Source of the DNA: Petrosia ficiformis
Lineage: Eukaryota; Porifera; Demospongiae; Haplosclerida; Petrosiidae
NCBI GenBank assembly: GCA_947044365.1
Contig: OX345636.1
Location: 30,112,466 to 30,176,465 of the forward strand
Direction of reading: 5' to 3'
Length of the DNA stretch: 64,000 nucleotides
Shown: positions 1-64,000 of the stretch, piece after piece
How the letters are laid out: every line of letters starts with the position of its first letter
Numbering within the stretch: position 1 is the stretch's first letter
Notes under the pieces: model-generated
Told to the model about the DNA's origin: nothing
Seen by the model: only the letters and a program-made list of their open reading frames with translations
The model's database searches: none
Program-made: the position numbers and the translations under genes

Positions 1-514
1 TTTTCTCAATTATTATGAGTATCATAAAAGCATGCTATAATCACAAGAAATGACATTATTGGTACACATTTTACAATATCGGTTACATCTTTCAGTAATA
101 ACCAATACCAATACTAAAAATAATGGCCAAAATGACTGATACCGATTACCAATCCAATTATCGGTGCATCACTAGTAATAAACTACAATACTATCCTAAA
201 ACAACTTACCATAAGTCACTTTTAATTACATGTAATAATGTTAGCGATTGTAGTGACTAACAGAATATTCGCTAAAATTTGTACACGCTAAAAATATATT
301 TTGTGATCATTTTATTAGGCATTTTATTTGGCATGGCTCAGAAATTTGATAAAATTAATACATGCTAATTTCAAGCATTCACAAATCGCTAAATTTAGTG
401 GAAGTGTAGGCTTAAGGTATGAATTATAATTTAGTATTAACAACATCTCAATACATCACACATAATTATGTAACAATGAATTAGAATCACAAACTGAATA
501 TACCGAGAACTTAC

Positions 515-3500
515 TTTAGATGTACAGAAATTGCATTTCCTACAGTGGATATTGTTTTTGTGTACATAACGATTACAATCAGAACAAAACCTGCAGTAAT
601 GCAACATGTAGTTACAAGCTACACTCAATTTTAGTTAATGGTACATCAGAGCAAATCCATTTGCTAAACTTCACAATAATCTAGGATGTAAGACACAGTA
701 GAATTACTTATAGTGTAAATAGATGCAAGGTAGATTGCATAGGGTTATACAATGTGTTATGATATGCAAGTATTAGAAAAAGTCAGAGTGTAAGTACAAT
801 AGTCACAAGTCAAGTCACTATTCTGTCACCATTATTATGTAAATCACCAGTATTCAAACATGGCAGCAAAACTATCAATTTTTTATGGCCTGCCTGATTG
901 CTTTGCAAAGGGGTTAATGTATTATATATTTATATTCTTGTGTCGCTTACATGTACATGCACATATTCGTTGCATAGTAGTTAAGTCATCCCGGGGTTCC
1001 ATCAATTAATGGGCATGGCACATAATCAAACGTGTGTCACTAAATTGAGCTCTACAGACTAGTGGAAAGAAAGCTTATGTAGAAACTGTAATAGCTGTTT
1101 TAATTGAAATGTATTCCTAAAGTTCTACAAGAATCTCACAGGAGTAGATAATAAAAACAAAAAATATAATAGCCTGTGTAAGTCACCCATGATCATTGAA
1201 TGATGGCAACATAAAGCAATCATAGGATACTTTTTTCTTCATATATCTTGTTCAATTGTTAATGTTTCTTTAAGTGTGTATAATAATAAAAGGATGACCT
1301 ATTTCCATGTACTAGAGACGCATGTTTACAAAACTACCATGACTTAAGTGTAAAATTTAATAATATAGTGAACATTTCATATTCACTTACATGTGTATAA
1401 TTACAATGTCACTAACCAGTATCCTTCTTCCTCTGGGAGATGAAGAGCTGGTAGTGAGATGTTAGTGTATATACGAACAGGAGAGGGCTTGCCTCTTTTA
1501 CCTTTTTCACCAAAATGTTTATGCTCAGCATAAGTGATCTATATATAAATTAGACAAAGAAACAACTCAACACAAAGTATTATAGTTTAATGAAATTAAT
1601 ACATAAACAAATACTGTATGTCAGATTAATCGATTTTAAAATTTCAACATTGCTTTGAAGGTTATACAAATAGTTACGGTTAATTCGTTAGTTGATTTAA
1701 TAACACACTCCTAGTGTGGACCCACCACAGCTGTATACATAATGAAGTTCAATGTCGTTAGTATACTATGAATAATAATGAATCAACATATTTTACCTGA
1801 TAATCCATCATAACAAATGATGGGAAAGCTTCTAATACATGAGATTCATTGAAGTATGGAAACATTAACATGGTAGAAACCTCTAGTAAAATTAATAATA
1901 ATGATAATAATGATAACCAAATTACATTTTATGGCTATTTACTTCTTTGACTGTTAAAATGAAACATCTTATTGCAATAGAAAGGCTGAGAAACATTTTC
2001 AAGTGTACAAGTGGACATCGAACCCGTGGGAAAGCAATCATAGGGATGGCCCTACGGGCCATAAAAACTATTTTCAGCAAAAAAATACTCATCATTTTCC
2101 TGAATATAATTACTACAAACTATAATGAATTTACTCGCAGTGCAGAACCCTCGCCACAAGTGTGATTTGGGAAACAAGTATGATACAATCACTGACAAGA
2201 AAATAATTGCCGACAATATTTGACTGTAATAATTATTACAATTATTACAATTATTACACTGTGATTATGTTATATCTGTGTGTGTGTGTGACTTACAACT
2301 TACACTTCAACTCCTACTAGTAGAAGGGCAGTGTTTAAAATCCAGACTTGAAGAATTTAGAAAACAGTTTGGTGGGTTCAATGATGTGGAAGAAATGAAA
2401 TGAGCGGAGCTAGAAATTAACAGAAAACTTTGAGCCAGCTCAAAGTTGTAGCAGCCACCACGTTAATTGTACTTCATTTCAAGCTGTGATTCGACAGCAG
2501 AAGGCTTCACACAAGATGAGTTGTGTTTCAGTGGACTCTTTTGCTACCAAATGTCGTGTGAAACTGCGACAGTGAGTTACAAAAATTGTCATAACTTTAT
2601 AACAGAAAGGTTTTAGCAAAAGGCTGTTGTTACCTTTGATCCTTGTATGTTTTGCTGGTAGTACATGTATGTTCAAAGTGCTAATGTTCGTAGGTTCGCT
2701 GGAATTCTGCCGACAGACCGACAGACAGATGGACAGACAGACAGACAGAACAACTGCAGCAACCCTCCATTCCGCCTATGCAGGCAAGGGTTAATTATGC
2801 AGAGGTAGTTATACATCATTCATGTTCATAACTTTGCCCTGAATTACGGTTTCATTTAATTCTTAGTTACACTAGCTCATACTGCAACATTTCCACATTG
2901 GCAATGCATTTTACATTGTTTGTAGCAGTGTCCTTGGCAAATATAATTATAATACAAATATCATAAACAAGAGCAATCACAATATACGTACAAACAATCA
3001 TGAACCTTGTCCTACTATATCCCAAACAGTGTTTACTCCAGTTCTCAAAGCTTTCATAAGTCCACCAAATGGGGGATCAATGACCAGTAAAATATTTTCA
3101 GGGATAACAGAAATAAGAAAGTTATTCAGTTTTTCTTTTCCCTCCTCTCCTGAGTAGAAGAATCCATTGAACATGTTATATCGTTGGAAATCATTTGAGG
3201 AGTAGAACTGAGCCTACATAATTATTAATTAATAGATCAATAATACCAATCATTATGTATTAAAATACTTACATATCGATAATCAATATCTAAAAGAAAG
3301 CTCTTGACATGTCCAACATCAATTAAGTCTTCATGCAACCTGATTACATGTGAAACAAATTAATAGATAATTAATTAATAATTTAATTCTGGTACCTCAT
3401 GATAAAAAAAGGATTACAAGTTTTGAAAGAAAAATAACTATTCATTAAAAGCTCAGGGTGTCCAGAGCAGTGGCGTAGCTACGGTGTGGCAAGGTATGGC

Positions 3501-6500
3501 AATTGCCAGACCAATCATTACTGTGGTAGACTAGGTGTGGCTTAATTAACTAAAATGCAGAGAAGATTGCCACAATTTTAGTCAAACACGACAAACAGTA
3601 CTACTGATGCAGTTGCTACTGGTTACAATGATGATATAATATGTGTTTGAAACCACCATGATCAGCCTCATGAGGAATTGAAAAGTAATGTGACCAGTAC
3701 TCACTTACATATAGCGCAAGTGGCACTGAGCTCAATCAATTATAATCAACGTGTGTCCCTTTTTAGTGTGTGAAAATTAATTGACCACGCCCCACATAAA
3801 ATTTAATTAGATGCAAAATTTTCGCGGCATGCTTTGTGTGCCGACTATGCTATACCATCAATCAAAGTCTAGCTACATGTACATTCCTAGTCCAGAGCAT
3901 GCTGCTCCATTTTAATTACATAAATGTAATCAATGATTAAAAGTGTGCATCAACACAATTATTTCTCACCTTGGTACACCAAGACAAACTATGTGTGTTT
4001 TCTTCAATCTAGTTATTTCTGATATAAGAAACGCTTGTGTCTTGCCAGAGAAGAAATATTGCTACACAAATGAAAAACTATAATTATTATCTTGCTATAC
4101 AAGTTATTGTTATTAGTAGACAGCAGTTATTGTTCACCTCAAGAAATAATATCTGACAGAGTTATGCTTAAGGTAGTGGTCATGTGCTCTGCCCAATATA
4201 AATACACTTACCATGGTGAACCACCCCCAACTTTACTCTAAGCCATTATACATGTATGTATCATGTGGGAAGCTAAGCTGGAGGCTCATTGTGAGGAGTC
4301 AGGAGCACCGATAAATTGTAAGTCATGAATAGCGTATTGAATACCTTGTTTCTACAATGCCCGTGTCAGGCCATCTGCAAGAAAGAGCATATCATTGGGA
4401 CACACAGTAGGCCTAAAGAAAGAGCTGACTTGAGGTTACTTCTCTTTTGTGGCAGGTATGTCCCTGAAATAGTATGTGGTGGAATTCTTCCAGGTGTTCC
4501 ACAAGAGCTATATTGTCTAGAAACAAGTCTCTCGTATCTACAAATAACTGGAGGCTTTGATAGATACATACTGTAGCTCTGTGAGAAGCTGGATGGAGTG
4601 GCGCAGAGGATGTAGTAGGCAAATGAGCTTCTGGAAAGGATAAAATGCTGGGCACTTCATCTGGGAGTGAAGTTGATGGCAGTGAGAAGGTATGGAGATG
4701 TTAATCATTAAATTAATCGAAGTATTTTGTACACACACACTACCCATTGTTGAGCCAATTTGGCCCATGCTTCAAAACGTATCAAACACTAGCATAGTCA
4801 CAGGGGACCTATGTGAGCCTTGCCTACCAACCAGACATTATGACTAACAAAATTACATTCAAATTGAATAAGTAAACATAAAATAATATAATTTCTCTTC
4901 ACATGAAGGTTTTGTAGCTTTAAAAAGTAAACAAGTAACAGCTTTATCTACTGTATCATTGCCAAATTACATGCAATCATATCACACTTTAAGGCCTACA
5001 GAAACTACAGCAGTAATAGTAAATTTTTAATTATCAATTTAGATGTAAATGAATTAGTAAAATTTTAATAACTGGTAATTGACAGATTATTGTGTAACCA
5101 GTTCACAGCTCTAGTTGTTACATGAAAATCAGACTAGAGTTACATGTAAAAACTTTAGCAGCCACATATCTAGTGAAGGTATACTCCCTTACACTAAATA
5201 TTAGATCATTCACTTTACCATGCACTGACTTTCTGAAACCCACCAACATACATACATTCCCTTTTACATTTTTACAGATTCTTGTTGAATGTCTTTATTA
5301 TTTATTATTTTTAGAATTTGTTTTATTCCATGCTTTAACCCTAAGAGCACTGATGTCACATATGTGTGACATTTGACCCCTACGTGGTTCAGAGTGTGTT
5401 TCTAGCATTAGGAAGCACTCCAAATGTTTGTAATTAGTGTCAGGGACAAGCCCATGAAAATGGCTAAGAAAGTTGATAGTTTTTCGGCTGCCCTTCGGCC
5501 TAAATAATGAGCCCGGGGGGAATTTTAAAGGGGTGTGTCACACCGTTAAATGGAGGTTCGAAGGTGGCATGGCCCCTCACCGCCCACACAATTTAGTGGG
5601 TATCTGAGACATTTCCCTTGCTGTAAAACCCAAAATTGTGGGTGTTTTGTTTACCCCAGTTCCAGTCAAACGAGGGAGAGCACTGCATTTGCCTATGAAG
5701 CGCTTGGGGACTTTCGAATAGCGGTAAGCAAGTTGGTAGAAGTAATACTCCATGTTGGAAAAGGAGCCAAGTTTAGGAAAGAGAAAGTGAACACTGGCCA
5801 AAATATATGCAGCAGACGCAAGTGTTGGAAAAGGGAGGAATTTTGAAAAACATGCTTAAAGTTTAAACTGAATATATCCCTGGCACTCAGGATATAACTA
5901 ATACTTGTACTATGTTTGTATTGCATACATGTTGTATTTGTAGTTACACATTTCTGATGAATTGGGTTAATTGTTGGATGTGGTGCACAAAAGAAAGAAT
6001 GCTTACCAGATACTATAGATGTAAGTTACATGTATTAGATAGCAGCGGCCCAAGGGCATATAGCGCCCGAGAACAAACAAACAAACAAACAAACAACAGG
6101 GATATAACTAAAACTGCCATGCTTCATCTGATTTGTAGTACTAGCAGTTTCTTTGAGGTGCATCATCATAATGATACAAATACATTTGTAATATAAACTA
6201 CTACTCACAGCTTGTCCCTTGTCATCATCCATTGGATATAATAATCGAGAAGGAAAACGTAATTCCACATCATTGAGTTCTTGTCTGATTCTATGTTTAC
6301 TATGATCTTCTGTTGCTGTCATTATCAACATTCCACAATCTTCACATAACCATAATTTGTCTCTTTTGAGTTCAGGTAGTTCTTTAATTTTATCAGCAAA
6401 ATATCGTAAGTTTAATTTAGTTTGGTGTTCATGGAATGCTGCCTTGTACCTTTGTCTCTTCTGATTTGTAAGAGGTTCATCCTCCCAATGAAAGAATTTA

Positions 6501-6646
6501 CAGCATTTTCGAGTACGATGTACAGCACATGCAAAGAATTTTTTGGGTTGCTTTCTTGCATAAAATCTTTCAAACAATAGTGTTGGACCTGTAATTTTAT
6601 TACTCATAAATAATGTTTTATCTAAAATTAGAGAATGGCTTAACAT
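515..6646 (-). CDS. ZCCHC4: ZCCHC4 rRNA N6-adenosine methyltransferase, 3' end missing
   Basis: Seven exons read on the minus strand: 6646-6209, 4061-3970, 3339-3273, 3213-3006, 1882-1797, 1538-1417 and 590-515. All have AG/GT borders and matching phases (363 codons). Exon 1 holds a GRF-type zinc finger (KKFFACAVHRTRKCCKFFHW). Exon 4 holds the methyltransferase motif DPPFGG with LLVI before it. Exons 5-7 carry FPYFNES, PSPVRIYTN and a cysteine-rich stretch (CSDCNRYV, CRKCNFCTSK) matching the zinc-ribbon start of the family. ZCCHC4 is known to methylate one adenosine of 28S rRNA in the nucleolus. The human protein is about 510 residues, so the last third, including the CCHC knuckle, lies beyond the left edge; I found no further exon in 1-510. 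The start ATG at 6646 is the first in the exon; a second in-frame ATG lies 13 codons on. The 3' donor of exon 4 (GTTCAT) is weak. Confidence 0.9.
966..1236 (+). repeat. Dispersed repeat family R1, old copy
   Basis: Diverged copy of a ~330 bp repeat marked by 'gcatagtagttaagtcatcc' at one end and 'aaagcaatcataggatac' at the other. Better copies lie at 52675-53011 (plus), 32893-33215 and 60770-61110 (minus). This copy lies in a ZCCHC4 intron. Confidence 0.6.
2138..2793. repeat. Dispersed repeat with GACA run and inverted AACCCT ends
   Basis: It starts near 'gcagaaccctcgcc' and ends with a GACA microsatellite followed by 'aaccctccattccgcc' and 'gcaagggttaat', so the two ends are short inverted repeats. 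Parts recur at 12090-12285 (same 'ccaatgttcgtag' core and 'ccattccgcctat' end) and, more loosely, at 9004-9452 where the microsatellite is ACTC. A nonautonomous element is likely but its class is unclear. Confidence 0.45.
4062..6208 (-). other. ZCCHC4 intron 1 (2.1 kb)
   Basis: It separates the GRF-finger exon from the exon encoding QYFFSGKTQAF. It holds a slightly GC-richer stretch at 4270-4780 with overlapping open frames on both strands and no recognisable domain, and a short CAAA run at 6071-6098. I saw no coding sequence that fits the host gene. Confidence 0.6.
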
Positions 6647-7040
6647 GATTAGTTACTAAATGCTTTATAATATTATTATAAATTATAATAATTTAAATTC
6701 TATAAAGTAAGCAAGTAATGGGGGTGTGGCCACAATCATGCTCAAGTAATTGTATTTTTAATGTATTACATTTGCTACACTTAACCACTCCAGGGGCCCT
6801 TGCAACGTATGACCACTCTAAGGGCTCTTTCAACATATGACCTACATGTAGGTCACCCTTGTCATCAGGTAAACAATCATTTAGTTACTTGTACCCATAC
6901 ATTTTTACATCACATTGCGGAACAATCTATTACACAACTACTGTTTAAAACTTGATGTCAATGTTTCAAAATTTGCATGGCTTTCACTCAAAACATTGAA
7001 TCACATCAATTTTTGACTTTATGGTGAGCCACACTATATG

Positions 7041-7402
7041 TGTGACTGGATTTGTAAAAACCAAGATTATGGAATAATTATTAATTTTGAGATATGAGTG
7101 AAAATAGACAGCTCTGGATTATCTGGGCAATCACCGTTTTACTACCTAAAAAGCTTCACTAACATCCAGTCATACTTTCAGAAAAGTGAGACATTTTCGT
7201 GTTCCACTAGCCACTGCTAAATATATTTTTAATCATTATTTAATAATTTTTGATCAATCCCTTGCTGCAGCTTTGTGCTTTGCTTGATTGGGATGTACCA
7301 TATATCTTCTATATAGAGCTAATTGAATGCTCTATTCAGGTAATACAAAAATCAATTTTGAAAGTTTATCCCATAAGCCTGGTTTTCGCAAATCCGGTCA
7401 CA
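7041..7402. mobile_element. MITE of the TGTGACCGG family, diverged copy
   Basis: Ends 'tgtgactggatttg' and 'caaatccggtcaca' form a terminal inverted repeat. The interior ('cttgattgggatgtacc', 'ctctattcaggtaatac') matches the copies at 43884-44286 and 52239-52653. It abuts TA microsatellite, which suggests a TA-rich target. Confidence 0.65.
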
Positions 7403-7422
7403 TATATACATATGCATAAAAA

Positions 7423-7486
<64 letters not shown>

Positions 7487-7881
7487 CATTTTTGTACATT
7501 GAATGATAATTACTAAGTATTACTTGCTCACCATAAAAAAAATTTTTTTTAATTAAAAAAAATTAATAATAAAAAAAGATATATAATTATATATATAATT
7601 ATATCATTTTTATACATTAAATGATAATTACTTGCTCACCATGAACACAGTAAGGAGGCTCGAATGTTGTATAAACTATGTCTACACCACTCATCTTTGT
7701 GTTGGTAAATATAAAAAGTAAATCAAGAGGAGGAGTTTAATTAAAATGTCAGCAAGCAAAAATGGAGACTAACACCCACACTTATTAGTTTTAAATTAAA
7801 TTTAATAAAACATTTGTAAAGTAAGTACAGTGAATAGCTAATGAAATTATAATAAAATAAAAATAAAATTATAGACAGTGC

Positions 7882-7887
7882 TTTTAT
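7882..7887 (-). promoter_or_regulatory. Likely polyadenylation signal of the TRAF-like gene
   Basis: AATAAA on the minus strand, about 85 bases past the stop codon of the last MATH exon. It is the closest canonical hexamer on that side, but AT-rich DNA makes such matches common. Confidence 0.4.
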
Positions 7888-7972
7888 TAGGTATAGTCAC
7901 TTTATATAATCATAAGAAATAACTCTAAAATAATTATACATTATAAATTATTGAGAATTATTAAGTGTTTTA

Positions 7973-8490
7973 TTAGGAATGCACAATAACTTTAGAAACT
8001 AGAAAACACAGTATATCATTACGAATATATTCAGTGTTGTTAGTAATATTATAATATAAATCACTGTGTGATATGAACCGATGATAACCCCATCCATCAG
8101 GAGCTTCCTCTCCTTGTGTGACTCTTGTACGAGATTCTATTGGTACATTATAATGTTCAACAGTCTTCTCCACATGTCTCTTATCCTCCCTCCAATTAAG
8201 TAATCGAATGGTGATATCACACTTGAAGGGCCATGTCAAAACATCATCATTTTCACTCTTCATGAGGTACACATACATAGATACATGTGTATCTTCACCA
8301 CTCCCATCACCATTAGCATCTACTCTTATCTGTAGCTTGTATCCATCAAGTCCAGTGTAGAATGGTTTACTCCACCAATGATCCCCAGCTCTTTTATGCT
8401 CAGAGAAGTTATGCATGGATAGTGTACACGGAGGGAGGAGATAGAAAGATTCTGTTCCTGGAGTAACATACCAACTAGGTATTACAGGAC
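7973..8490 (-). CDS. TRAF-like gene exon 5: third MATH domain and stop
   Basis: It begins two bases into a Gly codon ([G]GT CCT) and ends ...VSKVIVHS then TAA, just where normal TRAF MATH domains end. It contains DGYKLQIRVDANGDG, LTWPF and LLNWREDK, the core MATH strands. An open frame continues upstream past 8490, but that part (proline-rich) is intron: it lies before a clean TTACCTTAG acceptor. Confidence 0.85.
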
Positions 8491-11400
8491 CTAAGGTAAA
8501 AGTAACAAACAAATTAATACCAGGGGCAGAGACAGCATGTTCAAAGTGGGGGGCTGATAAAGAGGGGGGGGGGGGGGGGTTGGTTGGGCACAATGATCAT
8601 CAGTTATGATACAGTGGCTGATCTAGAAATTTTAAAAGTAATAGTGGGCAAAGCATGTGGAAATTTTTAGCTCATTAATTATTCATGAGGAGTGTGGTCA
8701 ATGATTTTTTAATTACAACTTCCTCTTTTGGGCACTAAGCAGCCTTGTGTCATATCGAGACAGCTAGTAAATGAAACACATGAATGATCAGATTCACAAC
8801 CAGACTGAGTGTGAGAAGTAACCAGACTTCAATGCAATCCTGACTACTATACTGCTATTGGCAATCATCTGATTCAGATTCAGTTACATCAGACTTTTGC
8901 AGACTAGTAACATCATTACACTGAAGTACACATGTAGTATAATTGTAGGCATATAGTTATTTATGTATACTTAACCATCTTATAAATTATAAATGAATGC
9001 ACTAAAGTGCAGAACCCTCGCACAGTAAATTGCATATGAGGCTGGTTCCACTGTGAGTGGCATGCAATCATGTGATGGCCAATCATGTGATGGCACACTC
9101 CACATGTCTCTTTATGCAACGCTATTCAACTAGAAAACACTACAAAACCCTGCATAGATACTTTTTAACCTCAGATATATACAAAGGTCTGTGACAAACG
9201 GGCATTTCTTGAAGTAGCAACTACTCTAAGTGAACTAACCGAGGCAAGATGTATGCTGAGATTAACAAATCGCTCATATTACGGGACAATCATAACCAAC
9301 AAGTTTGAAAATCTACCTTTAAAATCTGCACGAGTGAGTATCCACGAAGTTTGGGTAGAGACACACTCACACACTCACACACTCACTCACTCACTCACTC
9401 ACTCACTCACAAACCGACTACTATAACCCTCCACCTACGCACTCGGGTTAATAAATGAGTCTGGTTGAGTTGTTGTGTGTACAAGACAGTATCTAGAGAC
9501 ATGTATCTAGAGACACATATCTGTATCCCAGCTAATACACAAGGTTTAGAGGGGATTAAAGTTTGGTTAATTATCAATACTTCACTAACATGTGATGTAC
9601 TAGTTATGTAATTTTAATAATGTGTGTGTAATAATATCATGTTACTACAAAGGGTCTATATGTATATAATATTATACACATATGCAATGTTATTGGGATG
9701 AGACTGAGCAAGCATCTTGTCAGATAGCTGGAAGGTTTGCATTCAGTGTATATATCATAATACATAAACAATATTTGTATGGTATGTATTCCATAACCAT
9801 CTTAATGTTCAAATTTTCAAAACATTCTAATTAAAATTTTCAAAAGTCACGTGCATGTGATAGCTATGATTTTGCTTATTATCAAAAATTTGGTTATTCT
9901 AACTATGCCTTCTCAGGTGTCCCACAATGATTTTATTCTCTAGTATAATATACAATATGTAATTACCTGTATGTATCATAACTTTGGATACTCTGAAACA
10001 GAGTGTGTCGTTGTGTAGATATTCAGTGTTGTTATCAGCATTGTAAGGTAGACTAGAGTGTGCGATGAACTTTCCAACAATTCTTGACTCTGGTGCTGTC
10101 TCTCCATCCACTACTCTTGTCCGATTTGCTATTGATGTATTATAGTGGTTAAGGATCGTCCCTACATGTCCCTTATCCTCCCTCCAGTTCAGCAATTGAA
10201 TAGAAATATCACTATTCAATGGCCATTTCAAAGACCTATCATTCTCCCCCTTCATGAGCCGTACACCTACACTTATATGTGTATCTTTACCAGGACCATC
10301 ACCATTAGCGTGAACCTCTAATCGTAATTTATAACCATTTGCTGTGGTATAAAAAGGTACACTATACCATTCATCATCAACTCTCTTGTGTTCATTATAA
10401 TTGAACATCGTTAGCGTACAAGGAGGGAGGTGTGGGGACCGAGTCTCAGGAGGGATATACCAATTCGGTACATCAGTACCTATGATAATAAAGATAATAG
10501 TGAATACTAATTATAGGATTTTCATGAGGTATATATAGTAACTATAATATTATTAGTGATGCGTAAATATGTTTGAAGAGTATACTAGACACAATATACT
10601 TGATCAGGAATGTATGTGGGTATTAGTCTGGCGTAGCCACACCCTTCACTCGATAAGGAGCTCTGTGAGCGCTCTCGGTTATAGGGAGTTAAAACAAGAA
10701 CAAGAAGGAAATCATTCTCAGGTTTATCTCTGGTAACGATGTGTTTGGTGTGCTACCAACAGGTTTTGGTAAAAGTCTCTGTTACACTTGTTTATCTGGG
10801 ATCTTTGACGACAATGACGTGTTACTGGAAAACCCCGGAGTGCACTGCTTTGAAGAGTCACATTCCAACAAACGACACTATTTAAAACCTTTAATGCAGC
10901 TCCACAAGCAAGACAAATGACAGCCATTCACTCACGCTTTAGTTCACACGAGGAGTGGCTTACAATAACTGGCCAAGCAGCCACAAGTCGGTTATAGGCA
11001 TGTCCCCAGACCCTTCCTCCTCCAAGCGAAGGGTGTGGCTACGCCAGACTATGTGGGTATTGTTTATAATAGATATGTCATGTATTATACATGCAGGTAT
11101 CATAAGTAATTGTAGTATGTGGGTCAGTATAAATAGATATTGTACATGTATATTCCACATGTACATGTAGTATATAAATAATAACTTTCTTTTTAAAGTT
11201 CTTTGCAACTTTCTGGATCTCCATGTAGTATATAGATAAAGTATACGAAAAATACGTGTATTTTATCTGTGTAAGTCTTACATTTTAGTATCTGCTTATT
11301 TCAGAAAGGTCCCTCACAACTTAGTCTGGCGAGCCCAGCCCCTTCGCACGAGAGAGGAAGGGTCTAGCGAAACGCGTGCATTGAAAGGCCAGAAATATCG

Positions 11401-14400
11401 GCCTGGCCAATCGAATTGCAATGATGGCATCATGTGACATAACAACACCTAAGTTAATAAATATGGAGGCGCAAGTTACCTTTGGCTGCTAGTAAACTTG
11501 GATACTCTAGTCTTCATGAAGAGCAAATGACAGCAATCACATCTTTTGCTCTTGGAAACAACGTATTTGTGTCGTTACCTACTGGTTTTGGGAAGACATT
11601 GTGTTATTCTGTGCTACCAGTACTCTTTGATTTACTGAGGGGTCATTCAGTGCCTTCTAGTAGTTGTGTCTTCTGTAGTAGCCCTGATGCAAGACCATGT
11701 TTCTTCTGTAGAGAAACAACAACCCAGGCAAATGGACATCGTGAAACACGTGGACGTTAATTAATTGCATTCTTTGAATTCCGTCGAGACAGATGCGTTT
11801 CGCCAGACTCTTTCTCTCTCGTGCGAAGGGGCTGGGCTCGCCAGACTACTCAGATCATGACTCAAGAGTGGTTCAACCGAAGAACTACACGTGTGCGAAT
11901 CATGTGCACAGTACATGACTGTATTTTAAATAGAGTCAAGGTGGAGCTATATAAAAAGTGGCAAAAGCTAGTGCTAACCAGAATTGTGTTTGATTTGATG
12001 CACGACTTTGCTAGCGATAGCCATGATACAGTAGTAGTTATGTTCAGATGTGTCTAGCAGTCCCAATGACTCTTCTCAAGTCTGGAAACACTGATATATA
12101 TAAATTATCATAACTGTAACCAAAAGGTGTTAGGAAAAGCCTGTTGGTATTTTTGTTCCTTTTATAATTTGAAGTCTGCCAGTAGCTCGTTTGAGCCGCC
12201 AATGTTCGTAGTTTTCCCAATTTTTTGCAAACAGACAGACACACGTATCAATATATCCATTCCGCCTATCCCTTTCAATCGTTAATCTTGCATATGTGCA
12301 TATTCGAAATAATTATAACCACACCCACCTTGATCAAGCATAACATTAACAGTCGCCTCAACACTGCTTACCAATTACTCAAGCCTGCAAGCGAATGCTA
12401 TTTTTCATTTATTCTTCCAACATCCCTTTCTCTATTTAGAAAGCAAGTCACATACATCAACAAGCCATTCTAATCTCTAAGCTGACTTCAAAGTACCATC
12501 AAAGGGCGGACACTTGAATCAAAGCACCGCCCAACCACATTCAACAAAGTGTGGGCGTTTTCGACAACTTGCATGCCTCTAATATACCCTCGTATTTGGG
12601 GTGTTGTACATCCATAATAGTCTACACCTCGCCATGGCCAGCCATGGTAAAACTTGCATAGCTGAGTTGTGACGGGGCCGGGGAATCTGCAGATGGGCGT
12701 GATATGAACGTGCCAAGTATAGTACTTGAGAAAAGTGGCTGCAGACTTTTTGATCTGACGAAGATTGTATAGTAGAGAGCTCGAAACTGTTGGGTATTCA
12801 CAAGTTAAAAGACAAGCAGAAAGAAGCTATATCTTCATTCGTATAGGGGAATAATACTTTTGTTTCCTTGCCAACTGGTTAGTTATTTATGCAGTTCTAG
12901 TTGTACAGTTAGATGATTTGTCTTGCTGTAAGTATATTTTTGCTTCCAGTTTATGAACATTAATCATTCTGTTTCACATCTATGGCAAATAAATAAGGCA
13001 GTGAATCTCGAAGCCTCACTGCTTAACTTTGCTTATTTATGTCATACACAGCTTGAACCATGACGTTTCTTTCTTTAGGTAGAATATCTTGACACAACAA
13101 CAAAACTAGTGGCCTTGTTTAAAGCGGGACATTAATTATCACACACTTATCACACATTTATTTGTCAATAAAATTCCTGGGCAAGCATCACAGTTCAGCT
13201 ATGCAAATTTGACCAGACTCTTTTCCCACATAGCGTGTGAGAGTCTAGTATATCATGATGATTATTTCCCTCTCGCTATAGAACTAGTTTTTTCTCAAAT
13301 AGTTGGTTGTCAAAATCTATATCTTTCTTAAGCTTATATTAATCCACATTGACCACTTTTTTGCAGCATGTTAACCAATGAGTTCCATGTCCACTAACAT
13401 GTGAGCTCCACCTATTTGTACTTCAAAAACTAATTATTTATGCCTCAAACAAAAGATAGTCAATAGTGCCACAGGAATAATTATGTGTATATATATGTAA
13501 TAAACAGTCTCGTAGATTATGATAATTTGAACAAATGACCTTAAGTACTCACATTTCTGCCATTTTGTACTAGATCTAGAAGGCAATGATGTTTGGTTTC
13601 AAGGAAAATGGATACCAGATTTAATGGGCTTCCTATATGTATACAAATGTATATGAAATGGCAGAAAAGGGAGAGAATAACTAGTCATTATTACGGACAG
13701 TGCAATGTGTGTTAGTCAGGGCATGGTCACCAAACCATAGTGTATATATAGATCCACTGAATCATTTGGGTCTAGGAATAGTGCGTGGGGTTGGAATTTC
13801 AACTAATTAATGATTTTCTTTTATTTCCACACTCATCCAGTGTCATTATGGTTAACTTCCTAATATTTAATACATGATTTTCATCTCACACTGACTAATG
13901 TACTGTCCATGATGACTAGTTAAACATTTGTGGGTAAGCATTTGTTTGAAATTATCATGATTCATAAAACTGGTTTCAACAGCCAGTCAGTGACATGCCT
14001 TATTTTTAACTTCCACCTTAAAACCATCACAAAAGAAGTCATTATCTATATTCTGTATACAGACATAATATTCTATACTAAATGTATTAATACATGATGA
14101 GTATACCTGTAGGTATGAGAACATTTCCAATTCGGAAACAGAGAGTATCACTGCTTACATATTCTGTGTTGTTTTCATGATTATAATCTAATTCACTGTG
14201 GGGGATAAAATCTAAGCGACCAAATCCACCAGGTGCCCTTTCTCCTTTAATCACTTTAGAACGATTCTGTAAAGCAGCATTATCATTTAACGTTATAATG
14301 TCTTTCTTATGTCCCTTATCCTCTCTCCAATTGAGAAGATGAATCGAGATATCTCCTGTAAAGGGCCACTTTAATTTATTATCATTGGTACCCTTCATGA

Positions 14401-16972
14401 GGTATACAAACACTGAAACATGTGTGCCTTTACATTCACCTTCACCATTTGCGACTACACATAATTGCATCTTGTAACCATTAGATGATGAATAGAATGG
14501 TGCACTATAATAATCAGCATTAAGTTTCTTGTAGTCAGTAAAATTTGCTACATTTACTATGAATGGTGGAATAGAAGGAGATGACTTTCTAATTAGAGCA
14601 GAATACCACATAGGAACTGTAGGTCCTACGAAAACAAAAATTATAAAATATTAATAATAATCTGTGTATATTGTATAATTTAATGTATTATAATATAAAT
14701 ATAATATGAACTATATACTGACAACCAGAGTTTTTGATAATTTTTTAAGCATGGGCCTAATTGGCTCAACAGCCAATTAACTAAGAGACAATATAATCAT
14801 AATTAACTGTGCCATCTGGCCCTAAAAGAGAACTGTGCAGTGCCAAATAAGAAGCTCTTTCGGCCAATGATGCGCCATATGAGCTTATCAAAACACTGCT
14901 GATAAGTATCAAGTAATTATCATATCATGAATATTATTATATTAACTGTACTTGATATTATATTGTAAAGATAAGTCTCATTTGAGTTACATAGTAACAT
15001 TTGTGACTGAAATAAAGTTTGTGTTTTAAACACAACTTTAAATGTTCACTATTCAATAATTTCAAACAGGAAAATCAAATGGATATTTGATATTCTCTTC
15101 AGAAGTACAAATTTGTTAGCATCCTGTGTACAAAATGACTGAATAATGGAACATAATAATATTATTATAAGTGTTTCACAAAATGAATTAATTATGAACA
15201 GTGTACTCCTTATTATATACATGTGATATTTAAAAGTAATTAATAAGAGAATGTATTGAAATCTCATCACATGTTTACTGAAAGATAATATAAAGAATGT
15301 TTCATAATTTGTTGTACGTAGCTGTTGTAGCATTATCACTTTTTGATGAACACAATTTATGAGTTTTTAAGGGTATGTGCTGGTTAAAGAGATGAGATAA
15401 GTAATAGTTAGAACACACTTTACAGTGATTACGTGTTTTAATGTACGTAGCACGAGGGCGGGTCAATAAAGGTTGAGTTTACATAATGCACGAGCCAAAG
15501 GCGAGTGCGTTATGTAAACGAGACCTTTATTGATCGCCCAAGTGCTACATTGAAACACATAATGCACTGTCAAGTGTGTTCTAAGTGATTTATTGACGAT
15601 CTGGTAAACTACCACTGCTGTTAGAGCTGCTTCGTTAGTAGAGGTGAGCAAAGTGTGCAATAACTAACTTATTGAACGCAAAAGTGTGCAATAAGTGATT
15701 TAATGTTCAATCATGTGACACATTATCTGCACTCTGATTGGCCACAGGTCACATGATCAGCAATAAATGTCCTTATATTTATATATGTATATCAAATTAA
15801 ACTGATCAGACTTTAACTTGTTTAGCTAGACACCTTCCAAGAAACCCATATGCCAAATCAAGCTTCAGTATTTTTATGAAATATCATTCAGGTTAACAAC
15901 TCCCATGATATTAGTGAACAACCAACCCATCATGTACTTAAAACCTGAACATGTGCTAACAAAAGTTAGTAAATACAGATATACATTACCTTTCATTCGT
16001 GATAGCTGTTGTTTCAATTCTAATATCAAATAACAATTGTGTAAAACATTAGCTTGTAGTTGTGCTAGTATTTCTCCATAATCTCTGGTTATTTTGTCAT
16101 CTAGCCTCCTCAGTTCTCTGATCTCTACTTCCATCTGCTGGTGTAGCCTATCTGCCCTTTCTCGTAGCATTTTTAATTCCTTCATCATTTCTTTCTTGCT
16201 TTCCTTTAACTCATTTTCCATTTCTCTTCCATTAGCTTCATATTTCTCATAAGCTTCTTCTAATATCTCAGCACACTCTTCCTCTGTAACATCCTCTAGT
16301 AACATCATCAGGTCATCCGGGACTGTCAGGACAATTTCTTTTTCACTTGCTTCAACCTTCTCTTGCAGCATTTCAATTTCCTCTTGTATTATATTGGTTT
16401 CACTAGTTGTTTTCTCCACGTATAGACACTCATTAGTGAGGTGTCTCTCTTGATCACCCAGCTCTCCCACCCATTCACACCCCTTTTCATTGTTCATACA
16501 ACGAAGTCTCAATTTCAAAAGTTCACCATGTTGTTTTCTATTAAATATGTTAGCATACTCTTTTGTATTACAAGAGGGACATGACTGTTTATTTGCTCTA
16601 GTATGTTCTATACATACCTAAAAATATCAATGATTATAATAATAATAATTATGAGAGTACATGTATTCTCATGTTGTACTGAGTATTATACTGAAATGTG
16701 CATGGGTTAGTCCTTAATGGCTCACAACCCTTGATAATGTGTTTCAAAAGCAGAAGAAAGAAAAAAAAACAGCATTACTATACACTAAGCACAAGGTATG
16801 TTTAGTATATTCTAATTATACTTACCTGACAAATAGGAGTTCCACAACACACTAATACATGTGGTTTTCTCACTACTAACAGACAAACTGAACAATGAGG
16901 TGATTCAGGAGGAAGATCAAGAAATAGGTGGTCTTCATACCCACCAGTAGAAACATTATGATCTTCAGCCAT
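7973..16972 (-). CDS. TRAF-family protein with RING, TRAF zinc finger, coiled coil and three MATH domains
   Basis: Five minus-strand exons: 16972-16826, 16617-15990, 14625-14107, 10479-9967 and 8490-7973. All borders are AG/GT and phases agree throughout, giving 774 residues. Residues 27-65 form a RING-type finger (CSVC, CCGTPIC, CPSC). Residues 89-113 form one TRAF-type zinc finger (C-x6-C-x11-H-x4-C). Residues ~118-257 are a Glu/Lys-rich coiled coil. Three MATH domains then follow, one per exon, sharing WPF and LNWRED motifs. TRAFs are trimeric adaptors, often E3 ligases, that link TNF/IL-1/Toll-type receptors to NF-kB and MAPK; known family members have one MATH domain. The usual Cys-Gly-His of the RING reads CCGT here, so the His ligand is not in its normal place. 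Start chosen as the first ATG ahead of the RING. The alternative is that the MATH exons are used one at a time by alternative splicing; transcripts would decide. Confidence 0.85.
9967..10479 (-). CDS. TRAF-like gene exon 4: second MATH domain
   Basis: 513 bases, divisible by three, phase 1 at both ends. It has GYKLRLEVHANGDG, LKWPL and LLNWREDKGH, and ends CATACAG|gtaatt. Read-through past the donor would give a short tail and stop at 9899, a possible alternative 3' end. Confidence 0.85.
10625..11050 (+). mobile_element. TIR element A carrying a RecQ-like helicase fragment
   Basis: A 24-base inverted repeat (AGTCTGGCGTAGCCACACCC...) bounds 426 bp in a TRAF-like intron. Outside it the 11-mer ATGTGGGTATT is repeated directly at 10614-10624 and 11051-11061, a likely target-site duplication. 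Inside on the plus strand, 10705-10920 encodes KEIILRF then GNDVFGVLPTGFGKSLCY, the Walker A region of RecQ-family helicases, ending at TGA. The expected residues before it (LKQEQ) are in another frame, so the gene piece is broken. No transposase is visible. Confidence 0.7.
11323..11847 (+). mobile_element. TIR element B carrying a RecQ-like helicase fragment
   Basis: Ends AGTCTGGCGAGCCCAGCCCC... and its inverse match over about 50 bases with few mismatches, bounding 525 bp. The interior plus strand (11482-11760) encodes LGYSSLHEEQMTAITSFALG, then FVSLPTGFGKTLCYSVLP, the Q-motif and Walker A of a RecQ-type helicase, then a short unrelated tail. The first nine bases of the TIR equal those of element A. 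I see no matching target-site duplication. Confidence 0.65.
12784..12879 (+). pseudogene. Third RecQ-like helicase fragment
   Basis: The plus strand encodes KLLGIHKLKDKQKEAISSF, an in-frame stop, then GNNTFVSLPTG, again the Q-motif to Walker A part of a RecQ-like helicase. It is interrupted by TAG at 12844 and stops at a gttagt that may be an old splice donor. No flanking TIR of the A/B type is clear, though 'ccagactctttt' at 13215 resembles their right end. Confidence 0.55.
14107..14625 (-). CDS. TRAF-like gene exon 3: first MATH domain
   Basis: 519 bases, divisible by three, phase 1 at both ends, joining directly to the coiled-coil exon (which ends ATG AAA G). It has GYKMQLCVVANGEG, LKWPF and LLNWREDKGH. 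The donor is ACAG|gtatac; read-through stops within seven codons. Confidence 0.85.
15398..15767 (+). repeat. Dispersed repeat, copy 1 of 2
   Basis: About 365 bp with an inverted partner at 35276-35627. Shared marks include 'gtcaataaaggt', 'tgcacgagccaaaggcgagt' and 'ttggccacaggtcacatgat'. It contains internal dyads around 'cgagccaaaggcgag'. No coding potential. Confidence 0.7.
15990..16617 (-). CDS. TRAF-like gene exon 2: end of RING, TRAF zinc finger, coiled coil
   Basis: It starts in phase 0 with the last RING cysteines (VCIEH ... CPSC), then the TRAF zinc finger RCMNNEKGCEWVGEL...H...C. About 140 mostly charged residues follow with heptad-like spacing (EMENELKESKKEMMKELKML). It ends in phase 1, matching any of the three MATH exons. 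The coiled coil is where TRAFs trimerise. Confidence 0.85.
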
Positions 16973-17509
16973 CTCAAAAAGCAAGCAGTGTATGACACAC
17001 CTGAAACTTAATTGCTATTCTCCATAGAGTTTTGTAGTTTATTCATGAGACACAATTTCAAAATTCATAGACTGAGGTTCAATTGAATGTCATCTTTGGG
17101 ATACATTGCATATTCACTATTAAATCAGTAATTGTTATGTTAAAATTGATACTAACACAAGATAATAGTAGTAATTACTATACAGTGTGTAGTAATGTAG
17201 ACGAACACATAAAATTGCATTCATGATGATGATATCATATGATACAGATGTAGATGAAAATTCGTGTGCCTAGCAGAAGCTGAGGGTTTTTCAGAGTTAA
17301 AAGACCAAACTGAAAGGAAATTTTGGCTTGTGGCTTTATTTCTGTTATATTACACTGGTGGAAAGAGCGCTCAAAAGCTGTGTACAAACACTGATTATGA
17401 ATTGAGATGACAGAATAAGTGTGGGTATTAAGGTTGTAGTCTTTTCCGTGGGCGGATGCTACTCCAATCAGTTTCTAGTCTTGCAAGCTTCTTGCTGCAT
17501 ACAATCTGG

Positions 17510-17730
17510 TTCCATTCTGTATTTTTTGGAAGCCACACCCACACGTATAATTATTGGGCCTAAATGTTTTCACTGATAGTTTATTTTCAGAAACAAAGCT
17601 AAACACGGCCCACGGGTGGTGGAGGGGTTCCATTCTGTATTTTTTGGAAGCCACACCCACCCGGGGTATAATTATTGGGCCTAAATGTTTTCACTGATCT
17701 AAACACGGCCCACGGGTGGTGGAGGGGGTG
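17510..17730. repeat. Tandem duplication, two units of about 100-125 bp
   Basis: The stretch from 'gttccattctgtattttttg' through 'cacggcccacgggtggtgga' occurs twice in a row; the second unit lacks a ~25-base piece. Unusually G-rich for the window at its right end (17720-17745). Confidence 0.75.
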
Positions 17731-18974
17731 GTGGGTGGGAAACAATGGCGGGGTAACTGTAGTTGCTCTCTGAGAAAGATCGGAGTTTGGTAGTGTCTAG
17801 AAAGGTAAATTTTATGGTTTCAGTGAAAAGCTACAGAATTCAGCTTTCTTCAGCCTCTTGTAACTTTAAAAGTAATATGAATTTGCAGAAAATGGCTTCG
17901 TAACTTTTCTGGAAATACATTGTACTTGGTGCACGCCATGTAAGGTGGGCGTGGCTTTTGTGGTTTTGTACTTATGTTAATTGGAAAAATGGCAATTTTA
18001 ACAATATTTCTTCAATTACAGGACAATATAAAGCTGATCGGAAGATTTGAAGGTTGCTATTACACCAAGTTAGAGTCATATTATATTATATTCTATTTTG
18101 AAACTGATTGGAGTCGCATCCGCCCACTCCCTAGTACCACCTTAAAACGTTTTTGAATATATATATATAATTATAATAATAATAATAATAAAATAATTTT
18201 GTTTTGCATGGGTTCCGGCCCGTGTGGGTCCAGGTTCAGTTACGCCACTGAAAATGCCTATAACAAAGCATATAATTATGATAATGTATCGTCAGTTGTC
18301 TTAGTTAGTTCATCAGCTGTTGAAGTAAGAGTAGATAATAGAAATAATAACTGTAGTAGGCTGTAACAGTTGTGTTTCAGGCATGAGAAAGTGAGCAATC
18401 ATTCATGAATGCTGGACACCACAAAGCAATCATAAGGATACGTTTTCTCAATATATCTTCTTGTCAATGCACCAAAGTGTGAATTAATTCGGCCTTTTAA
18501 GGGGTCAAAAATCAAAATTTCCATGGGGGGGATGGGGTGCAGGCCCCAGAACACTCTAGATGGATAGTCATATCAACATTATGGTTAGGAACTCTGTCAC
18601 ACTTCAAAGCTAGATCTGCCCCTGATAGAGTGTAAGTTGCAACATGCACACATAATAATTTACACAGTATAATAATTATTCATTACAATCAAGGATTGTT
18701 TATTTGTCAGTAATCATTCTTGTTTACCAATCACACTTGTGGCAAGGGTTCTGCCCTATGAGTGCATTCAATTTAACCTGCAGTTAGTTATAGGAGTTTC
18801 TATGTACGTAATTTTATTTTCCTCAATGCTGATTGGTTTTCCTTCTAGGTAATATTTACAAGTACTAGTTTTCATTCCATCTTCATCTGTATTGACTAGT
18901 ATATATAGCATATGTCATAATAAAGCATAGTGACAGAAAAAAAGCAGTACAATGTATATGTATAATATATAGTA

Positions 18975-19110
18975 TGGTAATAGGTCCTATATACAAAATA
19001 TAGGACCTGAGTTTGTGTCCAAGGATGTGATATAGCCCGAGCCTGTGAGAGCTATATATCACATCTGAGGAAACAAAACGAGGGTCCTATATGCAGTATA
19101 TAGGACCTAT
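18975..19110. repeat. Stacked hairpin repeat
   Basis: 'ggtcctatatacaaaatataggacc' and 'ggtcctatatgcagtatataggacc' flank an inner dyad 'gtgatatagc...gctatatatcac', so each arm and the whole can fold. No coding sequence. Confidence 0.6.
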
Positions 19111-19299
19111 TAGCATACTATATACAATATATTGTATGATGGTAAGATCTCCTGCATAGTGGAAGGTCTATATATACAATATATATAGAACTCACTACAT
19201 CAAATGGATGATGTCACCATCATACTATATCTATAGCATAGTATTAAAAGTATGTAAACTTGCAGTATGTTCCTGTTCTAGTTCCTGTAGAACTGAAAG

Positions 19300-19458
19300 C
19301 AACAGATGTCATTTCAGAGTATAATTAGTATTACAAATAACATCTGTTGTACCTAACTACTATGCATGCCAAAATAAATCCCATAGTACAACAAATGTTG
19401 TTTGTACCAATTCATGTACATACTAATTACTCTGAAATGAGTAAATAACATCTGTTGT
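19300..19458. mobile_element. Foldback element with ~30-base inverted ends
   Basis: 'caacagatgtcatttcagag' at the left and its inverse (ctctgaaatgagtaaataac, atctgttg) at the right, with 'aacatctgttgta' and 'tacaacaaatgttg' also inverted inside. About 160 bp, typical of a MITE-like foldback element. Confidence 0.6.
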
Positions 19459-21485
19459 TTTTCAATACTAGTCAATATCAAAAGAAATACATTACTGCTT
19501 GTAAATATTATACCTAGCAGCAAAGGAAATCAGTAATTGATTGAGATAGTCTCAAGAGCATAATTATTAATATGCATGTAGCTAACCAAATAAGGATTAA
19601 AATAATTATTGTTATTGTACTGTACCCACTTCTACTAAAAGATCTGGAACAGGTTTGGCATATAATAAACTTCATTGCATTCAATCTTCTTTTGTTGACT
19701 CATTAAGTTTCCTTCTATATGTGCTTTTCAGAAGAACTGCATGTGTAAGGCTGGGTTCACATAATGACACAATCCGTTGTGTTTTACCATGGGAAAAGTA
19801 ATTATCATGATAATGTGTATAAATGACAGTGACAGACAAAGTCCCTTTTCTCAAAATCTCTACAGCAACTGTACAATAATTATAATGCCATGCATTGTGT
19901 GAAACAGATATTATTGTTAAAAGTAAAAAATAAATAAATAAAAAGAATGAAAACTGTGATTGACAATTAATTATTTTTAGCAACTAAATTGTTACTTTTA
20001 CTGGCTAAAAGCACAGTTCAGTGTCTTGTGTGATCTGTAAAAGAAACAGATTTAATGGTAACAACTTTATATACAGTTATATGAAGTAGTTAGTTTAATT
20101 TTGTTGATAAGGTTACTATTCCAATCCTTTTTGTGTGCTTTTTTGGTTTTTATAAAACCCTACATGTTCTTTCACTTACTATACATAATTATAATGTGAT
20201 TATACAGTTATGGTGTAAGCTAGGTGACATGTATTGCCAGTAATTGTTATGAATGACAAGTAGAAAGTATGACCAATGGGGAGTTTGCTGGCTTTCTTGT
20301 GATATGTGCCTGTCAAGATTAATTTTAGCTGACAATAGTCCTTTAATCACTAATTTAGCACTTTTTAAAAAAAATAATAACAGTAAGATATACCTGCTAA
20401 TGTGACTATTTAGTGGAAGAAGTGTTGTCATTCAATCACAGGTGAGTAAAACATTTAATAGAGTACATGTACTGTAAAGCACTTTCCTACATCTATTGTA
20501 TTTGCAGTTTACCATAAGAGCCTGAACAGCTCCAACATCGTGTTAGATTGGTCCACAAACATAGAAATGTACAATTATGCAAATCTGCAGTTTTGCTGTC
20601 TGCCAGTTCTCTAATTTAATGATGATTTCTAGACATCTATAGGTCTTAGTTGTTAAAATACTTAATATCAATGGTTGACATTGACTCAAGCAATATGACA
20701 TACATAGGCAATCTTTTTTTTTCAGGGTATATCTACTTACCTTAATCTCACAGTTCCCATATACACACTATATACTCAGAGCAATATATTTGCTTCTCCA
20801 TATATGTACAATATCAATTTCATATACATTGTGTAGACGACTTTATATACTACAAAACAATTAAGGCAAATTCGATCATAAACTTGTGGTCTCAGAGGAA
20901 ATGATTGAGTGGTAAGGTGAAATAGTACAGAGTACAGATAAACAGGGGGTGGGGGATTTTGCATTGAGATGAATTCTGAGACATTACTAGCTGTTTGTAT
21001 TTTTTTTTTTACATTTTGTAAAAATGTACTCAATAATGATTAAAGGATCACTGGAATCGAATTGTAATTTTGTGGATATATGAATTGATAATACTGTCAG
21101 GTAGAGTCACAATTACAGGGAATTGAAGCAGGGATGGGCAATGCCTGTATAATTATGGTGCACTAATAATTCTTTTTAAAGAGTACACCCATGTTTACAA
21201 ATGAAATGGTTTTGTTGTCATTCTGAACATGGATACGTGCATGCATGCACAGGGAGTATGTTAAACAAATAGAATCTACTTTGTTGACTCAGCAAACTAG
21301 TATAACATTTAGCCTTGATTATACTTCGACTGCAAAGTCATAAAGTTATTATAATTATTTCTTTGTAGTTTTCAATTGTGAGCATTATTAAAATGTATGG
21401 TGAATAAATTCTTGAAATTAACTGGAAAATCAACCATTTTTGTTGACAGAAAGATACAAGAACAGGGACCTATTTATACTACTGG

Positions 21486-21563
21486 TATTACACTTATAAG
21501 CACATATGCATGCTTATAAGTGTAATAGTATAACAATGACCTATTTATATAAATAGGTCATTG
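21486..21563. repeat. Two adjacent long palindromes
   Basis: 21486-21527 has 17-base arms TATTACACTTATAAGCA and their inverse around an 8-base loop. 21534-21563 is a perfect 30-base palindrome centred on ATTTATATAAAT. Both lie just downstream of the tandem-domain exon donor. Confidence 0.85.
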
Positions 21564-21650
21564 TGTTTGCCTTCCAAGTTTTGTAAAAAGCTACACGATT
21601 CTCAGGTTGACATGTTTTCGTAATGAACTATCAAATAATGAATGACTTAC

Positions 21651-22329
21651 AGTACTCAGCTTCCATAACTGCAACCACATTCTGATCAGTCGATGGATCA
21701 TCTTTTAACACAGCAATAAGAATAGCAAATTTGGCAGGATCAGCAACAATTTGAGCATGAATGTTTCTCAGTAACTTAGTGGCATTTTCTACTTCAGGAT
21801 CATTATTCAGTCCATTGACTGGTAAAAATCTTTTAATCTCTTCTAAAAGTGGTTCAGTGATAACATGTCTACACAATAGCTCTTCTCCTATTCTATATAT
21901 AGCTACATCCGTCATAACTGCAGCAATATTGTTCATATGTTTCATCATTACTGTCCGAGCATGTTGGATTGACACAAACTGTTCTCCTTTCCCTCCATAT
22001 TCTATCTCCATAGCTCGTATTGCCTCAGCTGCCCGGCCATTGTCATTCAGACAATTTTTCAAAACAAGAATTAGAACCCCCAACTTCGTTGAGTCTTTTG
22101 ATAAAGACATATCAACAGCCGTTAATAGTTTTACTGCAGCTTGATGACGTTTTAAACTTGGGCTTTCTCTACCACTGTCCACATCGAGTTTAAACGGTTT
22201 TGAAATCAGTCCTTCAGCGTAAAAGTCTTTGGAAATCTGTAAAGGATCAGTAATGGCACGACATAGAGCAGAGAAGTGTTTTGTAAGCACTCTTGCTTCT
22301 CTTGATCCGTTACCTCCATTCCTACTCAT
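21651..22329 (-). CDS. First coding exon of a gene with two tandem helical (death-fold-like?) domains
   Basis: Starts at ATG 22329 (MSRNGGNG) and stays open for 226 codons to a strong donor (TACT|gtaagt), ending in phase 1. Two similar ~95-residue units are visible: residues ~18-110 (LTKHFSALCRAITD ... LLTAVDMSLSKD ... LILVLKN ... AMEIEYGG) and ~126-226 (MMKHMNNIAAVMTD ... LLRNIHAQIVADP ... LIAVLKD ... VMEAEY). Each is mostly helical with a conserved ME-x-EY end. The pattern recalls CARD/DEATH-like domains multiplied in sponge genomes, but I cannot name the family from sequence alone. The 3' exons were not recognised to the left. No neighbour informs its role. Confidence 0.65.
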
Positions 22330-25300
22330 CTCCACAAATATAGATCATAAACCACAAAGAATGCAGTCCAGCCCCTCCCATTGTACGTGTTTGGATTCCC
22401 TGGCATACCTTATCAGGTAATTCAGAAACACTAGAGCTACTGCATGTGTCAATTACTTGTTGTGCTATAGATATAGCTGTGCAATGTATGTATAATAAAT
22501 TACATTAAATTCAGCACACACACTTACAGACCTTATATTGATAAATTTAGTTGCAATTGTCAAACTCCACAATTAATTATATATATAATACAAAAATGTA
22601 TCATCATGCAGTTCTTCTTTCATTGGGGAAACATTCACTTGTATATAATAGGTTTCCTACTCTGCATATAGACTGCTTTGCTAATAGTGCTCTCTTTGTG
22701 AGAAATCAATGGCAATGCATTGGACATGAGTGATTCCACACGTTGTATTGTATACCCTGCAGGTGAGTTTATATACTGGACAGATAAGATCAAATTATGT
22801 CACATGACATCTTTTCTTGTGACATATCTTACCTTGAATCAACACTCTCATGTCCCTCATCAGGATATACAATTGTGATACTTAGATGCTAGGGTACATA
22901 TGTTCATCACATGCATGACATATACAAATCAGTCACATGATGAATGTACACACGCACGAGCCTATAACACTCTTTATCTAGGCGAATACGTCTCGACCAG
23001 TCTAGGAGCAATTGGATGGGGTGATTCTCATATATGTTCCTGCTTTTTGATTCTTGGCTGCAAGGTATCAAAATGATGTAGTGATGTAGTGGCCATGCAT
23101 CTGTATTTTCCTGGTGTGCCAAAGAACAAGAGGACTAGGTTAGCAGAGGATTGTGCGGTAGCATGATTGCTGAATCTGCATAATAAGAAGAAATGCATAC
23201 CAATCACTCTCAGATCATTTCTAATTTTCTATCTCGAAGGGAACTCCAGAACATAAATGATATATGTGAATGTAGACAGAGAGAGCTTCATGTTGATGAC
23301 GTTCTCTTTTATACCTACATACTGACCTCTCATAGACCTATATTTGTTTGTTTGCACAATTGTGCTATACTTCACAATACAGTAGACTAATTGTCTAACA
23401 ATATGTTTGTGTAGTAAGAGTTGTCAAGTCAATGTTCTGTATGCTGGATTATGCAAGGATGATTGTGTTAATGTACAGATGTTTGACATGCACAATTAAA
23501 CAAGACAATTCACTTCACTGCTAAAATATACACATTCTGTAGATGGAAATTAACTTCCAATAGTCGTTTGTGATATAGACGTTTTCGTTTGAGATCCAAA
23601 GTGGGAACAATAAATAATATGTACTTTCCCCAATGGCCATTTTTACTCAACAACTCTTATTTTGGATAAGTTATGTAAATATTATCATGATTTTGCATAC
23701 TGTATCAGAGACTCAGAGTACATCCTTCTGTCAAATGATCTGTGATTATTGATTGTGTAATCTTCCTCAGCCTGTTTACACTGGTTAGTACAGTTGCAAG
23801 GAATAGTAATTGTAATGGATATATTATATATGTAATCCGTTAATAATTGTAATTTCAGTTTTCCTATCCAGTCTAATGAAGCAGAATAAATATTTTTTAA
23901 AAACCATTGTTTTCCGAACCTTCTTTGTGCATTAAATATCAGCATGATAATAGATTATAATTGATTATAATTGATTATAATTGATATATATATCTTTTAA
24001 GTAATTTAATATAATTAGTACAAAGTAGCTATGGCGTTAGATGTACAAATCCTGAACAACCAATTGTTAAATCCTTGCAACTTCACTAATTGTTATTTAA
24101 CAATTCTATTTTTGCAGTTTATAAAATGGCACTACTTTCCTATCAATTTAGCACCAATCACTTCTAATATGTGTTAAATTAATCTACTTTTGCTTCATAA
24201 GGAAAAGTGTAGTTTAGTGTTTTATGATTATCCAGAAAAATGTTTGCTCATTTTTCTATAAATATTGAATGTTAGGCTATAGAGATGTACAGCAATTGAT
24301 TGTACTTGTATCGCTTTTCACTTTTGCATGATGAACATCAATGTATGCTTGTTATAATGGCTATGGACCAATGGAAAGGTGAATGGATGCATGGACATAG
24401 TAATGAATGTACATGTATAACTTACATTATTAACAACATAATGATTAAACGTGTTGCTCCCATTCCATTGAGATAGTCAATAGTGACCTACTAAATTAAA
24501 GGGAGGCTAGTTTATGTTGCTGTGAAATCTGTAGGTGGAAGACAAAAAGGATGGACATTTTTCATGTATAGTGGAATTTCATGCTGTATATGGGTCCTGC
24601 AAACTACTTATTACACGTTTTGGCAACATTATGGGTCTGAAGCCAAAAAAGAAACTAGAAACGAGATATACATTATGCATTTTCAATCTGTTAATCCTTA
24701 TTCAGATCACTTTTAGGAAATATCATCACATAACTTAACGTCAGTACTAGTTTACTTTAAGGTATTAATTGGGGCTGCATTGCTGGGTAGAAAAGTTGGA
24801 GTTATACTTCCATCCTGTCCTGTTTCAAAGGTATGAAGTACATTTCTATCAGAGCAATATACTAGCTACCAAAATACTGGTTTTAAGCTATCAAAATTAT
24901 GAAATAATATATGCTTTTTTTTGTTGATTAAAACACAATACATTTTGTATTATTATAATAATAATCACTACATAGTGCAGGTGGAGTTGAAGATATAATT
25001 ACATGTTACAGAGTTTGATTGACTCCTTAATTCTTGTGCGTAATCTATTAAGGGTAAGAAGATACGGAATACATAGTAGCTACTATGTTGTCTTTTAATA
25101 ATAATTTACTGAAGCTAAGAGTAACTGTAACTTCCTTTCTTGTCTGATCAGTAAAATGGTATGTATATAGCAGCACTAAAAAGAACTGATGATGTAATGT
25201 ACTATTGAGAGGATGGAGGAAATGGCCCATTTCCTCCTTCCTCTCAATCTCTTGTGAGCTCACTATGACCTCTGTGGACATTGTGAATATGATTTGTTAG

Positions 25301-26621
25301 TGTGAGCCATTTTACCTTTACCATCTCCTCATTTGCACTCTTCCTATGACATAGCACACCAATATAGCCATGCCTCAACTTCTTTTTCGAAAGCTGAAAG
25401 ACAATTCTTTATTAGTATTGAATATAGCTATGGTAGTAAAATGATTTGGCTCACTTTTTGCAACAAGCCATACATCACGGCAGTGCTTTGTATCTGGCAG
25501 TTGTTCTCTGCAAAATCTATCGATGGAAAAATTTTACTTTGAAGAAACTGTACGCAATGAATCATTGCCATCCTTTGTAATTGCTTCTCTTAACTTCATT
25601 GTATGTATGATAATTATAATAATGATGTATTTTCACATAAAATACGTAATGTTCTCTTTTTAGTTGCAGAAAATCATTTTAGTTCTCCCAAACTCATCAG
25701 TACCTGTTTTTACAATCTCCTTCATCCATTTACTGACCAGAAATATTTAACAATCGTATTGTTCACATGATACACATAATTTAAAGTAATCCATATAATT
25801 GCCTCTAATATCTATGTATCTATGTTTTGCTTTTTTTTACTCAGTAGTAGATGGTCTGTTAATAATTTAGCTAAAGGTCATTCGTGTTCACCTTGTCTGC
25901 CTCAGAAAAAAGTTACAAACTTTAGTTTGGAAGGACCAACAATCTTTTTACCTAGTGCACCATCTTCATATAGAGTCCTTCCCATTTTTTGTGTATGTCA
26001 AATTTCAATCTTTCAAGTTGCTTCTAGTGTTGTACCTATACTGATATAGGTAAATGTATAGGTGCCCATACCAAGGTATAGGTAAATATAGGTATAGGCA
26101 AGTAGTATAGGGCAGATTAACAGACCTTGGCCAAGTTTTGAAATTTTATTGCAGGAAAAGATTGATACAACAGTCAGAATCATAATTTTTGAGCTATTTC
26201 CATCTTTCCTAGTAGTTTGTAAGTTTCATTTTCCAACAGAAATGGCAATGCTAAAAATTAGTGATTCACATGAACATAAAAGGAGTGAACAGAACTGAAC
26301 ACATATACAGTATATATATATATAGGTGTAGGCAGTTTTAGCGGTTGTCTATAATATCTGTATCCGAATTATTATTTATAGGCAAAACCTAGTATAGGTA
26401 CAACACTAATTGCTTCATTATTGACATATCGCGCCATAATTTTGAGGTCATCATGTGACTTTTCAATATTGCCCCTCCCTACTATAAATTATTCAAATTT
26501 AAATTACAAAATTTGAATTTGAGTTGAAAAATGAGGCGGTTCCTACTTTCATTCCTGAAGGTATCTATGGAAACCGGCCTAAAGGTTGAGGGTGTGTATT
26601 GTCGCGGTGGGGATTGAGAAT
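22330..26621. other. Intergenic between divergent genes, no gene seen
   Basis: It lies between the minus-strand tandem-domain gene and the plus-strand RAB11FIP-like gene and so contains both promoter sides. Visible contents: GATTATAATT triplets (23948-23983), partial R2 repeat (25867-26010) and a TIR element (26025-26408). Short open frames here show no family resemblance. Confidence 0.5.
26025..26408. mobile_element. MITE with TAGTGTTGTACCTATA ends
   Basis: Left TAGTGTTGTACCTATACT and right AGTATAGGTACAACACTA are inverted, bounding 384 bp rich in 'tataggta' variants. A related copy lies at 61928-62346. No open frame of note. Confidence 0.75.
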
Positions 26622-29600
26622 ATGGATCTAGATGAAGCTGTTTCTCCCATCGAACATCTTAAGTCCATATTCGACTTGTGTGACGAAGACCACGATGGAG
26701 TTATATCAGTCAACGAGTTCAGACTGTTGTGTCACCAACACTTAGGAGCAGCTACACAGGTAAGTGATACTACTCAGTCTCTAGTATGTTCTGATTACAA
26801 CGCAAGAACCATCTGGCGTGTATTCTGTTTGCGTGTATAACATAATTATTGTGTGCCAGTGTTGATTCAAATATCATTAATTTTGTTTGTTGTGGTTGAA
26901 ATGTTTACATTAACTACTTGAGCTCAGTCATATATAGTACAGCTGATTACATGTCACAGTCATAATTATGTGTATTATACACACCTGATATAGCCATAGC
27001 TAATAACCTTATTTCATGGTTCTTTATATGAAAAAGAAGAAACCAGCGAAAACACTATAATACAAATATATTATATGAGGATGCCTAAGGAACATGCATG
27101 TTTTCAAATCATATTTTATTTCCGGGTTTTCTATATCATCCCTGTTTTTAAAATTCTACATTCGCCCTATATTGTGCATTTGTCCTGTATTGCACATCCG
27201 CCCTGTATTGTGAATCTGTCCTGTATTATACATCTGCCCTATATTATGCATCTGTCCTGTATTATGCCCTGTATTGTGAATCTGTCCTGTATTATACATC
27301 TGCCCTGTATTATGCATCTGTGGGCCTGTATTATACATCCGCCCTGTATTATGCATCTGCCCTGTATTATGCATCTGCCCTGTATTATGCATCTGTCCTG
27401 TATTATGCCCTGTATTGTGAATCTGTCCTGTATTATACATCCGCCCTGTATTATGCATCTGTCCTGTATTATACATCCGCCGTGTATTATGCATCTGCCC
27501 TGTATTATGCATCTGCCCTGTATTATGCATCTGTCCTGTATTATGCCCTGTGTTGTGCATCTGTCCTGTATTTTACATCAGCCCTGTATTATGCATCTGT
27601 CCTGTATTCTACATCCACCCTGTATTGTGCATCTGTCCTGTATTATACATCAGCCCTGTATTATACACTCGCCCTGTATTGTGCATCTGTCCTGTATTCT
27701 ACATCCACCCTGTGTTGTGCATCTGTCCTGTATTATACATCAGCCCTGTATTATGCATCTGTCCTGTATTATGCATCCACCCTGTATTGTGCATCTGTCC
27801 TGTATTATACACCAGCCCTGTATTATATACTCGCCCGTATTATGCATCTGTCTTGTATTATGCATCCACCCTGTATTGTGCATCTGTCCTGTATTATACA
27901 TCAGCCCTGTATTATACACTCACCCGTATTGTGCATCTGTCCTGTATTATGCATCCATCCTGTGTTGTGCATTTGTCCTGTGATACATATCAGCTTTCAC
28001 TTGGGGTGGAGGTGGAGTGGAGGAGGTTTGAAAAACACCCCCCAAATTCAAAAGTTTTAAACTGTGATAATTAAAAAGTAATGATAAAACATATGTAAAC
28101 AATAACCATCACATTATCTGCTACATAGGAGGCCATTAAAATTGGAGTACAAATATTTTGTTCACATTTCCTATAGCTGTATAAGTGTTGTATAGTCTAT
28201 GTACATGTAATAACTAGAATTACCCTGGCTCAACTATAATAATCATTCTTTTGATAATGTAAACCTAGTAGTTTGTTTTTCATCATTTATAATAAATAAT
28301 TAGCATTCGGTCTGTCAATAAATAATCAATAGATTTGACACAGGACATGGCAATGATACGATTTTAATACTTAACAATGAAGTGAATAGTAATTATCCCA
28401 TAATTATTATGTGACTGTGTGTAGAGCCAGTAATCAATTCTTGTACCACTATAGCCTGTACCGCCATAGTGCTGTCACTGTATTTTAATTAGTTTACCAA
28501 TGCAAGCTCAAGGAATGCAATATTTTTTATATACATGTACCCAGGTGTCATATTTCAAGAATTTGATGTTTAGGCTTTTATGGAACTATAATTGGAACAA
28601 GAAGAATGTGTCCACCTTAGTGGGGTTACTGCTATTGGGAGATTTCACTATGTATACAACTACATGTACATGTACTAGAGCTTGGCGATATTCAATACAA
28701 GTGTTTCGACCAAATGTGGCTTAACGAGGGAACTAGAATAGCACAAGTGCTAATATTATCCAGCTCCCCGGGACCGACAGCTTTACATCCCCTCCGAAGG
28801 ATGCGGTGATAAACACCTTCTCATTTTTGAGGGTAGAGCTGAGTAAACTCATAGGCGAGAGAAAAAGCCTGACCCTAGCGGGGCTAGAACCTGCAACCTT
28901 TCGATTGCAGGCTAGCACTTTAACCAGTAGGCCACTAGAACCCCCTAGATACTTCAATTACAGTGAATACTATCATGATAGTGAAAGTAAAATTTGGATA
29001 CAGATTCTGAGTATATTCTACTTACACTGCTCTTAGAACCTTCCAATAGCCAGCTCTTTGTCAAGATCAATCTCACCAGAAATATTTCTTGCCATCTTCA
29101 CGTTTTTTTCATGTGGTTGGGAGTTTGTTGAGGCGACACAGTGTCAAATGCACATGCCCGTAACCACATGTCCACTATCACGACAGTAGGCCTTAGCTAT
29201 CACTGTCATGATAGTAATGCTGATAATAACGATAGTCACACTATCGCCACAATAGCCCAGCTCTAACATGTACATGTATGATAAAAGTACATTAACATCA
29301 AATGTGCTACATTACAGTCGACATGTAATTTCATTTTCTTCATTATTATGTTTAGCAAGTTGAGAAGTTGATCAAGGAGTTAGATGCTACTGGTAATGGA
29401 AAGATAACGTTTGAAAACTTTTCGGGTGGAATCCAAGCATATTTATTAGGTGAGCAAGTTATTATACACAATTATTGTCTGTTGCTTGTTGTAAACAACA
29501 AAAATGTTTATTAATGTCCATCAAAATCTCATGAATATCATTATGTGGTTCATTTAGGGTAGGGTTAGGGTTCAATCAGTATCAAAGTGATCTTAGTCTT

Positions 29601-31907
29601 TGATGGCAATCTTGGACATCACTCAAAATAGTATATGATGGCCTGTAGACAAGACTGTGTACTATGTTTGTTATAACACAATATCAGTTGAATCTGATGA
29701 CAAGAGCACTAACTCCTATATTGAGTATCGTGGTCAAGCTGGATCTATATTATGGGCATGAACATTACTCGCTCTACTACACTGTTTTTCGTAGTATATC
29801 ACTCACTGAATCATACCATATGCACTATTTTATGGAATGCTGACTGTTGGTATTGTATGAATTCTGTCTGCAAACATTGTCAATTAAAGCTAACATACAT
29901 GTCTTCAGCATTAAAAACCCCTACTTCTTGTTTACTGAAGTAAACAGTTCTCAACTTGTCCAAAACAATTCTTAATTAAAAGTCACAAAGAATACAATAC
30001 AATATAAAAATGATTTGCTTACAATGTACATGTATATACTGAACACTTCAAAATCAAAGATGTAAAAAAACTCTTTCATGTACTGTTCCATGAGCAAACA
30101 TCACAATGACAGCTTGCATACATACAAGCTGTCAACTTTTTCTTCCTAGAGTGTAATACGTATGTACATGTACACACTTGCATGCATGGATTAGTCCCAA
30201 CTTTTTATTTTGTTCCTACCCTTGTGGTAATGATCACCTCACTATGTGTTGTGTACATGTAAGGTGTATGAAAGTGGTATGCTCTCCATTTCAGTTACCC
30301 TAACTGGTGTGGTACATGCACCAGCTTCTGATATATACATGTAGTAGGAACACAACTGGTACTGGCTAAATAAGACTGGTTATTTTATAAAGAAAGTACA
30401 TGTAAATAGTTACATACACTGTAATTATGATCACTGTAAGAATAATGAAAGCAATACTATTTTATTTATACATGTACATGTACATTAACTTTAGCTAGAA
30501 GAGATTCCAGTAGTTCTACAATATCAGACTCTCCGCTCTCACTAACAGGTTTTGGAGATGAATTGGTGAGTACATTATCATATTAATTTATTTTTAATTT
30601 TATATATAATTATGAAGTATTACGAATAATAAATATCTATGAAAATTGAATTAACTTACTATTGGTCGATTTGTATAAATTTATGGGTAAGATAAGGTAA
30701 TTAGATCACATGACCTGGGTCACATGACTTACTAGTATTTGTAATGAAACGTGGGTCATGTAAGGAGTGATAGCAAAAAAAAGTTCTTGATTGCTCTTGA
30801 TAGTCTTACTGACGTCTAAATACTTTGTGTTGATAGCGCTCTCCGTTTCATAGCAATTCCATGATGTTTCTTTCAGCTAGAGATAACTTCTATAATAGCT
30901 ACAGACATGAAACTTGTTTTACTCTCATAACATACCTTAGTCTAATAGCAACGGTCTTTTTTAAATACAGCTTCTAGGTTCTTTGAAATGAGCATTCCAC
31001 TATCTGTAACTCAGTTATGAAAGAAAAATCACATCGTTGCCAAACACGTCAATCTTTCAACTACTGCTTTTCAAAATTTCAGAGCAAAAGAGTGAGTGGA
31101 TGATAAGAACGAGTTACCTAAAGATATACTATGACAGTAATCACAAATGTATAGCGATTAGTGAATATGCTAATTACCTGTACATTCTATGCTGCCAAAC
31201 AAGGTTAGGACAGTACATTGACAACAAATTGAGATACACTGTAATCTGTAAAGATAGACCTAATTTTGTGTGGAAAGCATCCACCAATTAAAACTGCTAT
31301 AAATATGCTAATCTTACTAAAAGATAAAGACAGTGTGTTACTGTTATTAATGTTGACACTGCATTATATAGAATCAGTTGTAGAAATTCCATCTAAATAA
31401 AATTAAACTACAAGAGTTTCTTCTCCAAGGAATTTCTAATTACATTATCCACATAATTGCATTCATTACTGATATACCAAGAAAATGTTTAGGGCTTTAC
31501 ACAGGAAAAATGTAATGATGTACATGTACATTGTTATTGCTATGTACATGTACATGTACTGTACATGACTGCATGTACATGTACATGACTACATGTGCAT
31601 GTACTGTACATGTACTGTACATGACTGCATGTACATGTACTGTACATGACTGCATGTGCATGTACTGTACTTGACGACATGTGTATGTACTATACATGAC
31701 TGTATGTGCATGTGCATGTACTGTACATGACTGCATGTGCAAAAGTTAGCCTGTTCATACAGGCGTATGAGATGTTTGATTCGCACCCTGCCAGCTGAGC
31801 TGTCTTGGTAGCTCAGTTGGTAGAGCATCTGTCCGGAGTACAGAGTGTCGTGGGTTCGAATCCCACCTGAGGCGACTCTCATTTTCATTTTTCCATTGCC
31901 TCAGGTG

Positions 31908-31942
<35 letters not shown>

Positions 31943-34293
31943 GTCTACATGTACATCTCCGATAACATCATGTATAGTACATGACTGCATGTACATGTAC
32001 ATGTACTGTACATGACTGCATATACATGTACTGTACATGACTACATGTACATGTACTGTACATGACTGCATGTACATGTACTGTACTTGACGGCATGTAC
32101 ATGTACTCAACACATATTCAATTTCAAATTACAGTCATGTAGTCTTTATTACATGTACATGTACATATAGCTGGTCATACACATTATTTATTGGATATCA
32201 CTGTCTACATGTATTCATTATGTACATATTTGTACATGTAATACATATGCAATTACACAACACTTCTATTGGATTACAGTACCTGACTTTATTAAGTTTA
32301 CATACTATAATGGAAGCTACACTTCAATAAGGTGATAGTCAACTGTACTTCTCTATAGTACTACTTTGTATTATAATCATAGTAATGTGTGAATTTCCTG
32401 TATATTTATATGTGATAACATGTATTAGGTACTATACTGTGTTGTACATTCAAAGTACAGTGTAATGGGGGTGGTTGTACATTTATGTATATTTTGTTCA
32501 TTTTTCATATACTATAGTTCATAACTAGTAGTCCAACACTTGATGGTATGACACAAGATGCTCATCACTCTCCTAATTCTAATGGGATAGCTTCTTTTTT
32601 TACTTATGAAGCAGTAAATGATGAAAAAAGGTAACAATCATTTTCAATGTATTTCAGTTATTCTTATAATACATGTACACAGCCAGCTGGGCTGCCTTGG
32701 TAGCTCAGTTAGTAAGAGCATCTGTCCGGAGAGCAGAGTGTCGTGGATTCAAATCCCACCTGAGGCAACTCATTTTTCAGTTTTTCATTTGCCTCAGGAA
32801 CCTGTCTTTCTTTCTTTCTTTCTTTTCATCTCAAGTTATAATTTATATAAGATGCTGTTTCTCTAACGTTTTAACTCTATGAACAAGATATATATAGAGA
32901 AAAAGTATCCTTATGATTGCTTTGTGGTGTCATCTGTCAGTAATCATGGCATGGCATGACTGATGTTATCATGCCTGAAACATAGCACCCTATTATAGTT
33001 ATTATTTTGATTATCTACTCTTCTTACTTTTTAAAGGATCTTGTAGAACTTATTTAAAATAGAATAGCTATTGATTACAGCTTCTATGTAAGCTACAAGC
33101 AGTTTTCTTCTTGTGTAAAGCTTGAGCGAGTGTTCTATTACGCGCCACGCCCATTATTAATCAAGCCCCCCCAGAATGATGCAACTTCCTTTACTATGAA
33201 TACAATGCATAGTTGCAAGCATATAAATATACTTTATACGGCCATAAACATTTCGAATTATTTATTTGCATCCAGACACTCTACTAACTGTAGTTTCATG
33301 AAGTGACTAATGTGATTCCAGTTATATATTTTTGCCTCCTATCTCCACACACATACATACACACATACACATACACAAATATATATGTATGTACATGTAG
33401 TAGGGATCATAGTGTAACTGAATTAATAGCTAACGGAACAGATGAAGAGAACACATACTCAATAGAAGAATATGAACCGTAAGTATTGTACATGTACATA
33501 TATATGTGTATATTTTAGTGATTTGATAGATGCTTTCAAGAGTACATGTACATATAGTTTAAATTACATTGTATCTACATGTACCAGTACATGAAAATTA
33601 ACAAACAAACACAACAAAGAAGCAGCCACAATGAAAGTCATAAAATACAACCATAAAGGCCTTAGAAAATATTAAAGCAACCACCCTGGCTTAGAAAAAT
33701 AACAATCAAACAAATACATGTACTGTAGGTACAGTACATGTACATGTACATACATACATATATACTTTTACTACTGGTAATACATGTGCATGTACATACA
33801 TATAATTTTACTACTGGTAATACATGTGCATGTACATACATATAATTTTACTACTGGTAATACATGTACATGTAGTTCTTTTTTATATAATAATACGCTA
33901 TGCATATAGATGTACCATGTTCATTAAGCCACATAAAAATAATTTCGTGGCTTCCTGTTATTTTCATTTGTCATTCATATTACAATGTACATGTATGTGT
34001 CCATAAATATACATGTACTGTCCTTATATGTACATGTACATGTACAATGTATGTACTTACACTGTATGTTGAATCATTTGTACATAGTCTAACATTTTAC
34101 ACATGTAGTGGTTTATCTAACTCGACTTCATTTCCAAGACTTGAAATACAACCATCAGGGTAAAGTTCACTGTAGCAATAGTACTGCATGTATAATACAT
34201 CTATCTATCTATCTATCTACATTAACCTGTGCCGCCATGCGTAGGCAGAGGGTTACAGTGCTTTTGTTGTTGTGTTTGTGTGTGTGTGTGTGT

Positions 34294-34335
<42 letters not shown>

Positions 34336-37300
34336 TGTGTGACTAGTCCTTTGAGCCAGACTCCTCCCCTTTTTGAGATCTCATAGAGGGGTAGTGTCTG
34401 GCTTGCGAGACTAATTGTAAACTTCACTGTATCCATTCACATTTATGTACATGTACATATATCAGTTTATATGTGGCTTTTATGCACTATCTGATCAATT
34501 ACTTAAGTTCATTGTTTCAAAATTCTCGTCTATTTAGAATCAGTCCTACTCTGATAGCCAGATCACTGATGAAGAAACATAATCATAGTTTTCTTCATGT
34601 ATCAGGTGGGAGTGATACTTACTGTAGTACACCTGATGGGATTAATGATGACCAAGATGAATTAACTGAAAAGGTGGCTATCATATTGATACTTAGTAAC
34701 TATATACATGTAGGAGTGGGTGATAGTAGCGATGACTAATATTATCTATAGTGTTACTATCATGACAGAGATAGCTAAAACCTAATATTGGGCATTTGGT
34801 TACAAGGATGTGTATTTGACATTGTCTAGTCTCAAAATATCCACAATCACCTGGTAAAACATGCAAAGATGGTGAGGAATATATCTGGTGAGATCAATCT
34901 TGACAAAAAGCAGGAAGTTTTTCTGTTGGTTGGTCTTGCAGCATGTTTTAGTCAGAGCACATGTACTTTCCCTATTTTTAGTGTAATTTTCCCAGTAATG
35001 AATACAAAAATATTTGTGTAGTTGGAAGCATTATTATACATATATATGTAATACATGTATATATACCATAGTGATGTTTGTTTTTTTTGCCAATAGATGA
35101 AACATACTTAGAGATTGTGTATCCAAATTTTAGTTTCACTATCATGATAATATTCACTGTCATTCAAGTAACCATTATGTGCATGTAATTTTGTGTGTGG
35201 ATATGGTGTCTGTATGTATTCTCTAACTCTATTTCACTTACATATTTTGATAGTTAACCATTTCACTATCACCTAGCCCTACTTTCACTTATTGCTGATC
35301 ATGTGACCTGTGGCCAATCAGAGTGTAGATAATGCGTCACATGAATGACCATTAAATCACTTATTGCACACTTTGCTCACCTCTATCTAGTAACGACGCT
35401 GCTCCAACAACAGCGGTAGTTCACCAGATCGTCAATAAATCATTTATAACACACTTGACAGTGCATTGTGTGTTTCAGTGTAGCACTTGAGTAGTCAATA
35501 AAGGTCTCGTTTATATAACCCACTCGCCTTTGGCTCGTGCATTATGTAAAATCAACCTTTATTGACCTGCCCTCGTACTACATTAAAACATGTAATCACT
35601 GTAAAGTGTGTTCTAACTATTACTTAAAACTTCAGGTTTCATTCATGCTCAAATACTTAAATTATATTCCATATTCAATCTCTCTCTCTCTCTTGTGAAT
35701 GTATGCTTATAATAGCTACAAGAACTATCTAACAGATTAGAGGGTTTGGAGTTAGATTTAGACAGCAGCCATTCTCAGAAAATTCATTTGAAAAGAGAAA
35801 ATGTATCACTATTAGAAAGGTTAGTTTAAAATAGCCCTAATACTCAGATTCAATTTACAAAATAAGGCTTGCATTCTCTTGTAAATGCTCTATTTTCTGT
35901 CATTTTGTAACTATATACATGTAGGAGTGGGTGATAGTAGCGATGACTAGTATTATCTATAGTTACTATCATGACAGAGATAGCTAAAACCTAATATTGG
36001 GCATTTGGTTACAAGGATGTGTATTTGACATTGTCAAAATATTACTATAGTCTGTTCACATTCACGATGTCCTCAAAATTATGATTTAATGACTTTATAT
36101 GTAAAATAGTGTATAGTTTAATGTCATAAGGTTAATACATGATTATACTGTAACTCAATAAAAAAAGCAATGGATTGAAATTTGACATACACAAAAAAGA
36201 ACGGGAAGGATAATTATATGAAAATGATGCAGGTAAAAAGATTCTTGAACATTCCAAACTAAAGTTATAAACATTTTTCTGAGGTCATGGTGAATGTGAA
36301 TGACCTTTATGTACAGTAAACATATTGAATAGAAAGTGAAATTATGCTTTGGTTTCCTGAGAAATGTACAGCATTTAAAAAAGATACAAATTATGTACCA
36401 CACTAAGGCTGGATTCACATAATGACACAAAGCCTTGTGTTGTGATATAATTCTGGAAACTGATTGGTGGTCAAACGCAGCGCAGCTAACGCAAAGAAAG
36501 AAATCAGATCTATCCTCACATTACATTGCATCTGATGGTGTTGAAGGAAGCCCATCATGTTTACAATACAACACATTGACAATGACTCAAAGAAATGCCA
36601 GGCTTTGTGTCATTTTGAGAACCAGGCTTAAATCTGATAACTCCATTTATAGTTTTATATTTATGTAAATTTTGTATATAACATTCAGAATAGAGAGATT
36701 TGAAGAAAGAATACGAGAAATTGAATTTGAGAAAGAAGAGATAGAAAGAATAGCAAAGGAAACATTAAAAAGTACTACTGTAAGTAGATTATAGTATTGT
36801 ATTACTATATTGTGCATGCTGATTCAGATCCTAACTGCTTTTCACTTTTCTATCATTTATAGACAAGATTAAAGAGAAGCTATGAAGATGCAATGGATGA
36901 ATTGAGAATGGAGTAAGTTTGCTAACTACAGGCCTGTAGCAAGCACATTTAAAGTAGAGCTGGGAATCGGCTGAGATTCTGAAATCGATTATCACTAACT
37001 GCAAATTGATTGATAATTGATTAAAATCAGCTGAAGTATTTAGGGCAATTAGTTCAATTAATACAGGAAACTCCTCCCATTTAATGATCAAAAAAGGCTT
37101 CCTGTCACTTACAAATTGTACATTATTTACTGTCACATGCTTGAAAAGTATGTCTTTTGGAATAATTAGCATAATTGATATCACAGACTTACAATCGATA
37201 ATCAGAAGAATTTTCAATATCGATTGATTAATCAATAAATCGATTAATCATCCCAGCCCTAATTTAAAGTGGTCAGGCCAAAAAAAAGTGGGTGTGGTCA

Positions 37301-40300
37301 CACAATAGGTGTGGTTTAATATATACCATCAGCGAACTCATTGAGTAGAGCATTGCATTCAGAGTCTTGAAGCATTAGGTAACAAAGATGATCCTGCTTC
37401 ATTGTAGGTTTGGTATCTTGGATTGTTAATATAATTGATCATGATAGTGAGCCAGTACTAGATCTAGAAGGATTGGAGTTTTGTGAAAATGCTCTACCTG
37501 GGCAAGCTTTCATCATCATATCTGGTGTGACTGATAGGAACATTTACAGTATATATGATCTCTAGCTTCTGCAGACTATACCAAAAACATGTAGATCAAT
37601 ATTCTAAATCTTGCAATTAATGACATAACCACATTCATTTTTGAACTTCAGACAAAATTGGTCCGGGCAAAACCAGACCAACTGGGCTGTTTGCTATAGC
37701 CTTGAACTAAAGGTCACTCATGTTCACTTGGACCTTCGAAACATTTTCATATCTTTAGTGTGGAAATGACCAACAGTAATGTTTCATGCACCATTTTCAC
37801 ATTATTATCCTTCCCATTCTTTTTTTAAGTTGTACAATTTCTGTTTATAGCTGTGTTATTGAATTACAATATAATCATGTATTAACATTATGATATTAAA
37901 CTATACACTGTAGTATATATGTCATCTGATCCTAATGTTGAGGTCATGGTGCATGTGAACAAACTTTACAATAGCCTTGAATTACACCATATACATGTAC
38001 TTTAGGCTATGTTGTTTATACATCCTGTTTATCAGTCTGCAGTAAATATTCTGTTTTTCTACAGGTTACAACAAACACTTGAGCAGTTAGAATCTTTGCA
38101 GAGTACAAATGCTATTTTAAGTATGCATCTTGATGAATCTAAGGAAGTTAGTTTGTAAATTATATTATATTGTGTGCTTGGATATTTGTTGAGTTATAGG
38201 AATAACTATTACTTATAACACACTTACATGTATAGGTACCTATTTTATTATATACATGAGTATAATAACCATTCATGTCGCATTTTTCTTTGTGACCTAA
38301 TCTTCAAAAAGCAAGCAGAAGTCCTACCAAGGTAGGCAAACAGCAACTGTGAATCATGATAATAGCCACTAGTGCAGAGCCCAACATGTCTCATCTTTTT
38401 TGTTTTTTTAAAACATATATACTATAACTCTCCTATTTGGCAAGTGTTAATTAACAGAAAAAGACAACCATTACAATCATTACTTCATCTCTGAAGTCTA
38501 GTGTAGTTGCTACTAATCTTCCAATGTTTTGGTGTAATGCATATATATACATGTATATACATATATATACATGTATATACATATATATACATGTATATAC
38601 ATGTATATACATATATATACATGTATATACATGTATATACATATATATACATATATATACATGCATATACATGTATATACATGTATATACATATATATGT
38701 AATATACCTTAGCAGCAAAATTAAAATAACCACTTCCATATAACAACCCTACATACATGTAAGTATACTTTCTTTTTTTATACTCAACAGCTATACTTAT
38801 GTAGGGTTGTTATATGGAAGTGGTTAGTTTAATTTTGTTGCTAAGGTACCATCCCAATCTTGTTCCTGTGCTTTTTCGGTTTTGATATCCCTACATTTCC
38901 TTCATTTTTTGGAAAATGTTTTTATTATTCTTTACAATATTACATGTACAGCTATGTTTATATTAGGAGTGTGAATTAAAGAATGATCAAATATCAAGAA
39001 CAAACATCCATATATCAGAACTAGATGATGAGTTAAAGAGAACTAGAGATCAACTAAGAACCGAGAGAGAGAAGTGGGATAAGCAAAGAAGAGACAGTGA
39101 ACATGTAAGTTGTGTATTACATGTAGGTGCACATTCACCTGCATTTTGACAACATGCATTGTGAATAAAAATAGATTTTTTGATTTAGTATAGTCAGGGG
39201 TGTGGAAACATTGAGCCAACTGCCGGACATTTTGACCTATATTCACCACTCCTGTCCTGCTCCTCATATACTTTGTTTACAGCTCAGTTTCAATTTACTG
39301 GACATTCACTATATTTATCGAACAATGTCCTGTATGACTGGCTGTTTCCACACCACTGAGTATAGTAATGAATACACACTTAGATGTTGGGTATTGTTCA
39401 TTACTTATTTGTAGTGCTGGCAGGCATGAATGCCCATGACATGGCAATGTTATATATGTACATTATGCCACTTGATGTCAGGATATGACATTGTATGTAT
39501 ATCATTATATCTTGACAGGACTACCTAATTACTATGCTTTTCATATTTTGTCTACTGAATCATTGTGCTCTCCATTAGTTGTGAATGATTACAGGGGAAC
39601 CCCTCTATTGTGGACAGCATTGGGACAAATATAAGTGTCCTGATTACAGGGGTATCCTCATTTCAGGGGTTAATTTATATTATAAAGCACAGTTTGGGAA
39701 ATTTGCAAGTGTCCTTAATACAGAGGTGTCCTCATTTCAGGGTGTCCTTAATAGAGGGGTTTCACTGTATTTTCTTTTTGCTGTAGGAAGTATTAGCTAT
39801 GGCACAACTGATAGAACACTTGAGAAAAGAACTAGAAGATGGTAAAAACACAAAGAAACGTCAAACAATTAGTAATGCTGATTTGAGATCTGCTGAAATT
39901 ATGTCACTAAAAAGAGTAAGTCTATTACAAGTTTTATAACTATCATTGTAATTATACTATGTAAATATTACTGCTGAGAAAATGACTTTGAATAAATCTT
40001 CATTTTCATACATGTATTACCTTTTGTAACAAACTTTGTCGCTTGACAGTGCCTATTGCAAACAAAAAGATTTACATGAAAGGAATATACATAATTATAG
40101 TACAGTTATATTGATACTATACTTTTTAGAAATCCTTTTGATTCATTCTAAAAGGCTTTGCAAAATACATGTACATGTAGCTACAACATGCAGTGTACAC
40201 ATACTGCTTTGTCTGAGAAACCATCGTAACTGACACATCCCCAGACTTAAATGTCTTATAGTACTGTTCTTCACTACAATGTGTGTATGTCTTAAGCTGC

Positions 40301-42785
40301 TGGAGAACACGTGTAGCTTTCACTTGATATATACATGTAACTCCAAGTGCGAAAAAACAATCTAAAATTTGAATAGCTTATTAAAAATACACAAGATTTC
40401 CTTTTGAAGAAGAAATTAATTGTAGATGTGCACAATCTTAGAGCATGAAAGTATTAAACTTTACTTAATACCAAGGAAACAAAATATCGATCTATTTACA
40501 GATGGATGTTCTCTATTTAAATTAATTACTAGCAATCGTTTAAGAGACAATAATTACAAGAGGCTTTTAGTACGAAATTCTATAGTTCTGTGTACTAGTT
40601 TTCTGAAATACTTTTTTTACTTTTGTACAGGAAATTAAGATTCTTAAAGAAGATAATAATCGGGTCAGTGCTCAGTTACTACAACATGGAAAAGTGCTGG
40701 TTAATCAGAAACCAAAATCATTAGCTCAAGAATTACGAGATGCTCCAAGAGGAGATGTAAGTTACATGTTATTCATACAACAGATAAGATTCATTAGGCT
40801 TGTCCTTGCTTTAGTTAGATACACATTGTCAAGCATATACTGAATATAATTTAAGTTTTCTGCATGACTCCATACATGATTTGTGCATGCTACAAATATA
40901 CTGCTGCTTTGAAATACAGAAATAATTATATTCAGCTATTCCAAGGGTACACCATATCGAGGAGCAATTTTTTTTTAATCCCCCTTAGGGAAGTCATTAA
41001 ATTTAGTTAATCGCTCTCAACACAACAAATTAAATTACCAAATCAGTAAATGAGGTTCCTAAATACCTCTCAAGACAAGTAATTGAATTCCTTAGTCATT
41101 AATAACTTGACTCCAGTCATAATTAGTTAATATCAATGACACCCTAAACATACCTTCTCAAGACATAATTATAGCCTCTTCAATAGGGGTGTACCCTTAA
41201 TAATCTGTTTGGTTAGATATTCATATAATATGCATGCATGCATTGAATAATTATTTATAAGCTAGCTAATACCATCAAAAAACTAACGAGAATAATATTT
41301 AATTATAAAAATGAGACATCAAAACTATAATTACAGTAATGTAAGATATCTAATTCTGTCAGAGGGCAATTCATTTCTGGAAATTGAAGATTTCTCTGAC
41401 TTTGTTGCAGTCTAAGTTTGATTTATAAACTATTTATTGCTGCAATGAATAACATTATGTGCAAGTCTTTTATTATAGCAGACAGTAAAATCATAAAGTG
41501 TTTATTCTTAAATTGCCCTATATATATATGTAATGGGATTGCCCCACATTGCTTTACACAATTATACTTGTGTAGTGTTACATGGAAGCAGTTTATTTGC
41601 TGAGGTACCATCCCAATCTTTGTGTGTGCTTCTTTGGTTTTGATGTTCGGTACAAAAATCAGTTTAATAAACTCAAAATTCAAACAGTTAAACAGTTAAA
41701 CTATATGTACACATTTATGGCTTATAAAATATAGAAGTAACAAACTAGGCTATGACTGCTCTTGACTATTAACCACCCTGTGAGGCTACTGTTCTTAATG
41801 TGTTGTAATATTCTCATACCTAAAAACAGACAAACGTATATCCTATACATACATGTAGTTTGCAGCAGAGTTTTGAAGTTATAAAGTATACTGAAAATTT
41901 CACGGCTAATAAAAATAGTTAACTCCAACACCACATGTGCTAGAACTGCATTGTATAATCATTACAGCACTACATTGCTCAAAATAACGTCCAGCATTTT
42001 CCAGACATTTTACCTACATGTATTTGTCAAAACAAAATTGCGGGACAAATTGTCTGATTAGTTAGAAGAATAATAAGAACAGTAGCTTCACAGTGAGGCT
42101 ATTAATCAAGAGCAGTCATAGCCTAGTGTTTTACTTCAATATGTCGTAAGCCATAAATGGGTACAATGCTGGTTTGTGAGACTTGTTTTCAGAACAACTT
42201 GCTGGTAAAATATTGTTTTGTCCAGATATTTCGGCTGAACACTTTCAAAAACTATTTTGAGCACTGTAGTCACCATGATGCTAAACATCAAAGTTACAAA
42301 CAGTGCTATATTTTCAATATATAATACAGTTTGTACCACATGATGTTGTTCACGGCACTAAAAACACCTCACAGGTTTAGTGAAAGTGATATCGATTATG
42401 CTAATTATTCCAGAAGACATACTTTGCAAGCATGTGATGGCAAATAATGTACAATATGGAAATGATAGGGGCCTTTTTGATCATCAAATGGGAGGAGTTT
42501 CCTGTATTAATTAACTTAATTAGCCTAGTTACTTCCGCTGATTTTAATCGATCATCAATCGACTTGGAGTTATTGATAATCAATTTCAGAATCTCAGCCG
42601 ATTCCCAGCCCTAGTAATAATACAAGAGTTATTGTAGGATATTGTTAATTATTATGACTTTCTTTCTTTAGATCATGAGAGCTCTAAAAGAACAAGAAAC
42701 ACTTAATGAGCGCCTTAAGTCATATATCGAAGGTCTATTAGTTACAATTTTAGATAAACATCCTGAATTATTGGAAATAAAATAA
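26622..42785 (+). CDS. RAB11FIP3/4: Rab11 family-interacting protein, class II (RAB11FIP3/4-like), complete
   Basis: Fifteen plus-strand exons: 26622-26759, 29356-29449, 30495-30565, 32518-32630, 33401-33478, 34109-34159, 34538-34673, 35716-35819, 36689-36779, 36863-36912, 38065-38146, 38967-39104, 39787-39915, 40631-40756, 42672-42785. All phases agree: 504 residues. Residues ~21-32 form a canonical EF-hand loop ([12 protein letters not shown]); a second loop ([12 protein letters not shown]) ends in Asn instead of Glu. Residues ~78-240 are Ser-rich linker, ~240-460 coiled coil. The C-terminus ([20 protein letters not shown] then PELLEIK) is the FIP Rab-binding domain. Class II FIPs dimerise and bind Rab11 (and Arf) on recycling endosomes, acting in membrane delivery and cytokinesis. 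Human relatives are about 640-760 residues, so this one is short in the linker. Exon 5 has two usable acceptors three bases apart. Exons 7 and 11 use weaker donors (gtggct, gttagt). Confidence 0.93.
27165..27990. repeat. 18-bp minisatellite, about 45 units
   Basis: Unit TGTATTATGCATCTGTCC with variants (Y at several positions, occasional 12-base units) in intron 1 of the RAB11FIP-like gene. Because 18 is a multiple of three, several frames on both strands stay open and give long artificial Cys/Tyr/His-rich frames. I do not regard these as genes. Confidence 0.95.
28733..28946 (-). mobile_element. tRNA-derived SINE, family 2
   Basis: On the minus strand a head of GGGGGTTCTAGTGGCCTACT then GG contains an A-box-like TGGCCTACTGG and a B-box-like GGTTCTAGCCC about 35 bases later. 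A unique ~150-base body follows toward 28733. This spacing is that of a pol III internal promoter. It lies in RAB11FIP intron 1. Confidence 0.65.
31540..32115. repeat. ACATGTACATG simple repeat cluster with embedded SINE
   Basis: Short palindromic units (GTACATGTAC, TACTGTACATGACTGCATG) repeated on both sides of the SINE at 31788-31941. The two halves look like one array split by the SINE insertion. Confidence 0.7.
31788..31941 (+). mobile_element. tRNA-derived SINE, family 1, copy 1
   Basis: 31802-31874 folds like a tRNA: acceptor GTCTTGG/CTGAGGC, A box TAGCTCAGTTGG, anticodon-arm TCTGT/ACAGA with GGA in the loop, B box GGTTCGAATCC. It is followed by ~45 bases and a CTTT tail, so it is a SINE and not a working tRNA gene. 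CTGAGGC of the acceptor is repeated inverted as GCCTCAGG before the tail. Confidence 0.85.
32682..32827 (+). mobile_element. tRNA-derived SINE, family 1, copy 2
   Basis: Same organisation as the copy 750 bases upstream, with acceptor GCCTTGG/CTGAGGC, a one-base insertion in the D-loop (GTTAGTAAGAGC) and a weakened B box (GGATTCAAATCC). It ends in CTTTCTTTC. Confidence 0.85.
32893..33215 (-). repeat. Dispersed repeat family R1, minus copy
   Basis: Inverted relative to 52675-53011: 'agtatccttatgattgcttt' at the left, 'gaatgatgcaacttccttta' at the right. In RAB11FIP intron 4. Confidence 0.75.
33745..33872. repeat. 40-bp tandem repeat, three units
   Basis: Unit 'tacatacatataattttact' + 'actggtaatacatgtgcatg' repeated three times with small changes, in RAB11FIP intron 5. 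Confidence 0.85.
34201..34410. repeat. Microsatellites and a short inverted repeat
   Basis: A CTAT run (34199-34218), a GT run of about 60 bases (34268-34331), then 'agccagactcctccccttt' and an imperfect inverse 'gaggggtagtgtctggct', reminiscent of the TIR of elements A and B. In RAB11FIP intron 6. Confidence 0.6.
34699..34829. repeat. Local ~130-bp direct duplication, copy 1
   Basis: Nearly identical to 35910-36036 ('gtaggagtgggtgatagtag' through 'gatgtgtatttgacattgtc'), with one copy in each of RAB11FIP introns 7 and 8. Confidence 0.85.
35276..35627 (-). repeat. Dispersed repeat, copy 2 (inverted to 15398-15767)
   Basis: Shares long stretches with the copy in the TRAF-like gene, in opposite orientation; it lies in RAB11FIP intron 7. 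Many scattered substitutions suggest both copies are old. Confidence 0.7.
36054..36308 (-). mobile_element. MITE family R2, copy with both ends
   Basis: Ends 'ttcacattcacgatgtcctc' and 'gaggtcatggtgaatgtgaa' are imperfect inverted repeats of about 25 bases. Related copies: 37715-37968, 51631-51880, and a partial one at 25867-26010. Confidence 0.7.
36955..37261. mobile_element. hAT-like MITE with 8-bp target duplication
   Basis: Ends TAGAGCTGGGAATCG and its near inverse (cccagcccta) bound 307 bp. ATTTAAAG is repeated directly at 36947-36954 and 37262-37269. An 8-bp duplication is typical of hAT transposons. A truncated inverted relative is at about 42388-42613. Confidence 0.8.
37715..37968 (+). 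mobile_element. MITE family R2, further copy
   Basis: Starts 'actcatgttcacttggacct' and ends 'gaggtcatggtgcatgtgaa', matching the R2 ends, with the shared core 'attgaattacaatataatca'. In RAB11FIP intron 10. Confidence 0.6.
38538..38700. repeat. ATATACATGTAT simple repeat
   Basis: About 160 bases of 6- and 12-base units of 'atatacatgtat' in RAB11FIP intron 11. Open in several frames on both strands; not coding. Confidence 0.9.
38706..38850. mobile_element. Foldback hairpin element, best copy
   Basis: Left arm 'accttagcagcaaaattaaa' ... 'ccatataacaaccctacat' and right arm its inverse ('atgtagggttgttatatgga' ... 'ttgttgctaaggt') pair over about 55 bases with a short centre. Two-armed relatives: 44415-44555 and 44953-45062; one-armed pieces at 20080-20165, 41560-41640 and 50125-50235. 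Confidence 0.8.
40946..41198. mobile_element. Short TIR element in RAB11FIP intron 14
   Basis: AAGGGTACACC and GGTGTACCCTT are inverted ends about 250 bp apart. Interior AT-rich with 'taattaatg'-like words and no open frame. Confidence 0.5.
41706..42166. mobile_element. Element with ~100-base inverted ends
   Basis: From 'tgtacacatttatggctta' through 'aggctatgactgctcttga' and 'gtgaggctactgttctta' the left end is inverted at the right (42060-42166). About 460 bp, no coding content; in RAB11FIP intron 14. Confidence 0.7.
42388..42613. mobile_element. Truncated hAT-like MITE
   Basis: Inverted relative of 36955-37261 (shared 'gggaggagtttcctgtatta' and end 'cgattcccagcccta'). Its other end is missing. 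Confidence 0.65.
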
Positions 42786-42786
42786 A
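42776..42786 (+). promoter_or_regulatory. Polyadenylation signals of the RAB11FIP-like gene
   Basis: Two overlapping AATAAA hexamers run across the stop codon (TAA at 42783-42785), followed by a T/GT-rich stretch at 42808-42835. This would make a very short 3' UTR. Confidence 0.5.
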
Positions 42787-43509
42787 ATACTTCAGCATTT
42801 GATTCGACAAGTTTCTTTTTTGTTTTATTGTGACAATACTATTTATTTATATTATATAATTATGATAGTTGTTGTGTATTATATTTTTTAAACCAGCTAC
42901 ATTACTAGAGAAGCTGCTGTATTATAATCATTATAATAATTATTATTTTGATGAGTGTCGTAAAATGATACTTTAATTGTTAATTAACATTCCATTTCAT
43001 TTTGATAAAACTTAAACCCAATTGAACTATCAATTATTAATTGTTCCAATTAATGCCCACAATTCATTTTGCTGACAATTTCACGAAAGTATCACAACAA
43101 ATATCCTCCCAACAATTTTCATGTTTTTGATTTCCTCATTTGTCTGCTTGCTTAATTAAATTGAATTTGTCACACATCTACTGGTCAACAATTTTATTTT
43201 AATAAAAGTTGTCTGAGTTTGAAAGTCATTCACCCACCATTGACCTTTCCAATTCAATGATTATTTCATTTTTTTTCTTCAAATTTTCAATCCTTATTTT
43301 GTTTGTCCTTTGTGCCAAATGTCATCTATCATATAAATTTTTTTTTTCATAAATCACAGTCTCATATTCACTCAGTCAGGCAATGACTTCATTCACAACT
43401 GTTCAGTAGATTTAGATTCATGGTCACGTGCCCACATACTTTGTACGTACGTTAATTAATAATGAGGTGGAGTTTCATAACTTTAAGTCTACTACTAGTC
43501 TAGTCGACG
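42786..43509. other. Intergenic, RAB11FIP-like to adenylyl cyclase
   Basis: Same-strand neighbours 724 bp apart. AT-rich with no repeat or gene recognised; it should hold the cyclase promoter if exon 1 is not preceded by a noncoding exon. Confidence 0.5.
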
Positions 43510-45891
43510 ATGGCTGCTTATCACGTCGATGATGGAGATAGTATAGTGCTTGATCACAGACAGTCGGTCCCTACAAGATCAGATAAATCTGTTGTATCTC
43601 TAGCCAGTGTCCAAGAAGATGAAGAAAACAAGAATGGAACACGTAAATCGAGTGAATGGGCAATACGACCATTGAAAGTAAAATTTAAAATTAAAGAGCT
43701 AGAGAAGATCTATAAACGTTCTGTCTACAGACAGCAACAACAGTTATTAATATTTGTGTGTATTTTAGAAGTCTTCATCTCTATATTAGTATTTCTGGTC
43801 TTTCTTGGAAGACGCAAGGTATGTTGACAATATTATTGTGTATATATATATATATATAATTATATATATATATATAATATATATGTGACCGGCTCTGCGA
43901 AAACCAGTCTTATGGATCAAGATTTCAAAATTGATTTTTTTGTCTTACCTGAATAGAGCATTAAATTAGCTCTAGAATGATATACTATACATCCCAATCA
44001 CAAAGCTACAGTGAGCGATTAAACCATGGTAATCACAAATACTTTATTTGGAGAAAAACGCAATTAAATTAAATTTTTAACCATTAAAATTAATGATTAA
44101 CAATTTATATAGCGAGGTCTCTAAGACTTGCTAAAGGTATCAGAAGACAGGTAAGACATTTGTGAAGCTTTTTATGTAATAAAACAGTGATCGCCCAAAT
44201 AATTCAGAACTGAGTATTTTTGATCATACATGTATCTCCAAATTATATTTTGATCCATAAGACTGGTTTTCGCAGAGCCGGTCACATATATATATATATT
44301 ATATTATTATATATAATATTATACAAGAATAATAAAAATCATTTTAAAAAATGAAAGAGTATTATGCAGGGATATATGGAAAAAGCACAAGAACAAGATA
44401 CATGTAGCTTTAACAAAATGAAATACCACTTACATGTAACAACTGTACATAAGTATCGCTTCTTGTGTTTTGCCTTTACTCTAGCTATATATACTTATGT
44501 ACGGTTTGTTATGTGGAAGTGGTATTTCATTTTGTTGCCAAAGCCATCTTGTTCCTGTGCTTATTCGGCTTTGATATATGTATCCCTACATAATACTCTT
44601 TCATTTTTTTAAATGATTTTTTATTATTCTTGTTTCTATTCTGTTTTTAAATAACTTGGTAAATTGATGATCAAATAAGCAGGAAATTTGTAAATTTTAT
44701 GCTCTCTGAGGTTGCTTCTGGGGTCCCAAAAGGCTTGTAGCTGAGATGATGTTGCATGTTGAAATACATTTGGTCTGAGATCAAAGGGGAGAAGACATCC
44801 CACCTCCCCTGTAGGAAACCCTAATTATATACATTACATAATTATACACATGTACATACACGTGTATATTTATAATTATATAATAAAAATGATAGAATAG
44901 TAGAGATCTCAAAACCCAAAAGGTATGCAAACGAGGTTGGAATGGGTAAACAGCAGGAACAAAATTAAACAAACCACTTCCATATAACCCTCATAAGTTC
45001 AGTAAAGAGCAAAAGACAAAGTAGCTGTACTTATGTAGTGGTTTGTTTAATTTTGTTCCTGCTTTCACCTGGTCCAAACTCAAACAAAATATTAGGAGAA
45101 GCTACAGTAGTTTTGCCTTTCTGAGATTATAACACGCCTCCTCATGCTATATCAGATTTATAATCGCCTAGGGATCAACAAAAGTTTTGTCTTTTGGGGA
45201 ATATATTAATTCTAATTGTGCTATATCAGATTTATGATTACCTCACCCTCGTACTCGGTGATTATAAATCTGATATAGCACTCACAGGCATGTTATAATG
45301 TATATATAATTATATAATTATTATTTAATAATTATTAATTATAATTATATTATATACAGTTATTAAACAGTGAACCAGGGTTGTTACACCTCATTTTGTT
45401 TTTACCTTGTACACGTATATATTACAATAGCTAAGTAATATATAAAATTAATGTAACTATACTAAAAATCTGTGACTGTCCATTCATGGTGAGAAGTACA
45501 TGTGCAGTATGGGTCTGATCCATTTCCACTGGGCTATAGCAAACTGAGACCTCCCAATGGCTTCTCTGGAGGTGTGGTTGGTACCAAGATGCAGAAAATT
45601 CTGTCAAGTGGTCACCATTACATTGTATATTGAAAATGTTTGGGTGTGCCGCCCCCAAACCAAAATTTGCTGCATACATGTATATAACTGACCATTTCAC
45701 TACTGTGTGGAAATAGTTAAATTTATATTGAAAAATGTATGTACTGTAAAAATGATAATGCTACATGTATCTAAAGAGTTTCTTGTTACAAACAATAAAA
45801 GCTACCACAAATTAGTTGTTATGAAAATGATCTCAAATTATCCTGGTTTGCTATTACATTATATATTTATTATTATAGTAATAAATATATT

Positions 45892-45990
<99 letters not shown>

Positions 45991-48900
45991 GTATCAAATA
46001 CTTGTAGAATAATGAATATTTTATCACAATTGGTTGGCAATATGATCTATTATGAATATAATAATATTTCTTATAATAGGCGAGTTTAGCCATGTATATG
46101 ATATACAATTACATGTTTATTGTCTCTCAAAAAGACTTGTGGTCAATTCCCAACCACTAGTTAGTGAGTGCCACTATGGAATATATTGACATACACTGTA
46201 ATGTATACATTTACATGTATATTCTAAAAGTTGTGTGATTAATTTTTAGAACAAACTTTTATAATAGAAATGGATTATTAAATTATTTATTTTAGAGAGG
46301 GGTTGAACTGGAAGGTAGTGGAAGCATCATTTTATTGAAGCAGTTGGTTTCTGGGATGAGTGACAAATCACAAGACACAGTTTTGAAACTTAAAAATCTC
46401 ATTTAAGTAAACATTAAGTAAATTACATGTACATGTGTGTAGTTGTTACCAGGCCATTCTGCAATCTCCTTGCCTTCTCAGTATAAATTATGATGTGAGG
46501 CAGTTTGTAGTATCACAAGTCATTGTTTTGTACTGAATTTATGTTTAGGAACTATTGAACAGCATGAAGCTCACTGCTCCTATATGTAGGTGTAAGGATA
46601 TACATTGTACTCCCTCAAGTTGGCTTCTGGGGCCCCAGAAGGCTGCCAGTTATATAATACTCATAAGCTGTTGTGATATAGCAGGTATTACCATGCGGGG
46701 CATGGGATTTTGATGGCAAAATTGGACAACACTCTGATAGCAAATATTCAGTATTTTTGAATTGTTTTGGGGAACAGGTTGTGTATGAAACCCTACTAGT
46801 ACAAGTATTGTATCAAAACCTCATTAAAGCATAATAGTCACACTTATGAAATTCCATAGGTCAAAAAAGTAAGCTTTCTATACTAACATTATTGTTGTCA
46901 TTTTTAAATAATAATTTAATTTTTTTATTTAAGTGGTTTCTATTGTATCACCACCAATTAAAGGTTTCTTTAAAGGCTTCTAGTAATTAGTATTTATAAT
47001 ATTACATGTAATATAATACTGTACATTTGAGTATACATGTACATGTGTATGTTAGAGTTACAGTTGTTAAATGTTTTACATTTTTACACGTTAAAATGAT
47101 ACCCTATCATGTATGTGTTCATGTGTGATAATCAAAGTACTTATGTGTAAAATGTGACTGGAAACATAATTTTATTTTTTTACATGTTTGTATCACACGT
47201 ATTACTATGATTAGAAAGTTGTGTCATTGTGTGGGGTGGAGTTTGGTGCATGTACTGTGTAGCTAATTTTCGCAATGTGACAATATTATTTCACGATACA
47301 ATTTTCACGTTCGCCAATAATGCTCACATGTACATATGTGGTGGACCCAGGTGTGACCATTATTTTCACGAATAAAATTTTTGTAGCCCGTCAGTTTTCA
47401 CCAAAAAAAACAATATACATAGCCTGTGAATATGATGACACACTTGAGCTACACTACAATCTACAGAAGAAGTAGCTTGTAGAAACTAAACACTAACCAC
47501 TCTTAGTCTAGATTAAAATACACTGCAAAGGATATACAAGACTCTTTAAACAAATAACTGTTAATGTAGTTGTTTCCTGTCATGAAAAATGTTAGCAAAG
47601 ATTAATGATGATCGACACATGAAAGCAGGCTTAGGGATACTCATATTTCTTATTTATTTGCTTTGAGACGGTGTTCTCCAGAAAATAGAGTAGATTTGTA
47701 TTTGTAACATAGTTGACCTACTTGTATTTTAGGATGATCAAGGGCATTTCCCACATAAATTGAAAGTAATTTGGTGCTACACCATGTTAGCCAGACCTAC
47801 ATGTACATGTAGGTATACTGCTTTGAGATATGAAGAAGAACATTGAATACAACATCGTATTATATAGTGATAATTCTTTAGCCATCATTTTGGTTGGCTG
47901 GAAAATGTGGAAATGCAATAACACCCATTTTTGGTTTAGCGTAATGGCTTATCAGATATCACTATCATAATATAATGTGAATATCCTGAAGTAGAAGATC
48001 AATCATTGTACTGCAAAACCTCATTACATGTAGTGTGTCATAGGAGAGAGAGATGAGAGGACAGAGAGTTGACCCACTCTGCATGGATGGGTTGAGTCTG
48101 TAAAGTGCTACATGTATACTCATCGACTCATCAAGTTTGATCTTTTGGCTTATAATTACATTTTTGCCGAGCACCTTAGTGCGAGGCAACTAATCCGGGA
48201 GTGTAGTGAAATCTCGACCTTAGTTTGTATATATATATATATATATGTGGTTCTGTCACGCTAAGGAATGCAATAATTAAACGTACGACCACAGGCACGT
48301 TAATTCGTAGACTGCATGTACTGTTGATGGCGTACTGCTCTAATGTAGAAACGAGTGAGGAACCTACATGTACAAGTGAGGGAGCTACAGCACGCCTTCG
48401 ACGCCTAGCTACACTGAGAAAAAGAAGCAAAGTGCGGGAGAGGAGAGATTAAGAGGTAGAGAACAGAAACAGCGAGATCTAGATGAGAGTGAACGACAGG
48501 CAAGACAATCCCGTGTATGTTAGCATCATCGCAAGGATCACAAGATGACAAATCACTAAATTCTCTCTTCTTTCCTGCCATTATAAGTGTCAAAGTCAAA
48601 TAATTATACCATTGTGTGACTAAAACCACACCTTTCTGGATATTAATCGACTATAGTGTAGTGCGAGCGAGGCAGTCTGCGCATACGTATTCCTAGTAAG
48701 AATATACATGTACAGTAGTCAATTACAATAAGCTGTTGTTTTTGCAACATAAATAGATACAGTGTATTATTTACATTGTCGGCAATGCTAAACATTCTTT
48801 ATGTAGTTCCTGACATGCAGAAGCGTATTTCTTTGCCTCAGCCTGAGTGTACTTCAGATATGATATCACATCATTGTGAACTTGCTACATACATTGTAAA

Positions 48901-51900
48901 AAGATCTATTGAAATATTCTACATTTATTACCACATTTAGCTGTTTATGTGTAAATATTGAACATAAATTTTAAAGTTGTATTGTTCATACATGTACAGT
49001 GTGTATAAGGATAATATTGTAGCTACATGTACATGTACATGTATAACCATTAACCAACTAAATCACAGAATACATGATTGAGGATTAAAATATTTTCATG
49101 ATTGAGTGAGAACTTATATAAACCTAACATCTACTTTAACACAACATTATTTCCTGATTCCTTTTATGGAGAAGCAACTACTTGTATATTTTTACATTTA
49201 TATAGAACATTGCAAATACTAACTACATGTACTCTTAGTCTAGCTTAAAATATATTGCAAAAGATATACAAGACCCTAAAAATAGTGGATAACAAATAAC
49301 TGTTATTGTAATTGTTCCCAGTAATTAGAAAGTTGAGGAAAGAGTAATAGTGACATGACACATCAAAGCAGATACGTTTTTGTTCATGTACCTTGTTTAT
49401 TTACTTTGAGAGTTGTATTTGTAACATATTTGAACTATTTTATTATGATGAAGGGTATTTCCCACACACGTAAGACTTCATTGAATATCAGATACTGTAT
49501 TACAATGTACATGAGATCAATTCTGCTAATAGGCCTTCACAATAATTGCAATATCTTGACACGATAATCACAAAAACCTAACCTCTGGCTTCTGAGGTTA
49601 ACGTACCATGTAAACTTCGCAGGCACTTCACAAGTCACTTTTGTCAGCTTCATAAATTATTTACATTTAAGGTAGCAGGGACAAGTGGAAGTACTATTTG
49701 TGGGTGGTATTTAACTTTTAAAAGTTGCAAATCTGCTACATGTACATGTATCCTTGTTAGGAAAGGAATGTGGTGCACTTTCTGCTAAACAGCCTAGATT
49801 GGACACTCTTTCTTGGCTTTGCTGTTCATAAAGGTGCTGCTACAATATAACAATATATAATCTATCAAGTCATAACTATACACGACATATCATATCTCAA
49901 TTTTTTTATCATGGAAGGGAAATTATATCTTATATATGATTGTTTCTACATTGTGTTCATAATAGCAATATACATTACTTGGTTATGTCATGACATATGA
50001 CATTCATATCATGGCTGCAGTAGTTCATGAACAGTATGTGTCCAATTCAAACATTTGTTTCACTTCATGTCTGTCCTACAATATACATTATACATGTATC
50101 AGAGAGTGCGGTAACACAAAGAAGTGATACTTATGTACGGTTGTTATGTGAAAGTGGTGTTTAATTTTGTTTCCAAAGCAACTCACCATCCCAATCTTGT
50201 TCCTGTGCTTTTTTTGATATATATCCCTACATACTCCTTCATTTTTTAGAATGCTTTTTTATACTTTATTATAAGTCAGTTACAATGTAAGTGTTAGTCA
50301 GTGTTGATATTTATCTCTTTATTCTTTAGTACGAAGGTCTTCCTCTCGACTCTCAAACTATTGAAAATTGTGCTGAGACTTCTTCAATTGTGTTTACATA
50401 TGGGGTTAGCTACAGTATAATATACACATGTACATGTATATATGTGGCTGGCTGTGGTTTTGGGTACTTTTAGATTTCATACATGAGAAAGCAATTGTAG
50501 GGATAGGATATGTTGTCTCCATATACATGTACATGTGTATAGTTATATACAGTGTACATGTACATGTATCTTGTCATGTTCTGTGATAATGAATGAAGAA
50601 TCCACAATTTGTATTTATCCTACGAGGTTAATTTAATTATTCAAAGTTTCAACCAAATGACTTGTTCAAAACTGGTTCTTCATCCACTATGTTCATTAAG
50701 TATCTAACATCCAGTCAACCATTCTATTTCTCTTTGTCTGCTTTCATCTGTTTGTCTATATCATTGTCTCTTTCACTTACTCTATCACACAGAGAACACA
50801 AAATTTAGCAAGACTTGGAGCTCTCCCAGTGACTCTAATAGACATTAGCACTATCATATTTTTCATAACGCTAGCTGTTATCATCATCATTGACAAAATA
50901 TCAAGACTCAGAATTACCATATATTCTGTCATAATTGGGATTTTGCTGATTGTCATAACATTAGCACATGCTGCTGTGGAGATCCAATGGGAAGTCTCAT
51001 TCGGTGTCGATCAAATTATTTTTTTCTTGTTCATAACTTATACAATGATTCCTCTTTCTCTACGTTACTCTACCTTACTGGGAGTTGTTGGAAGTTGTTT
51101 GCATGTGTTAGTATCAAGTCTCTCTGCTATTAATGGCAGACTATCACCAGATATAATTGCAAGACAGGTTAGTCTTTCATAACACTTAATTACACCAGGA
51201 TTTTATGATATATGCGTGTAATATGTATTCCGTAAATTAATTTTGTGATTATTGCATGTGATTATGTATACTCAATATGAGGACAGTGAAGTAATGTTTA
51301 CTTCAAATAAGTACAGAGCACAAACTGAAATTATAGACTTAGTAGCCATTATTCATCCTTCTAACAGATAGCCTCAACAGTGTTTATGAAAGTTAATGTA
51401 TGTGTTATATATATTAGTGTCATATTAGTAAAATGACAATAACGTTTTTTGCAATATTGTAAAAATTGTATTGAGAACAAAAAAGGAGAAACAAGAAAAA
51501 AGTCCCTACACCTGATTTATCGTGCCTGAAACACAACACCCTATTATTTTGGTTATCTACTCTCCTTACCTTTTAAAGGACCTTGTAGAACTTTAGGAAT
51601 ATGTTTCAGGTAGAATAGCTAACTATTACAGATCATTCACGTTCACCACGTCCTCAAAAAGTGTTCATAACTTTAGTTTGGAATGACCAACAATCTTTTT
51701 ACCTGCACCAGTTTCATATAATAGTCCTTCCTATTCTTATTTATGTATGTCAAATATCAATCCATTGCTTCATTATTGAGTTACAGTATAATCATGTATT
51801 AACCTTATGACATTAAACTATACATTATATTACATATAAAGTCATCATCACATCATAATTTTGAGGACTGTAGTTCCAGTTTCTACGTAAGCTACAATCA

Positions 51901-54900
51901 GCTTTCTTTCTGCTGTTCTAGTCTGTGTATTACGCACTCCCATCCCCCCGGAATGATGCAACTTCCTTAACTACGTATGCAGCATATATTCGCATTAGTG
52001 GCCACAAACATATACATATACATATACATTAAACCCTGTGGAAAGCAATTATAGAGATGGCCATAAAAAATTCAAGAAGACAACAATTGACTGTATTGTT
52101 AATGTAATAGATTGTTGGTTTTAGACAAGAGAAGTCAGCAATGACAGTACAAAGCGATCACACTTTATTTTTATGGCCCGTAGGGCCATCCCTATGATTG
52201 CTTTCCACGGGGTTGAATCTATATAATTATATTATATATGTGACCGAATTTGCGAAAATCAGGCTTATGGGATAATTATTAATTTTGAGATACAAGAGAA
52301 AATAGACAGTTATGGCTTACTTGGGTGATCACTGTTTTACTACATAAAAAGCTTCATTAACATCTTACGTATTTACTCATACCTTCAGAGAAGTTTGGAG
52401 ACATCTCTGTGCTTCACTAGCCACTCCTAAAAAAGTTTTTAGTCATTATGTTTAATGATTAAATAATTGATTTAATTGCGTTTTTCTCAAAATGAAAGAT
52501 CTGTGACTACAACGGTTTAATCCCCCACTGTAGCTTTGTCTTTTGCGTGATTGGGATGTATCATATATCATTCTGGAGCTAATTGAATACTCTATTCAGG
52601 TAATACAAAAAAATCAATTTTCAAATTTTATCCCATAAGTAAATTCAGTCACATAATTATATATTATTAGTGTCCACTCGCGCGAGTATGCGTTGTATAC
52701 GTAGTTAAGGAAGTTGCGTCATTCCCGGGGGCTCGGTCAATTAATAGGTGTGAGGCGCGTAAATGAACGCGCGGCGCGCGCTCGAGCTCTCCAGACCAGC
52801 AGAAAGAAAGCTAAGTAGCTTACGTAGAAACTGGAACTAATAGCTAGCTATTCTGCCTGAAATATATTCCTGAAGTTCTAAAAGGTCCTTTGAAAGGTCA
52901 GGAAAGTAGATAATCAAAATAATAACTATAATAAGCTGTTGTCTTTCATGCTTGATAAAAGTCAGCCATGAATACTGAATGCTGGACACCACAAAGCAAT
53001 CATAGGGATACTTTTATCTTCACTTAAATTTGTAAAGCAATCATAGGGATGTTTTTTTTTGTCTATATACACTTGTTTCCTTGTATAATAGTATATACAT
53101 GTACCTCATTTTCAAATATATGTGTATATATATATAACTTATTTATTATAGGCATTTGCTAATATATTCTTGTATGCCGCTATGAATATGATTGGAGTGT
53201 TTTACAATTATCTTTTCGATCTTGCACAAAGGAGATCTTTTTCTGATATCAGGAGATACATCAAGGCTGAGACACTTATTGAAGAGCAAAAAAGCAAGAA
53301 GGTGAGATTGAACAGGTGTCATACAGAATTTGTTTGTTGGAGGAGGGAAGTGACTAATGATGTGGAGCACACTGCTCTCATTCACCCTCTCCAATATGTA
53401 TGAAACCTGTTGAGAGGACATTTTTAAGAGGACCTCTCAGATTGTTTCTTGTTGTTATTAACAAAAAAAATTGTCTACTTGTTATTAATGCTGTCATGAT
53501 ATATGGTAGCTAGTTTTTGGTATAAACTTAGAATATTTTGGGGTAAGAAGGAACCCAGGCCACCCAGTCTCTGTATGAAACACTGTTAAGAGTAAATATA
53601 CTTGTTCTATGGATCAATTTACATGTGATGAACAAAGACACGAATAGTGGATAAATAAATGTATAGTGGATGTATGGATTATGTACAGAGAATTAGCTGA
53701 TACTGTAAGTAAATGGATTGATGAATTGTTGGGTTAATGTACAAATCATTTGTTAGATGTATGAATCATTGAATTGATCATTGGGTGGATGTGTGGATTG
53801 TTGGATGGCTGTGCGTACATGTACATGTATGTACATGTATCATTGGATAGATAGATGTACACTGTACATACAGTGTGTAGATAGTTGGATGAATATATAT
53901 ACAGAGGATGTGCAGATAGTTGAATTGATGTATGGATTCTTGGATTATTGATTGCATATATGGATTATTGGATGGGTGTACATGTAGCTACTGATAGAGT
54001 GATGAGTTTATGAATTGGATGGATGTATGGATCATGATGATGAATTTAGGGATTATAGGACAGATGTACGTTACATGTTAACTCCAATCAAGGTTCATAT
54101 CAAAGTCAAGTATTTCATTTGTAGCTTAGTGAGTAAACAGCTAAAAAATAAAGCTAATTCATAGTTAGTGTGTCTTGTAACATGTGGTTATATTTATTTT
54201 AGTAATTCATTTACCTTCAATTTCTCTAGCAACAACTGGTCTATTCTGTTCTTCCTTCGTATATGGCTGCAACTGTTGTAGATGATTATCTAAACTATCG
54301 CTCTGAAGCTATTCATGATGCAGCATTCCATAAACTCAATGTATCCAATCATTTGAATGTCTCGTGAGTTTTTAGTTTTACATGTATATTTACATTAATG
54401 ACTAAATTCACAATAAATGAAGGGCCATTGGCATGGGAGACTCACCTACATGTACATTGCAAAGGTACATGTCATTGCATTGATTATTTCAACCGAATAT
54501 GATTATTTACCCTTCATAATAATGCCGCTAGGGACTAGGGATGGGCGATATACCGGTAATACAATAATATCGTGGATAATTGAATCACAGTAAAGTTATA
54601 TACCATGAGCAAAACCGTATAACCGTGCCAACAGTCACACCCACTCTAACCACAATTTATATTAGCTATAATAACCACGTGGTCATAATTAAGCAACCTT
54701 TGTGAGATGAATTATGTTAGAAAACCAAACACAAAAATCTTATTGTGGACTTACTTTGGGCTTGAATCAGATGACAAGGCTGTTCCCCTAACTGGAAAAG
54801 AAGATAAGCTCTCTATGTTAAATTGTACATGTTAATTGAGCTTGTTAATTGTACTTCTTAATTGAGTTTGGAATTATTATTATTTCTGATGATAAACCGT

Positions 54901-57900
54901 GATAATCGTGATAATATTTTTGGCAATAACTGTGAGCTGATTTTCTATTATCGCCCAACCCTACTAGGGACCATGGTACAGTACCCTTGTCATAAGTGTG
55001 ATTGGGTAAACAATTATTCCCAATTTTTTATTGGCAAAATAATAACATACATGTACATGTAGTTCAACTGTATTGCTCAGGAACGCTGATAATAACTGTA
55101 GTGTAATTTACATGTAAGACTCTACTGTTTTCTATTCATAGACAGTAGTGCACACTGAAATTCAGAATAAAAAATGATTTCTTACAGCTTAGTTTGCAAT
55201 TTATTGTCTCAGTGTCCTTCCTAGTCACTGTGTAAGAATAATGAACAGAAAAAAAACAACAAGAAACTCAAAATAATCATGCTTGAAAACGTGCATCATG
55301 TACATGTAGTGGGGGAGTGTAAGAATTGTAATTAAGATATCCTTGTCATACATGTATGTGTAATGAATCAAGTTTATGTAATGTGTTAATTTATAGTTTA
55401 TTTAGTTGGCCTGTTGGCCTATATTGTTTAGTTTATTGTTGTACTGGTGCAGGGCCCTTGCTCTGTCTATATATATATGTGTGTTAAGATTATGATACTT
55501 CCATGTTGTAAGTTCTTACTTGTTTGAGTTATAATAAAGTACTTACATTGGTAGCAGAGGACGGTTAAGCAATGGCAGAAAGACACATTAGTTTACCAAA
55601 GCCATATGCTGGAGGAAATATATCAGAGTGGCTACAGAGGTTCGAAATATGCTGTGATTCCAATACATGGACTAATGATATAAAAGCCAGAAAACTACCT
55701 ACACTTCTGGAAGGAGAAGCACTGCTAATTTGGCTGGAGTTGAGTGAAGATGAAAAAAAAGATTACGATGTTGTGCGAAGGAAATTAGTTGAAAAAATGA
55801 GCCCCGAGGCATTTGTGACTTTGGATGAGTTCCATCGACGTAAACTAAGGCCGAATGAATCAGTTTCTATGTTCGCGTATGAGTTAAAGAAACTATTACA
55901 GCAAGCAATGCCTGGCATAGAAACTACAGCTAGGGAACAACTGATCTTACACCAGTTTTTAGCAGGACTGCCTATTGTCATATCTCAACAATTACGGGCG
56001 AGTGGAGAAACCAAAGAGCTTGATAAAGTAGTCGACAGAGCACGTTTATTGATGGCTATAAATGACCATAGTCAAGTGGCTACCATTACTGATCACTGTG
56101 AGGGGGATCCAGTCATGAAGGAGCTCAAAGACCAAGTAGCAACCCTAACGGAACAAGTGGCAGCGTTGACCACACGGAAATCTTTACGATTTTTGCCACA
56201 AGAAAACTACAAGAGTGAGACGATTCGCTGTTTTATTTGTAATGGCACTGGTCACATGAAATATGAATGCCCTAGTCGCCGACGTCAAAACACCACTGAT
56301 CGGTGTTTTAAATGTGGTCAGAAAGGACACATACGAAGAAACTGCCCACAGAATTTAAAGGATCAGGGAAACTACCAAGGGGTGTCTGCTCGGGGCAACA
56401 GTCACCCCAGGCAATGGTAAAGCCCCAGAGTATTGTTGCAATGGTCAGGACAGAAGCGTCACCCTCTTCTAATAAAGGATTACATCAGAGCAACAGTCAC
56501 CCTTGGTAAGCACCAGTACCCTCACAATTTTATAGTTGTAGATCACTTGGTAGCCCCTATTATTTTAGGTATAGATTTCTTTCATAAAAATGAACTAGTA
56601 CTAGATTTTACCACAAATCCTGTAACTGTTTCACAGAGCCCCCAGACAAACTATTTAACAACAAACACACATTCATCCCACAGTCACTACAATAAGATCT
56701 GTACAGTTTTAACTGGTGAAAACAACACAACAGATATACCTGACCATTGTACTATTCCATCATTTTCAGACAATTATTGTATTGAACTCCCTAACTACTC
56801 TAACAAAAATTTCGTGTCGGTGGTCAACAGAAATAAAGATTTGTTTCGAAACACTCCAGGTATGACACAAGAAGCATATCATTATATACCTACATCTGAA
56901 TTACCCGTTAAGATTCCACCCAGGCGTGTTCCTGCACATTATCGTGAAGAAATCGAACGACAACTTCAAGAGATGCTACGACTAGGCATCATTGAAGAGA
57001 GTTTTAGTCCATGGATGGCTCCAGCCATCTACATTCGGAAAAAGTCTGGAGACCTAAGAATTTGCATTGACTATCGGGAACTTAATAAAAGAACAAAGAA
57101 AGATTCCTATCCACTTCCCCTGGTTGATGAAGTACAGGATCGCCTCGCAGGATCCACAGTATTTTCTACGTTAGATCTCCAGTCTGGTTACTGGCAAATG
57201 CCTGTTAATCCAGCTGACATGGATAAAACTGCATTTAGCCCTGGGGCAGGGTTTGGCCTATATCAATTCTGCCGAATGCCATTTGGACTATGCAATGCCC
57301 CCAGCTCATTTCAACGGATGATGGACAAAATTTTTCGAGGTTTATCATTTGTTAGTACATACCTGGATGACATATTGATTCATTCCCCTGATGAAGAACA
57401 ACACAAGTACATTTACAAGAAGTGTTCAATCGACTGAGAAGAGCAGGTCTGACCCTTCGAGGTCACAAGTGTCACATTGGATTGGCAAAGGTTACATATC
57501 TGGGCCATATATTCTCTGCCAATGGCATGAAACCTGATCCATGTAAGATAAGCGTGATAACAAAATGGCCAACTCCTGCCAATGCTGAAGAAGTTCGTCG
57601 TTTTCTCGGTCTTGCATCATACTACAGACGATATATCAATCAGTTCGCAGATATAGCAGCTCCCCTCCACAAGTTGACTCACAAAGATGAAGTCTTCAAT
57701 TGGACTCACAATTGTCAACAAGCATTTCAAAGCTTGAAGACAAAATTAACTGAACCACCTGTTTTAGCATATCCTCAGTTCCATACAAATGCTGGAGAGT
57801 TTGTTCTCATCACGGATGCCAGTTCACAAGGAGTAGGTGCTGTACTGGAACAAGATGGACATGTTATTGCCTATGCTAGCAGGGCGTTGTCAAAGGCTGA

Positions 57901-60900
57901 AAAACAGTACAGCGTAATACAACAAGAATGTCTGGCTATTGTCTATGCTACAAAGCAATTTCGTCACTACCTCCTAGGACGGTCCTTTAAGTTACTAACC
58001 GATCATGCTCCTCTACAGTGGCTGTCAGCACAAAAAATGGAGGGCATGCTCTAGCTCTCCAGGAATTTGCCTTTAAAATATCTTATAGAGCAGGCGTACA
58101 TAACAGTAATGCAGATGCACTCTCCCGTGTTCCATTGGACACTTGTGCTGCTACAGTAGTACATTCACAAAATTTTTGTCAGACACTACAATCAGAACAA
58201 CAACAGGACCCCACAATAGCTATCCTTTATCAAGCATTGAAATCAAAGAAACGACCAGTAACAAAAGACCCTATTCTCCGTCGTTATTGCCAACTATGGT
58301 CTCAATTACAAATAATCAAGGATGTTGTCTGTCGTCAGTACTCACCAGAACCCTCTTCTGGTATCGTCATAGTCCCAATACTACCACCTAAACTTCGGCC
58401 TCAAGCACTCAAAGAAACTCATGACACACCAGCTGCTGGGCACTTTGGAAAATCTAAAACCATGTCAAAATTACGACAAGAAGCATACTGGGTTAATATG
58501 GGAAAAGATGTTGACCGATATTGTAATCGGTGTGTAAAATGTCAACAAAGTAAACCGCCAATGCCACCCAGAGCGGAGCTACAGAATGTACCCATTGGAC
58601 GTCCTTGGCAAATGTTAGCTGTCGATATACTGGAAGTTCCGATTTCAACATGCAACAACCGATACCTTTTAGTAATTCAGGACTATTTCACTAAATGGGT
58701 TGAAGCAATTCCACTTCCAAATCAATCAGCTGATTTAATTACCTCTGAAATAATTAAATTATTTTCTGTATTTGGCATACCCGATATCCTCCATTCAGAC
58801 CAAGGTCGTAATTTTGAAAGTGCATTGTTTCGTCAAACTCTAGCTGCTTTCGGAGTGTCCAAATCAAGAACAACAGCATATCATCCTCAAGGTGACGGTA
58901 TGGTCGAGCGTTTTAACAGATCACTACTTCAATTACTACGAACCTATGTTGAGAAACCACATGACTGGGAGAAATACCTACCCTTAGTACTGTACGCTTA
59001 TAGAACTGCACCTCATTCATCTACCAACGTTTCACCATTCATGTTGATGTATGGCAGACAACCTACATCTACACCTCTGTCATCCCAGGACACAGGTTTT
59101 GAACCTGGATCATATCAAGCACACCTACAGTCAAAATTAGCCGAATTACAAGATTTGGTGGAATCTAACATAGTTAAATCTGCTGAGTGCCAAAAGAAAT
59201 ATTACGACAACAACACATCTGTACAAACATTTAAAAATGGAGATCTGGTGTGGCTATCTATACCTACAGCTAGGAAATTGGATCCTCGTTGGGAAGGAGG
59301 ATGGGTAGTCAAAGAATCAAAGAGCCCCGTCACAATGAAAATAGAAAATAACAGTAAATCTCAAACTCGAGTAGTTCACATCAATCGATTAAGACATAGG
59401 AAGCAACCACAATCACTGGAGGCAACAGTCAATAATAGAGACTCAGATTACTATAGTGAATGGATTCCGCCTCAAGTTGAACATGAAACTGTTATAGAGA
59501 CCACAACAGAGTCACTATCCAGATACCCTCAACGTAACCGGTATCCACCAGATAGACTGACTTATTAGACATTAAGCTTGAGGGCAAGCTCTTTAGGAAG
59601 GAGCGTATGTAATGAATCAAGTTTATGTAATGTGTTAATTTATAGTTTATTTAGTTGGCCTATATTGTTTAGTTTATTGTTGTACTGGTGCAGGGCCCTT
59701 GCTCTGTCTATATATATATGTGTGTTAAGATTATGATACTTCCATGTTGTAAGTTCTTACTTGTTGAGTTATAATAAAGTACTTACATATGTCATGGCAC
59801 TTTGTGTCATAATATGATATATGTGATGAGATACAATTAAGTTAATGTACATGTATATTGTACATTAACTGTACTACTGTTACAGTACAATGGTAGAAAA
59901 TATCAAATTACAACAATAGAATAAAATTTCCCTAATAATAATAATAATAATAATAATAATAGTATTAATAGTAGTATATACTGTAGTTTCATAAAACAAA
60001 AAAAAAAACAGGCTACATCATCACATAGTTATGTTGTTAGAAGACCATCGATATAAAAGAGTTACGTCAACCCTGCCAGAGTTAAAGCAGTGCCCAGCTA
60101 TAACACCGAGCTCTGTTCTTCTCTGTCAAATCATACAATTCTTACGCAAATTTAATAATATATAAGTTTGTTATTTTATGTCTTATTATATTATTATATT
60201 TATTATAGTATCCTGTTTGCTGATATTGTTGGATTCACTAGACTATCCTCTGGATGTACAGCAAATGAATTAGTACAAATTCTAAATGAACTATTTGGAA
60301 AGTTTGATTCACTTGCAGCTGTGAGTTTGTTTATATGCTGAATATGTAATTACTGCAGGTTCTGATAATTACAACTATAATGTTTGTACATGCAACGTAC
60401 ATGTATTGTGCTGTACTCTACTTGAGCACACACTGTACTACAGTAACAACATCACTGTTAGATTTGTTATAATTAAAAGTCAAAATTAATCATTACGTGT
60501 ATATGTAATTAGAATTGTACATGTACATGTACTTTCTATAAGGAATTCCCAAGATGTCAATTGCATTTACTTTTCACTCTATGTCTACTGTTAAACTACA
60601 TGTATGTATTAAGAATAATATAGTTTTGAACATGATGCTTTTGATAGGGTTTAATGTATATTTTTATGTTTTTGTCACATACATATTGTATACATACATG
60701 TACATGTAGTTCAGGAAGTTATGTGACTTGAAGAATGTGTGCTTGAAATACAGACCAGCTAAAACAAAGATATGGAGAAAAACCTGTCCCTGTGAATGCT
60801 TTGTGGAGTCATCATTCAATAATCATGGATGACTTTCTCATGTCTGAAACACAACAGCCTATTATAGTTATTATCCAGTTTTCTTGCTTTTTAAAGTTTA

Positions 60901-62783
60901 TTGTAGTACTTTAGGAATACACTTCAGCTAGAACACCTATTAGTTACAGTTTGTATGTAAACTACCAGGTACCAGGAGCTTATCTTCCTACTGGTCTGTA
61001 GATGTGAAGTGTGCATTGAATTACATGTACAGTGTATGTGCTGTGGACATTAATTGACCAAGCCCCTGTAATGATGTAATTTCCTTAACTATGTATACAA
61101 TGCATACTTCTATGTGACACACGAATATATATACATGTATATATATATATATATATATATGTATATACATGTATATATAATGATGGTGACAATATATAAA
61201 ACTCACCACATCAAAGGGATGATGTCACCATATACTATATACATGTACATGTATACATACATGTATATACACATGTATATGTAATATATCACAATGTACA
61301 TGTGCATCAATGAATTTTGAAACTACAATGGCAATTATATGAAGTAATACTTTGTAATTGATTAACATAATTGCAAAATTGCAGTTTTGAAGTATTGTAT
61401 ATACAGTACATGTTGGTAGCTCAGTTGGTAGGGCATCTGTCTGGAGTACAGCGTGTCGTGGGTTCGAATCCTGCCTGAGGCAACTCTCATTTTACAGTTT
61501 TCCATTGCCTCAGTTGTCTTTCTTTCTTTCTATATCTCCTGTAACATCATGTATAATAATTATTATTCTGTTCTTATTTCATTTACACTTTCATCTACAC
61601 ATATATCTGTTATCAACCAGCAATTTTTTTAACCAATCACAGAACAATGAGTGTACTCGCATCAAAATTCTTGGAGACTGTTACTATTGTGTTTCAGGTC
61701 TAGAGGATGACAATGATGAACATGCCAAATCATCTGTGCAAATGGGTTTAGATATGGTGAATGCTATAAGGTACTGTAAAGACAATATTACGCAGTGTTC
61801 TGCCCAGGTTATTTAGAGTGGGTTGGATTTTACATTGCGTTTAGTGCTGTTTATCAAATTTATAATTGATAAAGCATAAGACTCACAATGTCTTGTCTGA
61901 ACTCAACCACCCCACAAGTATTTATATTAGTGTTGCACCTATACAGCAATTTGCCTGTATGCCTATATATTTCATAATCCATATTGCCTATATGCAGATC
62001 CAATCCGATATTGCCTGTGTGAAATATATACAGTGTACATGTAGTTGTATTTATGTAGTTTACAACTGTTCACACATGGTACAGTGTTAACTATTCTATT
62101 GTTCGTGTGCTATACATTCAGTGCAAAGTATATTGTACATGTAGTTACAGGCATATTCAGCCTTGGTTGCACACATCTTCAGATTATACTTGTGCAGTCT
62201 GACAATAATGTAATCTTCAAAGCCTGAAAAATATTGTGTAAGCTGTATAGGCAATATATAGGCAATGCAGTTGCGTTTACTGATACTCTACCTATATCTT
62301 CAATATAGGCACCTATTCAGATCCCTATACTAGTATAGGTACAACAATTTATTTGATATATGTATATCTATAATTTAATTATAAATTAGATAGTCATACA
62401 CAGTGTGTTTCATTTGGTGGTAACAGAATGCCAATTGGGACCATCTCTATGATATTGTTGAGGGTTGAATGCTAATAGTGGACCATACACATTATTAATT
62501 AAAGAAAGAGTTTTCATCATTTTGGCCACATGTACATACATACATGTACATACAGTGTATATAATATCTACATTTACACATACATGTATACACACTTCAT
62601 TGTGTGTTTTTTTTATCTATTCAGAACGGTACGAAAAGCTACTGGTGTTGATGTCAATATGAGAGTGGGTGTGCATACAGGTCATGTGATTTCTGGTGTA
62701 CTAGGTCTTCATAAATGGCAATTTGATGTATGGTCAAATGATGTGACTCTGGCCAATCATATGGAGTCAGGTGGATTACCAGG
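43510..62783 (+). CDS. Transmembrane adenylyl cyclase, N-terminal half (runs off right edge)
   Basis: Plus-strand exons: 43510-43818, 50330-50404 (tentative), 50793-51167, 53152-53301, 54230-54363, 60209-60320, 61643-61770, 62625-62783; all phases agree (480 codons + 2 bases). Exon 1 ends with membrane segment 1 ([20 protein letters not shown]); 50793-51167 has segments 2-5; 53152-53301 has segment 6 ([19 protein letters not shown]) and the helical linker. The C1 domain has both metal-binding Asp motifs ([19 protein letters not shown]) plus MRVGVHTG and [14 protein letters not shown], closest in wording to vertebrate types 5/6. It would convert ATP to cAMP at the plasma membrane under G-protein control. 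The second membrane block and C2 must lie to the right. Start chosen at the ATG just after in-frame-poor sequence; the 62783 donor is good, but the next exon is not in view. A retrotransposon sits in the intron 54364-60208. Confidence 0.92.
43884..44286. mobile_element. MITE of the TGTGACCGG family, best copy
   Basis: Near-perfect TIR of about 35 bases: TGTGACCGGCTCTGCGAAAA at the left, its inverse ending GGTCACA at the right, bounding 403 bp inside TA microsatellite. In adenylyl cyclase intron 1. Confidence 0.85.
44415..44555. mobile_element. Foldback hairpin element, second copy
   Basis: Left 'aacaaaatgaaataccactt' is inverted at the right as 'aagtggtatttcattttgtt'; the centre contains 'cttatgtacggtttgttatg', the family mark. 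Confidence 0.75.
44953..45062. mobile_element. Foldback hairpin element, third copy
   Basis: 'gcaggaacaaaattaaacaa' is inverted as 'ttgtttaattttgttcctgc' with a degraded centre. It lies about 400 bp from the second copy. Confidence 0.75.
45127..45300. repeat. Hairpin repeat with 'gctatatcagatttataatc' arms
   Basis: The motif 'gctatatcagattta' occurs twice forward and once inverted; the right pair (45219-45281) folds into a 20+ base stem with loop around 'ctcaccctcgtactcgg'. Confidence 0.7.
45896..45988. repeat. TA microsatellite, ~90 bases
   Basis: Uninterrupted TA dinucleotides in cyclase intron 1; open frames of alternating Tyr/Ile here are artefacts. Confidence 0.95.
47500..47780. repeat. 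Direct duplication within cyclase intron 1
   Basis: Diverged copy of 49228-49500, sharing 'actcttagtctag', 'aaatatacaagac'-like, 'caaataactgttaatgta' and 'gggcatttcccaca' landmarks in the same order, 1.7 kb apart. Confidence 0.65.
48290..48540 (+). pseudogene. Possible fragment of a basic Arg/Glu-rich mobile-element protein
   Basis: One frame reads [20 protein letters not shown], another just after reads [20 protein letters not shown]. Together they resemble the basic, Arg-rich leader regions seen in some helicase-bearing transposon proteins, broken by a frameshift. Weak, composition-driven evidence. Confidence 0.25.
51496..51995 (-). repeat. R1 repeat split by an R2 element
   Basis: 51496-51630 and 51882-51995 are the two halves of a minus-oriented R1 copy. 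Exactly between 'agctaactattacag' and 'ttccagtttctacgtaag' lies an R2 element (51631-51880), giving a nested order of insertion. Confidence 0.8.
52031..52214. mobile_element. MITE with AACCCNGTGGAAAGCAAT ends
   Basis: Left 'aaccctgtggaaagcaatta' and right (inverse) 'aaccccgtggaaagcaatca' run inward to 'gatggcc...ataaaaa' on both sides. A lone end of the same family is at 2020-2070 ('gggatggccctacgggccat'). Confidence 0.75.
52239..52653. mobile_element. MITE of the TGTGACCGG family, third copy
   Basis: Ends TGTGACCGAATTTGCGAAAA and ...AAATTCAGTCACA; the interior matches 7041-7402 closely. It sits immediately beside the previous MITE. Confidence 0.75.
52675..53011 (+). repeat. Dispersed repeat family R1, best copy
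   Basis: A GC-rich start with CGCGCG-containing words (52677-52795) is followed by the shared 'cagaaagaaagctaagtagc' and the end 'aaagcaatcatagggatact'. High local CpG compared with other copies suggests the most recent one. Confidence 0.75.
54536..54963. mobile_element. hAT-like MITE with 8-bp target duplication
   Basis: TIR TAGGGATGGGCGATA / TATCGCCCAACCCTA bounds 428 bp. CTAGGGAC is directly repeated at 54528-54535 and 54964-54971. No transposase. Confidence 0.85.
55359..55547 (+). repeat. 5' LTR
   Basis: Starts TGTAATG and ends TTACA. It contains a TATA-like run ('ctatatatatatgtg'), AATAAA near its end, and an extra 8-base duplicated piece (ttggcctg) absent from the 3' LTR. A primer-binding-site-like TGGTAGCAGAGG follows at 55549. 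Confidence 0.95.
55572..56420 (+). CDS. Retrotransposon Gag
   Basis: 282 residues starting 24 bases after the LTR. A helical capsid-like region is followed by two CCHC zinc knuckles: [14 protein letters not shown] and [14 protein letters not shown], both C-x2-C-x4-H-x4-C. These bind the element RNA and package it. The frame ends at TAA; pol follows in the same frame after the stop. Confidence 0.93.
   Translation: MAERHISLPKPYAGGNISEWLQRFEICCDSNTWTNDIKARKLPTLLEGEALLIWLELSEDEKKDYDVVRRKLVEKMSPEAFVTLDEFHRRKLRPNESVSMFAYELKKLLQQAMPGIETTAREQLILHQFLAGLPIVISQQLRASGETKELDKVVDRARLLMAINDHSQVATITDHCEGDPVMKELKDQVATLTEQVAALTTRKSLRFLPQENYKSETIRCFICNGTGHMKYECPSRRRQNTTDRCFKCGQKGHIRRNCPQNLKDQGNYQGVSARGNSHPRQW
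56433..57437 (+). pseudogene. Retrotransposon Pol part 1: protease remnant and reverse transcriptase
   Basis: Begins after the Gag stop with no clear start codon. ILGIDFF marks the end of a retropepsin, but the D-S/T-G active-site motif that should precede it is absent, as if deleted. The RT has [32 protein letters not shown] and the catalytic YLDD at 57360-57371. The frame breaks near 57410 and stops at 57435. Confidence 0.9.
57422..58054 (+). pseudogene. Retrotransposon Pol part 2: RT connection and RNase H
   Basis: A different frame from part 1 continues the polyprotein: [17 protein letters not shown], then RNase H with [21 protein letters not shown] and [11 protein letters not shown]. 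It ends early at TAG 58052, where a short deletion appears to shift the frame again. Confidence 0.88.
58055..59568 (+). pseudogene. Retrotransposon Pol part 3: integrase
   Basis: Third frame. It carries the end of RNase H ([10 protein letters not shown]), the HHCC zinc-binding domain ([11 protein letters not shown] ... CNRCVKC), and the integrase core with Asp at 58624, Asp at 58798 and Glu at 58906 (D-x57-D-x35-E). A C-terminal domain follows ([15 protein letters not shown]) and ends at TAG. This part is intact by itself. Confidence 0.92.
59608..59787 (+). repeat. 3' LTR
   Basis: Matches the 5' LTR apart from a missing 8-base piece and one base. Preceded by a polypurine-like AGGAAGGAG at 59595-59603. 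Confidence 0.95.
59938..59962. repeat. AAT trinucleotide microsatellite
   Basis: About eight 'aat' units just downstream of the retrotransposon, in the same cyclase intron. Confidence 0.85.
60770..61110 (-). repeat. Dispersed repeat family R1, minus copy
   Basis: Shares 'cctattatagttattat', 'tactttaggaata' and 'gatgtaatttccttaactat' with the other minus copies. Between the first two C1-domain exons of the cyclase. Confidence 0.65.
61411..61530 (+). mobile_element. tRNA-derived SINE, family 1, copy 3
   Basis: Begins inside the acceptor stem (TTGGTAGCTCAGTTGG), keeps a perfect B box (GGTTCGAATCC), the inverted CTGAGGC/GCCTCAG pair and a CTTT tail. 113 bases upstream of a cyclase exon. Confidence 0.85.
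61928..62346. mobile_element. MITE with TAGTGTTGYACCTATA ends, second copy
   Basis: Left TAGTGTTGCACCTATAC and right GTATAGGTACAACA bound sequence rich in 'tataggc' words, as in 26025-26408. Confidence 0.65.
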
Positions 62784-63342
62784 GTGAGATGATTACTAGT
62801 ACAACCATCACAAAAATGATGCTTGTATGCTGATTGCATCTAGTATCCAAATTCAAGCATACTGCATGTAAATACAATGTAATACACATGCAGATAATTA
62901 TGTGTAGAATATGAGCAGATATGTGCTGCACATGTGCAGAAAGAGGATGCACATATTGTGCAATTTTTACTGTCCTGCACACATCCTACACATATGCACA
63001 ATCATCTTACAACCTGCACATGTGCGGGTTTGAAAGGAACACATATATGCTACATTTTGTGAAGGAATAGACATACATTGTACAAATGATATAACAAATC
63101 ACTTAAATTTGCTCAGTAGCATTCCCTGTCAGAATGCAAAGTGCATCTAGCAAGGATTAATGTTGAGGAGGAGTCTATGGAGTATGGATGGTTTGGGTTG
63201 TGCCCTTCCTCTTCCCATAGTGCTTTAAGCATACAATGTAACTTCATGCAAATCTTCACTTGTTAGAAGATACAGATTGTGTTTGTGAAAGTACACCCTT
63301 CCTTTAAATCCTGTATTAATCCTTGTATGTGTTTTGTACATT

Positions 63343-63541
63343 ACCATAAATCGGGAATATTTCGTCTCTAAAATATTTCGAATTTTTATTTTTCGTATGT
63401 ATAAATTTTTGTACGTGCGTACGTTATTATTTACGAATACCGTTTATTTCCATATACCCGTTAATTTTCGAATTTTTAAATTTCGTACGCATACTGTTAT
63501 ACGCAAATTTTTATAGTACGAAATTTTCCCGAATTACGGTA
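63343..63541. mobile_element. Short MITE rich in TTTCGAA/TACG words
   Basis: Ends TACCATAAATCGGGAA and TTCCCGAATTACGGTA are inverted, with further internal dyads (ttcgaatttttat). 199 bp. A different 'taccgtatagttgg' end at 63736 may start another such element. Confidence 0.65.
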
Positions 63542-63895
63542 TATAAATTACAATGAATGTTACAATTTAATGAAAATCTCTCAATGCGACTGATCTGAAC
63601 CATTATTGTGTAATGAGGTTACCTCTAATATACACATGTACATGTAATGGTCAGGTTTTGAGACTCTAGGAACCCTAGAACCTCTCTACCTCTGTACTAT
63701 GAACACAATCTTTGATACTAAATGTGAATTTATTATACCGTATAGTTGGTAAAATTCGAGGGTTCTAATTTTCGTGTTTTGTCTCAAAAGAAGTTATTTA
63801 AATAATTCGAGGGTAAAAATTTTTGTGGGGGTGTGGTTACCGTGTTTCGTATACATAACCAGCAGAACCTGAGCAGGTACAGTCCTTCTCTGCTA

Positions 63896-64000
63896 ATGAT
63901 ACGAGGCTTCCACATCTACAAACATGTTTGGGAGCTTGAAGCTGGTGAGAAGTTAGAGTATCATCTTGAGACGAGTAATCCTCACGACCCGTTCGCAGTA
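63896..64000 (+). CDS. HIRAN-like domain protein, 5' fragment at window edge
   Basis: From ATG 63896 the frame is open for 35 codons to the edge: MIRGFHIYKHVWELEAGEKL then EYHLETSNPHDPFAV. The G-E-x-L...N-P-x-D-P-x-A-V pattern is that of HIRAN domains, which bind DNA ends in some helicases and also occur in many uncharacterised invertebrate proteins. It does not resemble the expected next cyclase exon. It may be a gene in a cyclase intron, a mobile-element piece, or the next gene. Confidence 0.5.
   Translation, partial: MIRGFHIYKHVWELEAGEKLEYHLETSNPHDPFAV

Follow-up and report, generated by a model that had tools for sequence, protein, structure and literature searches.

The sponge Petrosia ficiformis carries a gene that reads, in one unbroken frame, as a TRAF-like chain with three MATH domains. 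The gene lies in a window of 64,000 nucleotides (the whole stretch of DNA that was analysed), where five minus-strand exons join into a frame of 2325 nt, 774 codons followed by TAA, with GT..AG borders at all four introns. As an observation of one gene model, this full in-frame reading is confirmed. Our favoured reading of it, held with moderate confidence, is that of one TRAF-like adaptor chain with three MATH domains, which would act as a trimeric multivalent scaffold and belong to a recombining family.

Exon 1 (16826..16972, minus strand; residues 1-49) supplies the ATG together with the leading half of a RING-like motif and ends in phase 0 at a GT donor. Exon 2 (15990..16617, minus strand), of which paralogous exons exist, holds the second RING-like half, one TRAF-type finger and a coiled coil, and ends in phase 1. 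Three MATH exons follow on the same strand: M1 (exon 3, 14107..14625) and M2 (exon 4, 9967..10479) are symmetric phase-1 exons without a stop, and M3 (exon 5, 7973..8490) carries the sole stop codon, TAA. Introns are up to 3.6 kb long. The sequence-only reading had described RING, finger and coiled-coil exons followed by three MATH exons, with a stop in the last one only. The five-exon in-frame model and three Pfam MATH stretches bear out the first point, and the second holds as well: the M1 and M2 frames stay open past their donors into the intron, and M3 ends in TAA. Phase 1, which had been given for the joins, was found at e2/M1, M1/M2 and M2/M3; the join between exons 1 and 2, for which no phase had been stated, is in phase 0. 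Separate RING exons for each MATH exon, named earlier as evidence against a single gene, were not found by tblastn in the first 30 kb of the window, which returned one exon 1 and one exon 2. A genome search with exon 1 likewise gave a single match inside the window, and 31 exon 1-like places at 79% identity or more genome-wide, the window exon counted.

The identity of the MATH domains is robust. A domain search of the 774-residue product, proposed alongside the first description, returned three stretches of TRAF-mep_MATH (Pfam, E 5.7e-78), far beyond chance; by accession, PF21355 and PF22486 give three stretches each. When the MATH exons were searched singly, each gave one MATH stretch (Pfam). 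Identity to M1 is 50% for M2 and 44% for M3; between M2 and M3 it is 58%.

Because all MATH exons are symmetric and in phase 1, other combinations also remain in frame, including e2-M3, e2-M1-M3 and e2-M2-M3, all with the one stop of M3. Phase-1 MATH exons could thus be used one or two at once by alternative splicing, which would place fewer, variable MATH domains behind a shared N-terminal part, and the differences in first-MATH exon among loci with similar exon 2 sequences would suit such a scheme. We nonetheless consider it unlikely. A terminal M1 or M2 would need read-through into the intron, where the GT donors are kept, and since the frames past these donors differ between paralogues, M1 and M2 are not favoured as alternative 3' ends. 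Otherwise M1 or M2 would be joined to M3, giving at least two MATH domains. Moreover, several MATH domains per chain require no splicing at all: an intronless frame of 1184 residues on contig C5 (L036) contains six MATH stretches, with zf-TRAF at 29.2 bits against a cut-off of 27 and a RING under cut-off (Pfam).

Public proteins also speak for whole multi-MATH chains. In a search of public proteins, the best 120 of 186 passing ones were screened with a MATH profile built for the purpose and with a RING pattern that was kept loose. By these measures, all 120 carry at least two MATH domains, 73 show the RING pattern and 47 do not, and 60 of the best 120 of 186 combine the RING pattern with at least three MATH domains. 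Like the six-MATH frame of L036, these 60 are unspliced multi-MATH proteins, which counts against alternative splicing. A variant RING pattern marks an L036-like group, in which 25 of the 36 members found among the best 120 of 186 have six MATH domains; among these best 120 there are also chains with two, four, five or seven. One public relative, P0070, combines a RING and a zf-TRAF, both above the Pfam cut-off, with three MATH domains in a single frame, and in another, P0001, the RING is above the Pfam cut-off.

In the N-terminal part of the window gene, the RING and TRAF finger are weaker than in the sequence-only reading: there is a RING-like motif and a single finger pattern seen by eye, and no RING or zf-TRAF family reaches the Pfam cut-off in the product. 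The RING-like motif is divided between exons 1 and 2, and RING-type Pfam models align within residues 25-70 with scores of 10.6-17.5 bits, their cut-offs being 21-35. Where C-x-H normally has its histidine, the window gene has T (CCGTPIC), as do all five of the paralogues compared. On its sequence, the RING is degenerate, and a ubiquitin-ligase activity of the product's own appears doubtful. The finger reads C-x6-C-x11-H-x4-C (16426..16500, minus strand), and zf-TRAF gave no Pfam match to the product even up to E 5. For residues 1-258, Pfam matches down to the loose limit of E 5 included no B-box family.

A coiled coil before M1 is supported by prediction. AlphaFold2 (AF2) of exon 2 alone, run with no alignment, gives one 97-residue helix (residues 112-208; 15994..16284, minus strand) that abuts the first MATH domain at its junction, with block-mean pLDDT of 84-98. 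The exon 2 model overall has a mean pLDDT of 70.1 and a pTM of 0.35, the RING and finger part being poor. Coiled-coil heptads are predicted in the helix, as the mean heptad contrast is 3.57 against 1.97 in shuffles, with 0 of 2000 shuffles reaching 3.57; the best heptad window scores 5.42 (p 0.005). Together, the predicted helix and its heptad contrast suggest a TRAF-N-like coiled coil before the first MATH domain, in line with the earlier assignment. Such a predicted coiled coil would be in keeping with a trimer that displays nine MATH domains.

A coiled coil, and hence trimerisation, is no rule among multi-MATH relatives. The AF2 model of P0070, built with 25 sequences, has no long helix preceding the MATH domains, and none is seen by eye before MATH in P0001, P0012 and L036. 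This raises another account, in which the three MATH domains of one chain pack like the TRAF cap as a covalent pseudo-trimer and make trimerisation unnecessary. A MATH count of three, as the window gene has, or of six, as in the L036-like group (25 of 36, among the best 120 of 186), would be expected on such an account, as would a P0070 without a long helix; the chains with two, four, five and seven MATH domains would not. The P0070 model shows three folded MATH domains on loose linkers (mean pLDDT 75.4, pTM 0.54), so that no fixed MATH arrangement is predicted, and Foldseek places TRAF5, TRAF3, TRAF1, TRAF2 and TRAF4 foremost among its best 50 of 793 matches. Given the loose linkers, the pTM of 0.54 and the chains in which MATH occurs two, four, five or seven times, the pseudo-trimer was dropped as lead reading; the window gene itself retains a predicted coiled coil, and we judge intramolecular packing of this kind distinctly improbable.

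Nine MATH domains need not mean nine receptor-binding sites. We take R393, Y395 and D399 of TRAF2, with its serine tongue, to form the receptor-peptide groove, the R-x-Y positions binding receptor tails. M3 matched 28 PDB sequences, all 28 of them TRAFs, with TRAF5 ranking first. Aligned to the TRAF5 chain, the R-x-Y pair becomes C-x-V in M1, E-x-H in M2 and R-x-D in M3; the Y is altered in all three domains and the R is retained only in M3, while the third groove position is D or E in M1, M2 and M3. Because the pair is altered in M1 and M2 and only half kept in M3, the nine receptor-binding sites per trimer proposed in the sequence-only reading are not to be assumed. Elsewhere in the Petrosia genome, three other TRAF-like frames keep R-x-Y, with S-S-S in two and S-P-S in the third, and the 3.4 kb around each contains one MATH match. 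From these frames, canonical TRAFs seem to coexist with multi-MATH genes in Petrosia.

The window gene is one of many. The genome searched comprises 191,215,263 bases in 29 contigs (C1, 63,279,122; C5, 8,526,170; C11, 6,121,522). Of 352 first-look MATH candidates in it, 150 were scored and every one of them was above cut-off, so that the genome has 150 or more MATH matches. Separate searches with M1, M2 and M3 scored 150 matches each, of 377 to 379 candidates, and the matches fall into classes. The order e1-e2-M1-M2-M3, with a stop after M3, recurs in a tandem copy beside the window and at C1:3.40 Mb, C11:2.34 Mb and C1:8.89-8.91 Mb; the C11 paralogue fits the whole gene into about 3.5 kb. With paralogues and public proteins built in this way too, the layout is no singular case. 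The tandem copy apart, identity to the window M2 is as high as 78% among M2 exons elsewhere, against 58% for the window's own M3. M2 is closer across loci than to its own M3, and the MATH triplication would therefore predate the spread of the genes.

The tandem copy calls for caution about the locus itself. Window positions 1..18145, measured from window base 1 rightward, are repeated nearly identically, a second whole gene copy included, directly before the window (contig positions 30091087-30108977). The three main pieces of the repeat are 98.8, 99.3 and 99.4% identical and the last piece, of 398 bases, is 89% identical; within the exon 2/M1 intron, the match skips about 290 bases. An adjoining copy so similar over its main pieces could be an uncollapsed haplotype, and 13 haplotypic duplications were removed in the curation of the Petrosia ficiformis assembly, according to the part of its description consulted (PMC12648040). 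The locus could also hold remnants of tandem exon duplication and make no such protein, and three loci of the family (L021, L029 and L032) are indeed broken. We give this account of decay or artefact only a slim chance. All five exons are present in the copy and open in both genes, the exon order is kept on another chromosome, and a haplotypic origin of the copy would leave the window gene standing. Most exons show no synonymous change between window gene and copy, so that no dN/dS ratio can be formed. Against the C11 paralogue, dN/dS (NG86) is 0.30 for e1, 0.34 for e2, 0.33 for M1, 0.35 for M2 and 0.38 for M3; these values speak against decay of any of the five exons, and the ratios below 1 for the three MATH exons hold against C11, one distant paralogue. 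In other pairs the maxima are 0.61 for M1 and 0.68 for M3, with 1.25 in one e1 pair of 44 codons and no dS in one M1 pair.

A dense cluster at C1 6.28-9.04 Mb extends the pattern. From it, 147 minus-strand matches, picked by class from the searches with e2, M1, M2 and M3, were sorted, with lower-identity classes, plus-strand matches and other contigs left out. M1, M2 and M3 stand in order in 33 of 41 units (the M2 class being uncertain in one of the 33), and 22 of those 33 have an e2 in front; the remaining eight of the 41 are without M2, M3 or both. With e2 or M1 as the cutting point of each unit, the position of M2 before M3 is the only independent test of order, and in 33 of 33 ordered units the first M2 stands ahead of the first M3. 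Two units hold five MATH matches. Neither an e2 nor an e1 match occurs in 15 of the 41, indicating that an array can exist without this particular RING exon, unless the exon has diverged so far that the search misses it. With introns of up to 3.6 kb and tens of kb between matches, these units are exon orders rather than proven genes. The pairing of the e2 at 8076687 with an M1' 56 kb away, for example, is probably wrong, because a broken MATH exon (L021) adjoins that e2.

Exon phylogenies point to a mosaic. Trees of e2 and M1 were built from 19 loci, leaving out L021, L029 and L032 with their broken exons. The window e2 is 82-85% identical to that of the e2a genes and 65% identical to that of L037; the window M1 is 80% identical to that of L037 and 48-54% identical to that of the e2a genes. 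In the M1 tree, the window gene, its copy, L037 and L033 split from the rest with a support of 1.000. The e2 tree opposes this by splitting L033 and L037 from the rest (0.880), and it places the window e2 with that of L030 (0.702). Four e2a loci (L018, L023, L024 and L026) carry a first MATH exon of a third clade (0.998). Judged from these trees, first-MATH exons are mosaic between loci, as would follow from an exchange of exons or from a longer array whose members were lost differentially.

These observations can be assembled into the favoured reading of a TRAF-like scaffold. The chain would consist of a degenerate RING, one TRAF finger and a long coiled coil followed by three different MATH domains, with all three MATH exons presumably spliced into one mRNA. 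If the coiled coils form parallel trimers as in TRAFs, a trimer of such chains would carry as many as nine MATH domains on one stalk, with three kinds among them. It could then gather several partners or repeated tail motifs together as a multivalent scaffold with weak or no ligase activity. Whole symmetric phase-1 MATH exons may be exchanged between loci of a large recombining sponge family, and such exchange would vary the set of binding surfaces that follows an N-terminal part of similar kind. The chain may take part in immune or self/non-self signalling. More speculative, and tentative at best, is the proposal that Petrosia maintains a repertoire of TRAF-like adaptors with several MATH domains, renewed by recombination, for intracellular recognition of symbionts, viruses or self/non-self, with three variable MATH cassettes swapped as symmetric exons behind a similar RING-like/coiled-coil part. 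If this were true, sponge intracellular recognition would hold its diversity in the adaptor rather than in the receptor. In TRAF signalling, avidity is understood to come from three identical MATH domains in the trimer; a TRAF-like chain that naturally holds three unlike ones opens the contribution of valency and mixed specificity to study.

Several known systems invite comparison. The statement that no TRAF of such layout has been described stands for the literature searched, and does not extend to public data, where the layout is frequent; we have here a three-MATH TRAF-like chain in a large sponge family. No animal RING protein with at least three MATH domains was among the literature matches listed, from a search with most subscription papers and preprints outside it, and a term search of parts of PMC6321704, PMC12465263, PMC12909245 and PMC4704026 gave nothing on multi-MATH RING proteins. 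TRIM37-like TRIM proteins of mosquito and Branchiostoma also belong to a RING ligase family in which some members have more than one MATH domain, up to two in the sections consulted, and those of Branchiostoma are said to resemble MATH-UCH domains (PMC3503706). They differ from the window gene in their B-boxes, unmatched there, and in having at most two MATH domains (PMC3503706, same sections). Plant tandem-MATH proteins (MATHx2 and MATHx4) likewise hold several MATH domains in a single chain, but the excerpts consulted describe these sequences as MATH-only (PMC3503706; PMC3664471). MATH is said, in the part consulted of PMC8195603, not to be expanded alongside TRADD-N expansions, for example in the sponge Amphimedon. 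The 150 or more MATH matches in Petrosia bear on this statement as a lead rather than a contradiction, because Petrosia is not Amphimedon and the TRADD-N search was uninformative: the Pfam model had no matches in Petrosia and was silent in 14 of 14 control genomes too, so that co-expansion of TRADD-N has no support either way.

Closer in layout are L036, P0001, P0012 and P0070, which share a RING-like start, TRAF fingers and three to six MATH domains per chain. They differ from the window gene in being single intronless frames with no long helix (P0070 by AF2, the others by eye), and the RINGs of P0001 and P0070 exceed the cut-off, unlike that of the window gene. TRAFs as a rule carry a single MATH domain per chain. 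With TRAF2, 3, 4, 5 and 6, the window gene shares an N-terminal RING-like motif, a putative TRAF-type finger and a predicted coiled coil abutting a TRAF-type MATH domain, and its product has the TRAF-type MATH (TRAF-C) of the family at its C-terminus. It departs from the TRAF family in a RING that is under cut-off and without its histidine, in an altered R-x-Y pair, and in having three MATH domains rather than one.

The whole TRAF-like gene lies within a tandem duplication of ∼18 kb or more, in which window positions 1-18145 match an adjacent stretch of the same contig (C1:30091087-30108977) by sequence comparison. This duplication also takes in the stretch of a GRF-type open frame downstream of the gene (window 6035-6652, minus strand), whose Pfam zinc-finger match is weak (23.0 bits, cut-off 25.9). 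The second copy arose by a recent segmental duplication or else is a haplotype that escaped purging. A further minus-strand frame of 237 residues (window 21631-22344) matches no Pfam family up to E 0.1.

Two plus-strand helicase fragments sit within the intron between the first and second MATH exons (window 10693-10920 and 11461-11760). Their Pfam DEAD scores, 20.9 and 24.8 bits, both fall below the cut-off of 26, and the fragments are perhaps mobile-element or processed remnants.

Elsewhere in the genome, MATH matches are densely clustered on contig C13 (5.00-5.17 Mb) in long open frames, mostly of ∼350-510 residues, some of which are also matched by the RING-like exons.

On contig C5, an intronless frame (L036:30-3581) joins a RING-like region, zf-TRAF and six MATH domains. 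Its RING reads CCGNHIC and, as in the window gene, lacks the usual C-x-H; among the matches listed, CGNHIC is the most frequent form in public proteins with the variant RING pattern (22 of 36).
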